Source of the DNA: an uncultured Paracoccaceae bacterium
Lineage (GTDB): Bacteria; Pseudomonadota; Alphaproteobacteria; Rhodobacterales; Rhodobacteraceae
Length of the DNA stretch: 64,000 nucleotides
Direction of reading: 5' to 3'
Assembly (NCBI GenBank): GCA_947503965.1
Contig: CANNFU010000002.1
Location: 496,001 to 560,000, forward strand
Part shown: one piece after another, positions 1-64,000 of the stretch
Numbering within the stretch: position 1 is the stretch's first letter
Layout: each line of letters opens with the position of its first letter
The notes under the pieces: generated by a model
Database searches by the model: none
What the model saw: only the letters and a program-made list of their open reading frames with translations
What the model was told of the DNA's origin: nothing
Made by a program: the position numbers and the translations under genes

Positions 1-1
1 C

Positions 2-616
2 CTTGCAGTGCGCCAGCCCAAGCTGTCGCGGTCAGGTTTTTACGTCTCCAGCGATGGTATCGTCGTCACAACGCCAGAGGTAATCGCGGGCTGTGAACGC
101 ATCACCCTCGATCGCGAGGATGACGCCGAAGTCATCTTTGAAGATATCGGTCTTGGGCTGGCCATCCTGCGTCCGGTCGAAAACCTAAGCCCGATTGGCG
201 TTGCCGCATTTCAAACGGGCGTACCCCGCCTGCAGGATCAGATCGCGGTTGCGGGCTATCCGTTCAATGGCGTCCTGAGCGCGCCGACACTGACCTTCGG
301 ACAAGTTGTCGACATTCGCGGACTGACCGGCGATGACACGATCAAGCGGTTGTCGATCCTACCGCAGCCCAGTGACGCGGGCGGGCCGGTCTTTGACGAT
401 ACAGGTGCTGTGTTGGGCATGCTTTTGCCGCGCAAGGACGGAAATACCCGTGTGCTGCCGCCCGAAGTGAATTTCTCCCTTGATGCTGCACAGATCATCG
501 ACCGGCTGACGGCCGAGGGGATCGCCATTGAAAACAGCACAATTCGCGGCACGATCTCGCCCGTCGCGCTGACGCGAAAGGCGGCAGATATCACCGTTCT
601 GGTCAGCTGCTGGTAA
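2..616 (+). CDS. Trypsin-fold (S1C-like) domain protein, 5' truncated, probably catalytically dead
   Basis: The reading frame is open from the window edge, so the true start lies upstream; at least 204 residues are visible. The pattern of a chymotrypsin-fold second barrel is present: GYPFNG, then LPQPSDAGGPVFDDTGAVLGM, which matches the GNSGGPV-x-GxVxG region of S1C (HtrA-like) proteases. In active enzymes the residue before GGP is the nucleophilic Ser; here it is Ala (DAGGPV), so hydrolysis is unlikely unless the alignment is misleading. A role as a binding or scaffold module, possibly attached to an upstream domain, is inference. The 3' end overlaps the convergent decarboxylase gene by 14 bp. 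Confidence 0.7.
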   Translation, partial: LAVRQPKLSRSGFYVSSDGIVVTTPEVIAGCERITLDREDDAEVIFEDIGLGLAILRPVENLSPIGVAAFQTGVPRLQDQIAVAGYPFNGVLSAPTLTFGQVVDIRGLTGDDTIKRLSILPQPSDAGGPVFDDTGAVLGMLLPRKDGNTRVLPPEVNFSLDAAQIIDRLTAEGIAIENSTIRGTISPVALTRKAADITVLVSCW

Positions 617-2228
617 GCGCGATATCCGATTTGACATGGATGATCGTTGGCCCCTTTATGGCCAGCGCCTGTTTGATTGCCTGCTGAAACGACGCCAAAT
701 CTGTGGGCGCGGCTGACGCGGCACCATAAGCCTCGGCCAGTTTGCAGAAATCCGGGTTGCGTTGCACAACAGCGTTCGGTGCGATCTGGGCGCGCACCAT
801 CGAATCCTCTATTTCCCCCAGTTTGCCGTTGTCCCAGATAATGATGGGGAGGGTCAGTTCCAGTTCAACGGCAACGGCCAGTTCCTGCACCGTATACTGA
901 AAACCGTAATCGCCCAGAATGGCGATGCATGGCTGCTCCCCAATCCCGATCTTGCCGCCAATCGCTGCGGGGAGTGCGTAGCCCAGCGTGCCAAAGCCGT
1001 AAGGATGGTGCCAATGACCGGGGCGATCCATGGGGTAGACCTCTTTCGCGGCATAGGCGAATTGGGTCATATCCGAATAGATCATGGTGTCGGCGGGAAG
1101 CGCGTCTTTCAAGGCGTCGGCGACAGGCACGATACCTGGGCGTTCGGCGTCGATCTCGGACAACCAGCTCTTGCGTGTCGTTGCAACCATGTCAGCAGAC
1201 CAGCCGGTTGAAGGACCACCAAAAGACTGCTCATCAAGGCGGGCAAAAAACATCTCTGCATCGGCGCGGATCGGGTACTGATACGACACGGTGCTTGCCA
1301 GAATCTCTGCATCGGTATCCACGCGCAACAACCGCGCCGCATGCCCCAGATGTGGACGCCACAGATCAACTTCTGACAGCGTCGTCCCGACAGCGATCAC
1401 CAGATCCGACATCTTGATTATATCCGCACTGCTTGGCCGCGCCAGCATTGCACCGAAAAGAAGTGGGTAGTCAGCCGGGACCACACCGCGCCCAGCATAG
1501 GTCGTGAATGCCGCCGCACCTGTTTGCGTCAGGACACGTTCCAACAGCTCTGGTCGGTCTTGACCCAAGCCCGGATAGCCAAGCTGCCGCGCGCCGCCGC
1601 CAAAAACAAACAACGGACGTTCGGCTTCGCTCAGCAATTGCGCAGCGTAATGCACCCAATCCGGCTCCGGTTCAATCGGTCGCGGGCCAAGCATCGGCAT
1701 CTTGGGCCAATCATCATTGGTTCGCCCCTCCAGCGCCGAAATCGGCACCTGGATATGTTTCGACCGGCGTGTCCCGATCGTCAGTTCGTTCATTGCCCGA
1801 TCAATCAACCCATATGCCGCCTCCGCCGTCCGTGCGGTCTCACTCCAATCACAGACCGCCCTTGCCGCCCCTTCCTGATCCTTCATCTGGTGCAACTGCC
1901 CCCGCCTGGCCGCGGTTTCATCCAAACAGCTTGAGATCACCAGCATCGGCACACTGTCCGAATAGGCCTGCCCCATTGGAGTCATGATGTTGCACAGCCC
2001 CGGCCCCGTGATCACATAAGCCACCCCCGGCTTGCCCGTCGCACGGGCATAGCCGTCGGCCATGAACCCCGCCCCCTGTTCGTGGCGCGCCAGCACATGG
2101 CGCAAACCGGCCTCCTCGATCCCGCGATACATTTCCTGATTATGCACGCCGGGAATGCCGAAAATCACATCCACCCCGCGATCCTTCAGCATATGGCTGA
2201 TCTGGGCACCCAAAGGCCGTGTCGTCAT
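603..2228 (-). CDS. TPP-dependent enzyme, acetolactate synthase-like; likely 5-guanidino-2-oxopentanoate decarboxylase
   Basis: 541 residues of the three-domain acetolactate synthase/benzoylformate decarboxylase family. The N-terminal Pyr domain has FGIPGVHNQEMYRG and RHEQGAGFMADGYAR, with the catalytic Glu in RHEQ. The C-terminal TPP/Mg site is GDYGFQYT followed by WDNG. The GIPGVH-x-x-E-x-YRG and RHVLxRHEQGAGFMADGYAR strings are those I associate with AruI of the arginine transaminase route, so decarboxylation of 5-guanidino-2-oxopentanoate is the best guess; other 2-oxoacids are possible. I chose the ATG at 2228 because it overlaps the trkH stop (TGATG) and has GGAG upstream; a longer frame to 2315 exists. 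It is probably translated together with trkH. Confidence 0.75.
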   Translation of the reverse strand: MTTRPLGAQISHMLKDRGVDVIFGIPGVHNQEMYRGIEEAGLRHVLARHEQGAGFMADGYARATGKPGVAYVITGPGLCNIMTPMGQAYSDSVPMLVISSCLDETAARRGQLHQMKDQEGAARAVCDWSETARTAEAAYGLIDRAMNELTIGTRRSKHIQVPISALEGRTNDDWPKMPMLGPRPIEPEPDWVHYAAQLLSEAERPLFVFGGGARQLGYPGLGQDRPELLERVLTQTGAAAFTTYAGRGVVPADYPLLFGAMLARPSSADIIKMSDLVIAVGTTLSEVDLWRPHLGHAARLLRVDTDAEILASTVSYQYPIRADAEMFFARLDEQSFGGPSTGWSADMVATTRKSWLSEIDAERPGIVPVADALKDALPADTMIYSDMTQFAYAAKEVYPMDRPGHWHHPYGFGTLGYALPAAIGGKIGIGEQPCIAILGDYGFQYTVQELAVAVELELTLPIIIWDNGKLGEIEDSMVRAQIAPNAVVQRNPDFCKLAEAYGAASAAPTDLASFQQAIKQALAIKGPTIIHVKSDIALTSS

Positions 2229-3676
2229 CAGTTTCTCCAGAATTTGATGGACAGGATGGTCAGCACGACCATGATTTCCAAGCGACCGACAAACATTGCA
2301 ATCGCCAAAATCCACTTCGCCACATCATTGATATTGGCGTAATTACCGGCAGGGCCGATCTCCAGCCCCAAACCGGGGCCGATATTGGCCAGGGCCGCCG
2401 CAGCCCCGGAAACCGACGTGATAAAATCCAGCCCCGTCAGCCCCAATAACACGGACGTCACACCCAGCGACAGAATGAACGCCACCAGAAACGCCATGAC
2501 CGAATTCAATACATCCTCGCTGATCGGGCGGCCGTCATAGCGCGGCGTGAAGACACCATGCGGCGAATGGATCTGCCGGATCTGGCTTTTGATCGCAGCA
2601 AACAGCAGCTGATACCGGAACACCTTGACCGAACAGGATGTGGACCCCGCACAGCCCCCGATCAGGCCAATCAAAAAGAACATGACCACCGGAAAAGTGC
2701 CCCACGCCATGTAATCCGCGCTCGCATAGCCGGTCCCGGTCATGATCGAGGTGACGTTGAACAGCGCATCCCGAAATGCGGCCTCGGTCATGATACCGCC
2801 ACGCCCCCACAGCCACGACGTGACAAGCAAAACGCTGAACCCGATGATCAGCAAAAACACATGGACCTGCCGGTCCTGCAACAGCGGCCGGGCCGACCCC
2901 GCGAGGACCTGCACAAAACGCACGAATGGCAGTGCCGCAAGGACCATGAACACAACAGCGACGTAATGCACGCCCGCACCCCAGGTGGCAAAGGACGCAT
3001 CATAATTTGCCATCCCACCAGTCGACACCGTTGTCATCGCATGCACGATAGCATCAAACCCGTCCATGCCCGTCGCGGTATAGGCCAGCATGCAGGCCAC
3101 GGTCAGGGCTACATAAATCCCGGAAATCTGCGTTGCAATCTCACCCGCGCGCGGCAGGATTTTCCCTGACGTATCAAACCCTTCCGAGCGGAAGATCTGC
3201 ATGCCCCCGACCCGCAACTCAGGCAGAAACACCATCGCCACGACGACAATACCGACACCACCCAGCCACTGCAGCACACCCCGCCACAGCTTAAGCCCGT
3301 CAGGCAGGTCCTCCAACTGGCTAAACGCGGTTGCCCCCGTGGTCGTCAGGCCCGACATCGCCTCGAAAAAGGCATCCGTAAACGTGGCCTCGGTCGCGCC
3401 CAGAACGAAGGGGATCGCGCCGAAAACCGGCAACGTCAGCCATACAAGCGAGGTCAAAAGAAACGTCTGCCGCAGCGACAGACCCGCCGTCACCCCGTTC
3501 GAACAGGCCAGTGCCATCAAACCGCCGGTCAGGATGGTGATGACCGCGCTTTCAAAGAACACAAACCAATGGCCGTTACCTGCCAGCAAATCGGCCACCA
3601 GCGGCCCCAGCATGGTAAGTCCAAGCGACGCCACAAGCAGACCGATCACATATCCCACTGGGCGTAAATCAAGCAT
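2228..3676 (-). CDS. trkH: TrkH/KtrB-family potassium uptake membrane subunit
   Basis: 482 residues, inner-membrane K+ channel-like subunit of a Trk system. Four selectivity-filter loops can be read: GLTTTGATAF, TTVSTGGMANY, IMTGTGYASADY and LANIGPGLG, one per M1-P-M2 repeat, with the filter Gly retained in all four. The N-terminus MLDLRPVGYVIGLLVASLG starts the first transmembrane helix, so I prefer the ATG at 3676 to a start at 3712. The cytosolic TrkA partner is not in the window. The stop codon overlaps the start of the TPP enzyme by one base, an odd functional pairing that may simply be cotranscription. Confidence 0.92.
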   Translation of the reverse strand: MLDLRPVGYVIGLLVASLGLTMLGPLVADLLAGNGHWFVFFESAVITILTGGLMALACSNGVTAGLSLRQTFLLTSLVWLTLPVFGAIPFVLGATEATFTDAFFEAMSGLTTTGATAFSQLEDLPDGLKLWRGVLQWLGGVGIVVVAMVFLPELRVGGMQIFRSEGFDTSGKILPRAGEIATQISGIYVALTVACMLAYTATGMDGFDAIVHAMTTVSTGGMANYDASFATWGAGVHYVAVVFMVLAALPFVRFVQVLAGSARPLLQDRQVHVFLLIIGFSVLLVTSWLWGRGGIMTEAAFRDALFNVTSIMTGTGYASADYMAWGTFPVVMFFLIGLIGGCAGSTSCSVKVFRYQLLFAAIKSQIRQIHSPHGVFTPRYDGRPISEDVLNSVMAFLVAFILSLGVTSVLLGLTGLDFITSVSGAAAALANIGPGLGLEIGPAGNYANINDVAKWILAIAMFVGRLEIMVVLTILSIKFWRN

Positions 3677-3738
3677 GACAGAACCGTTGTCCCGACCCGC
3701 GCCCAGTGTCAAGAAGCCGCGGTGGTATTGAAACCGAT

Positions 3739-4926
3739 ATGCGGCACCTTAGCTCCCCATCTATGTTTGACCCAAGCTACACCGCATCGCTGGAACGCCT
3801 GCATGATTTCGTGCCCCATGCCGGGCGCGATTATGCAGCAAAGCGGAATTATGACGATACGGCACATGTCTCGACCCTGTCGCCCTATATCCGTCACCGG
3901 ATCATCACCGAAGAGGACGTGTTGCGCGCCACCCTTGCCCGGCACAGCCCGCAAGCCGCCGAAAAATTCATCCAAGAGGTGTATTGGCGCACTTATTGGA
4001 AAGGCTGGCTTGAACAGCGCCCCGGCGTCTGGACCGCCTACAAGGCCGACATGAACGCAGCCCTGAACCGGGTCCAGACCGAAAGCGGCCTGCGGCAGGG
4101 CTGGGAAGCGGCCTGCAAAGGCGACACCGGCATCGATTGTTTTGACCATTGGGCCAACCAACTCACCGATACCGGCTACCTACACAATCACGCGCGTATG
4201 TGGTTTGCCTCGATCTGGATCTTCACCTTGCGGCTGCCCTGGACCCTCGGCGCTGATTTCTTCCTGCGGCATCTGCTGGACGGGGACCCGGCCTCGAACA
4301 CGCTGTCATGGCGCTGGGTCGGCGGCCTGCAAACCATCGGCAAGACCTACCTCGCCCGCCCCGATAACATCGCTAAATATACCGAAGGTCGCTTTCATCC
4401 CAAGGGACTGGCCACACATGCCGCCCCGCTTGATGGGCCGCCGCATCCCGAACGCGGCCCGCTGCTAGTCAGCGACACTATCGACCCCAAGCTGCGCACC
4501 GGGCTTGTGATCACCGAAGAAGACCTGAGCGTGGGCTGGCTCTGCGATCAGGTCAGGCCCGTCGCCACCGCGACAGTGAAAACAACGGCCCATCGCAGCC
4601 CGCTCAGCGTCGCCCCGATGGTCAGCGATTTCGTCGGAAACGCGATCACGGATTGCGCGACCCAATTCGCCGACAAGCTGGGGCCAGTTACCAAGCAAAC
4701 GCCAGACACCCTGTCCGACTGGGCCCATGCCAACAACGTGGAACAAATCGTTACCAGCTACATGCCCACAGGACCAACCGCCGACGCGCTGGCCGGGCAG
4801 CCATTACGGCAGATCATTCGCCCCTATGACAGGTCTGCCTGGCCATACGCGACCCATGGATTTTTCAAGTTCAAGGAGAAAATCCCCAAACTCATCGGCG
4901 AAATACGCGGTCTCAGCATCGCCTGA
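3739..4926 (+). CDS. Photolyase/cryptochrome-like FAD-domain protein with C-terminal alpha/beta domain
   Basis: About 395 residues. Residues roughly 10-230 match the photolyase FAD-binding domain: LSPYIRHRIITEEDVL, FIQEVYWRTYWKGW (the ELLWREFY region), TGYLHNHARMWFASIW (the WMHNRARMIVASF region), HLLDGDPASNTLSWRWVGG. The usual N-terminal antenna domain is absent. Instead, after the FAD domain there is a segment (about 245-375) with alternating strands and helices, GLVITEEDLS, VATATVKTTAH, a helix, then DWAHANNVEQIVTSY, resembling the alpha/beta antenna domain. DNA repair or light signalling is possible; neither is shown. The start is uncertain (GTG 3706, ATG 3739, ATG 3763); the gene is divergent from trkH. 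Confidence 0.75.
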   Translation: MRHLSSPSMFDPSYTASLERLHDFVPHAGRDYAAKRNYDDTAHVSTLSPYIRHRIITEEDVLRATLARHSPQAAEKFIQEVYWRTYWKGWLEQRPGVWTAYKADMNAALNRVQTESGLRQGWEAACKGDTGIDCFDHWANQLTDTGYLHNHARMWFASIWIFTLRLPWTLGADFFLRHLLDGDPASNTLSWRWVGGLQTIGKTYLARPDNIAKYTEGRFHPKGLATHAAPLDGPPHPERGPLLVSDTIDPKLRTGLVITEEDLSVGWLCDQVRPVATATVKTTAHRSPLSVAPMVSDFVGNAITDCATQFADKLGPVTKQTPDTLSDWAHANNVEQIVTSYMPTGPTADALAGQPLRQIIRPYDRSAWPYATHGFFKFKEKIPKLIGEIRGLSIA

Positions 4927-4936
4927 ACCGCATCTT

Positions 4937-4966
4937 CTTTCTTCCCAAAATACTCCCGCCGGAGGC
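4937..4966. repeat. Rhodobacteraceae intergenic repeat with CCGCCGG core
   Basis: The text TTCTTCCCAAAATACTCCCG followed by CCGGAGGC lies just after the photolyase-like gene. It matches the GCCTCCGGCGGGAGTATTTTGG-type element that I recall as abundant between genes in Rhodobacter, Paracoccus and Roseobacter genomes. Only one copy is seen in this window, so the repeat status rests on recall, not on counting here. Function is unknown. Confidence 0.45.
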
Positions 4967-5000
4967 ATCCGACCGTTGCCGCAGGCATGGAAAGCGGATA

Positions 5001-5022
5001 AACTGAACCAAACCGTTCACTT
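5001..5022. promoter_or_regulatory. Operator-like dyad upstream of the molybdenum hydroxylase genes
   Basis: AACTGAAC, six bases, GTTCACTT: arms match at 7 of 8 positions (AAcTGAAC versus AAgTGAAC). The dyad ends 17 bp before the ATG at 5040 and follows a possible -35 TTGCCG (4974) and -10 TAAACT (5000), so a bound protein would cover the transcription start. The size and symmetry suit a TetR-type repressor, but no regulator gene is adjacent, so this assignment is inference. Confidence 0.4.
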
Positions 5023-5039
5023 AAAGCATGAGGTCCCAC

Positions 5040-5504
5040 ATGCCGACGACACTCACCATCAACGGAAATGATCAGACCATCGACCTGCCCGACGACGTGC
5101 CCCTTCTGTGGGTCCTGCGCGACGAGGTTGAACTGACCGGCACGAAATTCGGCTGCGGCGTGGCCGCCTGCGGCGCCTGCACCGTCCATATCGATGGGGA
5201 GGCCGTGCGCTCTTGCCAGGTCGCTCTCGCCGATGTCTGGGGCGAGGTCACAACCATCGAAGGCCTCGGCACACCCGATAACATGGCCACGATCCAGCAG
5301 GCCTGGGTCGATCATCAGGTCGCCCAATGCGGCTACTGTCAATCAGGGCAGATCATGAACGCGGCGGCCCTTCTGGCGCAAACGCCCAACCCAACCGATC
5401 AGGACATTGACGACGCCATGCAGGGTAACCTTTGCCGCTGCGGCACATACCCCCGCATCCGGGCCGCCATTAAAGACGCCGCCCAGCGCATTCAGGAGGC
5501 GTAA
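5040..5504 (+). CDS. (2Fe-2S) subunit of xanthine dehydrogenase-family molybdenum hydroxylase
   Basis: 154 residues. The first cluster motif is [16 protein letters not shown] with a later Cys (VRSC) in the plant-ferredoxin-like N-domain; the second is [11 protein letters not shown] and [12 protein letters not shown] in the four-helix C-domain. This is the two-cluster electron-transfer subunit of enzymes such as isoquinoline 1-oxidoreductase (IorA). The start at 5040 rather than 5028 is chosen because GAGG sits eight bases upstream and MPTTLTING opens the ferredoxin fold. It lies 3 bp upstream of the molybdopterin subunit gene, forming an iorAB-like operon without the FAD subunit, so electrons probably pass to a cytochrome or other periplasmic acceptor. 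The substrate cannot be told. Confidence 0.9.
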
Positions 5505-5507
5505 ACA

Positions 5508-7742
5508 ATGGCTAGCATTGGAAAAATCGCCCGTCGCACGTTCCTTGTTGGTGTCGCCGCCATTGCCGGCGGGGCCGCCTTCGGGGTCTACATGGTTCGC
5601 AAGGATGCCCCCAATCCGCTCGTCGCCGGTGACGGTGAGGCAACGCTGAACCCCTACATCCTGATCAATCAGGACGGGGTCACCATAATTGCCCCCCGCG
5701 CCGAAATGGGGCAAGGGGTCCACACCACCCTCGCCGCCCTTGTTGCCGAAGAACTCGACGTCGCATGGGAAGATATCACCGTGCTGCACGGGCCACCCGC
5801 GCAGGCCTATTATAATCAGGCGCTCCTCGGCCTCGCCCTGCCCTTCCACCATTACGCTGACAGCGATTTCCAGCACAATCTGCGCAAAAACGTCGGCATG
5901 GTCGGCAAGCTTCTGAACCTGCAGGTCACCGGCGGTTCGACCTCAATCAAGGACGCCTATGACCGGATGCGCCACGCCGGGGCCTCCGCCCGCGAGGCGC
6001 TGAAACTCGCCGCCGCCGCCCACCTCGGCGTCGATGTTGCCACGCTACGCACCGAAAACAGCAAGGTCATCGCCCCCGACGGGACAGAGGTTGCGTATAC
6101 AGATCTCGCCATGGCCGTGCGCGACATCACCCCGCCGGATGTTGACCTGCGCGCCAAATCCACCTGGAAATACCTCGGCAAATCCATGCCCCGCACCGAC
6201 ATGGTCGCCAAATCCACCGGCACGGCCCACTACGCAGCCGACACCAAGCTCGACGGCCTCAAATACGCCACTATCCGCATGAACCCGCGCCGGTCCGGCA
6301 TGATCAGCTACGATGACAGCGCCGCCCGCGACATGCCCGGCGTCGAGGCCATAATCGACCTCGGCGATGGGATCGGCGTGGTCGCCAGCAACACATGGCT
6401 CGCCATGCAGGCCGCCGAGGCGGTCGAAATCGAATGGGAACCGGCCAGCTATCCCGCCGACACCGAAGGGCTGATGGCTGCCACCCGTGCCGCCTTCGAC
6501 CTTGAACCCAACTCCACCACCCGCGATGACGGTGATGTCACCGCCACCGTCGAAGGCACTGAAATCACAGCCGAATACGTCGTCCCCTACCTCGCCCACG
6601 CGACAATGGAGCCGATGAACGCCACCGCCCTCTACACGGACGGCAAGCTCGAAGTCTGGTCCGGCAACCAGGCCCCGGTCATCGTCCGCGACAAATGCGC
6701 AGAGGCTGTGGGGCTCGACCCCGAACAGGTCACACTGCACACCACGATGCTCGGCGGCGGCTTCGGACGGCGCGGCGAATATGACTTTTCCGTCCCAGCC
6801 GCAAAAATCGCTGCAGCCCTGCCCGGCACCCCCATCCGCATGACCTGGAGCCGGGAAGAGGACATGCGTCACGACTTCTACCGGCCCGCCGCCATGGCGC
6901 AATTCCGGGGCGTGGTGCGCGACGGCAAGGCACAATTGGTCGATGGCAAGATCGCCGCGCAATCGGTCACCCACACCTCCTCCATGCGGCTTGTCGGTCA
7001 GGTCCCACCCGGCCCCGACAGGGGCCATGTGGAAGGTGCGGCGGATCAGCCCTACGCCATCCCCAATTTCCGCATCACCGGCCATCTGGCCGACCTTACC
7101 GTGCCGCTCGGTTTCTGGCGGTCCGTCGGCAACTCCCATAATGGCTTCTTCTTCGACACATTCATCGATGAGCTGGCCCACGCCGCACGCACCGACCCGC
7201 TGCAATTCCGGCTCGACATGGCACGCGCCGAACATGCGCCCTCGGCGGGCGTGATCGAAGCCGTGGGCGAAATGTCGAATTGGGGCAGCGAAAAGCCCGC
7301 CAATATCGGGCGCGGCATCGGCTTCACCTATTCCTTCGGCACGCCAACCGCCGAAGTGGTCGAGGTTGAAGACACCGGCAATGGCATCCGCATCAACAAA
7401 TGCTGGATTGCCTGCGACGTTGGCACCGCCCTCGACCCCAGCATTATCGAGGCACAGATGGTGTCCGGCGCGATCTACGGCTTTTCAGCGGCCATGCAGG
7501 AGGAAATCACCTTCAGCGATGGCGCAGCGGAACAGTACAATTTCTACGACTACGACGCGCTGCGCATGCACAACACGCCCGCATTCGAGGTCCGCGTCCT
7601 TGAGACGAACCCCCATATGGGCGGCGTCGGTGAACCGGGCACGCCTCCGTCAATGCCCGCGCTCGGCAACGCGCTCTTCGATCTGACCGGCACCCGCGCG
7701 CGGGAATTGCCGCTGATCAAGACGTTCGATCTGATCTTGTAG
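5508..7742 (+). CDS. Molybdopterin-binding subunit, xanthine dehydrogenase family (IorB-like), Tat-exported
   Basis: 744 residues. The N-terminus has a twin-arginine signal (ARRTFLVGVAAIAGG) before the mature part, so the folded complex is likely sent to the periplasm with its Fe-S partner. The molybdopterin-binding pattern is visible: NQAPVIVRD, LGGGFGRRGEYDF, GFWRSVGNSHNGFF and the C-terminal GGVGEPGTPPSMPALGNA, whose GVGE Glu is the catalytic base in the family. Single-chain large subunits of this type (IorB, aldehyde oxidoreductases) are about 730-780 aa, so it looks complete. Codon choice is strikingly C-ending and richer in GC than the flanking genes. No Mo-cofactor maturation genes (XdhC-like) are adjacent. 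Confidence 0.9.
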   Translation: MASIGKIARRTFLVGVAAIAGGAAFGVYMVRKDAPNPLVAGDGEATLNPYILINQDGVTIIAPRAEMGQGVHTTLAALVAEELDVAWEDITVLHGPPAQAYYNQALLGLALPFHHYADSDFQHNLRKNVGMVGKLLNLQVTGGSTSIKDAYDRMRHAGASAREALKLAAAAHLGVDVATLRTENSKVIAPDGTEVAYTDLAMAVRDITPPDVDLRAKSTWKYLGKSMPRTDMVAKSTGTAHYAADTKLDGLKYATIRMNPRRSGMISYDDSAARDMPGVEAIIDLGDGIGVVASNTWLAMQAAEAVEIEWEPASYPADTEGLMAATRAAFDLEPNSTTRDDGDVTATVEGTEITAEYVVPYLAHATMEPMNATALYTDGKLEVWSGNQAPVIVRDKCAEAVGLDPEQVTLHTTMLGGGFGRRGEYDFSVPAAKIAAALPGTPIRMTWSREEDMRHDFYRPAAMAQFRGVVRDGKAQLVDGKIAAQSVTHTSSMRLVGQVPPGPDRGHVEGAADQPYAIPNFRITGHLADLTVPLGFWRSVGNSHNGFFFDTFIDELAHAARTDPLQFRLDMARAEHAPSAGVIEAVGEMSNWGSEKPANIGRGIGFTYSFGTPTAEVVEVEDTGNGIRINKCWIACDVGTALDPSIIEAQMVSGAIYGFSAAMQEEITFSDGAAEQYNFYDYDALRMHNTPAFEVRVLETNPHMGGVGEPGTPPSMPALGNALFDLTGTRARELPLIKTFDLIL

Positions 7743-7768
7743 GGATCGGGCAAACACGCTGTTGGGCG

Positions 7769-8647
7769 TCAAAACCCCGCGGCCCCATTCTCCAACCATG
7801 CGCGGTCCTCTGGCGCCAGATGTGCATCCATCATCGCGTCATAGGCCGCGACCTCCTCAACGGTCAGCCTGCCGCGCCATTGTCCGCTGCTGCCACTGTG
7901 AAAGAACGCGGCGTCCGACCTGTAAAACCCAGTGCCTCCGCCCGGGGCATAGCTACCCGCATTCTGCTTCATATTATCGAAAGTTGCAGCCTCTATCAGT
8001 CGCTTCATGACCGCCGCAGGATGTGAGATGCCCAGCAACGCCGACACCTTGGCAAACACCCCTGCCAAATCCCGCGTCATATCCCCATAATGGAAAAGCG
8101 AGATATTGGATCGGGCAGACAGGGCCTTGGCGGCTTTGTAGTGCTGCAAGATATGAGCAAGCGGCGCTGCATCACAGTCATCCCCATCTGCCGCGCCCTC
8201 CAAAAAACGGCGAAATGTCGTGCCGCTCGCATCATCCTTTGGATACCGGTCATCAAACAACGGCACGGAGATGTTTTGCACATGGTTCCGGAACGAAAAA
8301 TGCGCATCAAGCGGATGCCGGAACACGCAAATATACTGCGCATGATCATCCAATGGCAGACCGTCCATCGGCGTATGGCTTTTCATGCTGCGACGGTGCG
8401 TCATCGCCTCAAGCCGTCCAGCCACCTCTGAAATCTCGCGGAAACGGATATCGACCCAAGGCATCTTTAACGACAACTCCGTCTCGACATCCGGATCGCC
8501 GGAAAGCAAAAGCGCCACAATTGTCTGCATCCAGGTCGTGCCGCATTTGGGCGGCGTCACAACGATCACATCATCCGGGCGGATGTTGATCATGTCCCAA
8601 CGTCTGTTGTCAGTTAGAGGACCAAGGTAAAGCTTTCGATGCGTCAT
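7769..8647 (-). CDS. Sulfotransferase domain protein
   Basis: 292 residues. The PAPS 5'-phosphosulfate loop is PPKCGTTWMQ near residue 30, and the 3'-phosphate-binding region is VFRHPLDAHFSFRNH, as in cytosolic-type (Sulfotransfer_1) enzymes. A catalytic His candidate is in MKSHTPMDGLP. It would transfer sulfate from PAPS to a hydroxyl or amine of a small molecule; the acceptor is not predictable. I chose ATG 8647, which has GAGG eight bases upstream, over 8656 and 8707. It is convergent to the hydroxylase operon and appears monocistronic. Confidence 0.85.
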   Translation of the reverse strand: MTHRKLYLGPLTDNRRWDMINIRPDDVIVVTPPKCGTTWMQTIVALLLSGDPDVETELSLKMPWVDIRFREISEVAGRLEAMTHRRSMKSHTPMDGLPLDDHAQYICVFRHPLDAHFSFRNHVQNISVPLFDDRYPKDDASGTTFRRFLEGAADGDDCDAAPLAHILQHYKAAKALSARSNISLFHYGDMTRDLAGVFAKVSALLGISHPAAVMKRLIEAATFDNMKQNAGSYAPGGGTGFYRSDAAFFHSGSSGQWRGRLTVEEVAAYDAMMDAHLAPEDRAWLENGAAGF

Positions 8648-8751
8648 ATCCGGCATCCTCGCAAATGTGGATGAGGTCAGAAAATGGGGACCGCGCACGG
8701 AACACAATGAAAAAGTCTCATAGAACCGGAAGCGATCTTCAAACCGCAGGC

Positions 8752-9435
8752 TTACAGCCAGGTCCGGTAATCACTCACCAGCAAATGCGTCGGTGCCACA
8801 TCCTCTTCCACCTCCGCAAACCGTCCAATCGGCTCCCGAAAGACATTGTCGGTCTCATCGTCATTCACGGTCGACACCTCACCGATCAGCACATCGCCTC
8901 CCTCGCCCCAGAATGCGTGCCAGTCACCCGGCATCAGCGTCACGCTCTCACCGGGGGCAAGGCGCAGCTTTTCACCCGGGGCATAGGTACGGCGAATACC
9001 GTCGCACATCACCACGCCGCCTGCGGTCTCATCGAATTTCCAGTCAGGGTCAGACCCGTAAAGTTCCACCACCAGCGTGGCCCCACCCCGGTTGATGATA
9101 TCCTCGGCCTTGATCACATGGGTATGCATGGGCGACAGCTGATCCTGTTTTGAAATCAACAGCTTCTCGGCATAGCACATGCCTCCACCGCGCTGCAGAT
9201 CCGCCAGGCGGCCATTGCGCAGGGTGAACAGAAACAACCCCATCTCATCATAGCGACCCGCGCCATAATCGGTAATGTCCCAACCACACCGCGCCTCGAT
9301 CACGGCTTGCGCGTCTTCCGCGCGTGCCTTGAATTCCTCGGGCGTCCAATAGGCAAAAGGCGGCAGGACAAAGCCGTAAGACCGGATCATCTCATCCGCT
9401 TCGGCCATGATTTCATTAATGCGGGATCGTTTCAT
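8752..9435 (-). CDS. D-lyxose/D-mannose ketol-isomerase, cupin family
   Basis: 227 residues, the usual size for D-lyxose isomerase (EC 5.3.1.15). The cupin metal site is read as MHTHVIKAEDI (two His, then Lys and Glu) with a further Glu in VVELYGSD and a His in LMPGDWHAFWG. It would interconvert D-lyxose with D-xylulose or D-mannose with D-fructose. Its start overlaps the stop of the upstream LysE-type gene by four bases (ATGA), so the two are probably translated together, though a sugar isomerase and an amino-acid-type exporter are not an obvious pathway pair. Confidence 0.85.
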   Translation of the reverse strand: MKRSRINEIMAEADEMIRSYGFVLPPFAYWTPEEFKARAEDAQAVIEARCGWDITDYGAGRYDEMGLFLFTLRNGRLADLQRGGGMCYAEKLLISKQDQLSPMHTHVIKAEDIINRGGATLVVELYGSDPDWKFDETAGGVVMCDGIRRTYAPGEKLRLAPGESVTLMPGDWHAFWGEGGDVLIGEVSTVNDDETDNVFREPIGRFAEVEEDVAPTHLLVSDYRTWL

Positions 9436-10067
9436 TCTGCTTTTCCCTCAAACGCCAATCGGGCGGCCAGTGCTGTAAAGACCGCACCTAAAAAGTATTG
9501 GGGCCAACGGCCCAAACTGCGACCGGCAGTCATGAAAGCGCCTGCACCACTTGCCATAAGAATAACCGCGCCATTGACCAACAAGCCGATGACATTCAAC
9601 ACCAGTGCCAGCATCATAATCTGCATCGCTACAGCCCCTGCATCAGGGTTCACGAATTGTGGAAACAGTGCCAGAAAGAAAAGAGCGACCTTTGGGTTCA
9701 GCAGGTTGGAAAACAGTCCCTGCCGAAACATAACGGCAAAGCCCAGCGCCTTGTGTGCTTTGCGCTGGCTGATCTTATGCGGGGTGGACGTGACCGCGCC
9801 CCACGCCAGATAAAGCAAGTAAGCCGCCCCGGCATAGCGGACTGCATCATATGCATAAGGCACCACAAGAAATAACTGAGACAGCCCGACAGCCAAAGCG
9901 ATCGCGTGGCAAAACGATCCAACCGCAACACCAAGATAGGTGGCAAATCCGGCGAGCCGCCCTTGCGTGCCGCTGCGCGCCGCAATCAGCAACATGTCGG
10001 GTCCGGGCGTCGCAACAAGGGCCAGAGACGCCACCGCGAAAAGCAAGAAAGTGTTCAGGTCCGGCAT
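9432..10067 (-). CDS. LysE/RhtB-family exporter
   Basis: 211 residues with about six predicted membrane helices. The N-terminal family signature LALVATPGPDMLL is clear, followed by an RSGTQGRLAGFATYLGVAVG loop and NLLNPKVALFFLALFPQF in the middle, as in RhtB-type amino-acid or homoserine-lactone exporters. Substrate is unknown. First gene of a pair with the D-lyxose isomerase (ATGA overlap). A second family member is at 62039. Confidence 0.88.
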   Translation of the reverse strand: MPDLNTFLLFAVASLALVATPGPDMLLIAARSGTQGRLAGFATYLGVAVGSFCHAIALAVGLSQLFLVVPYAYDAVRYAGAAYLLYLAWGAVTSTPHKISQRKAHKALGFAVMFRQGLFSNLLNPKVALFFLALFPQFVNPDAGAVAMQIMMLALVLNVIGLLVNGAVILMASGAGAFMTAGRSLGRWPQYFLGAVFTALAARLAFEGKAE

Positions 10068-10150
10068 TTCGCTCTATCACCTTGCGATGTTCTTGGTTCG
10101 CACAGATTGGCCAGATAAACGCGGCAAAGTCCAGTCAGCGCCTGAACGGC

Positions 10151-10681
10151 TTACCCATCCGCCAACCATGCATCCAGATTGTCCCTTAAAGCCTGCCAAT
10201 CAGTGTATTCCTTGTCCTGATGCGGATCGACCTCATGATCCTTTTGCGCCGCGATCCAGCGCATCGCCCAGGCTTTGAAGAAATCATATTCCGAAAACCG
10301 GAACGCACCGGCGACATGCATGACGGTCGAAGGTGTCCAGCCTGTCGCCTCGGTGAAACGGGCCACACAATCGTTCAAACCCTGCCAATCATCGGGATCG
10401 TCTCCTGCGGCGGCCAGCGAAACTGACAGGAACGCGGCTTTCATCTCTGCCAAGGCATCGCTTTGCCCTTTTGCAAACTTGCGCAAAGGTTTTTGATAGG
10501 TCCCGCCATGCACTGACCCCGCCAACAACGCGGCATCGAACCGACCCAGATCAATGTCCCTCGCGTCGCTGGCATGGGTCAGTTCGACGCTATGCCCACA
10601 GTCAATCAGGTGATCCGCACAGCAGCGCGCGATCTTGCGTGTTTGTCCTTCGGTCGAGGCATAAGCGATCAGGATTTTCAT
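10151..10681 (-). CDS. Flavodoxin-domain protein, HemG-like
   Basis: 176 residues. It begins with the FMN phosphate loop MKILIAYASTEGQTRKIA and has GSVHGGTYQKPLRKF and FRFSEYDFFKAWAMRWIAAQKD, the pattern of the flavodoxin_5/HemG group (menaquinone-dependent protoporphyrinogen IX dehydrogenase). HemG assignment is by similarity of motifs only. The gene stands alone, with a 51-bp repeated element about 85 bp upstream of its ATG. Confidence 0.75.
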   Translation of the reverse strand: MKILIAYASTEGQTRKIARCCADHLIDCGHSVELTHASDARDIDLGRFDAALLAGSVHGGTYQKPLRKFAKGQSDALAEMKAAFLSVSLAAAGDDPDDWQGLNDCVARFTEATGWTPSTVMHVAGAFRFSEYDFFKAWAMRWIAAQKDHEVDPHQDKEYTDWQALRDNLDAWLADG

Positions 10682-10766
10682 GGTCGTCTCCCATCTTTGG
10701 TGATGACCACGAGTTTAACGAAACACAGCCGCTGGTTTTTGACCTAGATCAGCCAAACCGGACAGA

Positions 10767-10817
10767 TTGTACGTACATTGTCTGTACAGGTTCTGTACGC
10801 ATTCCATACAGCAGAAG
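10767..10817 (+). promoter_or_regulatory. 51-bp element, copy A: four GTAC/ATAC boxes at 11-bp spacing
   Basis: The element starts with the 10-bp palindrome TGTACGTACA, then TGTACAGG, TGTACG, CATAC and ends in GCAGAA. The boxes cGTAC, tGTAC, tGTAC and cATAC begin at offsets 6, 17, 28 and 39, exactly 11 bp apart. A second copy with the same spacing lies at 48034-48084 on the other strand. Direct repeats one helical turn apart are typical of OmpR/PhoB-type regulator sites; that link is inference. It lies between the flavodoxin start and the puuD-like stop. Confidence 0.5.
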
Positions 10818-10823
10818 ATGGGC

Positions 10824-11591
10824 CTACCCGGCCTTCCGCATCGGTTCGGCGGCCCATGCCCGGCAAGCGTCACCAAAGGCCTCGAACAACGGCCGCGATA
10901 CGGGGTCATCGGCTGCATTCCATTCCGGATGCCATTGAACCGAAAGGGTAAATCCGGGTGCATCCGCGACATAAATCGCCTCGGGCGTGCCGTCGGGCGC
11001 ATGACCGTCAATTACGATCCGTGGACCTGCCTGCTTGATCCCCTGACCGTGCAGCGTATTGGTCATCACCTCGCGTTTGCCCATCAACTGATGAAAGACA
11101 CCGCCATCCGAAAACGTCACTGTGTGGCGCAAGGCAAATTTTTCCTCAAGCGTGCCATCGGGGGGCATCCGGTGATTGTCACGCCCCGGCAATTCGCGGA
11201 TTTCCGGGTGCAGCGTGCCGCCCATGGCCACGTTAACCTCTTGAAATCCGCGGCAAACACCAAAGATCGGCTGACCGCGCGCGACGCATTTCCGGATCAA
11301 GGGCAAGGCAACCCGATCACGCGCACGGTCAAAGGCGCCATGTGCCTCGGTAGCGTCTTCGCCGTATTCTTCGGGGTGCACGTTTGGGCGTCCGCCCGTG
11401 AAGAGAAATCCGTCACAGGTCGCCATCAGCGCATCAAGACAAACCATCGCCGGGTCAGAAGGCACGATCAACGGCAACCCACCCGAGACCTCGGCAACCG
11501 CCTGCGCGTTCATCTCTCCTGCCGCGTGGGCGGGGTATTGATCGTTGATCATATAGCTGTTGCCGATAATGCCAATAACCGGGCGGCGCAT
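10824..11591 (-). CDS. Class I glutamine amidotransferase-like, gamma-glutamyl-GABA hydrolase (PuuD) family
   Basis: 255 residues. The catalytic Cys is in IFGVCRGFQEVNVAMGG and the catalytic His-x-Glu in VQWHPEWNA, with FLFTGGRPNVHPEEYG for the oxyanion side. Family members hydrolyse gamma-Glu amides such as gamma-glutamyl-GABA in putrescine use. No other puu genes are nearby, so the exact substrate is open. The ATG at 11591 has the sequence AAGGGAAG a few bases upstream. Confidence 0.85.
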   Translation of the reverse strand: MRRPVIGIIGNSYMINDQYPAHAAGEMNAQAVAEVSGGLPLIVPSDPAMVCLDALMATCDGFLFTGGRPNVHPEEYGEDATEAHGAFDRARDRVALPLIRKCVARGQPIFGVCRGFQEVNVAMGGTLHPEIRELPGRDNHRMPPDGTLEEKFALRHTVTFSDGGVFHQLMGKREVMTNTLHGQGIKQAGPRIVIDGHAPDGTPEAIYVADAPGFTLSVQWHPEWNAADDPVSRPLFEAFGDACRAWAAEPMRKAG

Positions 11592-11736
11592 GAAACTTCC
11601 CTTCAGGTTTGCACCTTATTAGCGCTTCGCAAACCACAGCGAAAGATACTGCAAGCACACAGACCCATTGACGGTGGCTGATATGCCGCCGAATTGCACC
11701 ATGTGGCCCAGAATTTAGGCAGTGATGAACCTTTGG

Positions 11737-12165
11737 CTATGCCTCGCCGGTCAGCCCAGCAGACTCGATCCCTGCCATGGCTGCAATCACATCATTGTCA
11801 GATGTATCGCCTGTCACGCCAACGGCACCAATGATGTTGCCGCGCTTGTCGCGCACCAGAACACCGCCCGGCACCGGCACGACCTGCCCGCCATAGACAC
11901 CGTTCACCGCGGCCATGAAATAGGCCTGCTGTTCGGCCCGCGCCATCTGCGCGGTCCCGGCCATGCCAAGCATGACCGACCCATAGGCCTTGCCATGCGC
12001 AATCCCAAAGCGGCCCGGAGCAGCACCATCAGCGCGTTCAAACGCCTTTACATGACCACCTGCATCCAGCACCACGACCGACAGCGGCTTGAACCCCATC
12101 TCATCGCCTTTTGCCATTGCCTTGCGAATGATGGCGCGTGCCTTGCTTGCTGATATCTCTGCCAT
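11737..12165 (-). CDS. glcG: GlcG/HbpS-family heme-binding-like protein
   Basis: 142 residues, full length for the family (Pfam Haem_degrading). Motifs include SVVVLDAGGHVKAFERADGA and GGVLVRDKRGNIIGAVGVTGDTSDND, the conserved C-terminal half. GlcG genes commonly accompany glycolate/glyoxylate genes, and here it lies 40 bp downstream of malate synthase G on the same strand, fitting a glcB-glcG unit. The biochemical role is unclear; HbpS homologues bind heme. Confidence 0.8.
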   Translation of the reverse strand: MAEISASKARAIIRKAMAKGDEMGFKPLSVVVLDAGGHVKAFERADGAAPGRFGIAHGKAYGSVMLGMAGTAQMARAEQQAYFMAAVNGVYGGQVVPVPGGVLVRDKRGNIIGAVGVTGDTSDNDVIAAMAGIESAGLTGEA

Positions 12166-12205
12166 TTCTTATCTCTCGTTGGGACGGGTTTTCACCCATC
12201 ATACC

Positions 12206-14353
12206 TTAGTGATTGCGTTGCGCCTTCAGCTCTAACCGTCGCTGATGCAGGACCGGCTCGGTATAACCTGATGGCTGGATGCGTCCCTTGAACACCAGAT
12301 CGCAGGCCGCCTGAAACGCGATCCCGTCGTAATCGGGGGCCATCGGACGATATGCCGGATCATCGGCGTTCTGTTCATCCACAACGGCGGCCATTTTGCG
12401 CATCGCTTCCATCACCTGTGCTTCGGAAACCACTTCGTGATGCAGCCAGTTTGCCAGCGCCTGTGACGAAATCCGGCAGGTCGCGCGATCTTCCATCAGA
12501 CCGACATTGTTGATGTCTGGCACTTTGGAGCACCCCACACCCTGATCAATCCAGCGCACGACATAGCCGAGGATACCCTGGGCATTGTTTTCGATTTCCT
12601 TGATCTTTTGCGCGTCCGTCCAGCGCTGATACTGCGCCAGAGGAATATCCAGAATCGATGACACATAGGCCCGCCGCCCGCCTTTGCGCAGCTTTTCCTG
12701 CACCGCCATCACGTCGATCTTGTGGTAATGCAGCGCGTGCAATGTCGCGGCTGTTGGGCTGGGTACCCAGGCGCAATTGGCACCCGATTGCGGATGTCCG
12801 ATCTTTTGTTCCAGCATCGCCGCCATCAGATCCGGCATCGCCCACATACCCTTGCCAATCTGCGCCTTGCCGGAAAATCCGCATTCCAGACCGATATCGA
12901 CGTTCTGATCCTCATAAGCGCCAATCCATTGTTTGCGCTTGATAAAGTCTTTACGGCTAAATGGCCCCGCCTCCATCGAGGTGTGAATTTCATCGCCCGT
13001 CCGATCAAGGAAACCGGTATTGATGAACGCCACCCGGCTCTTGGCGGCGCGGATACATTCCTTGAGGTTCACGGTCGTGCGCCGCTCTTCATCCATAATG
13101 CCGATCTTGACGGTGTCGCGTGGCAGGCCCAGCGCGTCCTCGACCATGGCGAAGATATCGCAGGTCAGCGTAACCTCTTCTGGACCGTGCATCTTGGGCT
13201 TGACGACATAGACAGACCCGTGTGCCGAGTTGCCGCCTTCGCGCTGCAGGTCATGCATTGCGATCAGCACCGTGAACATGGCGTCCATCAGCCCTTCGAA
13301 CACCTCTTCCCCGTCACCATCCAGGATGGCCGGATTTGTCATCAGATGGCCCACATTGCGCACCCACAGCAGCGCACGTCCCTTCAGGATCAGCGGGTTT
13401 CCGTCGGGCGCGGTGTAGATGGTATCTTCGGCCAGACGCCGGGTCAGGGTCTGACCGCCTTTCTGGAATTCTGATGTCAGATCACCCTGCATCAATCCCA
13501 ACCAGTTGCTATAGGCCAGCACCTTGTCTTCGGCATCGACACACGCCACGCTGTCTTCGCAATCCATGATCGCAGTCACGGCACTTTCCAGTCGGACATC
13601 GGCAAGCAGCGCCTGATCGCGGCTGCCGATGGGATGCGCACGATCGAACACAAGTTCGACATGCAGCCCGTTGTTTTTCAACAGGATTGCGTCAGGCGCC
13701 TTGGGGTTTCCGTGATAGCCCACGAATTTTTCAGGCTGCTTGAGCGGCATGTCATCGACCAGCAACGCACCGTCATGCACATAGTAGCGCGACACATCGG
13801 CATGGCTGGTCCCTTCGATCGGGAACGCCTCGTCCAGAAACACCCGTGACCGGGCCACGACCCGCGCCCCATGCCCACGATCATAGGGACCTTTGGGCGG
13901 CTGCACACCCATCGCGTCGGTGCCGTAGAATGCATCGTACAAGCTGCCCCAACGGGCGTTCGCTGCGTTCAGGGCAAATCGGGCATTCGTAATCGGCACC
14001 ACCAGCTGCGGGCCGGGAACGGTGGCGATTTCGGGGTCCACATTTGTCGTCTCAATCTCGAAATCATCGCCTTCGTCCACGAGATAGCCGATCTCGCGCA
14101 AAAAAGCCTCATATGCTGTCCGGTCATGGGCCTGCCCGCGCCGTTTGATGTGCCAATCGTCGATCTGGACCTGCAGGTCATCGCGTTTTTGCAGCATGGC
14201 GCGATTGCGCGGTGTCATCTTGGCCACGAGACCGGCAAACCCTTTCCAGAATGTATCCGCATCAATTCCGGTACCGGGCAAGGCGCGATCATCGATAAAG
14301 CCTGCCAGTTCGGTGGCAACCTGAAGCCCGTGTTTTTCGATGCGGTCGGTCAT
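12206..14353 (-). CDS. glcB: Malate synthase G
   Basis: 715 residues, matching the roughly 720-residue monomeric isoform G. It condenses glyoxylate with acetyl-CoA to malate. Diagnostic stretches include [44 protein letters not shown] (Mg and glyoxylate region), [19 protein letters not shown] with the catalytic Arg/Glu, and [24 protein letters not shown] 14353 is preferred to 14410 because GGGAG precedes it and the protein then opens with [13 protein letters not shown], normal for the family. Together with the glcG-like gene it supports growth on glycolate, C2 compounds or fatty acids. Confidence 0.95.
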
Positions 14354-14455
14354 GACGTCTCCCCTCGTTTGATTGCATACGGCGGCACACATTGCCGCAG
14401 CGTCGCCCACGATCTAGTGCAGGCGTTTCCGATAGGCAACAAACTGGCGGATGTT

Positions 14456-14602
14456 TTATTTGGGCCGCGTGTTTCGGCAGCGATCCGAACAATAGCGGAC
14501 CTGATCCCAGACCTTTTCCCATTTCTTGCGCCATGCAAAAGGCCGACCACAGGTGGCACAGATTTTCTGCGGCAGATCGGATTTGCGGCGCATCTTGGGC
14601 AT
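14456..14602 (-). CDS. DUF2256 small zinc-finger-like protein
   Basis: 48 residues from ATG 14602. [20 protein letters not shown] then YCSDRCR gives a C-x2-C ... C-x3-C site typical of DUF2256. Family members are often found near cryptochrome/photolyase genes; here the photolyase-like gene is 10 kb away, so a link is only suggestive. Longer readings (to 14719) extend into the neighbour's promoter region and are unlikely. Confidence 0.75.
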
Positions 14603-14767
14603 GATGCTTGACCTATTGTGATGACAAAGCCTTTCAATAAGACCTTGCGTCATCATTTGTGCCGTATTTTGCCGATCACAGGCCCGCAGAACCGCAGAGT
14701 TCTGCCGTTGCCGGATCATTACAAATCTGTCGTGGAACCGTTACGTGCAGATGGGCATTCAAGTCAT

Positions 14768-15637
14768 ATGGAACATCGCATTGACCCGCTGATCGCTGAA
14801 CGCGCCCCGTGGCTTTACAGTGATCGCCCCGGCACCCGTGTCGCTCGCCACACACTGCACAAACTGTTGGCCTATGACACCACCGTTGAAATTGCCAGAA
14901 CGCTGGAACGCGCGCCCGCGCCCGACATCATGGGTGCGATGGCTGACCGGCTGGCCAAGGTCGTCACCGCCCGCGGTTTGGGGTACATCCCTGCCCATGG
15001 CCCCGCGCTGATTGTGGCCAATCACCCGACAGGCATCGCAGATGGCATCATCCTGCATCATCTGATCGCGCAAACGCGGCCTGATGCGTATTTCTTTGCA
15101 AATCGCGATATCTTGCGGGTGTTTCCCCAGATGGAAAACATGATTGCCCCCGTCGAGTGGCGCAAGGAACTGCGCAGCCATGCCAAAACGCGCGAGACGA
15201 TGGCCTATGTGCGCCAAGCCACGGATGACGGGCGGTTGGGCGTGATCTTTCCATCGGGCCGCTTGGCGAAACGCCGCGGCTTGCGGCTGTACGAGCGGCC
15301 ATGGATGGCGTCGGCGGCGATGCTGGCGCGTAAGTTTGATTTGCCGGTGATCCCGGTAAATATTCAGGCCCGCAACTCGGCCCTGTTTTATCTGTTTGAT
15401 CTGATCCATCCGACCTTGCGGGACATCACCTTGTTTCACGAGACGCTGAACAAGGCAAAACAGCCTTTCCGCCTGACGGTGGGAGAGCCGATATCAGCAG
15501 CATCCATGCCGAAAAGCTCCGAAGACGGTATCAAGATGCTGCGCAGGGCAACCCTTGCCCTGGGCGGCAAGGACGCGCCAACTGTCAATCTTGTGGCGGC
15601 CTCGCGGTCATGGTTGAAACGGCCGCAGGCAGATTAG
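14768..15637 (+). CDS. PlsC-like lysophospholipid/glycerol acyltransferase
   Basis: About 289 residues. VANHPTGIADGIILHHL is the catalytic block; His and Asp are five residues apart rather than four, a variant seen in OlsA-like acyltransferases. FFANRDILRVFPQMEN and GVIFPSGRLAKRR (block III, FPSG/FPEG) and LPVIPVNIQARNS (block IV) follow. It should acylate a lysolipid or related acceptor at the membrane. The start is uncertain: ATG 14768 opens MEHRIDPLIAERAPW, while an open frame reaches back to 14618 but is poorer in coding character. The 3' end overlaps the convergent transglycosylase gene by 53 bp. Confidence 0.75.
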   Translation: MEHRIDPLIAERAPWLYSDRPGTRVARHTLHKLLAYDTTVEIARTLERAPAPDIMGAMADRLAKVVTARGLGYIPAHGPALIVANHPTGIADGIILHHLIAQTRPDAYFFANRDILRVFPQMENMIAPVEWRKELRSHAKTRETMAYVRQATDDGRLGVIFPSGRLAKRRGLRLYERPWMASAAMLARKFDLPVIPVNIQARNSALFYLFDLIHPTLRDITLFHETLNKAKQPFRLTVGEPISAASMPKSSEDGIKMLRRATLALGGKDAPTVNLVAASRSWLKRPQAD

Positions 15638-16388
15638 GGCGCGCTGTCGGGCGCAGCGTATTCAGTGGCGCGCAATAGCTTTGTGCGCGTGTCCATGCCG
15701 CCATATCATTGATCTTGCTGCGGTTTGTCATCGGGCCCCAGTCAGCGGCAACACCACGCCAGCGTCCGTCATGCACGGCCACCGCCCTGTCACGCGCCAC
15801 CGTCACGGCCATGATCCGTGCCGCACAGCTGAGGTTGTCGGCTGCGTTTTTGAGCGCCTCACCGCTGCGCGCGCGGCAATCATACCGGCGGGCCGTATCG
15901 GGATAGATCTGCAAAAGACCGTACCACAGATCACCACCACCAACGGCGCGGGGATTATACGTGCTTTCGTGTTTGGATAGCGCCGACATCATGCCAACCC
16001 AAAAGGCACGCCGTTCCGTTTCCGTCGCCGTTGCATAGCCCGGACACCATGTGTCGATATCGCGCGGCACGATATCGGTCAGCACGTCGGCATGAGCCGC
16101 AATGGCCGACATCGCCGCGCGGGTCCACAGCGGCCCGTTATCTTTGAAATCCCAGCGTGCGCGCGGCAAGAAAACATCACGGGCTGTCGGACGTATCGTC
16201 GGCTGACCTGTCTCCACGGACACAGGATATCGCAGCATATGAGGCGGCCGTTCAGCAGGGCGCGGCGCAGCCAGATCCGATACCGTCACATCAGGCCGAT
16301 TGACCGGTCGCAGCAGATCTGGGTCGGCCCGTGCCACAGATGCCGATAACGCAAGGCCGACAACGATAAAAAGCGTGGGTATCTTCAT
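15585..16388 (-). CDS. Lytic transglycosylase, SLT-domain, secreted
   Basis: 267 residues. MKIPTLFIVVGLALSASVARA is a Sec signal peptide. The SLT fold motif ALSKHESTYNPRAVGGGDLWYGLLQIYPDTARRY holds the catalytic Glu (SKHES) and the GLLQI strand, so it should cleave the MurNAc-GlcNAc bond of peptidoglycan in the periplasm. A Pro-rich linker region (about 25-75) precedes the catalytic part. The ATG at 16388 has no Shine-Dalgarno: it is directly preceded by eight T residues that close a strong hairpin (see the terminator entry), so initiation may be leaderless or transcription attenuated. Confidence 0.82.
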   Translation of the reverse strand: MKIPTLFIVVGLALSASVARADPDLLRPVNRPDVTVSDLAAPRPAERPPHMLRYPVSVETGQPTIRPTARDVFLPRARWDFKDNGPLWTRAAMSAIAAHADVLTDIVPRDIDTWCPGYATATETERRAFWVGMMSALSKHESTYNPRAVGGGDLWYGLLQIYPDTARRYDCRARSGEALKNAADNLSCAARIMAVTVARDRAVAVHDGRWRGVAADWGPMTNRSKINDMAAWTRAQSYCAPLNTLRPTARPNLPAAVSTMTARPPQD

Positions 16389-16425
16389 AAAAAAAACTTG
16401 CGCCACCCACAGGGGGCAGCGCAAG
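16389..16425 (-). terminator. Intrinsic terminator abutting the transglycosylase start codon
   Basis: On the minus strand CTTGCGC pairs with GCGCAAG (16419-16425 with 16397-16403), with extra C/G pairing inside, followed by eight T (16396-16389) that run directly into the ATG at 16388. It lies 40 bp after the PfpI-like gene stop and is the natural terminator of that gene, while occupying the whole ribosome-binding region of the next one. Confidence 0.75.
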
Positions 16426-16465
16426 CAACAGATCAACAGGTGGCGACAGATCGCCGAAACGGGTT

Positions 16466-17029
16466 TCAGGCGGCGTTGGGCCTGGGGTGTTTACCCTCTT
16501 TCACCTCTTCGACGATCTTGGATACGAATGCGTCCAGATCTTCGGGCGACCGGCTGGTGATGATACCGTTGGAGATCGCAATTTCCTGATCAACCCACTT
16601 GGCACCGGCATTTTTCAGATCGGTTTTGATCGAATGATAAGATGTCATCTCGCGGCCGCGTACAACATCCGCCTCGATCAGCAACCACGGGGCATGGCAG
16701 ATCGCGGCAACGATCTTGCCCTTGCTGACAAAGCCTTGGATCAGCTTGATCGCGTCGGCCTCGACCCGTAGCAAATCGGGATTGATCTGACCGCCCGGCA
16801 ATACGATGCAATCATAATCATCAACTTTTACATCGGCGATCTTAAGATCGGCATCCACCGACTTGCCCCAGTTGTCTTTGTCCCACCCCTTGATCGCATC
16901 ACCATCCAATGTGGCCACATGGACAGTTGCGCCCTTGTCGCGCAGGTCTTCCAGCGGCACGAACAGTTCTGATTGTTCAAAACCATCGGTGGCGACGATA
17001 ACGATTTTCGCGTCAGTCATATCGGTCAC
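16466..17029 (-). CDS. DJ-1/PfpI-family protein (type 1 glutamine amidotransferase domain)
   Basis: 187 residues. KIVIVATDGFEQSELFVP opens the fold with the conserved Glu (FEQSE), VLPGGQINPDLLR follows, and the nucleophile elbow is AAICHAPWLLIEA (Cys-His). This matches PfpI/YhbO-type stress proteins (deglycase or peptidase activity debated in the literature). I chose GTG 17029 because AAGGA lies eight bases upstream; ATG 17020 is the alternative. Divergent from gatB. Confidence 0.85.
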   Translation of the reverse strand: MTDMTDAKIVIVATDGFEQSELFVPLEDLRDKGATVHVATLDGDAIKGWDKDNWGKSVDADLKIADVKVDDYDCIVLPGGQINPDLLRVEADAIKLIQGFVSKGKIVAAICHAPWLLIEADVVRGREMTSYHSIKTDLKNAGAKWVDQEIAISNGIITSRSPEDLDAFVSKIVEEVKEGKHPRPNAA

Positions 17030-17142
17030 AGCGTTGTTCCTTTCTTTCAATTGCGTAGTGCTGATGAAACGTGCAAAGCCGCCACTTGTTCCCGACCAAT
17101 CGCTGTTTTAGAAGCGGATCAACCCTAGCTCTGGAGTTTCCC

Positions 17143-18654
17143 ATGCTTGATCTGTCCTATGACGCCCCGGCCCCGAAAGTGATCGCTGGCGCCCAGAATG
17201 ACTGGGAATTGGTTATCGGGCTTGAGGTGCATGCGCAGGTGTCGTCAAAGGCCAAGTTGTTTTCCGGCGCATCGACCGAATTTGGCGCGGAGCCTAACAG
17301 CAACGTGGCCTTTGTGGACGCGGGCATGCCGGGCATGTTGCCTGTCATCAACGAAGGGTGCGTGGCGCTTGCCGTCAAGACCGGGCTGGGCCTGAATGCA
17401 CAGATCAATCTTGTCTCTGCGTTTGATCGCAAGAACTATTTTTATCCTGACCTGCCGCAAGGTTATCAGATTTCGCAGCTCTATCATCCCATCGTTGGCG
17501 AAGGCGAAGTGCTGGTGGAAATGGGAAATGGCACCGCGCGCACGGTGCGGATCGAACGTATCCATCTGGAACAGGATGCTGGCAAATCGATTCACGATAT
17601 GGACCCAAATATGTCTTTCGTGGACCTGAACCGGACGGGTGTCGCGCTGATGGAAATCGTCAGCCGCCCCGACATTCGCGGCCCCGAGGAGGCGGCGGCC
17701 TATGTGCTGAAGCTGCGCCAGATCCTGCGCTATCTGGGCACCTGCGACGGCAATATGCAGAATGGCAATCTGCGCGCAGACGTGAACGTGTCGATCTGCA
17801 AGCCTGGTGATTATGAGAAGTATCAGGAGACGCAGGATTTTTCCCATCTGGGCACGCGGTGCGAGATCAAGAACATGAACTCCATGCGATTTATCCAGAT
17901 GGCCATTGATGTTGAAGCACGGCGTCAGATCGCACTGATCGAGGACGGCAAGGAGGTCGTACAGGAAACCCGCCTTTACGATCCAGACAAGAACGAAACC
18001 CGGTCCATGCGGTCCAAGGAAGAAGCGCATGATTACCGCTACTTCCCCGATCCCGATCTGCTGCCGCTGGAGATCGAGCAAGGATGGGTTGACGATATCA
18101 AGGCATCGCTGCCGGAACTGCCAGATCAGAAAAAGGCACGTTTTATCAGCGACTTTGGCTTGTCGGATTATGATGCATCGGTCCTGACCGCCGAGGTCGC
18201 GAATGCCACCTATTTCGAAAAGGTCGCCGAAGGACGCGACGGAAAGCTGGCTGCGAACTGGGTCATCAATGAATTGTTCGGGCGGTTGAAGAAAGAAGAC
18301 CACACAATCGAGGACAGCCCTGTTTCGGCTGATCAACTGGGCGAGCTTATCGGCCTGATCAAATCGGGCGATATCTCGGGCAAGATCGCCAAGGAAGTCT
18401 TTGAAATCGCCTATACAACGGGCCGCAATCCGGCCGAGATCGTTGAGACCGAAGGCATGAAGCAGGTCACTGACACCGGCGCGATTGAGGCAGCGGTGGA
18501 TGAGATCATTGCTGCCAACCCCGCACAGGTCGAAAAGGCGCAAGCGAACCCAAAACTGGTCGGCTGGTTTGTCGGTCAGGTCATGAAGGCGACGGGCGGC
18601 AAGGCCAATCCGGCTGCAGTGAACCAAATCGTGTCAGCCAAGTTGGGTCTGTGA
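17143..18654 (+). CDS. gatB: Asp/Glu-tRNA(Asn/Gln) amidotransferase subunit B
   Basis: 503 residues, full length. [40 protein letters not shown], and [16 protein letters not shown] are the hallmark GatB motifs of the cradle domain; the C-terminal helical YqeY-like tail (from about 400, [25 protein letters not shown]) binds tRNA. It acts with GatA and GatC to convert mischarged Glu-tRNA(Gln) or Asp-tRNA(Asn) by transamidation in the cytosol. gatA and gatC are not in the window, which is usual in this group. GGAG precedes ATG 17143. Confidence 0.97.
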
Positions 18655-18683
18655 ACACGTTCAGGGGCCACGGCTGATTTTCG

Positions 18684-18724
18684 CGCTGCCGATCCGCAAA
18701 TCCTTGGATTCGCGGCAGCAGTTT
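18684..18724 (+). terminator. Probable terminator after gatB
   Basis: GCTGCC pairs with GGCAGC around an inner AATCC/GGATT stem, followed by TTTG. The hairpin has an internal loop and a short T run, so termination strength is uncertain. Confidence 0.4.
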
Positions 18725-18758
18725 GATACACAGCTTTGGTGGTAACAGGGGTGACGCA

Positions 18759-19148
18759 ATGTCATACGAATACAAAGTCGTGCCAGCACCAACGCGCGGG
18801 GTGAAGGCCAAAGGGATCAAATCCGCCGAAGATCGCTTTGCCCATGCGCTTGAGATGGAAATGAACAACCTTGCCGCCGACGGGTGGGAGTATCTGCGCG
18901 CTGATACGCTGCCCAGCGAACAACGCGAGGGGCTGATTGGCAAGACCACTGTTTATCAGAACATGCTTGTGTTTCGTCGCCCTAAAAAAACCGCACAAGC
19001 CGCAGCACCTCAGCCTGTGTTGAAGGCGGAACCAACCGTCGCAAAACCGAAATCCGGTGAAGAGCGTTTGGCGGAAAAGAAAGAAGTCGCCGCACCGAAG
19101 CCTGTGAAGCCGGCGAAGCCGCCCTCATCTGATGTAGCAGCGGAATAA
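18759..19148 (+). CDS. DUF4177 domain protein with Lys/Ala/Pro-rich tail
   Basis: 129 residues from ATG 18759 (AGGGG upstream). Residues 1-75 match DUF4177: MSYEYKVVPAPTRGVKAKG, NNLAADGWEYLRADTLP, VYQNMLVFRR. The C-terminal 50 residues are low-complexity, rich in Lys, Pro and Ala, with a repeated KPVKPAKPP run, likely disordered. Function is unknown. It is convergent with bolA, with stop codons adjacent. Confidence 0.8.
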   Translation: MSYEYKVVPAPTRGVKAKGIKSAEDRFAHALEMEMNNLAADGWEYLRADTLPSEQREGLIGKTTVYQNMLVFRRPKKTAQAAAPQPVLKAEPTVAKPKSGEERLAEKKEVAAPKPVKPAKPPSSDVAAE

Positions 19149-19400
19149 CTATGCGATCTCAATCGCCAGCGCGTGAATACGACCGATAATGTCCGGCCCA
19201 AGGGCTGTGTGAATAGCCCGGTGTCGGGCAATGCGGGACAGATCGTCCAAAACAGGTGCTGCGATTTTGATGCGCCAATGGCTTTCGCCAGAGCCATCAT
19301 CACCCGCATGGCCACTATGCAATGCGCTTTCGTTGATCACATCCAGCGATGTGGGCGCAAGTGTTCGTAAGGCGGTGCGAATTTCTGCCTCAAGTGTCAT
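19149..19400 (-). CDS. bolA: BolA-family protein
   Basis: 83 residues, one BolA/KH-like domain. INESALHSGHAGDDGSGESHWRIKI holds the HSGH and ESHW parts, and SRIARHRAIHTALG is the helix carrying the conserved RHR. BolA proteins bind monothiol glutaredoxins with a shared 2Fe-2S cluster and affect cell shape and stress responses. It is transcribed divergently from the J-domain gene 66 bp away, an order that is standard in Rhodobacteraceae. Confidence 0.92.
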   Translation of the reverse strand: MTLEAEIRTALRTLAPTSLDVINESALHSGHAGDDGSGESHWRIKIAAPVLDDLSRIARHRAIHTALGPDIIGRIHALAIEIA

Positions 19401-19466
19401 TATTTTAGCCCTACCCTCTTCAATCTCTCGCCCAGCGGTTTAAAGTCTATCGGCCTGAACGGAAAG

Positions 19467-20114
19467 ATGAGTCGCGTCATGAAAAAAGATGATCCCTTTG
19501 GTTTTGACATGTCCGTGTCGAGTTCCAAGAAAAAGAACCCGCGCGGTCGTCGCGGGATGTCTGGCGCGTCCGAGACATCGACCCGTGTCTGCGATCATGA
19601 GGGATGTCAGGAAGCGGGCAAGTATCGTGCGCCCAAATCGCCCGACGTGCTGGATGATTATTTCTGGTTTTGCCAGCAGCATGTGCGCGAATACAATCTG
19701 AAGTGGAATTTCTTCGACAGCACGTCAGAGGCTGAACTGGCCGCGCAAATGGATCAGGATCGTGTCTGGGAACGCCCCACCAAGCCGTTCAAACGCACCG
19801 TGGAAGAGCGTGCATGGGCGCGTCTTGGCGTGGATGACCCGCATCAGGTGCTTGGCGCAAATGCAACCCAGAACCCCGGGCGAGGTGCCGCGACAGGCCG
19901 GAAACTGCCCCCCACCGAACGGCGTGCAATCGAGATCCTAGAGGCCAAGGATAATTGGTCAAAGCCTGAGATTCGCAAAGCCTATAAGGCACTGATCAAG
20001 GTTCTGCACCCCGACATGAATGGCGGCGACCGCAGCCAGGAAGAGCAGCTATCCGAGGTTGTCTGGGCGTGGGATCAGATCAAGGTCAGCCGGAATTTCC
20101 GCGAAAAAGACTAG
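19467..20114 (+). CDS. J-domain (DnaJ-like) protein
   Basis: 215 residues. The J domain is C-terminal (about 150-215): KPEIRKAYKALIKVLHPDMNGGD carries the HPD tripeptide needed to stimulate DnaK ATPase. The N-terminal part has Cys/His residues (CDHEGCQEAGKY, FCQQHVREYN) that resemble a zinc-binding site. There is no G/F or classical zinc-finger DnaJ region, so it is a type III co-chaperone. GGAAAG lies just before ATG 19467. Confidence 0.88.
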   Translation: MSRVMKKDDPFGFDMSVSSSKKKNPRGRRGMSGASETSTRVCDHEGCQEAGKYRAPKSPDVLDDYFWFCQQHVREYNLKWNFFDSTSEAELAAQMDQDRVWERPTKPFKRTVEERAWARLGVDDPHQVLGANATQNPGRGAATGRKLPPTERRAIEILEAKDNWSKPEIRKAYKALIKVLHPDMNGGDRSQEEQLSEVVWAWDQIKVSRNFREKD

Positions 20115-20133
20115 GGTCGGGTCGAAATGAAAG

Positions 20134-20164
20134 AAGGGTGCCGCCGCGAGGCTGCACCCTTTTC
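20134..20164 (+). terminator. Intrinsic terminator after the J-domain gene
   Basis: AAGGGTGC pairs with GCACCCTT (20134-20141 with 20154-20161) across a GC-rich loop and runs into TTTTCT. It lies 20 bp after the stop codon. Confidence 0.75.
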
Positions 20165-20205
20165 TACGTGCTGACAAAATAATCAGCCGCGATTGTCTTT
20201 AACGG

Positions 20206-20745
20206 TTAGCTGCGTCTGTAAAGATTCTCTTGCGACAGCCGGCTCAGCTGGGTCACTGCACGTGCATGTCCGCGCGGCGATTCAAGAAGATCACGTTCGC
20301 GCCGTGCATCAAGCTTCAGCGCATGAATACCCATCATGCCAGCAAACCATGCAATCGCAAGCCAAGGCTTGGCGATAAATTCGGTCAGTAACAACACCGG
20401 CCCGTAAACGACGCCCAAAAGCGGATCGATCAGGATACCCGCGATCATGGCAGCCATAATGCTAATCGCAACACTACCGACCAAGGCCCGCATAACGCCA
20501 AAGGTGCCTTCCATACCCATCCAGCCACGTGCCAGAGCCAGACTGATAGCACCGCTGACGGCACCGGCAAAAATGATCCACTGACTGAACCAGGCGGTGC
20601 CTGACCAGATCAGACCTTCGCCGTTGACCCCGGACATGATCAGAATCGTCATGCCTGCAGTCATCGCGATGATTGCAGCATACGCCATGAGGGAAGATTT
20701 CTCCCCTCGACTCAAAGATATTCTTTCGAAAATACGCGCCGACAT
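20206..20745 (-). CDS. Integral membrane protein of unknown function
   Basis: 179 residues from ATG 20745 (a GGGGGG tract lies six bases upstream). Five hydrophobic stretches can be seen, about residues 20-40, 50-70, 85-105, 110-130 and 132-150, with charged ends and a basic C-terminal tail (RRERDLLESPRGHARAVTQL). I do not recognise the family. A dyad, GTCGCA-N7-TGCGAC, is 35 bp upstream. Confidence 0.65.
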   Translation of the reverse strand: MSARIFERISLSRGEKSSLMAYAAIIAMTAGMTILIMSGVNGEGLIWSGTAWFSQWIIFAGAVSGAISLALARGWMGMEGTFGVMRALVGSVAISIMAAMIAGILIDPLLGVVYGPVLLLTEFIAKPWLAIAWFAGMMGIHALKLDARRERDLLESPRGHARAVTQLSRLSQENLYRRS

Positions 20746-20779
20746 TGCGCCCCCCATACCAACAGTTAATAACGAATAT

Positions 20780-20798
20780 GTCGCAAAATTTATGCGAC
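20780..20798. promoter_or_regulatory. Operator-like dyad GTCGCA-N7-TGCGAC
   Basis: A perfect 6-bp inverted repeat with an AT-only spacer (AAATTTA) lies 35 bp upstream of the membrane protein gene on the minus strand, where a repressor could act. No match to a regulator is claimed. Confidence 0.35.
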
Positions 20799-20963
20799 GG
20801 ATCAGTGCGAAAACTCACAAGTCTTCAATTAAATACTGACAAATTTGTGCCATATTTCGCCTAGCCCGGCAATAGAAAAACGGCGGGAAACCGCCTATCA
20901 GAAGCTAAACGCAAGATATCGTTATATATTTTCTCACACAACTTTTACGAGAATTGTGTTCTT

Positions 20964-20986
20964 ATTGTTAATCATTTATCAACAAT
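20964..20986. promoter_or_regulatory. AT-rich dyad ATTGTTAAT-N5-ATCAACAAT
   Basis: Arms match at 8 of 9 positions around CATTT. It lies in the AT-rich spacer between the membrane protein gene and the msrB stop, not near any start codon, so its target gene is not obvious. Confidence 0.25.
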
Positions 20987-21029
20987 CATGTTTTCGCTCG
21001 GCAAAGGCCATGAAAACCGTCGTTTTTTC

Positions 21030-21488
21030 CTAAGCTGACACGAAGATAAGACTCACCCCGTTCAAGCAGTGTCGTTTGCCCGTCGGACGTGGGCCGTCAT
21101 CAAAGATATGCCCAAGATGGCTACCACAGCGACGGCAATGGACCTCGGTGCGCACGCTCAGCAGCTTGCGGTCCGGCTTGGTACCGATCGCGTTGGGCAG
21201 GCTTTCATAAAAGCTCGGCCAGCCCGTTCGGCTGTCATATTTGGCCTCGGACGCATAAAGCGGCAGATCACAGCCACGACATATATAAGTGCCGGGCGCA
21301 TAGTTCTTATCAAGTGGTGAGCTTCCTGCCCGCTCTGTCCCCTCTTGCCGCATCACACGATATTCCAAATCCGTCAGCATGGCGCGCCACTCTGCATCTG
21401 TGCGCGTGATCTCGAACGTTTGGGCACGCAGGGCGATGGGCGCGACCAAAAGGGCAAGGGTTGAAAGGGCAAATTGACGGCGGTTCAT
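21030..21488 (-). CDS. msrB: Peptide-methionine (R)-S-oxide reductase, Tat-exported
   Basis: 152 residues. MNRRQFALSTLALLVAPIALRAQ is a twin-arginine-type signal, placing the enzyme in the periplasm. The MsrB domain has both zinc CxxC pairs (CRGCD and CRRCG), SRTGWPSFYESL, HLGHIFDDGPRPTGKRHCLNG with the catalytic Cys, and VSLIF. It reduces Met-R-sulfoxide in oxidised proteins. AGGAG is eight bases before ATG 21488. Confidence 0.93.
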   Translation of the reverse strand: MNRRQFALSTLALLVAPIALRAQTFEITRTDAEWRAMLTDLEYRVMRQEGTERAGSSPLDKNYAPGTYICRGCDLPLYASEAKYDSRTGWPSFYESLPNAIGTKPDRKLLSVRTEVHCRRCGSHLGHIFDDGPRPTGKRHCLNGVSLIFVSA

Positions 21489-21700
21489 CGTAAGCACTCC
21501 TGACTGTTACGGTCACTGCTAACAGGGCCCTTTGTCGTTCGCCTAATAAAACCGCACCAACGCACGGTGATGTGAGCAGCGGTGAGCGCCGCCTCCGATC
21601 CACAAAACAATCCCGGCGGCACCCCTTCCCCTTGCAGCGGACAGCGTTATGTTGCATGCCCGAACACGATAAATGTGACACCACGATAAGGGCAGCAGTC

Positions 21701-22687
21701 ATGGCCGACGGAACGACCGATATGCAGGCGAAACCGACAGAAGAAATCTCGGTCCGCGAGGTTTTCGGCATCGACAGCGATATGAAGATCAAAGGTTTCG
21801 CCGATCGGTCAGATCGGGTGCCTGACATTGACAGCACCTACAAGTTTGATCCTGACACGACCCTCGCGATTCTGGCTGGCTTTGGCTACAACCGGCGCGT
21901 GATGATCCAGGGCTATCACGGCACCGGCAAATCGACGCATATTGAACAGGTTGCCGCCCGCCTGAACTGGCCTTGTGTGCGCGTGAACCTGGACAGCCAC
22001 ATCAGCCGGATCGATCTGATCGGCAAGGACGCGATCAAGCTGCGCGATGGCGTGCAGGTGACAGAGTTTCATGAAGGCATCCTGCCCTGGGCGCTGCGCA
22101 ACCCTGTGGCCATCGTGTTCGACGAATATGATGCGGGCCGGGCCGATGTGATGTTCGTCATTCAGCGCGTGCTGGAACATGACGGCAAACTGACTCTGAT
22201 GGATCAGAATGAGATCATCACCCCCAACCCATATTTCCGCCTGTTCGCGACAGCGAACACCGTAGGTTTGGGCGATACGACCGGCCTTTATCATGGTACA
22301 CAGCAGATCAACCAGGCGCAGATGGACCGCTGGTCACTTGTCGCCACACTGAATTATCTCAGCCATGATGCAGAGGCCGCGATCATCCTGTCGAAATCCC
22401 CGCATTTCAACACGGAGAAAGGGCGCAAGACTATCAGCCAGATGGTAACTGTCGCCGATCTGACCCGAACGGCCTTCATGAATGGTGATCTGAGCACGGT
22501 GATGTCGCCGCGCACAGTGCTGGCCTGGGCCGAGAATACACGCATATTCAACGATGTGGGCTATGCGTTCCGGTTATCGTTCCTGAACAAGTGTGACGAG
22601 CTGGAGCGTCAAACCGTGGCCGAGTTCTATCAGCGCTGTTTCGATGAGGAACTGCCCGAGAGTGCGGCAAGCCTTAGTCTCGGCTGA
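21701..22687 (+). CDS. cobS: Cobaltochelatase AAA+ subunit CobS
   Basis: 328 residues, the usual length. Walker A is [13 protein letters not shown], Walker [11 protein letters not shown], and a sensor region [14 protein letters not shown] follows, as in MoxR-like AAA+ ATPases. With CobT and CobN it drives ATP-dependent insertion of cobalt into hydrogenobyrinic acid a,c-diamide in aerobic B12 synthesis. ATG 21701 gives [25 protein letters not shown], typical of the family; the frame is open further upstream to 21572. Confidence 0.96.
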
Positions 22688-22791
22688 CCCTTAGCGCCAT
22701 TCCGACTGGGTTGACTTAACGTAAATTTGCTCTGCAATAGTCCCGTTTCGGTCATATTCTCGGCAGAATACATTCGCATGCTGTTTGCGTT

Positions 22792-23181
22792 ATGTATCGA
22801 GTTTGCCTGTTAGTCCTTTGTTTGATCACAACGCATTTGGCCGTTCCGGCACAGGCGCAATCCAGTGATCCGGACGCACAGCTCAGGACATTTGCAGCCT
22901 GTGTCGGACGTCTTTCCGCTGTCGCAGAGTATGAATGGAACACCATTGGCGTCATCTCTTCGGAGACCGCGCAAAAACGTACTGCCGTTGTGGAAATCGT
23001 TGCCGCAATCATCCCGGCCGAAAAATCGCGTGATGTATTGTATTGGCGAAACGCCGCAAAACAGGCGCAATGGAACCTGTTAAGCCGGGCCGCATCAGCA
23101 CGGGATCAGGCCGAGGCAAATTGGGCAATGCAACAGGCCGCACAGTTTGAAAACGCCTGCGCCTCCCTTCTGACGCTGTGA
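22792..23181 (+). CDS. Small secreted protein of unknown function (paralogue 1)
   Basis: 129 residues. A signal peptide (MYRVCLLVLCLITTHLAVPAQAQ) leads a roughly 105-residue helical domain with FAACVGRLSAVAEYEW and a late Cys (ENACASLL), suggesting one disulfide in the periplasm. It resembles the next gene: FAxCxGRLSAxxExxW, the ETAQKRTAxxxxxxA block and a late Cys are shared. A possible TTGACT / CAATAG promoter is at 22711-22740. The position between cobS and cobT is notable, but no function can be given. Confidence 0.7.
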   Translation: MYRVCLLVLCLITTHLAVPAQAQSSDPDAQLRTFAACVGRLSAVAEYEWNTIGVISSETAQKRTAVVEIVAAIIPAEKSRDVLYWRNAAKQAQWNLLSRAASARDQAEANWAMQQAAQFENACASLLTL

Positions 23182-23256
23182 TCACGCAACAGATTGTTCT
23201 TGAACTGCCGTATTGATTAGCGATTATTTAGGCATCATGCTGCAAATATGGGCGCA

Positions 23257-23643
23257 ATGAAAACCCTTACCCTTTATGCAGCACTGTGTACCGCAAGCGT
23301 CACAGCCCACGGCGCACCCTTGATGGCGTCCAACAACAACCAACTGCAGCATTTCGCAACATGCGCCGGCCGGCTGTCTGCGCAGATGGAATTCCAATGG
23401 ATGTTCGATGGCCCTGCCTCTGAACAGACTGCCTTGCAACGCGCCGCCATGATCGACCTGATTGATGCTGTCATGGACCCCAATGATGGGCGCACCGTGC
23501 TGCACTGGCGCATCTCGGCCAAGCTGGCACAGTCGGCGCTGCTGACCCGCGCGACCTTTAACAATGACGCCACTGACGCGGCCTGGGCCGCACGAACCGC
23601 CGCGCGCCTGACCAACGAATGTACCGCATTGATCCTCAGCTGA
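23257..23643 (+). CDS. Small secreted protein of unknown function (paralogue 2)
   Basis: 128 residues from ATG 23257 (an ATG at 23248 adds three residues). A signal peptide ends near AHGAP. The mature part has FATCAGRLSAQMEFQW, EQTALQRAAMIDLIDAVMD and TNECTALILS, aligning with the preceding gene along its whole length, so the two are tandem duplicates that have diverged. The two conserved Cys are kept. Function unknown. Confidence 0.7.
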   Translation: MKTLTLYAALCTASVTAHGAPLMASNNNQLQHFATCAGRLSAQMEFQWMFDGPASEQTALQRAAMIDLIDAVMDPNDGRTVLHWRISAKLAQSALLTRATFNNDATDAAWAARTAARLTNECTALILS

Positions 23644-23747
23644 CGCAACAACCTGCAATGGGCCTTGCCTGAATTTTTACAATCGCCATAATCTGGTCTG
23701 CTTTGCGCGCAATGTAACGGCAACGCAGATGATTATCGGAGCTGATT

Positions 23748-24113
23748 ATGAAGATGAAAATTGGGACAGAGTTGCCCGCTGATTATGTGGTCACACATGA
23801 GGATCTGGCAGAAACTGTGGCGGCATTGATCGGGCATGCCCTTTTGCCGCTCTTTGCCGAAAACATGCCCGAAGATGCGGCCAAGGCCAATGTCGAAGGT
23901 ATCCTGACCGAACTGGCCTATCTGTTCGACGAAGGCGAAATCCAACTTGGCGGCAAAACTTATCGCCCCCGATTGGCGTTTGTTGATGAAACAGGCATGA
24001 CCTTGCCCGGTGTTGCCGCACTCAATAACTTCCACGAACTGGTCGCGGACCCCTTCGATATCGCGCCCGAAGCGAATATCACCTTCGAAGAACCCGAATT
24101 CGAAGAAGACTGA
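23748..24113 (+). CDS. Conserved acidic hypothetical protein upstream of cobT
   Basis: 121 residues, cytosolic, ending in the very acidic tail EEPEFEED. No motif is recognised. GGAG lies nine bases before ATG 23748. It is 64 bp upstream of cobT on the same strand, so cotranscription is likely. Confidence 0.6.
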   Translation: MKMKIGTELPADYVVTHEDLAETVAALIGHALLPLFAENMPEDAAKANVEGILTELAYLFDEGEIQLGGKTYRPRLAFVDETGMTLPGVAALNNFHELVADPFDIAPEANITFEEPEFEED

Positions 24114-24177
24114 CCCGCAGCCTCTGGTCAATGACACCGCCGGGTTCTAGTTTGCAGGGCAGCAAAGGACCAAGGCG

Positions 24178-26058
24178 ATGAATAAACCATCAGACAACCC
24201 CGCCGACCCGTTCAAAAAGGCGCTGGCCGAGGCGACCAAGGTCATGGCGGATGATCCGGAATTGTCGATCACCTACTCGGTTGATCCCGCCGGACAAACG
24301 GCTGAGACGATCCGCCTGCCGCAGGTCAGCCGCCGCATGACCCGTGACGAGGTGCTGCTGGCCCGCGGCACGGCGGACGCATTCGCACTGCGCCACAAAT
24401 TCCACGACCCGAAAGTATCCGCCCGCTATATGCCGCAAGGCCAGATGGCGCAGGATCTGTACGAAGCGATGGAAACCGCCCGGATCGAGGCCGTGGGCGC
24501 ACAATACATGCCCGGAACCGCCGGAAATATTGACGCCAAGATCGGCACTGACGCGATGCGCAAAGGCTATGATCAAATCAGCCAGGCGTCCGACGCGCCT
24601 TTGGCGGTTGCTGCGGGCTATCTGATCCGGCATCTGGCGACTGGCCGCGACCTGCCAAAAGGCGCGGATAACGTGATGGAGCTGTGGCGCGGGTTCATCG
24701 AGGATCATTGTGGCGGCACGCTCGAAAACCTGACCGATACGCTGAACGACCAACAGGCCTTTGCCAAATTCGCACGGCAATTGATCAGCGATATGGGCTA
24801 TGGTGACCAGCTGGGTGATGACCCCGACAGCCTTGATGACGAACAGGACGAGGAAGCCGAGGAAAGCCAGGACGACAATCAGGACGAACCTGACAGCACC
24901 GGCCAAGACGACAGTGACGGCGAAGAGGCGGAGGGATCGCCCGAACAAAGCCAGGAACAGCAACAGGATGCCAGCCAGGCGCAGGTCAGCATGGATGATC
25001 AGGCTGACGCCGAAATGGGCGAAGAGGCCGAGATGCCCGAAGGTGAAGCCCCGCTGGAGCCGCCTGCCCCGCAGCCTGTGTCAGATGCTGATCCCGATTA
25101 CAAAGTCTCAACCACCGAATTCGACGAAGAGGTATCGGCGGAAGACCTTGCCGAGCCGGTAGAGCTGGAACGTCTGCGTGCCTATCTTGATCAGCAGTTG
25201 GAACCGCTGAAAGGTGCTGTGTCCCGGCTGGCCAACAAATTGCAGCGTCGGTTGCAGGCACAACAGAACCGATCATGGGAGTTTGACCGCGAAGAAGGGA
25301 TTCTGGATGCCGGGAGACTGGCGCGCATCGTCGCCTCGCCAACTACACCGTTATCGTTCAAGGTCGAAAAGGACACCGATTTCCGCGATACGGTTGTAAC
25401 CATGCTGCTGGATAACTCCGGCTCAATGCGGGGCCGCCCGATTTCCATCGCGGCAATCTGTGCCGATGTGATGGCACGCACGCTGGAGCGATGCGACGTC
25501 AAGGTCGAGATCCTCGGGTTTACGACAAAGGCATGGAAAGGCGGGCAATCGCGTGAAAAATGGCTGGCCGAGGGGCGCAGCGCCACGCCCGGTCGCCTGA
25601 ACGACCTGCGTCATATCATCTATAAATCAGCCGATGCGCCGTGGCGCCGGACCCGCCCCAATCTGGGCCTGATGATGAAAGAGGGGCTGCTGAAGGAAAA
25701 CATCGACGGTGAGGCGCTAGAATGGGCGCACAGGCGACTGGTTGCCCGGCAAGAGCAACGCAAGGTTCTGATGGTGATCTCGGATGGGGCGCCGGTGGAC
25801 GATTCAACTTTGTCCGTTAACCCGGCCAATTATCTGGAAAAACACCTGCGCGACGTGATCGAAATGGTCGAGAAACGCAAAGCTGTGGAACTGGTGGCCA
25901 TCGGGATCGGCCATGATGTGACACGCTATTATGAGCGGGCGGTGACCATCACGGATGTCGAACAGCTCGCCGGTGCAATGACCGAACAATTGGCAAGCCT
26001 TTTCGATACCGATCCGCGCAAGCGCGCCCGCGTCCTGGGGATGCGAAAGGCGGGCTGA
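24178..26058 (+). CDS. cobT: Cobaltochelatase subunit CobT
   Basis: 626 residues. The central part (about 215-300) is extremely acidic and rich in Asp, Glu and Gln, as in CobT. The C-terminal von Willebrand A domain has the [13 protein letters not shown] near residue 415 and [13 protein letters not shown] later. CobT forms a double ring with CobS and links it to CobN, the chelating subunit, which is not in the window. Start ATG 24178 follows AAGGACCAAGGCG. Confidence 0.95.
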
Positions 26059-26134
26059 GTGGTCACAAATTTCCAGAAATTTGTTTTCCCGCAGCGACGC
26101 TCTGACCGGATACAAAAGACATAAAGGATCGCAG

Positions 26135-27919
26135 ATGTTTCAGACATTTGAGGCGCAATCTTCACCTGATCAGGGCCCGCCGCGGTTGGCAGCTTTGCGG
26201 CTGCTGATGGCACAGCAGGGCCTTGATGGTTTTCTTGTCCCGCGTGCTGATGCGCATCAGGGCGAATATGTGGCCGACCGTGATGCCCGGCTTGAATGGT
26301 TGACGGGCTTTTCCGGCTCTGCCGGGTTCTGTGCCGTATTGGGCGATATCGCTGGTATCTTCATTGATGGCCGTTACCGCGTTCAGGTCCGGGCCGAGGT
26401 TGCTGCAGACTTCACGCCTGTTCACTGGCCGGAAGAAAAGCTGTCCGATTGGCTGAAAACACAGCGTCCCGATGGTGGTGTCGTGGCTTTTGATCCGTGG
26501 CTGCATACGGTCGCCGAGATCAAAGAGCTGCGCGATGCATTGCGTGATATTGAACTGCGCCCTTCGGACAACCTTGTCGACGCCATTTGGACTGATCAAC
26601 CGGCCGCGCCCGATGCCGCCTTCTTTGCCCATCCACTGGAACACGCAGGCGAGCATCATGACGACAAGCGCGCGCGGCTGGCACACGATCTGAAAGGCAA
26701 GGCTGCGATCATCACCCTGCCTGATAGCATCGCCTGGCTGTTGAACATCCGCGGTGCGGATATCCAACGCAATCCGGTGCCGCATGCCTTTGCGATCTTG
26801 CATACAGACGGGTCCGTTGATCTGTTCGCTGGTCCCGGTAAGGCACGCGATGTGATGGATCATCTTGGCGCCGACATCCACGTGCATGATGACAGTGGGT
26901 TCCTGGACGCAGTCGGCAAACTGGGTGGGCCGGTACAGCTTGATCCGAAATCCTGCCCTGAAATCATCGCAACCACCTTGCATCAGGCAGGTACCGAGGT
27001 GATCGAGGCCCGCGACCCGTGTGTTCTGCCCAAGGCACGCAAGAACGCCGTCGAAATCGCCGGGGCCAAGGCTGCCCATGAACGTGACGGGGTTGCCATG
27101 GTCCAGTTTCTTGCTTGGTTGGATGCAGAGGCGCCAAAGGGACAGCTGACCGAAATTGACGTTGTCACGGCGCTGGAAGGGTTCCGCGCCAAAACAAATG
27201 CTTTGCGCGATATCAGCTTTGATACGATCAGCGGGTCTGGTCCGAACGGGGCCATCGTGCATTACCGTGTCAGTGACAAGACAAACCGCGCTGTTGGTCA
27301 GAACGAATTGCTGCTGGTCGATAGCGGCGGCCAATATGTCGATGGCACCACTGACATCACCCGCACAATTGCGATCGGCACACCCACAGATGAACAGCGC
27401 GCCTGCTACACACGCGTTCTACAGGGGATGATTGCGATCAGCCGGGTGCGTTTTCCCAAAGGTGTTGGTGGGCAGCATCTGGATGCGCTGGCCCGCGCAC
27501 CGCTTTGGATGGCCGGGATGGACTACGACCATGGCACCGGACATGGTGTCGGCAGTTACCTTTGCGTCCACGAAGGTCCACAAAGCCTGTCACGCCGGTC
27601 GGAGATCGCGCTGGAAGCGGGCATGTTCCTGTCCAACGAACCCGGCTATTACCGCGAGGGCGCATTTGGCATCCGGATCGAAAACCTGATCGTTGTGGTC
27701 GCCGCGCCGCCCATTCCCGGCGGTGATGACCGCAAGATGCTGCGTTTCGATACGCTGACCTTTGTCCCGCTTGACCGGCGCCTGATCGACACCTCGTTAT
27801 TGTCGTCGGCAGAACGGGACTGGATTGATCAGTATCATGCCACTACACTGTCGCTTCTTGGGCCACGTCTGGACGGTCCGACGACAGCTTGGTTGCGTGC
27901 CGCTTGCGCACCGCTTTGA
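26135..27919 (+). CDS. pepP: Xaa-Pro aminopeptidase (aminopeptidase P), M24B family
   Basis: 594 residues, the large three-domain form with two creatinase-like N-domains. The dinuclear metal ligands are visible: VDSGGQYVDGTTDITRT (two Asp), GTGHGVGSYLCVHEGP (His), LSNEPGYYREG and GIRIENL (two Glu). It removes an N-terminal residue preceding Pro. AAAGGA lies before ATG 26135. It follows cobT by 76 bp and may be cotranscribed. Confidence 0.92.
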   Translation: MFQTFEAQSSPDQGPPRLAALRLLMAQQGLDGFLVPRADAHQGEYVADRDARLEWLTGFSGSAGFCAVLGDIAGIFIDGRYRVQVRAEVAADFTPVHWPEEKLSDWLKTQRPDGGVVAFDPWLHTVAEIKELRDALRDIELRPSDNLVDAIWTDQPAAPDAAFFAHPLEHAGEHHDDKRARLAHDLKGKAAIITLPDSIAWLLNIRGADIQRNPVPHAFAILHTDGSVDLFAGPGKARDVMDHLGADIHVHDDSGFLDAVGKLGGPVQLDPKSCPEIIATTLHQAGTEVIEARDPCVLPKARKNAVEIAGAKAAHERDGVAMVQFLAWLDAEAPKGQLTEIDVVTALEGFRAKTNALRDISFDTISGSGPNGAIVHYRVSDKTNRAVGQNELLLVDSGGQYVDGTTDITRTIAIGTPTDEQRACYTRVLQGMIAISRVRFPKGVGGQHLDALARAPLWMAGMDYDHGTGHGVGSYLCVHEGPQSLSRRSEIALEAGMFLSNEPGYYREGAFGIRIENLIVVVAAPPIPGGDDRKMLRFDTLTFVPLDRRLIDTSLLSSAERDWIDQYHATTLSLLGPRLDGPTTAWLRAACAPL

Positions 27920-28000
27920 CATCAAAGCGTGACCCGGCACCCCCAATCTAACGCGGCTGCGCCGCTTTGTGACGCAGCACATAAAGAAAGGATTGCCCGA

Positions 28001-28342
28001 ATGGCAGATCATATCAAAATTCGGCCTGCAACAGGCACATGGGTTGTCCGCGCCGCCGGGGCTGTTCTGGGCGAAAGCACACAAGCGCTGGAACTGGTCG
28101 AAGGGGACTATCCGCCCGTGATCTATTTCCCCCGCAGCGATATCGCCATGGCGTTTTTAGAGCCCAGCGACACCACATCGACCTGCCCCTATAAGGGTGC
28201 TGCGCGCTACTACGCGATTGAGGCCAAAAGCGGAACGATCCCGGATGCAGCGTGGTCCTATGAAGACCCCAAAGCAGAGGTGGCACAGATAAAGGACTAT
28301 CTGGCATTTTATTCGTCCAAAGTCGCGGTGGAACAGGTTTAG
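28001..28342 (+). CDS. DUF427 domain protein
   Basis: 113 residues from ATG 28001 (AAAGGA upstream). The motif set VVRAAGAVLGES, VIYFPRSDIAMAFL, STCPYKGAARYYAIE and AWSYEDP is diagnostic of DUF427, a beta-tent fold of unknown activity. It ends in a 4-bp convergent overlap with the ClC gene. Confidence 0.88.
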   Translation: MADHIKIRPATGTWVVRAAGAVLGESTQALELVEGDYPPVIYFPRSDIAMAFLEPSDTTSTCPYKGAARYYAIEAKSGTIPDAAWSYEDPKAEVAQIKDYLAFYSSKVAVEQV

Positions 28343-30027
28343 GAATGTTCCTCGGCCGCGGTTTCTGACAGTGCGCGGTTCATAGCCTTCAATGCATCAA
28401 CCTGAAATAATGCGCCCCAAAGTTCGGGTGGTGCATCTTCTCCGCCCAGCGTCACAACAGGAATGAACCGATAGGTTCCTTGGTCAAACATTGGCATTGC
28501 CTGTTCCAGCGTGGCGTTGCCGTCGATATAGATCCCGTCCCGCACCAGATCCCAGCACGCATCTTCTGGTGCGGCCTGGTCTGATCCTGTTGCGCGCATG
28601 ATGCTGGACACCTTGAAGGTCGCCAAGAGATAGGCTTGCGGCCCGGCGGCCAGATGCACATTGCGCCGTTCAAGCTGGGTGAGAAAGAATGACCGGTCCA
28701 CCAGTTGCGATGACAACGCGGTTGAGAGTGACACAGCCACCATCACGGCAAGTCCCGTCTGCCAGTCACCCGTCAATTCGAACACAATCAACGTGGTCGA
28801 GATCGGCGCGCCCAACACAGCCGCCGCCACCGCCCCCATGCCAGCCAGCGCATAAAGTGTCCCTTCACCCGACACGGTCGGGAAAATCGCAGTTGCAATG
28901 ATTCCAAACGCGAGACCCGTCAGCGCACCCACCATCAGCGACGGTGAAAACACGCCACCACCCATGCGACCGCCCATCGTGATCGCGACAGCGATGATCT
29001 TCAGGATGACAAAGATGATCGCCTCGTGCAGCAGCAACTCTCCGGTCAGGGCAGCCGATGTCGTCTCATATCCCACGCCGATGATATGCGGCCACCAGAT
29101 CGCAAGTGCGCCCAACAGGGCGCCGGCAAAGGCCGGACGCAGAAACCGGGGCAAGCCGGTACGTGCTTGCAGGAACGTACCGAAATCATCCGCCCAAAAG
29201 ATCGCCTTCATCAGGGCCACGGCGACCAGCCCGCAGACAAGACCAAGGATCAAAAAGGCGGGCAGTTCGACATAGAAGGCCAACGCATTCTGGATCGGCA
29301 GCACAAATTCTGTGACGTCCCCGAAAACCAGACGGTTGATCACGGTGCCGACGGCGGATGCAATCACAATCGGGGCAAATGCGTGCACCGCAAAGTGGCG
29401 CAACACGACCTCCAGCGCGAATAACGCCCCGGCAATCGGCGCGTTGAAGCTGGCCGAGACGGCGGCGGCCACCGCACATCCCAAAAGGTCACGCCCTGTA
29501 ATACCGTTTGCCCTGATCCAGCGACACACGCCAGTAGACAGGACAGCAGCCAGATGCACCACCGGCCCTTCGCGCCCGCTTGACCCACCTGTCGACAAGG
29601 TGATCATCGACGCCGCCGCCGAGGCGAGGCCACGCCGCACCTCAACCCGCCCCTCTGCCAAGGCGGCCCCTTCGATCACGTCGGCCACGGACCGCACGCG
29701 CCCATCATCCGTAAACTGGTCAAGAATGATACCAACGATCAAACCCCCGCAGATCGGAATGATCAGGATCTGATACCAAGCCAGATCAGCAGCAAAGGAA
29801 TGCAACAGCCGAATATCGTCCGTGCCGTACACCGTCGATTGGATCAGTTCGATCCCAAGGCGGAACAAAACAGCCGCGCAGCCGGCGCCGATACCGATGG
29901 CCAATGCAATAAACCAGAACTGGATCTGGCTTGGACCACGGGTTTTCAGGATATGGGCAGCGTCGCGGCACGTCGATGTGATCTCGGCCACGCTATGCTG
30001 TAACAACGCTTTGACGGGCTTGCCCAT
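28339..30027 (-). CDS. ClC-family chloride channel or Cl-/H+ exchanger
   Basis: 562 residues with a full ClC membrane core. The anion-filter motifs are present: GSSGREGPVVHLAA (with the gating Glu), GGRMGGGVFSPSLMVGA (GxFxP) and LGAPISTTLIVFELTGDW. The C-terminal 110 residues (about 450-560) look like a shortened CBS region, with ATLEQAMPMFDQGTYRFIPVV matching one CBS repeat; the pair is not complete. A pH or osmotic role is typical for the family. A GGAAAG is upstream of ATG 30027. Confidence 0.9.
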   Translation of the reverse strand: MGKPVKALLQHSVAEITSTCRDAAHILKTRGPSQIQFWFIALAIGIGAGCAAVLFRLGIELIQSTVYGTDDIRLLHSFAADLAWYQILIIPICGGLIVGIILDQFTDDGRVRSVADVIEGAALAEGRVEVRRGLASAAASMITLSTGGSSGREGPVVHLAAVLSTGVCRWIRANGITGRDLLGCAVAAAVSASFNAPIAGALFALEVVLRHFAVHAFAPIVIASAVGTVINRLVFGDVTEFVLPIQNALAFYVELPAFLILGLVCGLVAVALMKAIFWADDFGTFLQARTGLPRFLRPAFAGALLGALAIWWPHIIGVGYETTSAALTGELLLHEAIIFVILKIIAVAITMGGRMGGGVFSPSLMVGALTGLAFGIIATAIFPTVSGEGTLYALAGMGAVAAAVLGAPISTTLIVFELTGDWQTGLAVMVAVSLSTALSSQLVDRSFFLTQLERRNVHLAAGPQAYLLATFKVSSIMRATGSDQAAPEDACWDLVRDGIYIDGNATLEQAMPMFDQGTYRFIPVVTLGGEDAPPELWGALFQVDALKAMNRALSETAAEEHS

Positions 30028-30826
30028 GCAATCTGCTTTCCAACCGCTCTGACGGCGTGGTCTCGACGTTGAATGACACCTACAACAAAGCCACGTGTGC
30101 CATCGTTCTAGTGGATGACCACGGCAGGGCCAAGTAGGTTCAGGCGGTCGTCATCGCAAGCAGAAAGGCCGCGATCCGGATAGAATCAGGAAATGCGCAG
30201 ATCGCCAGACTTTGCCATTGTGTCCTAACTGGAAATGATACTGTTGCATTGGCGCCACCCTTTCCAAAAAGGTGACAGTAATCGCTGCATTACGCTGCGT
30301 AAAAATGCCCCAAAAAACAATCGAAAATTGAAATCAATCTGGTTAACGCAAAGTCATCTTGTGATGGGGTGATACCGAATCCACCTGTGGTAAGTATGAT
30401 ATCCAGTCAAAAATTGAGATAATAGTTATTAAAATCAATATACTACATATCGATCCAACAAAAATTCTCACTTCAGGCGAAGCAAACGCACGTATCCCTG
30501 CGCTCAACCTCCAATGGTTATGGCAGAATTATTGACATACTTTGGGACAGGTTGATTGCCTCAGCGTCGCTCGGGTATTCCAGTTGTTGAGGCATGTAGC
30601 CTTGCGTTGGTAACGAGTGTTTGGGTTCGGTTTACCATTTTGGAAAAAAGAACTCATCGGTAAAGAAAAAAGGACGTTTGCGGCTTTTTTCTGCGTGTGA
30701 TTACAGGACGTGTCGGAGGTGAGTGGCCGATCGGACTGAAGTAATGAGTGGGTTGGGTAACCCGTTGTTAAAGGGGACAGTTTGTGGGCATGCTTAGGCA
30801 TCCACAGACTGTCCCCAACTAACTTT
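30028..30826. other. 800-bp intergenic region between the ClC gene and recN
   Basis: No convincing gene is present on either strand. The part from about 30340 to 30480 is AT-rich compared with the rest of the window. A strong hairpin (30773-30816) lies 10 bp beyond the recN stop. The reading frame on the minus strand at 30529-30867 reads through that hairpin and looks non-coding (low complexity, rich in Thr, Ser, Asn). No tRNA-like cloverleaf was seen. Confidence 0.6.
30773..30816. repeat. REP-like hairpin with GGGGACAGT ends, downstream of recN
   Basis: GGGGACAGT-t-TGTGG pairs with CCACA-g-ACTGTCCCC, 15-nt arms with one mismatch and a 14-nt loop. The flanking AAAGGGGACAG resembles termini I associate with REP sequences mobilised by TnpA(REP) transposases; no such transposase is present. 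It may also end recN transcription, though the T run after it is short (TTTA). Confidence 0.5.
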
Positions 30827-32476
30827 TCAGGCCTCGATAAGTGCTTTGGCCGCGGCCCGTGCGGCATCGGTTATAGTGTCGCCAGACAACATCCGCGCAA
30901 TCTCATCAATCCGTGCATCTTGGTCCAGTGGTACGACGGTCGAAATTGTCGTGTCTTTTGCCTGTCGCTTTTCCACGCGCCAATGATGTCCACCCAAGGC
31001 GGCAACCTGCGGTGAATGTGTTACAACAAGAACCTGACCACCCGCCGCCAATTCTGCCAGGCGACGCCCGACAGCATCCGCTGTCGCCCCACCTACACCG
31101 CGATCAATCTCGTCGAAAATCATCGTCAGCCCACTACTGGCCTGCGTCAGGCAGACTTTGAGCGCCAACAGAAACCGGCTGAGTTCACCACCTGATGCGA
31201 TCTTGTTCAAAGGGCCCGCTGGCGCACCAGGGTTGGTTGCGACAGTAAACGCGACGGTATCACGACCGTCCGGCCCAGCCTCGGCCTGTGCAATCGTCGT
31301 CGAAAAAACAGCGCGTTCCATCTTGAGCGGCGCCAGTTCCTGCGCCATTGCCTTATCGAGCGCCTTTGCCGCCTTTGCCCGTTTGGCAGACAAATCCGCT
31401 GACGCCCGATCATAGTCCGCCTGCGCGACCTTCACATCGGATAGCAACGCTTGCAGTGCGCCTGCCCCGTCATCCAGGACATTCAGCCGCGCCCGCAGCG
31501 TATCCGCAAAATCGCGCAGATCATCCGGTAAGACGCCATGTTTGCGGGCCAGACCACGAATTGCAAACAACCTTTCTTCGACGTCCTCCAGCTCGGCCGG
31601 ATTGAAGGTCAGCGCATGCAGACAGCTTTCAACGCCGCGCTGCGCCTCGTCCAGTGCGACCATCGCCTGTTCAATCGCCGCAAGCGGCTCATCAAGCTGC
31701 CCTTGCGCCTGATCACCCACCCCTTGCAGCCAACGTGAGGCATCGTTGATCATGCCTTCGGCACCTTGCAAACCAAGCGCCTCGGCTGCCCTGCTGATAT
31801 CGGCGCGGATCTTTTCCGAGGCTTGCATCAGGCGACGTTGGGTATCCAACGTGGCCTCTTCCCCCGCTTCGTGGGCAAGCGCATCCAATTCAGCGACGGC
31901 GTGGCGCAGATAGTCTTCTTCCGCTTGTACGTCGGCGATCTGTGCCTGTGCTGCGGCAAGCGCCTTTTGCGCGTCGGCCAGACGGCGCCACGCACTGCGC
32001 GTCGCGGCGATATCCGGATCAAGACCTGCATAGTTATCCAGCATCTGCCGGTGCCCGCGCGGGTTCAGCAGACCGCGATCATCGTGCTGTCCATGCAGTT
32101 CAACCAGCGTATCCGACAAGGCGCGCAAAACCTCTCCGCTGACCCGACGGTCATTGATCCAGGCGGTCTTGCGACCATCGCGCGTGTTGATCCGGCGCAG
32201 GATCAGTTCATCCTCTGCCGTGATACCGGCCTCATCCAGAACGGCATGTGCGGCATGATCGGCAGGCAGTTCAAACCAGGCCGTCACCTCGCCCTGATCA
32301 GCGCCTTGCCGCACCAGTTCCGCGCGTCCACGCCAGCCAAGCACAAACCCCAACGCATCCAGCAGAATGGATTTGCCCGCCCCGGTTTCCCCGGTCAGCA
32401 CGTTCAGACCCGGCTGAAAGGCAAGCTCCAGCCGGTCGATAATCAACATGTCCCGAATGTCTAATCCGCGCAGCAT
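30827..32476 (-). CDS. recN: DNA repair protein RecN
   Basis: 549 residues, full length SMC-like ATPase. Walker A is GETGAGKSILLDALG near residue 30, coiled-coil arms occupy the middle (about 150-350), and the C-terminal half has the ABC signature ASGGELSRFLLALK and Walker B MIFDEIDRGVGG. RecN holds DNA ends together during double-strand break repair. It follows bamD at the distal end of the division block, a common order in this family. Confidence 0.96.
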   Translation of the reverse strand: MLRGLDIRDMLIIDRLELAFQPGLNVLTGETGAGKSILLDALGFVLGWRGRAELVRQGADQGEVTAWFELPADHAAHAVLDEAGITAEDELILRRINTRDGRKTAWINDRRVSGEVLRALSDTLVELHGQHDDRGLLNPRGHRQMLDNYAGLDPDIAATRSAWRRLADAQKALAAAQAQIADVQAEEDYLRHAVAELDALAHEAGEEATLDTQRRLMQASEKIRADISRAAEALGLQGAEGMINDASRWLQGVGDQAQGQLDEPLAAIEQAMVALDEAQRGVESCLHALTFNPAELEDVEERLFAIRGLARKHGVLPDDLRDFADTLRARLNVLDDGAGALQALLSDVKVAQADYDRASADLSAKRAKAAKALDKAMAQELAPLKMERAVFSTTIAQAEAGPDGRDTVAFTVATNPGAPAGPLNKIASGGELSRFLLALKVCLTQASSGLTMIFDEIDRGVGGATADAVGRRLAELAAGGQVLVVTHSPQVAALGGHHWRVEKRQAKDTTISTVVPLDQDARIDEIARMLSGDTITDAARAAAKALIEA

Positions 32477-32512
32477 CTTACGCCTCGCAGGGAATTTGGC
32501 CCGTGGTCATAA

Positions 32513-33352
32513 TCAGAGCCATTCACCACGCAGGACCTGACGATAGATCGATGCAAGCCAATTATCGCCCGCTGCATTGGGGTTCAGCCCCTGACCGGTC
32601 AGCAGGGTAAAGCTGGCCTCGTACCATTCGCTTGAGCGATAGTTATAGCCCAGAATCGCCCCTGCAGTTTGCGCCTCGTCCACAAGGCCAAGCGACAGAT
32701 AGCATTCCACCAGTCGGTGCAGCGCCTCTGCCGTATGCGTGGTGGTCTGAAAATCCTCAACAACGGTGCGGAACCGGTTGGCCGCCGCCGCATATTGACC
32801 GCGCTTGAGATAATAGCGCCCGATTTCCATTTCCTTGGCCGCCAGATGGTCAAAGGCCAGATCAAACTTCAGCACCGATGTACGCGCATATTCGGATTCA
32901 GGATAAACCTCGATCACTTGGCGCAGCGATTGCAGCGCCTGAAAGGTCAGGCCCTGATCGCGCCCGACCTCATCAATCTGGTCATAGTAGGACAGCGCCA
33001 GCAGATAGGCTGCGTAGGCCGCATCATCCTCTGCCGGATAAAAATCCAGATAACGCTGTGCGGAGGCCCGGCTGTTCGGGTAATCCTCTGCACGGTGATA
33101 AGCATAGGCCTGCATGATCAGGGCACGCTCTGCGAATTCCGAATAGGGATAAAGCCGCTCAATCTCGCCAAAGGTGAAGGCGGCATCGTCAGGATTACCC
33201 TGTTCGATCTGACTTTCGCCGCGTTGAAATATCTGCTGCGCGGACAGATCATCCAGCGGCGCACCGGCTTGTTCACCGCCGCAAGCCGCAAGCAGGGCCA
33301 AGGCCAAGACCGCACCAAAACGTCGGCGTTTATGATCACTGCTGCCTGACAC
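32513..33352 (-). CDS. bamD: Outer-membrane assembly lipoprotein BamD
   Basis: 279 residues. The lipobox is LALLAACGG, so the mature protein is anchored by a diacylglyceryl Cys. TPR repeats follow: AQQIFQRGESQIEQGNPDDAAFTFGEIERLYPYSEFAERAL is a classic BamD opening. It works with BamA to fold beta-barrel proteins. GTG 33352 is chosen because AAGGA lies eight bases upstream; the frame also opens at GTG 33373. It sits between lpxC and recN. Confidence 0.93.
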   Translation of the reverse strand: MSGSSDHKRRRFGAVLALALLAACGGEQAGAPLDDLSAQQIFQRGESQIEQGNPDDAAFTFGEIERLYPYSEFAERALIMQAYAYHRAEDYPNSRASAQRYLDFYPAEDDAAYAAYLLALSYYDQIDEVGRDQGLTFQALQSLRQVIEVYPESEYARTSVLKFDLAFDHLAAKEMEIGRYYLKRGQYAAAANRFRTVVEDFQTTTHTAEALHRLVECYLSLGLVDEAQTAGAILGYNYRSSEWYEASFTLLTGQGLNPNAAGDNWLASIYRQVLRGEWL

Positions 33353-33479
33353 GATGGTCGTCCTTGTTGCCACTGCTCAAATAACGGGTATCACCCCCGA
33401 TTGCAGCGGGTCTAGCATAGAAAAATGGGGGGCAAAATGCCTTTTGACCGTCCGCGTGATCAACTGTTTGGAACTACGC

Positions 33480-34397
33480 TCAGGCGACGGCATCCAGATC
33501 GGCAACGCTGACCCCGACACCGGGCAAACGGGCCGCAATCTTTGCGTCACATGTAACCCAGCGCCATGCAGTATCATCGGCAAACAATGCATGCAGCAGC
33601 TTGTTTGTCATCGCGTGGCCCGAACGGGTACCCGTATAGCGTCCAAGGATCGGCGCACCGGCCGTGTAAAGATCGCCCAACGCATCCAGCATCTTGTGGC
33701 GCACAGCCTCATCCGCATGGCGCAGACCACCGGGGGTCAGAACCTTGTCGCCATCGACAACGACTGCGTTTTCAATCGATCCGCCCAACGCCAGACCGTT
33801 GGCATGCATCGCATCCACATCAGCCGACCGGCAGAACGTGCGGCTGTCACACAGCTCGCGCACAAAAGACCCGTTTGCCATGTTCAGCGTCTTGTGCTGG
33901 CGCCCGATGGCCGCATCAGCAAAATCAATCGCGAAATCGATCTGCAACGTGGTCGAAGGCGACAATTGCGCAAAAGCGGCCCCTTCGGCGACAGATACGT
34001 CCTTCAGGATTTCAATCGCGTGCAACGGTGCGGCAAGCCGGGTCAGACCGGCATTCACGATCCCGCGGACAAACGCCGCCGCACTGCCATCCAGAATAGG
34101 AACTTCCGGCCCATCGATATCAATCAGGGCGTTATGCACACCGCAGCCCGCCAAAGCGGCCATAAGGTGTTCGATGGTGGAAACCGTCACACCGTCCGTA
34201 TTGGTCAAACGGGTGTTCAGTGGCGACACAATCACCTGATCCCAACGAGCCTGCAGCTTTGGCTGACCCGTGATATCTGTGCGCCGAAACACAATGCCGG
34301 ACCGCGCTGGCGCAGGCCATACAACAACCCGAACAGGCGCACCGGAATGCAAGCCGGTTCCTTCAAAGGCGACGTGTGTTTTTAAAGTTGTTTGCAC
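33480..34397 (-). CDS. lpxC: UDP-3-O-acyl-N-acetylglucosamine deacetylase
   Basis: 305 residues. Zn ligands are the His of IEHLMAALAGCGV (about 77) and the His and Asp of HKMLDALGDLY (about 230); the catalytic His is in GTRSGHAMTNKLLHAL. This is the committed step of lipid A synthesis. It lies 220 bp downstream of the ftsZ stop, behind a terminator, so it probably has its own promoter. Confidence 0.96.
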   Translation of the reverse strand: MQTTLKTHVAFEGTGLHSGAPVRVVVWPAPARSGIVFRRTDITGQPKLQARWDQVIVSPLNTRLTNTDGVTVSTIEHLMAALAGCGVHNALIDIDGPEVPILDGSAAAFVRGIVNAGLTRLAAPLHAIEILKDVSVAEGAAFAQLSPSTTLQIDFAIDFADAAIGRQHKTLNMANGSFVRELCDSRTFCRSADVDAMHANGLALGGSIENAVVVDGDKVLTPGGLRHADEAVRHKMLDALGDLYTAGAPILGRYTGTRSGHAMTNKLLHALFADDTAWRWVTCDAKIAARLPGVGVSVADLDAVA

Positions 34398-34540
34398 TGC
34401 GGATAGGTCTTTCCCGGTTTTCTTACTGCACTGAAGTATAGCGCCGCCTCTTTCGTCTCAACTCACTCTTTACAACGGTCTGAAACATGCACGGGCATTT
34501 TCAGGGCAACAATGTGGCACTTGCAGCAAGTTATTGTTTG

Positions 34541-34573
34541 CAAAAGAAAAAGGCCGCAAGACTGCGACCTTTC
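34541..34573 (-). terminator. Intrinsic terminator after ftsZ
   Basis: On the minus strand AAAGGTCGCA pairs with TGCGGCCTTT (one mismatch) and runs into TTTTTCTTTT. It is about 45 bp beyond the ftsZ stop and separates the division genes from lpxC. Confidence 0.75.
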
Positions 34574-34616
34574 CCGTGAGTTTGACCTCACGTCCTGTTT
34601 CATCAATGCAACCTGA

Positions 34617-36215
34617 TCAGTTGGCCTGACGACGCAGAAACGCGGGAATCTCGATCTTTTCCTGATCTTCGTTTGGTGCGGGCTCTTGATGCAGCGCCGT
34701 CACCTGCGGCTGGGTCCGCGCCGGTTGTTGCGGCGATCCGGTCTCGGCCTGCGCCCCTGTCATGCGGTTGATCAGAGAGTTGATGCCAAAGCGCGGTCTG
34801 TCTGCCTCGGGGGCTGGAGCGGCCTGTTGTGGCTGCTGTTCGACAGGCCGCGGTGCACGGTTCACTGCGGCCTGCAAACGGGCCAATGCCTCTGGCGATG
34901 GGGTCCCTGGTGCGGCCGCGCGTGGCGCAACAAATGCCTCTGGTTCGGCCATGGTTGGTTCGGGGCGCGGCGTATAGGCGGGTGGTGGCAGATCATCCTG
35001 TGCCGCCACCGGCTGCGGGACCGCCGGCTCTGGCTGCGGCTGGAAAGCCGCCGGTTGCCGCGGTTGCGCCGCCGGTACATCCAGTTCTTCGAACAATGTC
35101 CGTTCTTCGGCAGCGGGTTCAGGCGCTTGCGCAACCACCGCGGCAGGTGCCTGTTGTACGGGCTGCGGTGCGGGTGTCTCAACCGCCATCGGCTGTGCCA
35201 ATGGCGCTGCCATTGACCGGCGCGGCAAAGGTGTATCCGCATTGCTGACAGCAGCGTCGATACCCGTGGCCACAACGGAGACGCGCATGCGACCTTCCAT
35301 TTCGGTATCCAGCGTAGAGCCGACGATAATATTTGCGTCGCCATCAACCTTTTCGCGGATCTTGTTGGCGGCCTCGTCCAGTTCGAACAGGGTCAGATCG
35401 TAACCACCGGTGATGTTGATCAGAACACCCTTTGCGCCTTCCAGCGAAATCTCGTCCAGCAGCGGGTTGGCGATCGCTTTTTCGGCGGCCTGAATGGCGC
35501 GATTTTCGCCCTCGGCCTCCCCGGTGCCCATCATCGCCTTGCCCATTTCGTCCATCACGGCGCGCACATCGGCGAAATCAAGGTTGATCAGGCCGGGGCG
35601 CACCATCAGGTCAGTCACACCTTTGACGCCCTGATACAGCACGTCGTCAGCAAGTGCGAAGGCTTCGGTGAACGTGGTGTTTTCATTCGCCAGACGGAAC
35701 AGGTTCTGGTTCGGAATGATGATCAGCGTATCGACAACTTTCTGAAGGGCCTCAACACCTTCTTCGGCTTGTTTCATGCGCTTGGCGCCTTCGAACTGGA
35801 ACGGTTTGGTGACAACACCAACCGTCAGAACACCCATCTCGCGGGCGGCCTGCGCGATGATCGGTGCGGCACCTGTCCCAGTGCCACCGCCCATGCCGGC
35901 AGTGATGAAACACATATGCGCGCCGGCCAGATGATCGACGATCTGTTCAATGCTTTCTTCGGCGGCTGCGGCACCGACTGTTGCGCGTGCGCCCGCACCC
36001 AGACCTTCGGTCACTTTCAGACCCATCTGGATCTTTGCGGTGGCACGCGATTGCTGCAGCGCCTGCGCGTCCGTGTTGGCCACGACGAACTCTGTCCCAT
36101 CAAGCTCTTGCTCGATCATATTGTTCACGGCGTTACCGCCCGCACCACCCACACCGAATACGGTGATACGTGGTTTCAGTTCTTCATGCCCCGGAAGGGA
36201 GAGGTTCAATGTCAT
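34617..36215 (-). CDS. ftsZ: Cell division GTPase FtsZ
   Basis: 532 residues. The tubulin signature [12 protein letters not shown] is near residue 110 and NTDAQAL and the T7-loop region [11 protein letters not shown] follow. After the core (about 320) there is a 190-residue Pro/Gln/Ala-rich linker, then the conserved C-terminal peptide [10 protein letters not shown] that binds FtsA. The long linker explains the size above the 380-residue E. coli protein and is usual in alphaproteobacteria. It forms the Z ring. Confidence 0.98.
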
Positions 36216-36238
36216 AACGCGATCCGCCTGTTTTTATT

Positions 36239-36282
36239 GCCCGTGCCCACGGGCGCCTGCTGCTTATTAAGAGTCATATTAA
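36239..36282 (-). promoter_or_regulatory. ftsZ leader: hairpin and TTAA pair
   Basis: A hairpin GCCCGT-gggc-ACGGGC (36239-36254) lies 24 bp before the ftsZ ATG. Just upstream, TTAA-N8-TTAA (36267-36282) resembles the CtrA consensus TTAA-N7-TTAA but with one extra base in the spacer. The 174-bp ftsA-ftsZ spacer is the only long gap in ftsQAZ and probably carries a promoter. Confidence 0.35.
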
Positions 36283-36389
36283 CGAGGTGATGCCGAAAGG
36301 TCACGACAAAAACACAAAATAGCCACCAAATCTGGACAAAAAATGCGGCGATTGGCCTGCATCTCGGCCGGTTGGCAAGATGTTGCGCA

Positions 36390-37724
36390 TCACCAGTTGT
36401 CCTTGAACCATTTTACGGCCCGTTTGAGCGATCTGGCCGGGTAACGATCTGCCGGGATTTCAAAATCCCACCACTCATCCTGTGGATTCGCCGCGAATAA
36501 TGTCAGCCCGACAGCACTTGAAAATGCCGGACCAATTGCGGCCTGCGGCAGACCTTGCACCCGTAGCGGACGGCCCAGGCGGACCTGCTGGCCCAGAATT
36601 TTGCTGGCCAGTCCATCAAGTCCGGGGATTTGGCTGCCGCCTCCCGTCAGAACGATCTGCTGGCTTGGCAAATGCTCGAACCCGGCGGCATCCAGCCGCG
36701 CGCGGACCTCTTCCAGAATTTCCTCGACGCGCGGACGCATGATCCCGATCAGTTCTGCCCGGCTGACTGTCCGGCGGTCATGTTCCCAATCGCCGGTATC
36801 GCCGCCGATCTCGATCATTTCGCGGTCGTCCATGCCGGTAGCGACGACACCGCCATAGAATGTCTTGATCCGTTCCGCGGTTGATGCCGGAATTTGCAGC
36901 CCCATCGAGATGTCAGAGGTTACATGCTCACCGCCCATCCGTACGGAGTCCGCGAAAATCATATGCTTCTTCATGAAGATCGAAATGCCCGTCGACCCGC
37001 CGCCCAGATCGATACAGGCGGCACCCAACTCCTGTTCGTCCTCGACCAGCGATGACATACCCGACACGTAAGCCGATGACGCCAGCCCCGCCAATTCCAG
37101 ATCACAGCGTTTGATACAGTAGAAAATGTTCTGAATAGCCGAACCATCCACCGTCAGCATATGCATATCTGTCGTCAGTTTGTTGCCAATCTGCCCGCGC
37201 GGGTCTGCCATTCCTGACCGGTGATCCAGCGCAAAGTTGATCGGCTGCGCGTGCAACACCTCGCGATCCGCGCCATAATCCGGCACGTCGCAGGCCGCCA
37301 TCACCTGGCTAATGTCCTGTTCGGTCACCATGCCACCGTGAATATCAATCGCGCCATCAAGGCCGTAAGACCGGGGGCGCGCGCCCGACAGACAGGCGAT
37401 CACGTGATCAACGCGCACATTCGCCATTTTTTGCGCCGCCTGAACGGCGGTGCGAATGGCGCGCTCGGTCTCTTGCATCGCGTCGACTTCACCGAAACGT
37501 ACGCCGCGCGACCGGGTTGTCGCAGCGCCAATCACCCGAAATTGCGACTGGCCCGCCATTGAGCCCACGCCATCAACACTGCGGAACTGCTCTGGCCCGT
37601 CAAAGCGCAGGACGAGACATGCGATCTTGGATGTACCCACATCCAAAATCGCCACAACACCGCGCTGCATCGCCGCTTTGCGCATTTGCCGCATCGCACG
37701 CTGGCTGTCGTAAAGATCGCCCAT
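36390..37724 (-). CDS. ftsA: Cell division protein FtsA
   Basis: 444 residues, actin/Hsp70 fold. Phosphate-1 motif AILDVGTSKIACLVL near residue 25, phosphate-2 AACIDLGGGSTGISIF, adenosine motif IVLTGGGSQIPGLDGLA. The C-terminus SLKRAVKWFKDNW is the amphipathic membrane-targeting helix. It tethers FtsZ to the membrane. Start ATG overlaps the ftsQ stop by one base (TGATG). Confidence 0.97.
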   Translation of the reverse strand: MGDLYDSQRAMRQMRKAAMQRGVVAILDVGTSKIACLVLRFDGPEQFRSVDGVGSMAGQSQFRVIGAATTRSRGVRFGEVDAMQETERAIRTAVQAAQKMANVRVDHVIACLSGARPRSYGLDGAIDIHGGMVTEQDISQVMAACDVPDYGADREVLHAQPINFALDHRSGMADPRGQIGNKLTTDMHMLTVDGSAIQNIFYCIKRCDLELAGLASSAYVSGMSSLVEDEQELGAACIDLGGGSTGISIFMKKHMIFADSVRMGGEHVTSDISMGLQIPASTAERIKTFYGGVVATGMDDREMIEIGGDTGDWEHDRRTVSRAELIGIMRPRVEEILEEVRARLDAAGFEHLPSQQIVLTGGGSQIPGLDGLASKILGQQVRLGRPLRVQGLPQAAIGPAFSSAVGLTLFAANPQDEWWDFEIPADRYPARSLKRAVKWFKDNW

Positions 37725-38626
37725 CAGTTTTCTGCCCCATCATTATTGATTGTTGTATTGACCCGGCGCAGCGCGATCGCTGCCTCTTCGTTCATCCGCA
37801 GAGTTGGCCGTTCAGCCTTGCGCATATCCACAACTGCCACATCCCGGCTGAGCATATCCTGCGCTTCGTTCAGGGCGATCACGCGGTCCAACGCGGCCAC
37901 CGCCCCATCACCGGGCAGCAGAATGCGCTGTTCACGATCCAGCACGATATCCCAACGCCGTTCGCCCATGCGCACAAGACCGCGCACACGTTCGCGCAAA
38001 GGTCCGGCACCCGCATAAAGCGCCAGCGCTTCTTCGATCTTCTGTTCGGCGCCATCACCCGCGATCAGTGGCAAATCCAACCGATCCGCACGGGACGCAA
38101 TCGTGCCAGATTGCACGCCATCACCATCGATCAACCGCAATGTGGCGCCATCACGCCAAAGCGCGGCTGGCACCCGTGGGTTCAACCGCACAGCCAAAGT
38201 GCCGCCCTGCCCGACACGCACACTGGCGGATTTCACCGGATCAAGCGCCTCAATCGCGGCGCGCATGCCTTCAAGATCAAGATCAAAAGATGATACCGGA
38301 TATTCCGACGGCACCAGATCGGCGACCTGCGCCATCGTCGCCTCATCGGCACCCGTGATCGTCAGCGCCCGCACCATGAACTGAGGACGTTCCTGAAAAT
38401 CCTGCTTTGTCTCGGCAATTGTCGCTGCCAATGCTGCGCGATTTTCAGGCTTGGAGTACCACGAGCCCACAATCACGGCGATCAGCAGGATCGGCACACC
38501 AATCCGCACCGACGCCCGGAACCCTGGCGTCAGCATCAAACGCTGATACTTGTATCCCAGCTTCGACGGCGCGGGATCACGCGGGGCCGCATTGGCGGGT
38601 GCGGTGCGGCGGATCAGCGATCGCAT
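37724..38626 (-). CDS. ftsQ: Cell division protein FtsQ
   Basis: 300 residues. A cytosolic N-terminus is followed by one transmembrane helix (RIGVPILLIAVIVGSWYS, about 48-65), then a POTRA domain starting QFMVRALTITGADEATMAQVADLV and the beta domain. It links FtsA/FtsZ to FtsB/L and FtsW/I. ATG 38626 has GGAGG eight bases upstream and overlaps the ddl end by 13 bp. Confidence 0.94.
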   Translation of the reverse strand: MRSLIRRTAPANAAPRDPAPSKLGYKYQRLMLTPGFRASVRIGVPILLIAVIVGSWYSKPENRAALAATIAETKQDFQERPQFMVRALTITGADEATMAQVADLVPSEYPVSSFDLDLEGMRAAIEALDPVKSASVRVGQGGTLAVRLNPRVPAALWRDGATLRLIDGDGVQSGTIASRADRLDLPLIAGDGAEQKIEEALALYAGAGPLRERVRGLVRMGERRWDIVLDREQRILLPGDGAVAALDRVIALNEAQDMLSRDVAVVDMRKAERPTLRMNEEAAIALRRVNTTINNDGAEN

Positions 38627-39528
38627 GATGCATCCTCCACCAACCAGCGGCAAAACTCGGGGAATGTGATACCCGCATGCGCGGCCTGTTCCGGCGTCAG
38701 CGATGTGGGGGTCATGCCGGGCTGGGTGTTTGTTTCCAGCAGGATCAAACCGTCCAGACCGCGGGTTTCATCCCAGCGAAAATCGGTGCGTGACACACCG
38801 CGACACCCCAGTGCCTGATGGGCACGCAGGGCATAATCCATACAGGCATCAAAAATCTCTGCCGGAAGATCGGCGGGCACAACATGCCGCGATCCACCCG
38901 GCTTGTATTTGGCATCGTAATCATACCAGCCATCGGTGATGATATCGGTTACCGTCAGCGCCCGGTCGCCCAAGACGGTTGTGGTCAACTCGCGCCCCGG
39001 CGCAAAAACCTCAACCATCACCTGATCGGGCATATCATCTGCCAATTGCGGCGGGCCATTAGCATCTTTATGCACGATGTAAATTCCGACGCTTGAGCCT
39101 TCGTTATATGGCTTCACCACATAAGGCGGTGGCATCACATGGGCGGCGCGCACTGCGTTGGCATCTGCAAGCATACTCTGGGCAAAAGGTAATCCTGCTT
39201 CGCGATAAACGGCTTTCGTCCGCTCTTTATCAAGTGCGGTGGCCGAAGCAAGGATGCCAGAATGCGTATAGGGAATCTGCAACCATTCAAGGATGCCCTG
39301 CACAGCACCGTCTTCACCCCAGCGGCCATGCAGCGCATTGAAGACAACGTCAGGGGAAATCTCGATCAGACGCGCTGCGACATCGCGGCCCGCGTCGACC
39401 TCGATCACGTCACATCCTGCTTCCCGTAAAGCCGCCGCACATCCAGCGCCCGTCGACAATGAGACTTCACGCTCAGCCGATGGGCCGCCCATAAGGACAA
39501 CAACTTTCGGGTTTGCCCTGCTCGACAT
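38614..39528 (-). CDS. ddl: D-alanine--D-alanine ligase
   Basis: 304 residues, ATP-grasp. KVVVLMGGPSAEREVSLSTG is the N-terminal signature, GRWGEDGAVQGILEWLQIPYTHS carries the substrate Glu region, and FRWDETRGLDGLILLETNTQPGMTPTS the Mg/ATP site. It makes the D-Ala-D-Ala dipeptide that MurF adds. Located between murB and ftsQ, the family-typical position. A small hairpin CGGGTC/GACCCG (39547-39564) is in its leader. Confidence 0.97.
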   Translation of the reverse strand: MSSRANPKVVVLMGGPSAEREVSLSTGAGCAAALREAGCDVIEVDAGRDVAARLIEISPDVVFNALHGRWGEDGAVQGILEWLQIPYTHSGILASATALDKERTKAVYREAGLPFAQSMLADANAVRAAHVMPPPYVVKPYNEGSSVGIYIVHKDANGPPQLADDMPDQVMVEVFAPGRELTTTVLGDRALTVTDIITDGWYDYDAKYKPGGSRHVVPADLPAEIFDACMDYALRAHQALGCRGVSRTDFRWDETRGLDGLILLETNTQPGMTPTSLTPEQAAHAGITFPEFCRWLVEDASCDR

Positions 39529-39608
39529 ACCCTACCGCCTCTTTCGCGGGTCTTTTGCGACCCGTCAGTTCTTACGATCCTTGCCTCGGATCATGGCCTT
39601 TTGGCCGA

Positions 39609-40547
39609 TTATTTCGCGGTATCTTCACCCAAACGGCGTCCGACCCGCATAATTTCCCATTGTAGCTCAATCCCTTGGGAAGCGTAAACCTTTTTCCGCA
39701 CCTCTTCGCCCAAATCCTCCAGATCAGCGGCGGTGGCGCCCCCGGCATTTGTCAGAAAGTTGGAATGTTTCGTGTTCATGACAGCACCACCAACGGTCGC
39801 ACCGCGCATGCCGGCATTATCGATGACCCTCCATGCCTTCAGATCATGCACATCATCCGCACGCCCGGTCGAGGAAAAACCTGCAGGATTCCGGAAGGTT
39901 GAACCAGCGGTCCGGTCCTTTGTCGGCTGGGTTTCGTCGCGTTTGGCAAGCTGATCCGTCATGCGCTGCGCCAAGACCGCCGGATCGCCGGACGGGGGCG
40001 CAAAGCGCGCACTGACAATCACAGCACCTTCCGGCAGCACGCTTTGGCGATAGGCCAATTGCAGCGCATCGGCGGCCATTTCCGTGATCGTGCCATCCCG
40101 CAGGACAATCGTGGCCGACACCAGAACATCCGCAACATAATCACCATAGCATCCGGCATTCATGCGGACCGCACCGCCAATAGTGCCGGGAATCGTGCGC
40201 AGAAACGTCAGATCCAACCCGGAGTCTGCGGCCTTGCGCGCCACATGTGCATCCAAAGCCGCAGCACCGGCAATCACCGTCTGATCGTCAATCTTGATGG
40301 TGTTGAAACCGCGTCCCAACCGGACCACGACACCGCCAATCCCACCATCGCGTACGATCAGGTTACTGCCGACACCCATCGGAAATACCGGCACCGCCGG
40401 ATCAAGGGCTGCCAGAAACGCGGACAGATCGTCGACATCAGCAGGCTGAAACAACACATCTGCCGGACCGCCAACGCGCATCCATGTCAGCTCTGCCAAG
40501 GATCGGTGCGCCGTCAACGTGCCGCGCACCTGGGGAAGATCACGCAT
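39609..40547 (-). CDS. murB: UDP-N-acetylenolpyruvoylglucosamine reductase
   Basis: 312 residues. FAD-binding domain [14 protein letters not shown] and [32 protein letters not shown]; the proton-donor Ser in [10 protein letters not shown]; and the catalytic Glu near the C-terminus ([11 protein letters not shown]). This is the type I form. It reduces the enolpyruvyl ether to UDP-MurNAc. ATG 40547 lies inside the last codons of the upstream membrane gene. Confidence 0.96.
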
Positions 40548-40830
40548 AGTTTTCGTCAGCCTCTTTCGTCCAACCAATAATCCCGCCGATCAGCGACCCA
40601 AGACCGCTTGGTACGCTTAACCCGAACAGGGCCGCGAGGTAGGTCAACCCATCCCAGCCGCTCGCCTGCTCAAGCCCAACCAGCAAACCGCCTGTTACAA
40701 GGATCCAAAGACAAGCCATCACGCCCAGCGCCATACCGTTACCGGCCTTGCCTAATATATAAGTCACGTAGATGGAAAGTGAGAACGCAGTCAGTGGCAC
40801 ACCAAACAGTAGAAAGACTTCGCTATTCAT
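40540..40830 (-). CDS. Small membrane protein of unknown function
   Basis: 96 residues with three hydrophobic segments (about 5-28, 33-52, 62-86). No family recognised. It overlaps the murB start by 8 bp, suggesting translational coupling, and sits in a group of three small membrane genes between murC and murB. Confidence 0.65.
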
Positions 40831-40910
40831 GATTCGTCTCCATTATTGAACATTGTTCACTTATTAGACAAAAAATGAACGCCGTTCAAGTATTTCTTCT
40901 AAGATCGAAA

Positions 40911-41198
40911 TCAGACTGCGCGATCATCCTGCCGGCGCAATAGCCAGCCCAGCAACATCCCCGCAGCACAGCCCAATAAAGCAGGTACACAGGCAAGCAT
41001 CGCAATGCTCATCGCCAATACCGGATCAACCCCAAAGGGCCGCCCGCTTGCATAGATGAAAACAACCAGTGTCGCCCCGATGACCGAAATGATCGTCAGG
41101 GCGAGCCCCGTCTGCCCGCCCCGCATCAGCCATGTCATCAGGACAAAGGGAACCATTGCGCAGATCAACATGCCGCCAAAAACAAGCAACTGAACCAT
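40911..41198 (-). CDS. Small membrane protein of unknown function
   Basis: 95 residues with three hydrophobic segments and a Cys-containing middle; the C-terminus is charged (LLRRQDDRAV). ATG 41198 overlaps the stop of the DUF2484 gene (TGATG). Function unknown. Confidence 0.65.
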   Translation of the reverse strand: MVQLLVFGGMLICAMVPFVLMTWLMRGGQTGLALTIISVIGATLVVFIYASGRPFGVDPVLAMSIAMLACVPALLGCAAGMLLGWLLRRQDDRAV

Positions 41199-41449
41199 CA
41201 CCTACCTCGCGACCTTGCTTTGATCCAACGCCAAAGATATCGCACGGGCCAACGCAAGACCAATGCCCCCACCACAAGGCCAATGACCCCCGCGATCACG
41301 CCGTCATGCCAGACCACGAAAATCAGAAGCGGAACGCCGATTGCGATCAGGATATAGGCCCGCCGCCAGTGATTATCGGTTGATGGGATCGCCGCCATGA
41401 CAAAGGCCAGAACCACCCAAAGACTGATCAGTAAAAGCGACAAGCTCAC
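41198..41449 (-). CDS. DUF2484 family small membrane protein
   Basis: 83 residues from GTG 41449, which overlaps the murC stop (GTGA). Two to three membrane spans; the end [18 protein letters not shown] is the family's typical terminus (NPLRYLWRRLR-like). DUF2484 genes sit between murC and murB across Rhodobacteraceae. Role is unknown. Confidence 0.75.
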
Positions 41450-42843
41450 TTTGTCAGACGGGCAGGCAATCCATTGGCCCAAGCGCTGATCGTACCCGCC
41501 CCCAAGCAGACAACCATATCACCCGGGCGGGCCTGTTCGCGTACGATCCGTTCCAGATCCGCCTCGGACTCGACTGTTCGGGCATGGCGATGCCCGTGGC
41601 GGATCAACCCGGCGACCAGATCGGTATGGCTCGCCCCTTCAATCGGGTCTTCGCCTGCGGCAAAAACCTCGGCGATGCCGACGACATCGGCATCATTGAA
41701 ACAGGCGCAGAATTCATCGAAATGGTGTGATAGCCGGGTAAAGCGATGTGGCTGATGCACCGCAATTACGCGGCCTTCGGACGCCTGACGGGCTGCTTTC
41801 AACACAGCGGCAATCTCAACCGGGTGGTGGCCGTAATCGTCGATGATGGTCACACCATCCACTTCGCCGACCTTGGTGAACCGCCGGTTCACCCCTTTGA
41901 ACCCGGCCAATGCAGCGCGAATCTCATCTCGCTTCATACCCAAATGCCGCGCCACGGCCACCGCTGACAGCGCGTTTGAGACGTTATGATCCCCCGGCAT
42001 CGGCAATTCGCAGCCTTCGATTTTCATATCCTCGGCCTGCAAGGCGATGTCGAAATGCGCAACGCCCGCCTTGTAAGACAGGTTCACGGCGCGCACGTCT
42101 GCTTGTGCGTTGAACCCATAGGTCACCACACGACGGTCGGTGATCTTGCCCACCAGCGATTGCACATCAGGATCATCCGTGCAGCATACCGCCAGCCCGT
42201 AAAACGGAATGTTAGATACAAAATCGTAAAAGCCCTGATGCAGCGCCTCTTCGGTCCCCCAATGTTCCATATGTTCGGGATCAATATTGGTCACGATGGC
42301 AATCGTCGCAGGCAAGCGGTTGAAGGTGCCGTCGCTTTCATCGGCCTCGACCACCATCCATTCGCCCTGCCCCATCCGGGCGTTGGATCCATAGGCGTGA
42401 ATGATCCCGCCATTGATCACGGTCGGATCAATGCCGCCTTCATCCAGCAACGCGGCAACCATCGTGGTTGTCGTCGTCTTGCCGTGGGTTCCGGCGACAG
42501 CCACATTCGACTTCAGCCGCATCAGCTCTGCCAGCATCTCCGCCCGGCGGACAACAGGCAAACCCTTGGCGCGCGCCTCATCCAATTCCGGATTGCCCGG
42601 CTTGATGGCCGAGGAGATCACGATAACCTCTGCACCTTCCAGGTTTTCCGCCCGCTGCCCTTCAAAGATGATCGCGCCCAAGGATTTCAGCCGGTCGGTG
42701 ATCTTGGACGCCTTCAGATCGGACCCCTGCACCGTATAGCCGTGGTTCAGCAACACCTCGGCAATGCCAGACATGCCAATGCCGCCAATGCCGACAAAAT
42801 GGATCGGCCCCACATCGAGGGGAAGTTTCGTTGCTGCATTCAT
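41446..42843 (-). CDS. murC: UDP-N-acetylmuramate--L-alanine ligase
   Basis: 465 residues. [16 protein letters not shown] (Rossmann loop), ATP loop [16 protein letters not shown] near 115, [14 protein letters not shown] and [16 protein letters not shown] are all MurC-specific. ATG 42843 gives [18 protein letters not shown]; an earlier ATG at 42864 overlaps the murG stop and is possible. Confidence 0.97.
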
Positions 42844-42860
42844 AACAGGGTTCCCATCCA

Positions 42861-43958
42861 TCATCCTTTGCCCGCCTCTGCCAGATTTTCCACCATGTGC
42901 ACAAGACGCTCTGTCGCGTCAGGCACGCCGCAGGCCGTTGCCGCATGCGCCATTTTCATCATCGCCTGTCCGTCTGACAGCAGTTCGGTGATCTTTGCCG
43001 TCAATGGCGCCACCTCAAATTCATCCTCGGGCATCAACACTGCGCCCCCAGCCTCAACCAATTGGCGCGCATTTGCGGTCTGCTCATCCCGGATCGCACT
43101 TGCCAGCGGGACCCAGATCGCCGGGCGACCAACAACGCTGACATCCGCAACCGTCGATGCACCCGAGCGTGCGATGACCAGTTGCGCATCGGCCAACCGC
43201 CCCGGGACATCATCGAAAAAGCCTTGCACGTCAGCGGTGATCAACTCGCTTTCGTAAAAATCCGATACCCGCTTCAGATCCTCGGGACGGGCCTGATGGC
43301 TGACACGGATATTCCGGCGCAACTCTTCTGGCAGGGCGGCAATCGCGGGCGGCACGATATCGGACATGATGCGCGCGCCTTGGCTGCCTCCCATGACAAG
43401 GATCGACATCGGGTAATCGCCGGGTGGGATGTAGGGGGCTGCCTCACGCTCTAATATGGCGGCACGGACCGGGTTGCCGGTATGTGTGCCTTCGATACCT
43501 GCGGGCAATTCCGTGGGCCACGTGCCACAGGCGATTTGATGCACGCGCCGCGCAAAGAGCTGGTTGACCCGGCCCAACACCCCGTTTTGTTCATGGATCA
43601 TCCGCGGAATGCGCAAGGCCCAAGCGGCGGACATGGCCGGGATGGCGGGATACCCGCCAAAACCCACAACCACGGTCGGGCGATCACGCAACATGCGCCA
43701 CTTCGCGGCACCGATCCCGCCCAGAATACGCGGCGGAACCAGCAATTTCTGCACCATGCCACCACGGGCAAAGGTGGCGCTGCCGACAACGCTGACCTCA
43801 ACCGCATCGGGAAATCCGGCCGTGTAACGCGCACCGCGCGCGTCCGTCGAAAGACGCACGCGCCAGCCTTTTTCCAACATCGCCTCGGCCAGCGCCTGTG
43901 CCGGAAACATGTGTCCGCCTGTCCCGCCGGCGGCGATAATCAGCAGCGGTGCGCTCAT
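42861..43958 (-). CDS. murG: MurG N-acetylglucosaminyltransferase
   Basis: 365 residues, GT28. N-domain [16 protein letters not shown] and [11 protein letters not shown]-domain [16 protein letters not shown] and [23 protein letters not shown]. It adds GlcNAc to lipid I to give lipid II on the inner membrane face. It overlaps ftsW by 4 bp (ATGA). Confidence 0.97.
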
Positions 43959-45124
43959 CTATTGGCCCTGCGCAACAAGATATCCTCCATCTCGCCCTGC
44001 GGACGGCTGCGTGTAAAGGCAAGCAGCATGCCCACCGCAATCCCACCCGCAATCAACGAAGAGCCGCCATAGGATACAAACGGCAACGTCATCCCCTTGG
44101 CGGGCAGCAAACGCACGGCGACCCCCATATTGATCATCGCCTGCACGCCAAAGGCGCAGACGAGGCCGGTACCGGCAAGGCGAATGAACACGTCACGTTC
44201 TTTCATCAACCGCAGCAAGGATCGCACCACGATCACCGCATAAAGCGCGATGATCACAAGCACACAGATCAGGCCATATTCCTCGGCGGCGACGGCGATA
44301 ATGAAATCTGTATGAGCATCCGGCAGTGACCATTTCACCTGCCCCTCACCCACGCCCACACCAAAGAACCCCCCCTCGCGGATCGCGTTGGTGGCATAGC
44401 CAAGCTGGGTTGTTGGGTCGATCTCGGGCGACAAAAATCCGTCAATCCGGCGGGCGAAATGTTCCGAATTGGCATAGGCAAAACTGCCTGCAACAATCAC
44501 CAGACCTGCCAGTACGATCAGGATCAGCATCGGCGCACCAGCCACGAAATACATCACACCCCACGCAAACAGGATCAGCGCGGCCTGCCCGAAATCAGGC
44601 TGCAGGGCAAGCATCAGAACAATCACCATCATCAGCACAAATGAATAGGTCTTGCCGGGGGGGCCACCCAGTTGCTGGGACGCCGACAGAAGCCATGCCG
44701 TCATGACGATGAAACCGGGCTTCAGAAACTCGGACGGCTGCACAGAGGCGAAACCCAAGGAATACCAACGGGTTGCCCCCTTGCCGAAATCCGTTCCAAA
44801 GATCGGCAGAAACGCGAGCGCCGCAAAGGCACATAAGAAACCCAAGATTGCCAGACGGCGGACCATGGTCGGCGACATCATCGAGAAAACGAACATGATC
44901 ACCATCGCCATCCCGCCAAAGATCGCTTGCCGGGTGACATAGTGAAACGGTTCCAGCCCGTTTTTCGCAGCTAGCGGCGGCGATGACGCAAGCCCCAGCA
45001 ACAACCCGATCCCGAACAGGATCAGGATGCAGGACATCGTCCATTTATCAATTGTCCGCCACCACCGGGGAAGAACCGGGTCACCGGATTGTACCGGGAC
45101 CGTCCCATAGACCATTTCCGTCAT
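43955..45124 (-). CDS. ftsW: SEDS septal peptidoglycan polymerase FtsW
   Basis: 389 residues with about ten membrane helices. The SEDS signatures are [53 protein letters not shown] (with the catalytic-type Asp) and [19 protein letters not shown]. It polymerises lipid II at the septum with FtsI. Confidence 0.96.
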
Positions 45125-45308
45125 GGATCACCGCCATACTGCCTCTGCCGCCCGTTTTCCGGGTCTGATGACACCTTAACCAGCAATTGCGCGCGATTCT
45201 ACTGAAAATCCACCGGGTTGGAGTTTCTTTGCCCTTTCGAACATGCGTCGGTGGCATCCAACTTCTAGAAATTTGATCTTGGCACCCGCCTGCGCCATAT
45301 GCGGGCAC

Positions 45309-46505
45309 ATGATGTTCGAAACACTGATTATTGGTGCGGGTGCCGCGGGCATGATGTGCGCCGCACAGGCCGGACCCGGCGTTCTGGTGGTGGATCATGC
45401 AAAAGCACCGGGCGAGAAAATCCGCATTTCTGGCGGCGGGCGCTGCAATTTCACCAATTTGCACGCCAGCCCCGCTAATTTTCTCAGCCAGAACAGGCAC
45501 TTCTGCAAATCCGCTTTGAAACGCTATACCCAGTGGGATTTCATTGATCTGGTCGACCGGCACCATATCCCGTGGCACGAAAAGACCTTGGGCCAGCTTT
45601 TCTGCGATACCAGCGCAAAAGACATCATTGCCATGCTGCGTGCCGAAATGGATAAGGCAGGCGCGCAGCTTTGGCTGCAGACCGAGGTCGGCGACATCAA
45701 CCATGATGGCAGCAATTTCCGCGTCACGCTGACAAAAGACGGGGCTGCGCGCGTGATCACGGTACGCCATCTGGTTGTGGCCTGCGGCGGCAAATCCATT
45801 CCGAATATGGGTGCGACCGGGTTTGGGTATCAGATCGCTGCGCAATTTGGCCTGCCTGTTATCACACCGCGCCCCGGCCTCGTGCCGCTGACGTTCTCTG
45901 ACGACAAATTCAAACCTCTGGCCGGGGTCGCGGCCCCGGCACGGGTCACGGCCAATGATACCAGCTTTGACGAAGCGATCCTGTTCACCCATCGCGGCCT
46001 GTCTGGCCCCGCAGTCTTGCAGGCATCATCCTATTGGAGCGAAGGCGACACGATCAGCGTCAACCTGACGCCACGGCATAACCTGTTGAAAAACCTGCAA
46101 GATCAGCGCGCAAATGAGGGGCGCAAAGCCCTGACCACGGTGCTAAGTCAGCATTTGCCCAGCCGCCTGGTCGAGCATCTGTCCGTGGACATCGCACTGG
46201 ATGGCAGGATCGCGGATCAAAGTGATGCCAAGTTAATCAGCATATGTGACTCACTGCAGAACTGGACACTGACCCCGTCGGGGTCTGAGGGGTACCGGAC
46301 GGCAGAAGTCACGCTTGGCGGCGTTGATACCGATGCGCTTTCATCGAAAACCATGGCCGCAAAATCCGTGCCTGGCCTTTATTTCATTGGCGAATGTGTG
46401 GATGTGACGGGGTGGTTGGGGGGTTATAATTTCCAATGGGCCTGGTCATCGGGCTGGGCTGCAGGACAGGCGATCCGGCAAGGGCGGACACATTCTAAGC
46501 AGTGA
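45309..46505 (+). CDS. BaiN/RdsA-type (HI0933) FAD-dependent oxidoreductase
   Basis: 398 residues. [20 protein letters not shown] is the dinucleotide motif, [19 protein letters not shown] and [19 protein letters not shown] are HI0933 family signatures, and [24 protein letters not shown] is in between. Related proteins reduce enoate double bonds or unknown substrates. It is the only plus-strand gene inside the dcw block, overlapping the murD end by 11 bp. ATG 45309 or 45312; no strong Shine-Dalgarno. Confidence 0.88.
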
Positions 46506-47892
46506 CTGCGGCCACCTGCGCCATGAAGTCCTCGCCACGTTTTTCAAAATTGTCATATTGATCGAATGAGGCCGCCGCCGGGGCAAGCAAGACAACATCG
46601 CCCGCCTGCGCGTCAGCCGCCGCGCGGGCGACGGCCACATCCATCGTGCCACACACAGTCACATCGGTTCCTGTCAGCTGACGGGCGAAATCCTCGGCCT
46701 CGCGTCCGATGACATAGGCCCGCACCACATGGTCAAGATGGGCCAGCAGATCACCGATACCGCCCTCTTTCTGCAAGCCCCCGCAGATCCACCGGACCTT
46801 TGGAAATGCATCTAACGCCTTGATCGCGCTTTCAATATTCGTGGCCTTGCTGTCATTGACAAAGCTCACACCATCCTTTTCGGCCACCAGCTGTGATCGG
46901 TGCGGCAGCCCGGCATAGCTGCGCATCGCGGCTTCGATCCCCTTGGGGCCAAGCCCCAATGTGCGGCAGGCCGCATAGGCTGCACAGGCGTTCTGATGGT
47001 TATGCGCACCGGGTAAGCCCTTGATATCGCGCAGGTCTATCGACCCCACCTGTCGGCCCTTGCGGTATTCAGACAGGAAGCCCTTGTGCGCAAACACGGT
47101 CCAGCCGTGCGTCAGTTTCTGCCCGGACGAGATACGGATCACCCGGTCGTCCTCTGGTCCTTCGGTCAATTGGTTGACCAGATAGCGCCCTTCGGCCTCG
47201 TCCACGCCGATCACGGCGCGGTCGGGCCCGCCTTCGGCAAAGAGGCGGCGCTTGGCCGCGAAATACCCGCCCAGCCCTGCGTGGCGATCAAGGTGATCGG
47301 CAGAAAGGTTAGTGAAAACAGCAATATCCGGCGTCAGGCTGCGCGCGAGGTCGGTTTGATAGGACGACAGTTCAAGCACGATGACCTCGCCATCATGTGC
47401 GGGTTCGATATCCAGAACCCCGCGCCCGATATTGCCTGCAAGCTGCGCCGGACGCCCGTTTTCGATCAGGATATGATGTATCAGCGCCGCGGTTGTGGAT
47501 TTGCCATTCGATCCCGTCACTGCGATCACGCGCGGGGTAGTGTCGAAACTGTCCCAGTCGGACGTGGCGAAGGACCGAAAGAACAGGCCGATATCGTTGT
47601 CTACTGGCACGCCCGCATCCCAGGCAGCTGCAATGGCGGGGTGTGGTGCGGGGTAAAGATGGGGGATGCCGGGGCTGACGATCAGCGCCCTAATATCTTG
47701 AAATGATTGCGCTTTGGTCATGTCGCGCAGGGTATAGCCATCGGCCTCTGCCGCTTCGCGTCCGCCGGGGCCATCATCCCAGACCACCACCTCGGCACCG
47801 CCCGCCCGCAAAGCGGCGGCGGCGGCCCGACCGGTGCGGCCCATGCCAAGCACGGCCACGGTCTGACCTGCATAACCCTGCACTGGAATCAT
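46495..47892 (-). CDS. murD: UDP-N-acetylmuramoylalanine--D-glutamate ligase
   Basis: 465 residues. [31 protein letters not shown] loop [31 protein letters not shown] and [17 protein letters not shown] are MurD motifs. GAGG precedes ATG 47892; the frame stays open upstream to 48084 across the 51-bp element, but that part is not family-like. Confidence 0.96.
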
Positions 47893-48033
47893 GGAACTGC
47901 CTCTGTGTCTTTGGGCGCCAGAGTGCCGTTTGCGCAGCGCGCTTGCAAGAGAGGTAAACAAAGCCTTACCCGGGATGCCACCAGCCGGACAGCGGGGCCA
48001 CGAAACAAAAAATAAACAAGGGGCCGGGCGCGA

Positions 48034-48084
48034 TTTCTGCCGTATGTGATCCGTACATACCCTGTACATATGCTGTACGTACAC
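48034..48084 (-). promoter_or_regulatory. 51-bp element, copy B, upstream of murD
   Basis: Read on the minus strand it has TGTACGTACA, TGTACAGG, TGTACG, CATAC and GCAGAA in the same order and spacing as copy A at 10767. The boxes again begin 11 bp apart. The element points toward murD, whose start codon is 141 bp away. The intervening bases between boxes differ between the copies, which favours selection on the boxes rather than recent duplication. Confidence 0.5.
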
Positions 48085-48362
48085 TCCGTGCAGATGAGGC
48101 CGGTAAACGCAGCGTGCGGTGGGGTTTGTTAACGGGGGTTAAGGTTTGGGGTGACTACACTCGCACTAAGCGATTGACTGACATCAATGTGTACTCAAGA
48201 CAGCATGCCAGAGCTAACCTGAATTAGCGGCCTCAAAAGGGAGCAGGGCACTACCTTAGACGACATGCTGGATTTCGAGGATCGACGAGTGGCGACCTTC
48301 GATAAATACGACAACGCTTAGAGCGTCGTCCAATTGTCTGCGATGTTTGTTTAATAGCGCGA

Positions 48363-48440
48363 GGGCAGCCCCCGACCGCGGGTGGGGTGAAGCCCCCGCC
48401 CATGGGGGCGGTCGGGGGCTGCCCGATTTGGCAATCGGGC
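48363..48440. repeat. GC-rich double palindrome
   Basis: A perfect 17-bp inverted repeat, GGGCAGCCCCCGACCGC at 48363-48379 with its complement at 48408-48424, has a 28-nt GC-rich loop that can itself fold (GGGG-tgaag-CCCC). Directly adjoining and sharing four bases is a second perfect hairpin, GCCCGATT-TGGC-AATCGGGC (48421-48440). It could be a REP-like, integron-like or transposon-end structure; no associated enzyme is seen. Confidence 0.6.
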
Positions 48441-48707
48441 GGGACATCAGCCAAGGTGTGGTTCAGATTATCAGGACGACGCTTTACGACAGCGTGCTGC
48501 GGCAAATGTGACTGCTTGTTCATACTCCCCGACGAGCCGAGAGAGTTGCGTCCCGCAAGCCCTCGCCGGATAACACGTCATAAATGGGGTCATGGCCCCA
48601 TATCACGATTGGCGCCGGTGACGCATACTTTGCTGATCGGTCGGCTCGGCGCGGTTGGCCCGCTGCCAAGTCAAATGACATTTGTTCGAAACCTCGGCGC
48701 GGAGATG

Positions 48708-49223
48708 CTACCGATGAAACGCCCGTTTCATGTCACTGATCGCGTCCATTTGGACGTGGCTCAGCTCACCTTCGACAAGGTTGCCGAGCATATCTTGCAG
48801 CGTCTCCCATGAGGCATCGCCGTCGATCTTGTGTAACCGCCGTGCAAGTCGCGTCACTGCTGCCGATGGTGTCTGGCATTGCGCAACGAGCCAGCGCCCC
48901 AGCACTTCCATTTCCTGCGCTTCTTCTGCCGTGCATCGCAATTTGGTCCGCAAAAGCGTGTTCAGATGTGTTCGTTGTTCCGCTGTGGGCAGGTTATCCA
49001 GTTCGATGAACGCCTGCGCCAGACCACAGATCGCGATGCGCGCGTCGTCAATCCCCTCGACCGGGTGCGCCCTGGTCTGTTTGCGGAAGGCCAATCTGCG
49101 CGGGGCGTTGCGGGCAGTGGTGACCGCATCCTGCGCGGCATAGATCGCTTTGTCAGGGTTTTGGCGAGCCCACCACCACAGCGCGCCGCCGACAGTTGTG
49201 AGGATCAGAATAATGATAGGCAT
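48708..49223 (-). CDS. Membrane-anchored protein of unknown function in the dcw cluster
   Basis: 171 residues from ATG 49223 (AAGGAAAG upstream). One N-terminal transmembrane helix (MPIIILILTTVGGALWWWA) is followed by a soluble, mostly helical domain; IAICGLAQAFIELDNLPTAEQRTHLNTLL is reminiscent of TerB-like domains, but this is weak. It lies between mraY and murD on the same strand. Confidence 0.65.
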   Translation of the reverse strand: MPIIILILTTVGGALWWWARQNPDKAIYAAQDAVTTARNAPRRLAFRKQTRAHPVEGIDDARIAICGLAQAFIELDNLPTAEQRTHLNTLLRTKLRCTAEEAQEMEVLGRWLVAQCQTPSAAVTRLARRLHKIDGDASWETLQDMLGNLVEGELSHVQMDAISDMKRAFHR

Positions 49224-49309
49224 GGCAAAGTCTTTCCTTGATTGCCCAATCAAAACCCCCAGAAAACGGCGGAATTAAGCGATTGTTAGGGAAAGACTTT
49301 GGTGGCGTT

Positions 49310-50392
49310 CTACCGCACCTTCAGCGTCGCCAGTCCGATCATCGCGAGGATCAGCGAGATGATCCAGAACCGGATCACGATCTGGGGTTCGGCCCAGCCT
49401 TTCTTCTCGTAATGATGGTGGATCGGGGCCATCAGGAAGACCCGCTTGCCGGTCCGTTTGAAATAGAGGACCTGGATGATGACCGAGAGCGCCTCGACCA
49501 CAAACAAGCCGCCGACGATGGCCAGCACGATCTCGTGCTTTGTCGCAACCGCAATCGCCCCCAGCGCGCCGCCCAGCGCCAGTGACCCGGTGTCGCCCAT
49601 GAACACCGCCGCGGGGGGTGCGTTATACCACAAGAACCCCAGCCCGCCGCCGATCAGCCCCGCCGCAAAGATCAGGATTTCGCCGGTGTCAGGCACGTAA
49701 TGCACGTCCAGATACTGGGTAAAGTCGACCCGTCCCACCGCATAGGCGATGATGCCGAATGTCCCTGCCGCAATCATCACCGGCATGATCGCGAGCCCGT
49801 CCAGCCCGTCGGTCAGGTTGACCGCATTGGCCGAGCCCACGATCACGATGATCGCAAAGGGGATGAACATGACCCCAAGATTGATCAGCGTGTCCTTGAA
49901 AATCGGCAGGGCAAGCTGGTTGCTGAGGTCTTCGGGGTGGTATTGCGCGGCCCAATAGCCTGCAATCCCGGCGATCAGGATCCCCAGCAAAATCCGTATC
50001 TTGCCCGACACACCGGCGGTATTCTGTTTGGAGACCTTGGCATAATCATCCGCGAACCCGATCAGCGCGAATGACAGTGTCACGAACAGCACCATCCAGA
50101 TGAAGGGGTTATCAAGCCGCGCCCAAAGCAGGGTTGAAAAGGTCAGCGCCCCGACGATCAGCAGCCCGCCCATGGTTGGCGTGCCTGCCTTTTCGAAATG
50201 CCCTTCTGGCCCGTCGCTGCGGATGGGTTGCCCTTTGCCCTGTTTGCGCCGCAGCACATTGATCAGCGGTGGCCCAAAGATGAACCCGAAGAACAGCGCG
50301 GTCATAAAGGCCCCGCCCGCCCGGAAGGTGATATACCGAAAGAGGTTGAAGAAATCGCCGCCATCCGAGAGCGCCGTAAGCCAGTAGAGCAT
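49310..50392 (-). CDS. mraY: Phospho-N-acetylmuramoyl-pentapeptide transferase
   Basis: 360 residues, ten membrane helices. [16 protein letters not shown] (catalytic DD), [13 protein letters not shown] and [11 protein letters not shown] (HHH motif) are all present. It transfers phospho-MurNAc-pentapeptide to undecaprenyl phosphate, giving lipid I. Confidence 0.98.
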
Positions 50393-50403
50393 GGGTGTAC
50401 CTT

Positions 50404-51831
50404 TTAGTCTTCTTGGGGGCGCCGATGCCCCAGTTTGCGGATGGCGTCAACGATCAGACTGACCTTGCTGCCTTTGGACCCTTTGACCAGCACCACGTCG
50501 CCCGCATCCACCAGCCGTGGTGTCTGGCTGACAAGCTCCTGCGCGGTCTCTGCCCATTTGCCCCGCTTTGCTTCGGGTAAGGCCTGCCAGAGATGGTGCA
50601 TGAGCGGCCCTGCGCAATGGATCAGATCCGCCTGTTGCAGATGCACGTTGCCGGCCATGTCGCGGTGCATGGCGACTTCATCATCGCCAAGTTCCAGCAT
50701 ATCACCCAGGATCGCGATTTTGCGCCCTTTGACGATCCGGCCCACGTTGTTGGTGGGTTTCGAGGCGGCCAGAACTTCCAGCGATGCCGCAAGTGATGTG
50801 GGATTGGCGTTGAATGCATCATCCAGCAGTTCAAGGCTTTCGTCATTGGCATCATCGGTGGCGATGATTTCGCGCGTCCCCCGCCCCGCCGGTGGCACCC
50901 ATCCGGCAATATCAAGCGAGGCGGCAACAGGGTCGGCCCCCAGCGCATGGGTCACGGCAAGAACACCCACCGCGTTCAGGGCAAAGTGCCTGCCGGGCAC
51001 CGAAAGTTTGAACAGGTAATGCTGTTCGCCGTGGCTGGCATTGATGATCGTTACATCGCCCGTCAGCCGCACGTCCTCGACCATCCAGTCGCGTCCCTTT
51101 TCGCCGAAAAGGATCGTCTTGGCGCCCATTTCGGCGGCGTGATCCTGCAGGATGTGGCTGGTTTCGATATCCGCGTTCAGCACCGCCAGCCCGCGGGGAA
51201 GCAGCCCGTCCATAATGCAGGCCTTTTCGACAGCGATGCCCGCGAGGTTGTCGAATGATGCCAGATGGGCGGCGGCAACTGTCGTGACCATCGCCACATG
51301 TGGCTGGGCCATTTGCGACAGCGGTGTGATCTCGCCTGGATTGCTCATCCCGATTTCGATGACGGCGTAGTCTGCATCGGCGGGCATGCGCGCCAGCGTC
51401 AGGGGAACCCCCCAATGGTTGTTGTATGATGCCTCTGCCGCGTGGCATTTGCCTTGTTTTGACAGGACCGTGCGCAGCATTTCCTTGACCGAGGTTTTCC
51501 CGACAGAGCCTGTGATGGCCGCGATGCGTGCCGTGGTCCGGGTGCGCGCGGCGCGGCCCAGATCGGCAAGGGCTGTCAAAACGTCAGGGACGATGAGCAG
51601 CGGCGCGTTATCCTGCACGCCTTCTGGCCGGTGGCTGACCAAGGCGGCGGCAGCCCCTTTTTCAAGCGCCTGTGCGACGAAATCATGTCCGTCGCGCACG
51701 TCTTTCAACGCCACAAACAGATCACCGGGTTTGATCGTGCGCGTGTCGATGGACACGCCTTGGGCGTTCCACACCGTTGTGCTTTCGCCGCCCGTGGCGG
51801 CGGCGGCATCGGCAGAGGTCCACAGGCTCAT
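50404..51831 (-). CDS. murF: UDP-MurNAc-tripeptide--D-Ala-D-Ala ligase
   Basis: 475 residues. ATP loop [15 protein letters not shown] near residue 110, [33 protein letters not shown] and [18 protein letters not shown] are MurF-specific. It adds the dipeptide made by Ddl. Its start overlaps the murE stop by 4 bp. Confidence 0.97.
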
Positions 51832-53315
51832 ATCCGCCCTTCCAGCGCGGCAACGGCAACACTGGCCTGTTCGACGTCATCAAATGGCAGCACGGTGTCG
51901 CCCACGACCTGGCCCGTTTCGTGGCCCTTGCCTGCGATCAACAGGGCGTCGCCGGGGGCAAGCTGGTCAATCCCGCGCAAGATCGCCTCGGCCCGGTCGC
52001 CGACTTCGGTGATACTGTCGCTGCCACCTGCTTCGACTGCACCAGCCATGACGGCGGCGCGGATGGTCGCCGGGTCTTCGGAGCGCGGATTGTCGTCGGT
52101 GATAATCACGATATCGGCGTTTTGGGCTGCGGCTGCCCCCATCATCGGGCGTTTGCCAGTGTCACGGTCACCACCTGCGCCGACGATGCAGATAATGCGT
52201 CCCATCACATGCGGGCGCATCGCCTTGAGCGCGGTTTCGACCGAGGCGGGCGTGTGTGAATAATCCACAAACACTGCCGCCCCGTTCTGGCGGGTCGCGG
52301 CAAGCTCCATGCGGCCGCGGACGGTCGTCAGATGCGGCAGTGTGTCGAACACCTCATCCGGGTCGGCCCCTGCGGCGATAACAAGCCCGGCGGCAAGCAG
52401 GACATTTTCCGCCTGAAACCCGCCGATAAGGTTAAGGCGCGCCTGATGCGACTTGCCTTGCCATGTGAAAAGCAGGTCCTGCCCTGTCGCATCGAAACGC
52501 TGGGCGTTCAGCCGCAGGCGCGCGTCCTTGTAATGGCCGACAGTGATCACCTCTTGCCCGCGCGCGGTGCAGATATCGGCGACTTCGGGACCCTTGGGAT
52601 CATCAAGGTTGACGACGGCGACCCCGTCTTCGGACAAAACCCGTTTGAACAGGCCCATTTTGGCGTCGAAATAGGCCGCGAATGTCTTGTGGTAGTCGAG
52701 GTGATCCTGGCTGAAGTTCGAAAACGCGGCTGCCGCCAACATAACGCCGTCAAGGCGGCGTTGATCCAGACCGTGGGATGATGCCTCCATCGCGACATGG
52801 GTGATACCGTTTTGGCGGGCTTCAGCCAGGACACGGTGCAGCGTAACGGGTTCGGGCGTGGTGTGTTTCAGCGGGTGGGTCCAGGCCCCTTCGACCCCGG
52901 TCGTGCCAAGGTTGACGCCCGCGATCTCCATCTCCTCCCATATCTGGCGGCAGAAGGTCGAAACTGAGGTTTTGCCATTGGTCCCGGTGATCGCGACCAC
53001 CGTTGCCGGGTGCGGCCCAAACCAGAGCGATGCGGTCTGGGCAAGCGTCTGGCGCGGGTCCTCGGCGATGATGAGGGCGGCGTTGGATTGGCCAAGCTCT
53101 GTCGCTGCAATTGCGGCGCCTTTTGCGTCCGTCAGGATCGCGGCCGCCTGCATCCGCAGCGCGTATTGGATGAATTCGCCACCATGGACCTGCGCACCCG
53201 GCAACGCGGCGAACAGGAAACCCGGCTTGACCTCGCGGCTGTCCACGGCAAGGCCGGTGATCTGCACCTCTGCCCCGCCTTGTGCTGTCAGCCCCAGTTC
53301 CGCCAGTGATTTCAT
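51828..53315 (-). CDS. murE: UDP-MurNAc-L-Ala-D-Glu:meso-diaminopimelate ligase
   Basis: 495 residues. ATP loop AITGTNGKTSVSTFC near 110, MEASSHGLDQRRLDGV, and the substrate motif TDDNPRSEDP; DNPR marks meso-diaminopimelate rather than lysine specificity. Ten bases separate it from ftsI. Confidence 0.97.
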   Translation of the reverse strand: MKSLAELGLTAQGGAEVQITGLAVDSREVKPGFLFAALPGAQVHGGEFIQYALRMQAAAILTDAKGAAIAATELGQSNAALIIAEDPRQTLAQTASLWFGPHPATVVAITGTNGKTSVSTFCRQIWEEMEIAGVNLGTTGVEGAWTHPLKHTTPEPVTLHRVLAEARQNGITHVAMEASSHGLDQRRLDGVMLAAAAFSNFSQDHLDYHKTFAAYFDAKMGLFKRVLSEDGVAVVNLDDPKGPEVADICTARGQEVITVGHYKDARLRLNAQRFDATGQDLLFTWQGKSHQARLNLIGGFQAENVLLAAGLVIAAGADPDEVFDTLPHLTTVRGRMELAATRQNGAAVFVDYSHTPASVETALKAMRPHVMGRIICIVGAGGDRDTGKRPMMGAAAAQNADIVIITDDNPRSEDPATIRAAVMAGAVEAGGSDSITEVGDRAEAILRGIDQLAPGDALLIAGKGHETGQVVGDTVLPFDDVEQASVAVAALEGRI

Positions 53316-53325
53316 CGCTTGCCCC

Positions 53326-55110
53326 TCAGTTTGAGGTGAGTGTTACACCGACGGATTGCGGGGAGTCCACTTGCGGCCTGAGCCCCAGAAGTGGCGCGAC
53401 GCGCCGGATCATTTCACCGGCGACCGGCACGGCGGTCCACCCGGCGGTGCGGCGTGGTTCGTCGCCGGAATTTTCGGACGGTTCATCCAGTGTGACGATC
53501 AGCACATATTGAGGGTCGTTGGCCGGGAAAATGGACGCAAAGGTCGAGATGACCTTGTCATCGTAATAGCCGCCGCCGCGCGTGCGGGGCTTGTCAGCGG
53601 TGCCGGTTTTGCCGCCGACCTCATACCCCGGCACTTCACCGAATGACGCGGTGCCGCGGGTGACGACCTGGCGCAGCATATCGGCGGACCGGCGGCTGAC
53701 GGCCTCGCTCACGATGCGGGGTCCGGGTTCGACGTTTTCGCGCCGCAAAAGCGTGGGCATGACTTCGGTCCCGCCATTCAAAAGTGAGGCATAACCGGTC
53801 GCCAGATGCAGCGGCGACGTGGACAGCCCATGCCCGTAAGAGATTGTCATGGTTGAGATTTCAGACCAGTTGCGTGGCAGCAGTGGCGCACCTGTTGGGG
53901 CCTCAACCATCTCAACCGGTGTGGCTTTCAGGAAGCCGAGGGAACCAAGAAAATCCCGCTGCCGCTGTGCCCCGATCTGCATGGCGATCCGTGCCGTGCC
54001 GATGTTGGAGGATTCCACGATAACGTCGGTCACACTCAGTTCCGGCCCGTAATCCTTGAAATCGCGGATGCGGAAACGCCCCCATGTCAGCGGCCCTTGC
54101 GTATCGATCATGGTGTTGGGGTTCACAAGGCCCAGTTCCATCGCCTGCGCAACGGTGAAGATCTTGAACGCAGAGCCGAGTTCATAGACCCCCTGCACCG
54201 CCCGGTTGAAGAGCGGGCTGTCGGATTGGTCCCCTTCCGTCAGCACGTGGGGTCGGTTGTTGGGGTCAAAATCGGGTAGTGAGACCATCGAAATGATCTC
54301 GCCCGTGTGGATATCCATCAGGACAGAGGCTGCACCCTTGGCATTCATGATCGACATGCCGCCAGCCAGCACCTGTTCAGCGGCGGCCTGCACCGTCAGG
54401 TCAAGAGAGAGTTGCAGGGGTGCCCCTTCGTTGGCAGGGTCGCGCAGATACGCGTCGAATTGGCGTTCAACGCCGGCTACGCCAATCACCTCGGCGCTGG
54501 CCACACCTTCGCGTCCGTAACTTGCGCCGCCCAGGATGTGGGCCGCAATCGGACCGTTGGGGTAAAGCCGCATCTCGCGCGGGCCGAACAGCAGGCCGGG
54601 CGAGCCGATATCATGGACCGCTTGCATCTGTTCAGGGCTGATCTGACGCCTGATCCACAGGAAACGCCGGTCGCCCGTGAAGTCCTTCAGCAGTTTGGCT
54701 TCGTCCAGTTCGGGAAAGATTTTCACCAATTCGCGCGCCGCATGTTCGGGATTGATCATGTCGCGCGGATGGGCATAGAGAGAGTGGGTGGCCAGGTTCG
54801 TGGCGAGGATACGTCCGTTTCTGTCAATAACATCAGAGCGTTGACCAATAATGGGGTTTCCCACCGCGCTTGCGCGTGGTTCTTCCGGGATCGACGATGC
54901 AAGCGCACCCATGCGCATCCCGATCACGCCAAAAGCGCAGAAGAACGCAAGGCCCAGCACCAGCAACCGCCCTTCGGCGCGCTGGCGCTGTTTGTCGGCC
55001 ATCGCCTCGTGCCGTTTGCGCCGGTTTTCGGCCTCGATCGCATCGGGATCCTCACCCTTTGCGCGGGCCTTGAGGATGCGGGCAAGCGGGCGGAGCGGTG
55101 TGCGGGTCAT
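53326..55110 (-). CDS. ftsI: Septal transpeptidase FtsI (PBP3)
   Basis: 594 residues, class B penicillin-binding protein. A cytosolic basic N-terminus and one membrane helix (LLVLGLAFFCAFGVIGMRMGAL, about 47-68) are followed by the pedestal domain. The transpeptidase motifs are SAFK (GSAFKIFT, nucleophile Ser), SSN (VESSNIGTA) and KTGTADKP. It cross-links septal peptidoglycan with FtsW. Start overlaps the ftsL stop (ATGA). Confidence 0.97.
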   Translation of the reverse strand: MTRTPLRPLARILKARAKGEDPDAIEAENRRKRHEAMADKQRQRAEGRLLVLGLAFFCAFGVIGMRMGALASSIPEEPRASAVGNPIIGQRSDVIDRNGRILATNLATHSLYAHPRDMINPEHAARELVKIFPELDEAKLLKDFTGDRRFLWIRRQISPEQMQAVHDIGSPGLLFGPREMRLYPNGPIAAHILGGASYGREGVASAEVIGVAGVERQFDAYLRDPANEGAPLQLSLDLTVQAAAEQVLAGGMSIMNAKGAASVLMDIHTGEIISMVSLPDFDPNNRPHVLTEGDQSDSPLFNRAVQGVYELGSAFKIFTVAQAMELGLVNPNTMIDTQGPLTWGRFRIRDFKDYGPELSVTDVIVESSNIGTARIAMQIGAQRQRDFLGSLGFLKATPVEMVEAPTGAPLLPRNWSEISTMTISYGHGLSTSPLHLATGYASLLNGGTEVMPTLLRRENVEPGPRIVSEAVSRRSADMLRQVVTRGTASFGEVPGYEVGGKTGTADKPRTRGGGYYDDKVISTFASIFPANDPQYVLIVTLDEPSENSGDEPRRTAGWTAVPVAGEMIRRVAPLLGLRPQVDSPQSVGVTLTSN

Positions 55111-55466
55111 AGGTCATTCTCCATCGTCGCCAGATCGTCGGCGGAGAGTTCGATGGGGTTGATGATCGGGCTGATCGGCGGGATCGGGTAGATGATCTGA
55201 TCAACCGCGCCGAACGCGTCGGGCATCAGCGGCAAAAGGCCCAGCCGGTCGAAATTCAGATCTGCAAGGTCGGCCAGCCGGTCAGGCCGGTTGAGATAGG
55301 CCCATTCGGCGCGCAGCATGCCAAGCCGTTCATGTGCTGCGCCAATTTGTGCGTGCAATTGGCGCACTTCCTTAATGGCCGCCTGCGTCTTGTAGTTTTC
55401 CTGATAGGCCCAGAACGCAAGCCCCATCACGGCCAAGGCGGCGAAAACATAAAACAAACCACGCAT
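55107..55466 (-). CDS. ftsL: Cell division protein FtsL-like
   Basis: 119 residues. A single N-terminal membrane helix (GLFYVFAALAVMGLAFWAYQE) is followed by a short coiled coil (AAIKEVRQLHAQIGAAHERLGMLRAEWAYLNRPDRLADLA), the bitopic architecture of FtsL. It bridges FtsB/FtsQ to FtsW/FtsI. Its ATG directly follows the rsmH stop (TAAATG). Sequence conservation in this family is low, so position and topology carry the call. Confidence 0.9.
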   Translation of the reverse strand: MRGLFYVFAALAVMGLAFWAYQENYKTQAAIKEVRQLHAQIGAAHERLGMLRAEWAYLNRPDRLADLADLNFDRLGLLPLMPDAFGAVDQIIYPIPPISPIINPIELSADDLATMENDL

Positions 55467-56447
55467 TTACCTGCCCCCCTTCTTCTTTTTCATCGGCATG
55501 CCCAATGCTGCCGGGTCGATATCTTCGGCTGGTGCGTCGGTGCGAATTGCAACGCGCAGTTTGGCAGAGCGGGAGCGCGGGTTTTCGGCCAGCTCTTGTG
55601 CGTCGGGGCCGATTGCCTTGCGCTTTTCGATACGCCAGGCTGGCGTGACCTGCGCTGTCTCCGGCGAGTAGCGGTTGGCGTTGGCTGTGTTGCCCGACCG
55701 CGCCTGAAAGAAACGTTTGACCATCCGATCCTCGACCGAATGGAAGGTCACGACGGCCAGTTTTCCGCCCGGCTTCAACGCCCTTTCGGCAGCCATCAGC
55801 CCCTCGGCCAGTTCGCCATATTCGTTGTTTACCGCGATGCGTAGCGCCTGGAATGTGCGGGTCGCCGGGTGTGACTGGCCGGGTTTGGCACGGGGCAAGC
55901 AACCTTCGACGACCTTGGTGAGCTGCAAGGTCGTCGAAAGCGGGCGAGCGGCCACGATGGCTTTGGCGATGCGGCGCGAGGCGCGTTCTTCGCCATATAG
56001 GTATATAATATCAGCAAGTTCCGCCTCATCCGCTTCGTTACAGAGGTCGGCAGCGGAGGGTCCCTCTTGCGACATCCGCATATCAAGCGGCCCGTCGCGC
56101 ATGAAGGAAAAGCCACGTTCAGCGATGTCGAGTTGCATGGAGCTGACGCCAAGATCGAGGACGACGCCGTCTAGATCAGCGCCGTATTCATCAAGTTTGG
56201 AAAAAACGCCTGCAACCGTTTCAATCCGGTCGCCATAATCACCGATCCAGTCGGCGGCCATTTCAAAGGCCAGCGGATCGCGGTCTACCCCGATCACCTT
56301 GTCCGCCCCAGCAGCCAAAAGTGCACGGGTATAACCCCCGTTGCCGAAGGTCCCGTCAAGCCAGACCCCTGAAACAGGCGAAACCGCTGCGATGAGCGGT
56401 CGGATCAGAACGGGGATATGGGGTGAGGTCGAAGCGGCAGCTGACAT
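55467..56447 (-). CDS. rsmH: 16S rRNA (cytosine-1402-N4) methyltransferase
   Basis: 326 residues. SAM-binding [16 protein letters not shown] and the family stretches [41 protein letters not shown] and [16 protein letters not shown] are present. The tail ends in [10 protein letters not shown]. It is the second gene of the dcw order, 5 bp after mraZ. Confidence 0.97.
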
Positions 56448-56452
56448 GATCG

Positions 56453-56947
56453 CTACTCGTCCAACAGGATGAGCGGATCAAAGCCATCCTCCTGTTCATC
56501 CAGCCAGCCCGTAAGGTCCTCAGACACCTCCGCGCTGAAGGTTTCAGCCTTCCAGATCTCAAAATGATCGCCAAGGCCACTGAAGGTCAGTTCCCCATCG
56601 GTCAGCCCCAGTTTTTGACGCTGCTTGATGGGCATTACGGTGCGCCCATCTTTATCAACGTCAAGGCGGATCGATTGGCCAATGATCAAACGGGACAGTT
56701 TTTTCTTATTGGCAGAGCCGCGAGGCAGCGCGTTGATCTGATCAACCACCTTATTGAATTCGTTGACGGTATAACCGTGCAGCTGATTTTTCAGATGATC
56801 GCCGTAAAGCAGGTACATGCGCGGGGAAAGGCCCGTGGTCCATTCAGGGTCGCCAGCTTCGAGCACACGACGAAAATCGGCAGGGATCGACATGCGCCCC
56901 TTACCGTCCACCTTTTGGGTGTGTTCGCCTGTAAAACTCAGAACCAC
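56453..56947 (-). CDS. mraZ: Transcriptional regulator MraZ
   Basis: 164 residues from GTG 56947 (AGGGA upstream). Two AbrB-like SpoVT/MraZ repeats: [22 protein letters not shown] and [26 protein letters not shown]. MraZ forms a ring and usually represses its own operon by binding repeated sites upstream. An open frame to 57019 would read through the leader hairpin and is unlikely. First gene of the dcw cluster. Confidence 0.93.
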
Positions 56948-56990
56948 TGTCCCTCGGTCCCTCACTTGCCCCCGGAAATTGTCGTTAGAT

Positions 56991-57033
56991 GTGAAAACGG
57001 CGGGTTGATCTGCTGCCACTGATCAACCCGCCG
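56991..57033 (-). terminator. Perfect 13-bp hairpin plus T run in the mraZ leader
   Basis: CGGCGGGTTGATC (56998-57010) is exactly complementary to GATCAACCCGCCG (57021-57033) with a 10-nt loop, and on the minus strand the stem is followed by TTTTCAC (56997-56991). It lies 44 bp before the mraZ start, between any upstream promoter and the gene, so it can act as an attenuator or as the terminator of an upstream transcript. Confidence 0.6.
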
Positions 57034-58034
57034 CCCTCGTCCCATTTGCTGGGAAGTCCGACTGCGCGTGCCACCTGGGGGGATGTCTGCTCGCTCACGC
57101 GCCGGATCTTGTTTCGGTAAGGGCGTAGCCTGTATGAAACCTGGCTTTGCCGGTGGGGTTCTTGTCGCCCCGTTTAAAGTCTTGGTCGTCCTTACCGTGA
57201 CACTGTTGTGGCACCGCTTGGCTCACCGATCAACAACTTTTTGGGAATTCATGGTACTACATGGTGTTTTTAGGGTGGGTGGAAAACAAGATATAGGGTG
57301 AAATTGGTCAGCAGATGTACATTTGTAGCGTAAGCTATTTTTTTATACACAATATGTAGTGCAATTTAGCGGGTTCACAAAAATCCCAAAAAAGATTCCC
57401 TTTTTGCAAAATAAACTGCGTGTTTCGCCGAAGAATGGCGCATCTCATGTAGAATTACGAGCAATCAAGCAGATAGAACATACGAATGTGATTCGAATAT
57501 CACACTGATTCCATGAATTCCCAACCTACGGCCCATCAGTGTCGGGCCACTGTTGACCTGGAGTTAACTATTGTCTGCGCACAGTACTGTATGACCTGTT
57601 CCCAGCAAAAATACGTTGACGTCGACTTCACCGTCATTCCGCAGCATCCAGAGATGCGGAATGCAGAGGTGGAGACCGTCGTGGCCCAACGGCAAGTACC
57701 AGCCCAATGCTTTGCGCCAGGCTTGGCTGACAAGCGCCAGATCGTCTGTGCGGGCCGCATATCGCGCAAGCATTCGCTGGATGAGATCGCCAAAGCGATA
57801 TCTTCCCATGCGGACCAGTGGGCGCAGGAGCGGCTAGACCACACCACAGCAACCGGAGCACTGCCAACGCATTCAAGCGCTAAGTTGCAAGTTCGCAGCA
57901 AAAGGCCAAGTTTCAAGACGGCGATTAGGGTGAATATCGGTGGCTTGATGCGTTGAAAGTCTTTTGGTTTGGCACGCGCGAAAGAGATTAGTCGTCGCAG
58001 CCAGCAGGTCCGCCGATCGTTCGACAGCCCCGGC
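57034..58034. other. 1-kb ORF-poor region upstream of mraZ
   Basis: The stretch 57300-57500 is AT-rich and must include the dcw promoter on the minus strand, but no clean -35/-10 pair or MraZ-box repeat was found. From 57513 to 57960 overlapping frames exist on both strands (plus 57513-57956; minus 57564-57809, beginning MGRYRFGDLIQRMLARYAAR). None matches a family I know and none has a clear Shine-Dalgarno. A decayed gene is possible. No tRNA or RNase P RNA signature was recognised. Confidence 0.5.
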
Positions 58035-58517
58035 TTAAACTCGCTTGTACATCACATGGGCCGCGACCATGCCCTGTTGCGGATGGTCAAATGCATCGGG
58101 AATTGTGCCGATGGTTTCAAACCCAAGCCGATGCCAGAGCTTGACCGCGCCGGCGTTGCTGGCCAGCACAAAGTTGAACTGCATCGCCTTGTAGCCCAGC
58201 GCTCGCGCTTCGGTCTGGCTGTGTTCGCACATTTGTGCCGCCAGCCCCTGCCCGCGTGCCATGGGCGCGACAATGTATCCGCAATTGCAGATATGCGCGC
58301 CGCCGCCGGGTTGGTTTGTCTTGATATAGTATGTGCCAAGAATTCCTTCCTGACCTTCGGCAACATAGGTGGCGGCGGGTTGGGCCATCCAATAGGCGCG
58401 CGCGTCGTCTTTGCTGATATGCGGATCAACGGCATATGTGTCCCCCGCCCGAAACACATCGCGCAGTAGCGGCCAGATGGCATCGTAATCCGCCGCCTCT
58501 GCCCGCCGGATGATCAC
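58035..58517 (-). CDS. GNAT-family N-acetyltransferase
   Basis: 160 residues. The acetyl-CoA loop is VAPMARGQGLAAQMCEHS (R-x-x-G-x-G/A), followed by the beta-5 region AMQFNFVLASNAGAVKLWHRLGFETIG. The substrate is unknown. The start overlaps the mrp stop by 4 bp (ATGA), so the two are coupled. Confidence 0.9.
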   Translation of the reverse strand: MIIRRAEAADYDAIWPLLRDVFRAGDTYAVDPHISKDDARAYWMAQPAATYVAEGQEGILGTYYIKTNQPGGGAHICNCGYIVAPMARGQGLAAQMCEHSQTEARALGYKAMQFNFVLASNAGAVKLWHRLGFETIGTIPDAFDHPQQGMVAAHVMYKRV

Positions 58518-59587
58518 GCCATGCCGCCTGCGATGAACCGTTTGGCCAGTTGGCGATAGGCATCCGCCATCGGACTGTCGCCCGCCGCGATGGGTGTGCC
58601 GCCATCCCCGGCAAGGCGGGTCTCAAGGTCGATGGGCAGCGTGCCCAGCAGTGGGACGCCGATTCGTTCGGCCTCTGCCGCCACACCGCCATGGCCGAAG
58701 ATATGTGCCTCGTGCCCGCAATTGGGGCAATGGAAGGTCGACATGTTTTCGATTAGACCAAGAACGGGTGTATTGAGGTTGTTGAACATGTCCAGCGCCT
58801 TGCGCGCGTCGATCAGCGCCACATCCTGCGGGGTGCTCACCACGATGGCCCCCGTCAGCTGGGTTTTCTGGCACAGCGTCAGTTGCACATCACCAGTGCC
58901 GGGGGGCAGATCGACGATCAGCACGTCCAGTTCGCCCCATTGGACCTGCCCCAGCATCTGTTGCAGCGCACCCATAAGCATTGGGCCGCGCCAGACGACC
59001 GCCTTGTCCGGGTCCACCATGAAGCCGATGGACATCACCGTCACACCATGGGCCTGCAATGGAATGATGATTTTGCCGTCCGGGCTACCGGGGCGTTTGT
59101 TCACACCCATCATGCGCGGCTGGCTGGGGCCGTAGATATCTGCATCAAGCAGGCCAACGCGCCGCCCTTCGCGGGCCAGCGCCACGGCCAGGTTGGATGA
59201 CACTGTTGATTTGCCGACACCCCCTTTGCCGGACCCAATGGCAAGGATGCGATCCACGCCGGAGACTTTGGCGGGTCCGGCCTGTGGCGTCGGATGGCGC
59301 CCGATCTTCAACGACGGAGGTTCAGGCGCTTTCGGAGCAGGCCCATGGGCAGTCAGCACGACGGAGGCGCTATCGACACCCGGCAGACTGCTGACCAGCT
59401 GTTCGGCGGCGCGACGTATCCCTTCCATCTTGGCCGCTTCACCCGGATCGGCAGCTTCGATCACGAAACGGACCGTTACGCCGTCAATATTCAGCGCCCG
59501 CACCATGTCGCGCGAGACCAGATCATCCCCGCCCGGCAATGTGAGTCGCGACAGCGCGCCTAAAATTTCATCGCGGGTGACGGGCAT
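58514..59587 (-). CDS. mrp: Mrp/ApbC-family P-loop ATPase, Fe-S carrier
   Basis: 357 residues. An N-terminal MIP18/DUF59-type domain (about 1-90) precedes the ATPase domain with deviant Walker A GSGKGGVGKSTVSSNLAVALA, and the cluster-binding C-x2-C is in FHCPNCGHEAHIFGHGG. It carries and transfers 4Fe-4S clusters. ATG 59587 follows AGAGG; 59593 would be a TTG start. Confidence 0.95.
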   Translation of the reverse strand: MPVTRDEILGALSRLTLPGGDDLVSRDMVRALNIDGVTVRFVIEAADPGEAAKMEGIRRAAEQLVSSLPGVDSASVVLTAHGPAPKAPEPPSLKIGRHPTPQAGPAKVSGVDRILAIGSGKGGVGKSTVSSNLAVALAREGRRVGLLDADIYGPSQPRMMGVNKRPGSPDGKIIIPLQAHGVTVMSIGFMVDPDKAVVWRGPMLMGALQQMLGQVQWGELDVLIVDLPPGTGDVQLTLCQKTQLTGAIVVSTPQDVALIDARKALDMFNNLNTPVLGLIENMSTFHCPNCGHEAHIFGHGGVAAEAERIGVPLLGTLPIDLETRLAGDGGTPIAAGDSPMADAYRQLAKRFIAGGMA

Positions 59588-59714
59588 GGGCAAACCTCTT
59601 TTTCAAAAAAGACCAAATTTCACCCAACATCTGGCACCTTTTGGGCAAAGCGCAAGTGTTCGCCGACCACCGCACAGAAATGCGACAGATTGATGACGTT
59701 AGGTCAGCAATGCT

Positions 59715-59731
59715 TATGCATTTTCTGCATA
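59715..59731. promoter_or_regulatory. Dyad TATGCA-N5-TGCATA upstream of the DUF1127 gene
   Basis: A perfect 6-bp inverted repeat with TTTTC spacer, flanked by further C/G symmetry, lies 100 bp before the DUF1127 start and 128 bp before the divergent mrp start. It could be an operator. A TTGACC at 59738 might be a -35 box, but no convincing -10 was paired with it. Confidence 0.3.
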
Positions 59732-59831
59732 GCAGCGTTGACCAAAGAGCTATTGTGCAACTGCAGCATTATCCTACATGTTGGTGGCAAGAGGGCGGAA
59801 CACCGGCCCATGATTGAGATGAGATGAGCAG

Positions 59832-60047
59832 ATGACATATAACACAGACACAGGCTTTGCAGGTTTCTCGCTTGCCCAACGCTTTGGAGCGTTCCGGGCA
59901 GAGCTGGCAGAAAAGGCGGCAAAGCGCAAAACATATCGCACGACGCTGAACGAACTAAGCGAGCTTTCTGACCGTGACTTGAACGATTTGGGTCTGAGCC
60001 GGTCGATGATCAAGGGTATCGCCCTGGAAGCCGCTTACGGCAAATGA
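59832..60047 (+). CDS. DUF1127 small protein, CcaF1-like RNA-binding protein
   Basis: 71 residues, basic. The DUF1127 core is TLNELSELSDRDLNDLGLSRSMIKGIA at the C-terminus. In Rhodobacter sphaeroides the homologous gene (CcaF1, RSP_6037) lies directly upstream of the CcsR sRNAs, is cotranscribed with them under heat-shock sigma factors, and its product binds RNA and affects sRNA maturation. The same order here (array starting 13 bp after the stop) supports that assignment. Confidence 0.88.
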   Translation: MTYNTDTGFAGFSLAQRFGAFRAELAEKAAKRKTYRTTLNELSELSDRDLNDLGLSRSMIKGIALEAAYGK

Positions 60048-60054
60048 ATTCACG

Positions 60055-60361
60055 GATCGGGTCTGCCGCCTCCTCCCTTTAGGCAGATCTGAACGACCCT
60101 GCGCTCTTTCCTCCTCCCTGAGCAATGGGTCATCAATAAGGTGGCGGTATCCACCTCCTCCCGGGTACCGCCACTTTATGACACCAGTTTCGGAACCGCC
60201 CACCTCCTCCCGGGTTGGAACCGATCATACCGCTAGCTGCGCTCACCTCCTCCCGAGCGACGCCAAGCGAGGAAGCGCCCCGCTCTTCTCCTCCCAGAGC
60301 AGGCGGGCGCTGATAATAAGAACGGTCATGCCCACCTCCTCCCGGGCATGGCCGTTTTTTT
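60055..60361 (+). ncRNA. Cuckoo/CcsR sRNA array, seven CTCCTCCC hairpins
   Basis: Seven consecutive hairpins each expose CCTCCTCCC in the loop, starting at 60069, 60110, 60154, 60203, 60246, 60287 (variant TCTCCTCCC) and 60335. Stems include TCTGCC/GGCAGA, GCTC/GAGC with outer ACCC/GGGT, a 14-bp ATAAGGTGGCGGTA stem (one G-U), CGCTC/GAGCG, AGCGCCC/GGGCGCT with GCTCT/AGAGC, and ACGGTCATGCCC/GGGCATGGCCGT. The fourth has only a short AACC/GGTT stem. The last ends in seven T, serving as terminator. The loop is like an anti-Shine-Dalgarno sequence. Rhodobacter CcsR1-4 have four units and act in stress and C1/central metabolism. Confidence 0.88.
60322..60361 (+). terminator. Terminator hairpin ending the cuckoo RNA array
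   Basis: A 12-bp stem (ACGGTCATGCCC with GGGCATGGCCGT, one G-U pair) is followed by seven T. The loop contains the seventh CCTCCTCCC motif. The convergent gene at 60367 ends 6 bp away, so it may also terminate that gene from the other side. Confidence 0.85.
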
Positions 60362-60366
60362 ATGGC

Positions 60367-60903
60367 TTAAGCTCGTTTAATCAGCGTCCAGATATGGCGA
60401 CGCCTAGATGGGCTGGATGGATTACTGTGAACCAATTCGTATCCCAAGACCTCGGCCCGGGTATCAATTGCAATCATGACCTTTTTCCATGATCCGGCGA
60501 ATGTCTGCAGCGGCACAGCCAGCCGTTCGCCATTTTGCAGCAAGACACTTAAAACGTCATCGGCAACGTCATCACCGGTTATCTCGACCGTAAACTCTTC
60601 AATCTGCGACCAGCGGCACGTTCGTCTGTCCTGAAGAGGCTCGCCATGCGTGCACTCCAGCGTCACACCGTCCGCATCAATCACGATCCAGGATCGCCCA
60701 ATCGGGGAGCGCTTCCAGATCACGAACGCACCCACAAAAAGAAGCGCTGCAAAAAGGTAGTTCGGCAAGAGCGATGGTTCCTGTTCGGCGTTTGCGGCAG
60801 AGTAATGGCCCAACAAAAGAACGCCACCTGCAAGTAAAGCGAGCGAACAAGCGATGAAGTAACCCCGATCAAATCGCGATGGGCCAAAAGTGACTGGTGG
60901 CAT
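60367..60903 (-). CDS. Small membrane protein with PH-like soluble domain, unknown function
   Basis: 178 residues. Two hydrophobic helices (about 14-34 and 47-63) are followed by a strand-rich domain beginning SWIVIDADGVTLEC and RTCRWSQIEEFTVEI, a pattern seen in bacterial PH-like (bPH) domain proteins. No firm family call. It is convergent with the cuckoo RNA array. Confidence 0.6.
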   Translation of the reverse strand: MPPVTFGPSRFDRGYFIACSLALLAGGVLLLGHYSAANAEQEPSLLPNYLFAALLFVGAFVIWKRSPIGRSWIVIDADGVTLECTHGEPLQDRRTCRWSQIEEFTVEITGDDVADDVLSVLLQNGERLAVPLQTFAGSWKKVMIAIDTRAEVLGYELVHSNPSSPSRRRHIWTLIKRA

Positions 60904-61028
60904 GCAGTGTCATTCCTTCATCGCGTCATCCGCCGGTTTTGCAGGGTCAGCTCTACCCCACGCGACCAATTTATTGTAATATTTAGGCATTCCTTACCAA
61001 CAACGATTTCAAAAAAGGACCATTTGCC

Positions 61029-61517
61029 ATGTCTTTGACGCTCGATATCCAACAACCCCGCCCTTTTGACCTCGTCGGCTCCGAAATCCTGATTGCCGGA
61101 AATGCTACGGCATTCGAAGGATCGCTAAGTGTGCGCGTGACAGAGGGTCACGACGAATACTCCGGTAGCCTGACTGTTGGCGCATTGGGATTGCGGCAGT
61201 TTCAGGGGTCGATCACCATCCCCAACGAAAATGCTTTCAAGCTGACGAGAGTGTTTGTGTCTCTGATTGACGACGGCGCCACTCTTGACGGGCCGTCGGT
61301 ACTGATCCCGGTCCTTTTCGGGCCCCTGATCCTGCCCGGTTACCGCGGCTGGCAGCCTTATACAGTACAATCTGGCGATACCCTGACCAGCATCGCGCAA
61401 TCACAATATGGCAATCCGGATTTTCAACCGATCCTTCAAGCAAATCAGCATGTTGTAACAGATCCAAATCTGATCTTTGCCGGACAGGTGTTGCGGATTC
61501 CGCGCAACGATATCTAG
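61029..61517 (+). CDS. Gmad2-like immunoglobulin domain plus LysM protein
   Basis: 162 residues. Residues 1-95 fit a Gmad2-type Ig-like domain (IQQPRPFDLVGSEILIAGNATAFEG). The C-terminal 50 residues are a LysM domain: YTVQSGDTLTSIAQSQYG and DPNLIFAGQVLRIP. LysM binds the GlcNAc backbone of peptidoglycan. No signal peptide is visible, so the location is unclear. AAAAGGA precedes ATG 61029. Confidence 0.85.
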   Translation: MSLTLDIQQPRPFDLVGSEILIAGNATAFEGSLSVRVTEGHDEYSGSLTVGALGLRQFQGSITIPNENAFKLTRVFVSLIDDGATLDGPSVLIPVLFGPLILPGYRGWQPYTVQSGDTLTSIAQSQYGNPDFQPILQANQHVVTDPNLIFAGQVLRIPRNDI

Positions 61518-61966
61518 GCCCGCACATCCTTTGGCGATCCCATCACCATATAGCTGGTGATCGACCGCACATGCGGCACCGTGCCCAGCGTGTCCGTATG
61601 AAACGCCTTGTAGGCAGGCAGGTCGGCCACCTCCACCCGCAGGATATATTCAAACGCGCCTGCCACATTGTGACATTCCGTCACCTCTTCAGCCCGGCGC
61701 ATCGCCTGTTCGAACCCTTCCTGCGCGGCCTTGGTGTGTTCCGACAATCCCACCGCCACATAAACCACATAGGCGCGGCCCGTTTGGGCAGGGTCCAGCC
61801 GGACGCGATAGCCTTTGATCACCCCGCTCCGCTCCAGCTCCTGCACGCGGCGCAGGCAGGCGGATGGCGACAGGCCCACCTTGTCAGCCAGCGTCAGGTT
61901 GCTGATCCGGCCATCGCGGGACAATTCATGCAATATCGCGTCGTTTATCTGATCAATCTTCGTCAT
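61514..61966 (-). CDS. Lrp/AsnC-family transcriptional regulator
   Basis: 150 residues from ATG 61966. N-terminal winged helix DQINDAILHELSRDGRISNLTLADKVGLSPSACLRRVQELERSGVIKGY, then the RAM ligand-binding domain ending SITSYMVMG. It is divergent from a LysE-type exporter gene 72 bp away, the arrangement in which an Lrp-type regulator senses an amino acid and activates its export. Confidence 0.93.
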   Translation of the reverse strand: MTKIDQINDAILHELSRDGRISNLTLADKVGLSPSACLRRVQELERSGVIKGYRVRLDPAQTGRAYVVYVAVGLSEHTKAAQEGFEQAMRRAEEVTECHNVAGAFEYILRVEVADLPAYKAFHTDTLGTVPHVRSITSYMVMGSPKDVRA

Positions 61967-62000
61967 CAGTTGCGAGTTTAAGCCATTCACGCACAACTTG

Positions 62001-62013
62001 GCAATTTCATTGC
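62001..62013. promoter_or_regulatory. Lrp-type dyad GCAA-TTTCA-TTGC in the divergent spacer
   Basis: A short inverted repeat with an AT-rich centre lies midway between the Lrp and LysE start codons; the Lrp consensus also has an AT-rich centre with outer symmetry. A related TTGCGC repeats at 62010 and GTTGCGCC at 62031. Confidence 0.4.
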
Positions 62014-62038
62014 GCATCATACGCTCTATCGTTGCGCC

Positions 62039-62638
62039 ATGAGTTACGAAATCCTGATCGCCCTTATCGGTTTTGCCTTTGCCAGTTCCATCACCCCGGG
62101 GCCCAATAACCTGATGCTGATGGCGTCGGGTGCCAATTACGGGCTGCGCCGGACGGTCCCGCATATGCTGGGCATTTCGCTGGGGCATGCATTCATGGTG
62201 GTGATGGTGGGCGTCGTCCTGCTGCGCATGTTCGAAACGTATCCGGTCCTGAACACCGTGTTGAAGGTGCTCAGCGCCACCTATATGATCTGGCTGGCCT
62301 GGAAAATCGCGAACGCCGTCCCGCCGGAGGCAAAAAAGGTCGAAGGCAAACCCTTCACCTTCCTGCAGGCCGCGGCCTTTCAATGGGTCAACCCCAAGGC
62401 CTGGTTCATGGCCATCACCGCGATCAGCGCCTATGCGCCGCAGGATCGCGGGATTTTGGCAGGTTCGCTGCTGGTGGCCGTGGTGTTTTCAGCGACCAAC
62501 CTGCCCTCCGTGACAGTCTGGGCCTGGATGGGGGTACAGGTACGGCGCTGGCTGGGCACAGCGCGACGGTTGCGGGTGTTCAACATGACAATGGCGGTGC
62601 TGCTGGTCGGATCACTCTGGCCCATGCTTATGCACTAG
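62039..62638 (+). CDS. LysE/RhtB-family exporter
   Basis: 199 residues with about six membrane helices. SSITPGPNNLMLMASGANYGL is the family N-terminal signature and QWVNPKAWFMAITAISAY the central one. It probably exports an amino acid or related compound under control of the divergent Lrp-type regulator. The protein is of a different subgroup from the LysE member at 9432. Confidence 0.9.
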   Translation: MSYEILIALIGFAFASSITPGPNNLMLMASGANYGLRRTVPHMLGISLGHAFMVVMVGVVLLRMFETYPVLNTVLKVLSATYMIWLAWKIANAVPPEAKKVEGKPFTFLQAAAFQWVNPKAWFMAITAISAYAPQDRGILAGSLLVAVVFSATNLPSVTVWAWMGVQVRRWLGTARRLRVFNMTMAVLLVGSLWPMLMH

Positions 62639-62643
62639 CCCGG

Positions 62644-64000
62644 CTAGAACGGCACGTCATCCGCCTGTTCGGCGCTGACCACAAATTTAGCCACCACATG
62701 TTTCGACCCGGCCTTATCAAACTCGATCACCAGCTTATCGCCTTCGATCCCCATCACCTCGCCATAGCCGAATTTCTGGTGGAACACCCGGTCGCCTTCG
62801 GTAAAGGCGCTGACCGCGTCCAGATCAATCGTCATGTTGCGCGCCTCTGACGGCATCGACATGCCGCGCTGGCCGCTGCGCGCCTGCAACCGCCGCCAGC
62901 CGGGCGAATTGTAAACATTCGCCTCATGCGCCTTCTGATGCAGATCCGACATCGCCGCCCCGGCAATCGCAGGCGACGCGCCTGCAGCCATACCCACCGC
63001 GCCATAGCCGCCGCCATAAAGACCCGGCGGCGTCAGCACCTCCACATGATCCGGGGGCAATTCATCAATGAAACGCGATGGCATCTGCGATTGCCACTGG
63101 CCATAGACCCGTCGGTTGGCGGCAAAGGAAATCGTGCAAATCTCCTCGGCCCGCGTGATGCCGACATAGGCCAGCCTGCGTTCCTCCTCCAACCCTTTCA
63201 GCCCGCTTTCATCCATCGACCGCTGCGACGGAAACAGCCCGTCCTCCCAGCCCGGCAGAAACACGGCGGGAAACTCCAGCCCCTTGGCCGCGTGCAAAGT
63301 CATGATAGAGACCTTCTCGCCCGCCTCTTCGGTATCATTGTCCATGATCAGGCTGACATGTTCCAGAAACCCTTGCAGGTTCTCGAAATTCTCCAGCGCC
63401 TTGACCAGTTCCTTGAGGTTTTCCAGCCGCCCCGGCGCTTCCGGCGTCTTGTCGTTCTGCCAGAACCCGGTATAGCCGCTTTCGTCCAAAATCATTTCGG
63501 CCAGTTCAATATGGGTATCCGCCTCGGCCCGGACCTGCCCGGCCCAACGGTCAATCGCGGCCACCAGAACAGTCAGCTCTTTCAAGCCCTTGCCACCCAG
63601 CAGCTTGCCCTGACAGACCAGCCGCGCGCCCTCTACCAGCGACACGCCATTGGTCCGCGCCGCGCGCTGGATCGTCTGGACCGCCTTGTCACCCAGACCG
63701 CGTTTGGGGGTATTCACGATGCGTTCAAACGCCAGATCATCCTCCGGGCTGACCGCCAGCCGGAAATAGGCCATCGCATCCCGCACCTCCATGCGTTCAT
63801 AAAACCGCGGGCCGCCGATGACGCGGTAGGGCAGACCGATGGTCAGAAACCGATCCTCGAACGCGCGCATCTGATGCGAGGCGCGGACAAGGATCGCCAT
63901 CTTCTCCAGCCCAATCGGCTCCAAGCCCCGCGTGCCGCGCTGCATCGCCTCGATCTCTTCCCCGATCCAGCGCGCCTCTTCCTCGCCATCCCAATGGCCG
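62644..64000 (-). CDS. UvrD/PcrA-type DNA helicase, C-terminal part
   Basis: At least 452 residues; the frame is open to the window edge (GHWDGEEEARWIGEEIEAMQRG), so the N-terminal Walker A half is outside. Superfamily I motifs seen are IVNTPKRGLGDKAV, motif V VSIMTLHAAKGLEFPAVFLPGWEDGLFPS and motif VI EEERRLAYVGITRAE. The C-terminal Tudor-like domain FTEGDRVFHQKFGYGEVMGIEGDKLVIEFDKAG, which contacts RNA polymerase in UvrD/PcrA, is present. Role: nucleotide excision repair and replication-fork processing. Confidence 0.93.
   Translation of the reverse strand, partial: GHWDGEEEARWIGEEIEAMQRGTRGLEPIGLEKMAILVRASHQMRAFEDRFLTIGLPYRVIGGPRFYERMEVRDAMAYFRLAVSPEDDLAFERIVNTPKRGLGDKAVQTIQRAARTNGVSLVEGARLVCQGKLLGGKGLKELTVLVAAIDRWAGQVRAEADTHIELAEMILDESGYTGFWQNDKTPEAPGRLENLKELVKALENFENLQGFLEHVSLIMDNDTEEAGEKVSIMTLHAAKGLEFPAVFLPGWEDGLFPSQRSMDESGLKGLEEERRLAYVGITRAEEICTISFAANRRVYGQWQSQMPSRFIDELPPDHVEVLTPPGLYGGGYGAVGMAAGASPAIAGAAMSDLHQKAHEANVYNSPGWRRLQARSGQRGMSMPSEARNMTIDLDAVSAFTEGDRVFHQKFGYGEVMGIEGDKLVIEFDKAGSKHVVAKFVVSAEQADDVPF

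What the first reader, a model, noticed from the sequence alone, without database searches (positions are those of the whole stretch)
59832..60361. Cuckoo RNA locus expanded to seven hairpins behind a CcaF1-like gene
Seven consecutive hairpins carry a CTCCTCCC loop directly after a DUF1127 gene; six have the exact CCTCCTCCC and one TCTCCTCCC. The Rhodobacter sphaeroides locus has four (CcsR1-4). Stems differ almost completely between units while the loop is constant, so each may be processed to a separate sRNA with a shared anti-Shine-Dalgarno and a different specificity stem. The family is known, but this copy number and the degenerate fourth and sixth units are worth study.
Basis: partly seen in the sequence, partly recalled or inferred. 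Interest (0 to 1): 0.7.

Follow-up and report, generated by a model that had tools for sequence, protein, structure and literature searches.

The report
Seven-hairpin anti-Shine-Dalgarno RNA array
Behind a small DUF1127 gene lie seven RNA hairpins that share one loop sequence predicted to cover the ribosome-landing sites of certain transport and alcohol-oxidation genes; seven hairpins at the same spacing stand in 42 of 52 genomes read from the genus, so this is a normal-sized member of a known RNA family and not an expansion, while across related genera the hairpin number rises with the number of matching landing sites.

Summary
The seven hairpins are real (window 60057-60359): six loops CCTCCTCCC, one TCTCCTCCC, behind a 71-aa DUF1127 gene like R. 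sphaeroides ccaF1. They are not an expansion. R. sphaeroides has four CcsR sRNAs; CcsR1 (RSs0680a) has two stem-loops, so probably about eight hairpins. In the window's genus 42 of 52 loci counted have seven hairpins at fixed offsets. At 140 loci from other genera, exact-motif hairpins number 0 to 26, median 6. Units 4 and 6 are not degenerate: unit 4's loop is exact in 49 of the 49 loci where it was found, unit 6's T variant recurs in 40 of 50. Stems keep pairing while letters change (51 of 91 pairs changed on both sides), so they look like scaffold. The loops complement GGGAGGAG, which precedes ATG at 17 places outside the array; the site is kept in malE-like, PQQ methanol/ethanol dehydrogenase and flavocytochrome c orthologues, not in an ABC permease. 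New: over 140 genera hairpin number rises with the number of GGGAGGAG-ATG sites (rho 0.48; 0.37 between nearest relatives after GC correction); a control with other Shine-Dalgarno motifs is missing. Transcription, processing and repression are untested.

The parts
59715..59738 (.). conserved block upstream of the gene (TATGCATTTTCTGCATAGCAGC), role unknown
   Evidence: alignment of 51 upstream regions of the genus
59753..59779 (+). candidate RpoH-type promoter: TTG 59753-59755 and TACAT 59775-59779 (inferred)
   Evidence: conserved in 51 aligned genus upstreams; no sigma-70-type match; TTG and A-12 are the key RpoHI/RpoHII positions in R. sphaeroides (PMC3441632 passages); spacing is one base shorter than that model
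59832..60047 (+). DUF1127 gene, 71 aa, CcaF1-like
   Evidence: Pfam PF06568 48.8 bits, cut-off 23.3; R. sphaeroides CcaF1 is also 71 aa (PMC10253847 passage)
60057..60092 (+). hairpin unit 1, loop CCTCCTCCC 60069-60077
60095..60131 (+). hairpin unit 2, loop CCTCCTCCC 60110-60118
   Evidence: its two helices fit the alignment least well (72% and 58% of cells paired)
60136..60179 (+). hairpin unit 3, loop CCTCCTCCC 60154-60162
60190..60224 (+). hairpin unit 4, loop CCTCCTCCC 60203-60211
   Evidence: loop exact in 49 of 49 loci where found
60231..60269 (+). hairpin unit 5, loop CCTCCTCCC 60246-60254
60274..60311 (+). hairpin unit 6, loop TCTCCTCCC 60287-60295
   Evidence: TCTCCTCCC in 40 of 50 genus loci
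60318..60359 (+). hairpin unit 7, loop CCTCCTCCC 60335-60343, with the run of T that makes it the likely terminator

Best explanation
Seven hairpins with CCUCCUCCC-type loops follow the ccaF1-like gene; they are likely transcribed with it from a predicted RpoH-type stress promoter, would be cut by RNase E with CcaF1 into one or more small RNAs, and are predicted to pair through the loops with GGGAGGAG Shine-Dalgarno sequences and so to block ribosome binding on uptake and periplasmic-oxidation mRNAs. Shown here: the array, its fixed seven-unit layout in the genus, stem pairing kept by compensatory change, loop conservation, and matching ribosome sites conserved in orthologues of three predicted targets. 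Inferred from relatives: stress promoter, co-transcription, RNase E and CcaF1 maturation, Hfq binding, RBS blocking. The stems are taken to be scaffolds that hold the loop open; the unit number would set how many anti-Shine-Dalgarno loops one transcription event supplies. The last step rests on a correlation across genera.
For: Array, folds and controls. Genus: 42 of 52 loci with seven hairpins, 7 with six, 2 with five, 1 with eleven. Pairing: 51 of 91 pairs with a change on both sides, 231 such cells against 74.4 in shuffles (0 of 500 reach it) and at most 77 in slid versions; 89.0% of cells paired against at most 44.2% slid (45 of the 52 loci). Units are old orthologues: flank identity of the same unit between genomes 0.43-0.88, between units of one genome 0.33, random 0.25 (42 loci). 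Targets: GGGAGGAG 3-10 nt before ATG 18 times in the genome (one is the array's own antisense strand) against 1 for the reversed pattern; 14 of the other 17 open ORFs of 90 aa or more, 6 of them transport proteins, others a PQQ methanol/ethanol-family dehydrogenase, a PQQ sugar dehydrogenase and a flavocytochrome c subunit. Conservation: 8-nt match in 9 of 9 malE-like orthologues scored, 7 nt or more in 8 of 8 PQQ dehydrogenase and 15 of 17 flavocytochrome orthologues, against 8 of 377 control ORFs (these counts include the window's genome, where the site was found). Dose: hairpin number against GGGAGGAG-ATG sites, rho 0.48 over 140 genera; 39 of 55 nearest-relative pairs agree in sign; partial 0.37 after GC difference. 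Family biology: NfeR1's three aSD loops act redundantly on mRNA start regions (PMC7143759 passage); CcsR1-4 are co-transcribed with ccaF1 and matured by RNase E (PMC10253847 passages).
Against: No expression data. An ABC permease that matches in the window's genome does not keep the site (4 of 20 orthologues with 7 nt or more; 5 of 30 with weaker relatives), so single-genome matches mislead. GGGAGGAG also contains GGAGG, so strong ribosome binding alone could keep these sites (16S-tail duplex -10.8 to -12.1 against -13.6 to -16.3 kcal/mol for the loop in the three kept targets). The cross-genus correlation falls to 0.28 with local GC included, its lowest bins are not monotonic (0-1 hairpins 3.64 sites per Mb, 2-5 hairpins 3.00), and only the reversed pattern, no other Shine-Dalgarno motif, served as control. 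Unit 2's helices fit poorly in the alignment.
Confidence: 0.7

Rival explanations
1. The array acts as one uncut multivalent RNA: several loops per molecule would engage one or more mRNAs or proteins at once, and separate processing is not needed.
For: Unit order and near-uniform spacing (medians 42, 44, 49, 42, 41, 49 nt) are fixed in the genus, without the two-hairpin dyads seen elsewhere; linkers are only 1-10 nt.
Against: In R. sphaeroides the precursor is cut by RNase E into CcsR1-4 (PMC10253847, PMC7866481 passages).
Confidence: 0.25
2. The hairpins serve ccaF1 in cis: they stabilise or terminate its mRNA and, as CcaF1 and RNase E substrates, feed back on CcaF1 level; the loop is conserved as a protein-binding site, not for mRNA pairing.
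For: Gene and array are linked in all 52 genus loci counted; unit 7 ends in a run of T; CcaF1 binds RNA and affects CcsR maturation (PMC10253847 passages).
Against: It does not explain why the loop is an exact Shine-Dalgarno complement, nor the conserved GGGAGGAG ribosome sites and the cross-genus trend; aSD loops of the related NfeR1 act in trans (PMC7143759 passage).
Confidence: 0.12
3. The GGGAGGAG ribosome sites are simply strong Shine-Dalgarno sequences, more frequent in GC-rich genomes that also happen to carry longer arrays; the loops act on other targets or on other sRNAs.
For: GGGAGGAG contains GGAGG; the correlation weakens to 0.28 with local GC; sponge RNAs with CU-rich partner sRNAs exist in Caulobacter (PMC12559287 passages).
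Against: Partial 0.37 between nearest relatives after GC difference, and 21 of 28 pairs of similar GC agree in sign; the loop pairs better than the 16S tail in the three kept targets, the reverse of the control ORFs.
Confidence: 0.2
4. One reading: a locus recently expanded from four to seven units, with decaying fourth and sixth units.
For: None found; one genus member (L070) has eleven hairpins, whose last four repeat the spacing of units 4-7.
Against: Seven in 42 of 52 genus loci; units 4 and 6 conserved; paralogous units no longer alike.
Confidence: 0.03

Closest known systems
CcsR1-4 / ccaF1 locus of Rhodobacter sphaeroides (Rfam RF02791 for CcsR1)
   Same: 71-aa DUF1127 protein followed by aSD-loop hairpins; CCUCCUCCC loops; likely stress promoter.
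   Different: Two-hairpin sRNA units there; here seven hairpins at near-uniform spacing, and the CcsR1 model does not reach its cut-off (22.6 of 65.3 bits).
ar14 / NfeR1 sRNAs of Rhizobiales (Rfam RF02344)
   Same: Three hairpins with the identical loop; ar14 passes its cut-off on units 5-7; redundant aSD loops that silence transport mRNAs (PMC7143759 passage).
   Different: Stand-alone genes with a sigma-70 promoter (PMC10746234 passage), not the 3' UTR of a DUF1127 gene.
Cuckoo RNA family (Reinkensmeier and Giegerich 2015, not held; name and 2-4 hairpins recalled)
   Same: Adjacent hairpins with CCUCCUCCC loops and variable stems, often with a short DUF1127 gene (CIN1 locus, PMC10253847 passage).
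   Different: Seven hairpins, beyond the recalled 2-4 per RNA; arrays up to 26 exist in relatives.
AbcR sRNAs (ar15)
   Same: CU-rich aSD motifs and ABC-transporter targets (PMC7143759 passage).
   Different: Other loop motifs and architecture; no match among the Rfam hits listed.

Membership tests
Cuckoo / CcsR-like aSD hairpin RNAs (broad family) | adjacent hairpins, each with CCUCCUCCC in the loop | tested here: met
   seven of seven fold with the motif in the loop, six exact and one TCTCCTCCC
Cuckoo / CcsR-like aSD hairpin RNAs (broad family) | stems vary in sequence but keep pairing | tested here: met
   51 of 91 pairs with two-sided changes, 0 of 500 shuffles as high
Cuckoo / CcsR-like aSD hairpin RNAs (broad family) | linked to a short DUF1127 gene | tested here: met
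   Pfam PF06568 48.8 bits, 71 aa, 9 nt upstream of the first stem
Cuckoo / CcsR-like aSD hairpin RNAs (broad family) | 2 to 4 hairpins per RNA (recalled) | tested here: inconclusive
   seven in one unbroken array; how many per mature RNA is unknown
ar14 (RF02344) | score at or above the gathering cut-off 58.8 | tested here: met
   60.0 bits for units 5-7; 55.6, below it, for units 1-3; unit 4 in neither match
CcsR1 (RF02791) | score at or above the gathering cut-off 65.3 | tested here: not met
   22.6 and 20.4 bits; the window's genome has no match in the family-wide run, which used stricter filters
CcsR1-4 locus | two-hairpin dyads (short/long alternating spacing) | tested here: not met
   genus spacings 42, 44, 49, 42, 41, 49 nt; perfect alternation in 49 of 101 arrays of other genera, 8.2 expected
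CcsR1-4 locus | RpoHI/RpoHII promoter | tested here: inconclusive
   conserved TTG and TACAT in 51 upstreams; no binding or start-site data
CcsR1-4 locus | co-transcription, RNase E/CcaF1 maturation, Hfq binding | not testable with these tools
   reported for R. sphaeroides only

The most novel reading that the evidence does not exclude
Anti-Shine-Dalgarno hairpin arrays are a heritable dosage dial. Each lineage tunes the number of identical loops (0 to 26 seen) to the number of its mRNAs that carry a GGGAGGAG ribosome site, by duplicating one-, two- or three-hairpin blocks, while the stems drift freely as long as they pair; the window's genus has frozen the dial at seven.
Probability: 0.35. 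Interest if true: 0.75.

Novelty: new member of a known kind. Interest (0 to 1): 0.5.

Why it matters
The locus itself is ordinary for its family. What matters is the survey it opened: the array is a modular RNA whose unit number varies from 0 to 26 between genera while the loop stays fixed, and that number rises with the count of matching ribosome sites. If this holds against other Shine-Dalgarno motifs, it makes a general question testable: whether a regulatory RNA's dose is tuned to the size of its target set by adding and losing whole binding units. The conserved malE-like, PQQ dehydrogenase and flavocytochrome c sites give a short list of targets to test.

Tried and rejected
Expansion from four units: rejected by the genus and family surveys. 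Degenerate units 4 and 6: rejected. Coding reading: a mechanical ORF 60178-60492 overlaps units 4-7, but genus unit spacings vary by lengths that are not multiples of three. Sigma-70 promoter: none found. ABC permease L246 as a conserved target: rejected. Three of 17 GGGAGGAG-ATG sites give frames of 2-14 aa and are not genes. First protein alignment A1 held one wrong-strand row (L058) and was replaced by A2. Rows dropped: L082 (contig fragment, 2 lenient hairpins) from the genus count; G023 and G024 not fetched, G002 without the gene; L070 from the unit table; 7 of 52 loci (L053, L055, L067, L069, L070, L076, L231) from alignment A3; L224-L229 from the family count (picked by pattern; L224 and L225 no gene found, the others 9, 4, 5 and 2 hairpins); malE-like L330 (unclear start) and PQQ relatives L269-L272 (N-termini do not align) from the site count. 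Some family zeros are artefacts of picking a paralogous DUF1127 gene: L135 (G147) has 0, while another contig of that genome carries an array. L099's count of 18 includes four one-mismatch hits; its exact count is 14. The ORF control still held the target genes and was replaced. The Billenkamp 2015, Gruetzner 2021 and cuckoo 2015 papers are not held. Searches for published array counts listed none that I recognised, but the library lacks these key papers, so I claim no priority.

Full report
What is there. The window carries a 71-aa DUF1127 gene (59832-60047; Pfam PF06568, 48.8 bits) and, 9 nt after it, seven hairpins up to 60359. Six loops read CCTCCTCCC and the sixth TCTCCTCCC, as reported. 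With the motif held unpaired the hairpins have 10-17 enclosing pairs; shuffled flanks match the real energies in 0 to 14 of 1000 trials per unit; the whole stretch folds at z = -7.8. The unconstrained ensemble leaves six motifs open at 0.98-1.00 and unit 6 at 0.66. The array is the only tight cluster among 53 CTCCTCCC sites of the genome. The Rfam family ar14 passes its cut-off on units 5-7 (60.0 bits) and misses it on units 1-3 (55.6); CcsR1 stays far below (22.6, 20.4 of 65.3).

It is not an expansion. A passage of PMC3927594 says that RS0680a, the former name of CcsR1 (PMC5036791 passage), has two stem loops, each with the motif. The Rfam CcsR1 model has two hairpins, and a relative with four CcsR1-model matches has eight hairpins (G166/L184). 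That each of the four has two stem-loops is recalled from the Billenkamp 2015 abstract, which is not held. Of 56 genus genomes searched, 55 have the gene; of 52 loci counted, 42 have seven hairpins, 7 six, 2 five and 1 eleven, with spacings of 42, 44, 49, 42, 41 and 49 nt (medians). Named relatives with seven include Yoonia sp. F2084L (L001). In the family, 245 of 248 genomes (one per genus) have a DUF1127 match; at the 140 best-hit loci that I read, taken from the top of the score list, exact-motif hairpins number 0 to 26, median 6, and 68 loci have seven or more.

Architecture elsewhere. Of 101 arrays with four or more exact hairpins, 49 alternate perfectly between short (median 39.5 nt) and long (68 nt) spacings, against 8.2 expected when the spacings are shuffled: these are CcsR-like dyads. 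L131 has 26 hairpins built of three-hairpin blocks: flank identity is 0.81 at lag 3, 0.71 at lag 6 and 0.41 at lag 1, which looks like stepwise tandem duplication. The window's genus shows no such repeat: flank identity between units of one genome is 0.33 (random 0.25), while the same unit in other genomes is 0.43 to 0.88 alike (42 loci). The seven units are old and individually inherited.

Loops and stems. In 51 genus loci unit 4's loop is exact in 49 of the 49 where the unit was found, unit 3 in 48 of 51, unit 7 in 49 of 51, unit 5 in 47 of 50, unit 2 in 43 of 46 and unit 1 in only 30 of 49; unit 6 reads TCTCCTCCC in 40 of 50 and CCTCCTCCC in 10. So the fourth unit is among the best kept, the sixth has a stable variant, and the first is the loosest. 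In the alignment of 45 of the 52 loci, 51 of 91 pairs change on both sides, with 231 such cells against 74.4 in shuffles and at most 77 in slid versions; 89.0% of cells pair against at most 44.2% slid. RNAalifold on its own finds 35 of 58 pairs with two-sided change; it does not recover unit 2's hairpin and joins part of unit 2 to unit 6. Unit 2's helices (72% and 58% paired) and unit 6's inner helix (66%) fit least, in part because MAFFT shifts those loops. The pattern says that the stem must pair but may change its letters, which argues against stems as target-specific sequences; units 3 and 7 have well-kept stems too, so a further role for these two stays open.

What the loop would bind. 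The loop is the complement of GGGAGGAG(G). In the window's genome this octamer lies 3-10 nt before ATG 18 times, once on the array's own antisense strand, against 1 for the reversed pattern. Of the 17 others, 14 open frames of 90 aa or more: MalE-like binding protein, an ABC permease, a TRAP small permease, two further solute-binding proteins and a DctP protein (whose match starts at profile position 78, so its start may be internal); a PQQ dehydrogenase of the methanol/ethanol family; a PQQ sugar dehydrogenase; a flavocytochrome c sulfide-dehydrogenase-type subunit; a luciferase-like monooxygenase; two AMP-binding enzymes; two unknowns. I tested four for conservation. The 8-nt site is kept in 9 of 9 malE-like orthologues scored, and 7 nt or more in 8 of 8 PQQ dehydrogenase and 15 of 17 flavocytochrome orthologues; leaving out the window's own genome, in 8 of 8, 7 of 7 and 14 of 16. 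The ABC permease fails (4 of 20). Control ORFs from the same loci reach 7 nt in 8 of 377 cases; their starts are the first ATG of each frame, so some are wrong. In the three kept sets the loop pairs more strongly than the 16S tail (-14.8, -13.6 and -16.3 against -12.1, -10.8 and -11.8 kcal/mol), the reverse of the control mean (-4.3 against -5.0). The 16S tail used, apart from its first letters, was confirmed in the genome. These targets fit what is reported: CcsR1-4 affect C1 metabolism (PMC8307010, PMC5036791 passages), and NfeR1's redundant aSD loops act on transport mRNAs (PMC7143759 passage). Strong ribosome binding alone is not excluded.

Dose and targets across genera. I counted GGGAGGAG-N3-10-ATG in 248 genomes and set the counts against exact hairpin numbers at 140 loci. 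Spearman's rho is 0.48; hairpin number is unrelated to the reversed-pattern count (0.06); with genome size and reversed-pattern count held, the partial value is 0.43, or 0.44 after removing 59 sites that come from the arrays' own antisense strands, and 0.28 when local GC is added. Among 69 nearest-relative pairs (by the DUF1127 protein), 55 differ in hairpin number and 39 of these agree in sign; rho of the differences is 0.45, 0.37 after GC difference; for pairs within 3% GC 21 of 28 agree. Genomes with a CcsR1-model match have 4.95 sites per Mb (204 genomes), those without 3.64 (43). It is a lead, not a proof.

Expression. No sigma-70-type promoter is seen. A TTG at 59753 and TACAT at 59775 lie in a block conserved in 51 genus upstreams, compatible with RpoHI/RpoHII promoters, in which TTG and A-12 matter (PMC3441632 passages). 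In R. sphaeroides the ccaF1-CcsR1-4 operon has such a promoter, and the precursor is processed by RNase E with CcaF1 (PMC10253847 passages). For the window all of this is inference.

Verdict. The most interesting outcome is the family-wide pattern of unit number against ribosome sites, which I rate at 0.35 as a true dosage relation. All papers cited were seen as passages only.

Noticed in passing
L131 (G220:C1:334647-336756): Array of 26 exact-motif hairpins behind the DUF1127 gene, in three-hairpin blocks of about 140 nt with similarity falling with distance; the largest of the 140 family loci read.
   Followed up: partly
L070 (G010:C7:56498-58810): Only genus member with eleven hairpins; the spacing of the last four repeats that of units 4-7, as if that block with the terminator hairpin had been duplicated.
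   Followed up: no
window 59715-59738: Strongly conserved, partly palindromic block TATGCATTTTCTGCATAGCAGC upstream of the candidate promoter in the genus; possible regulator site.
   Followed up: no
window 60189-60192 and around: TTCG just before unit 4 is invariant in all 45 aligned loci although it is not loop; no explanation.
   Followed up: no
L172 (G175:C12:283000-286000): CTCCTCC pairs lie upstream, not downstream, of the best DUF1127 hit; another gene or a rearranged locus.
   Followed up: no
G281 contigs C60, C79, C90, C127: CcsR1-model matches on several contigs of one genome, so dispersed extra copies of two-hairpin units.
   Followed up: no
window 58514-59593 (-) and 60367-60903 (-): Neighbours: a Mrp/NUBPL-type iron-sulfur P-loop ATPase upstream on the other strand, and a protein without Pfam match converging from downstream.
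   Followed up: partly
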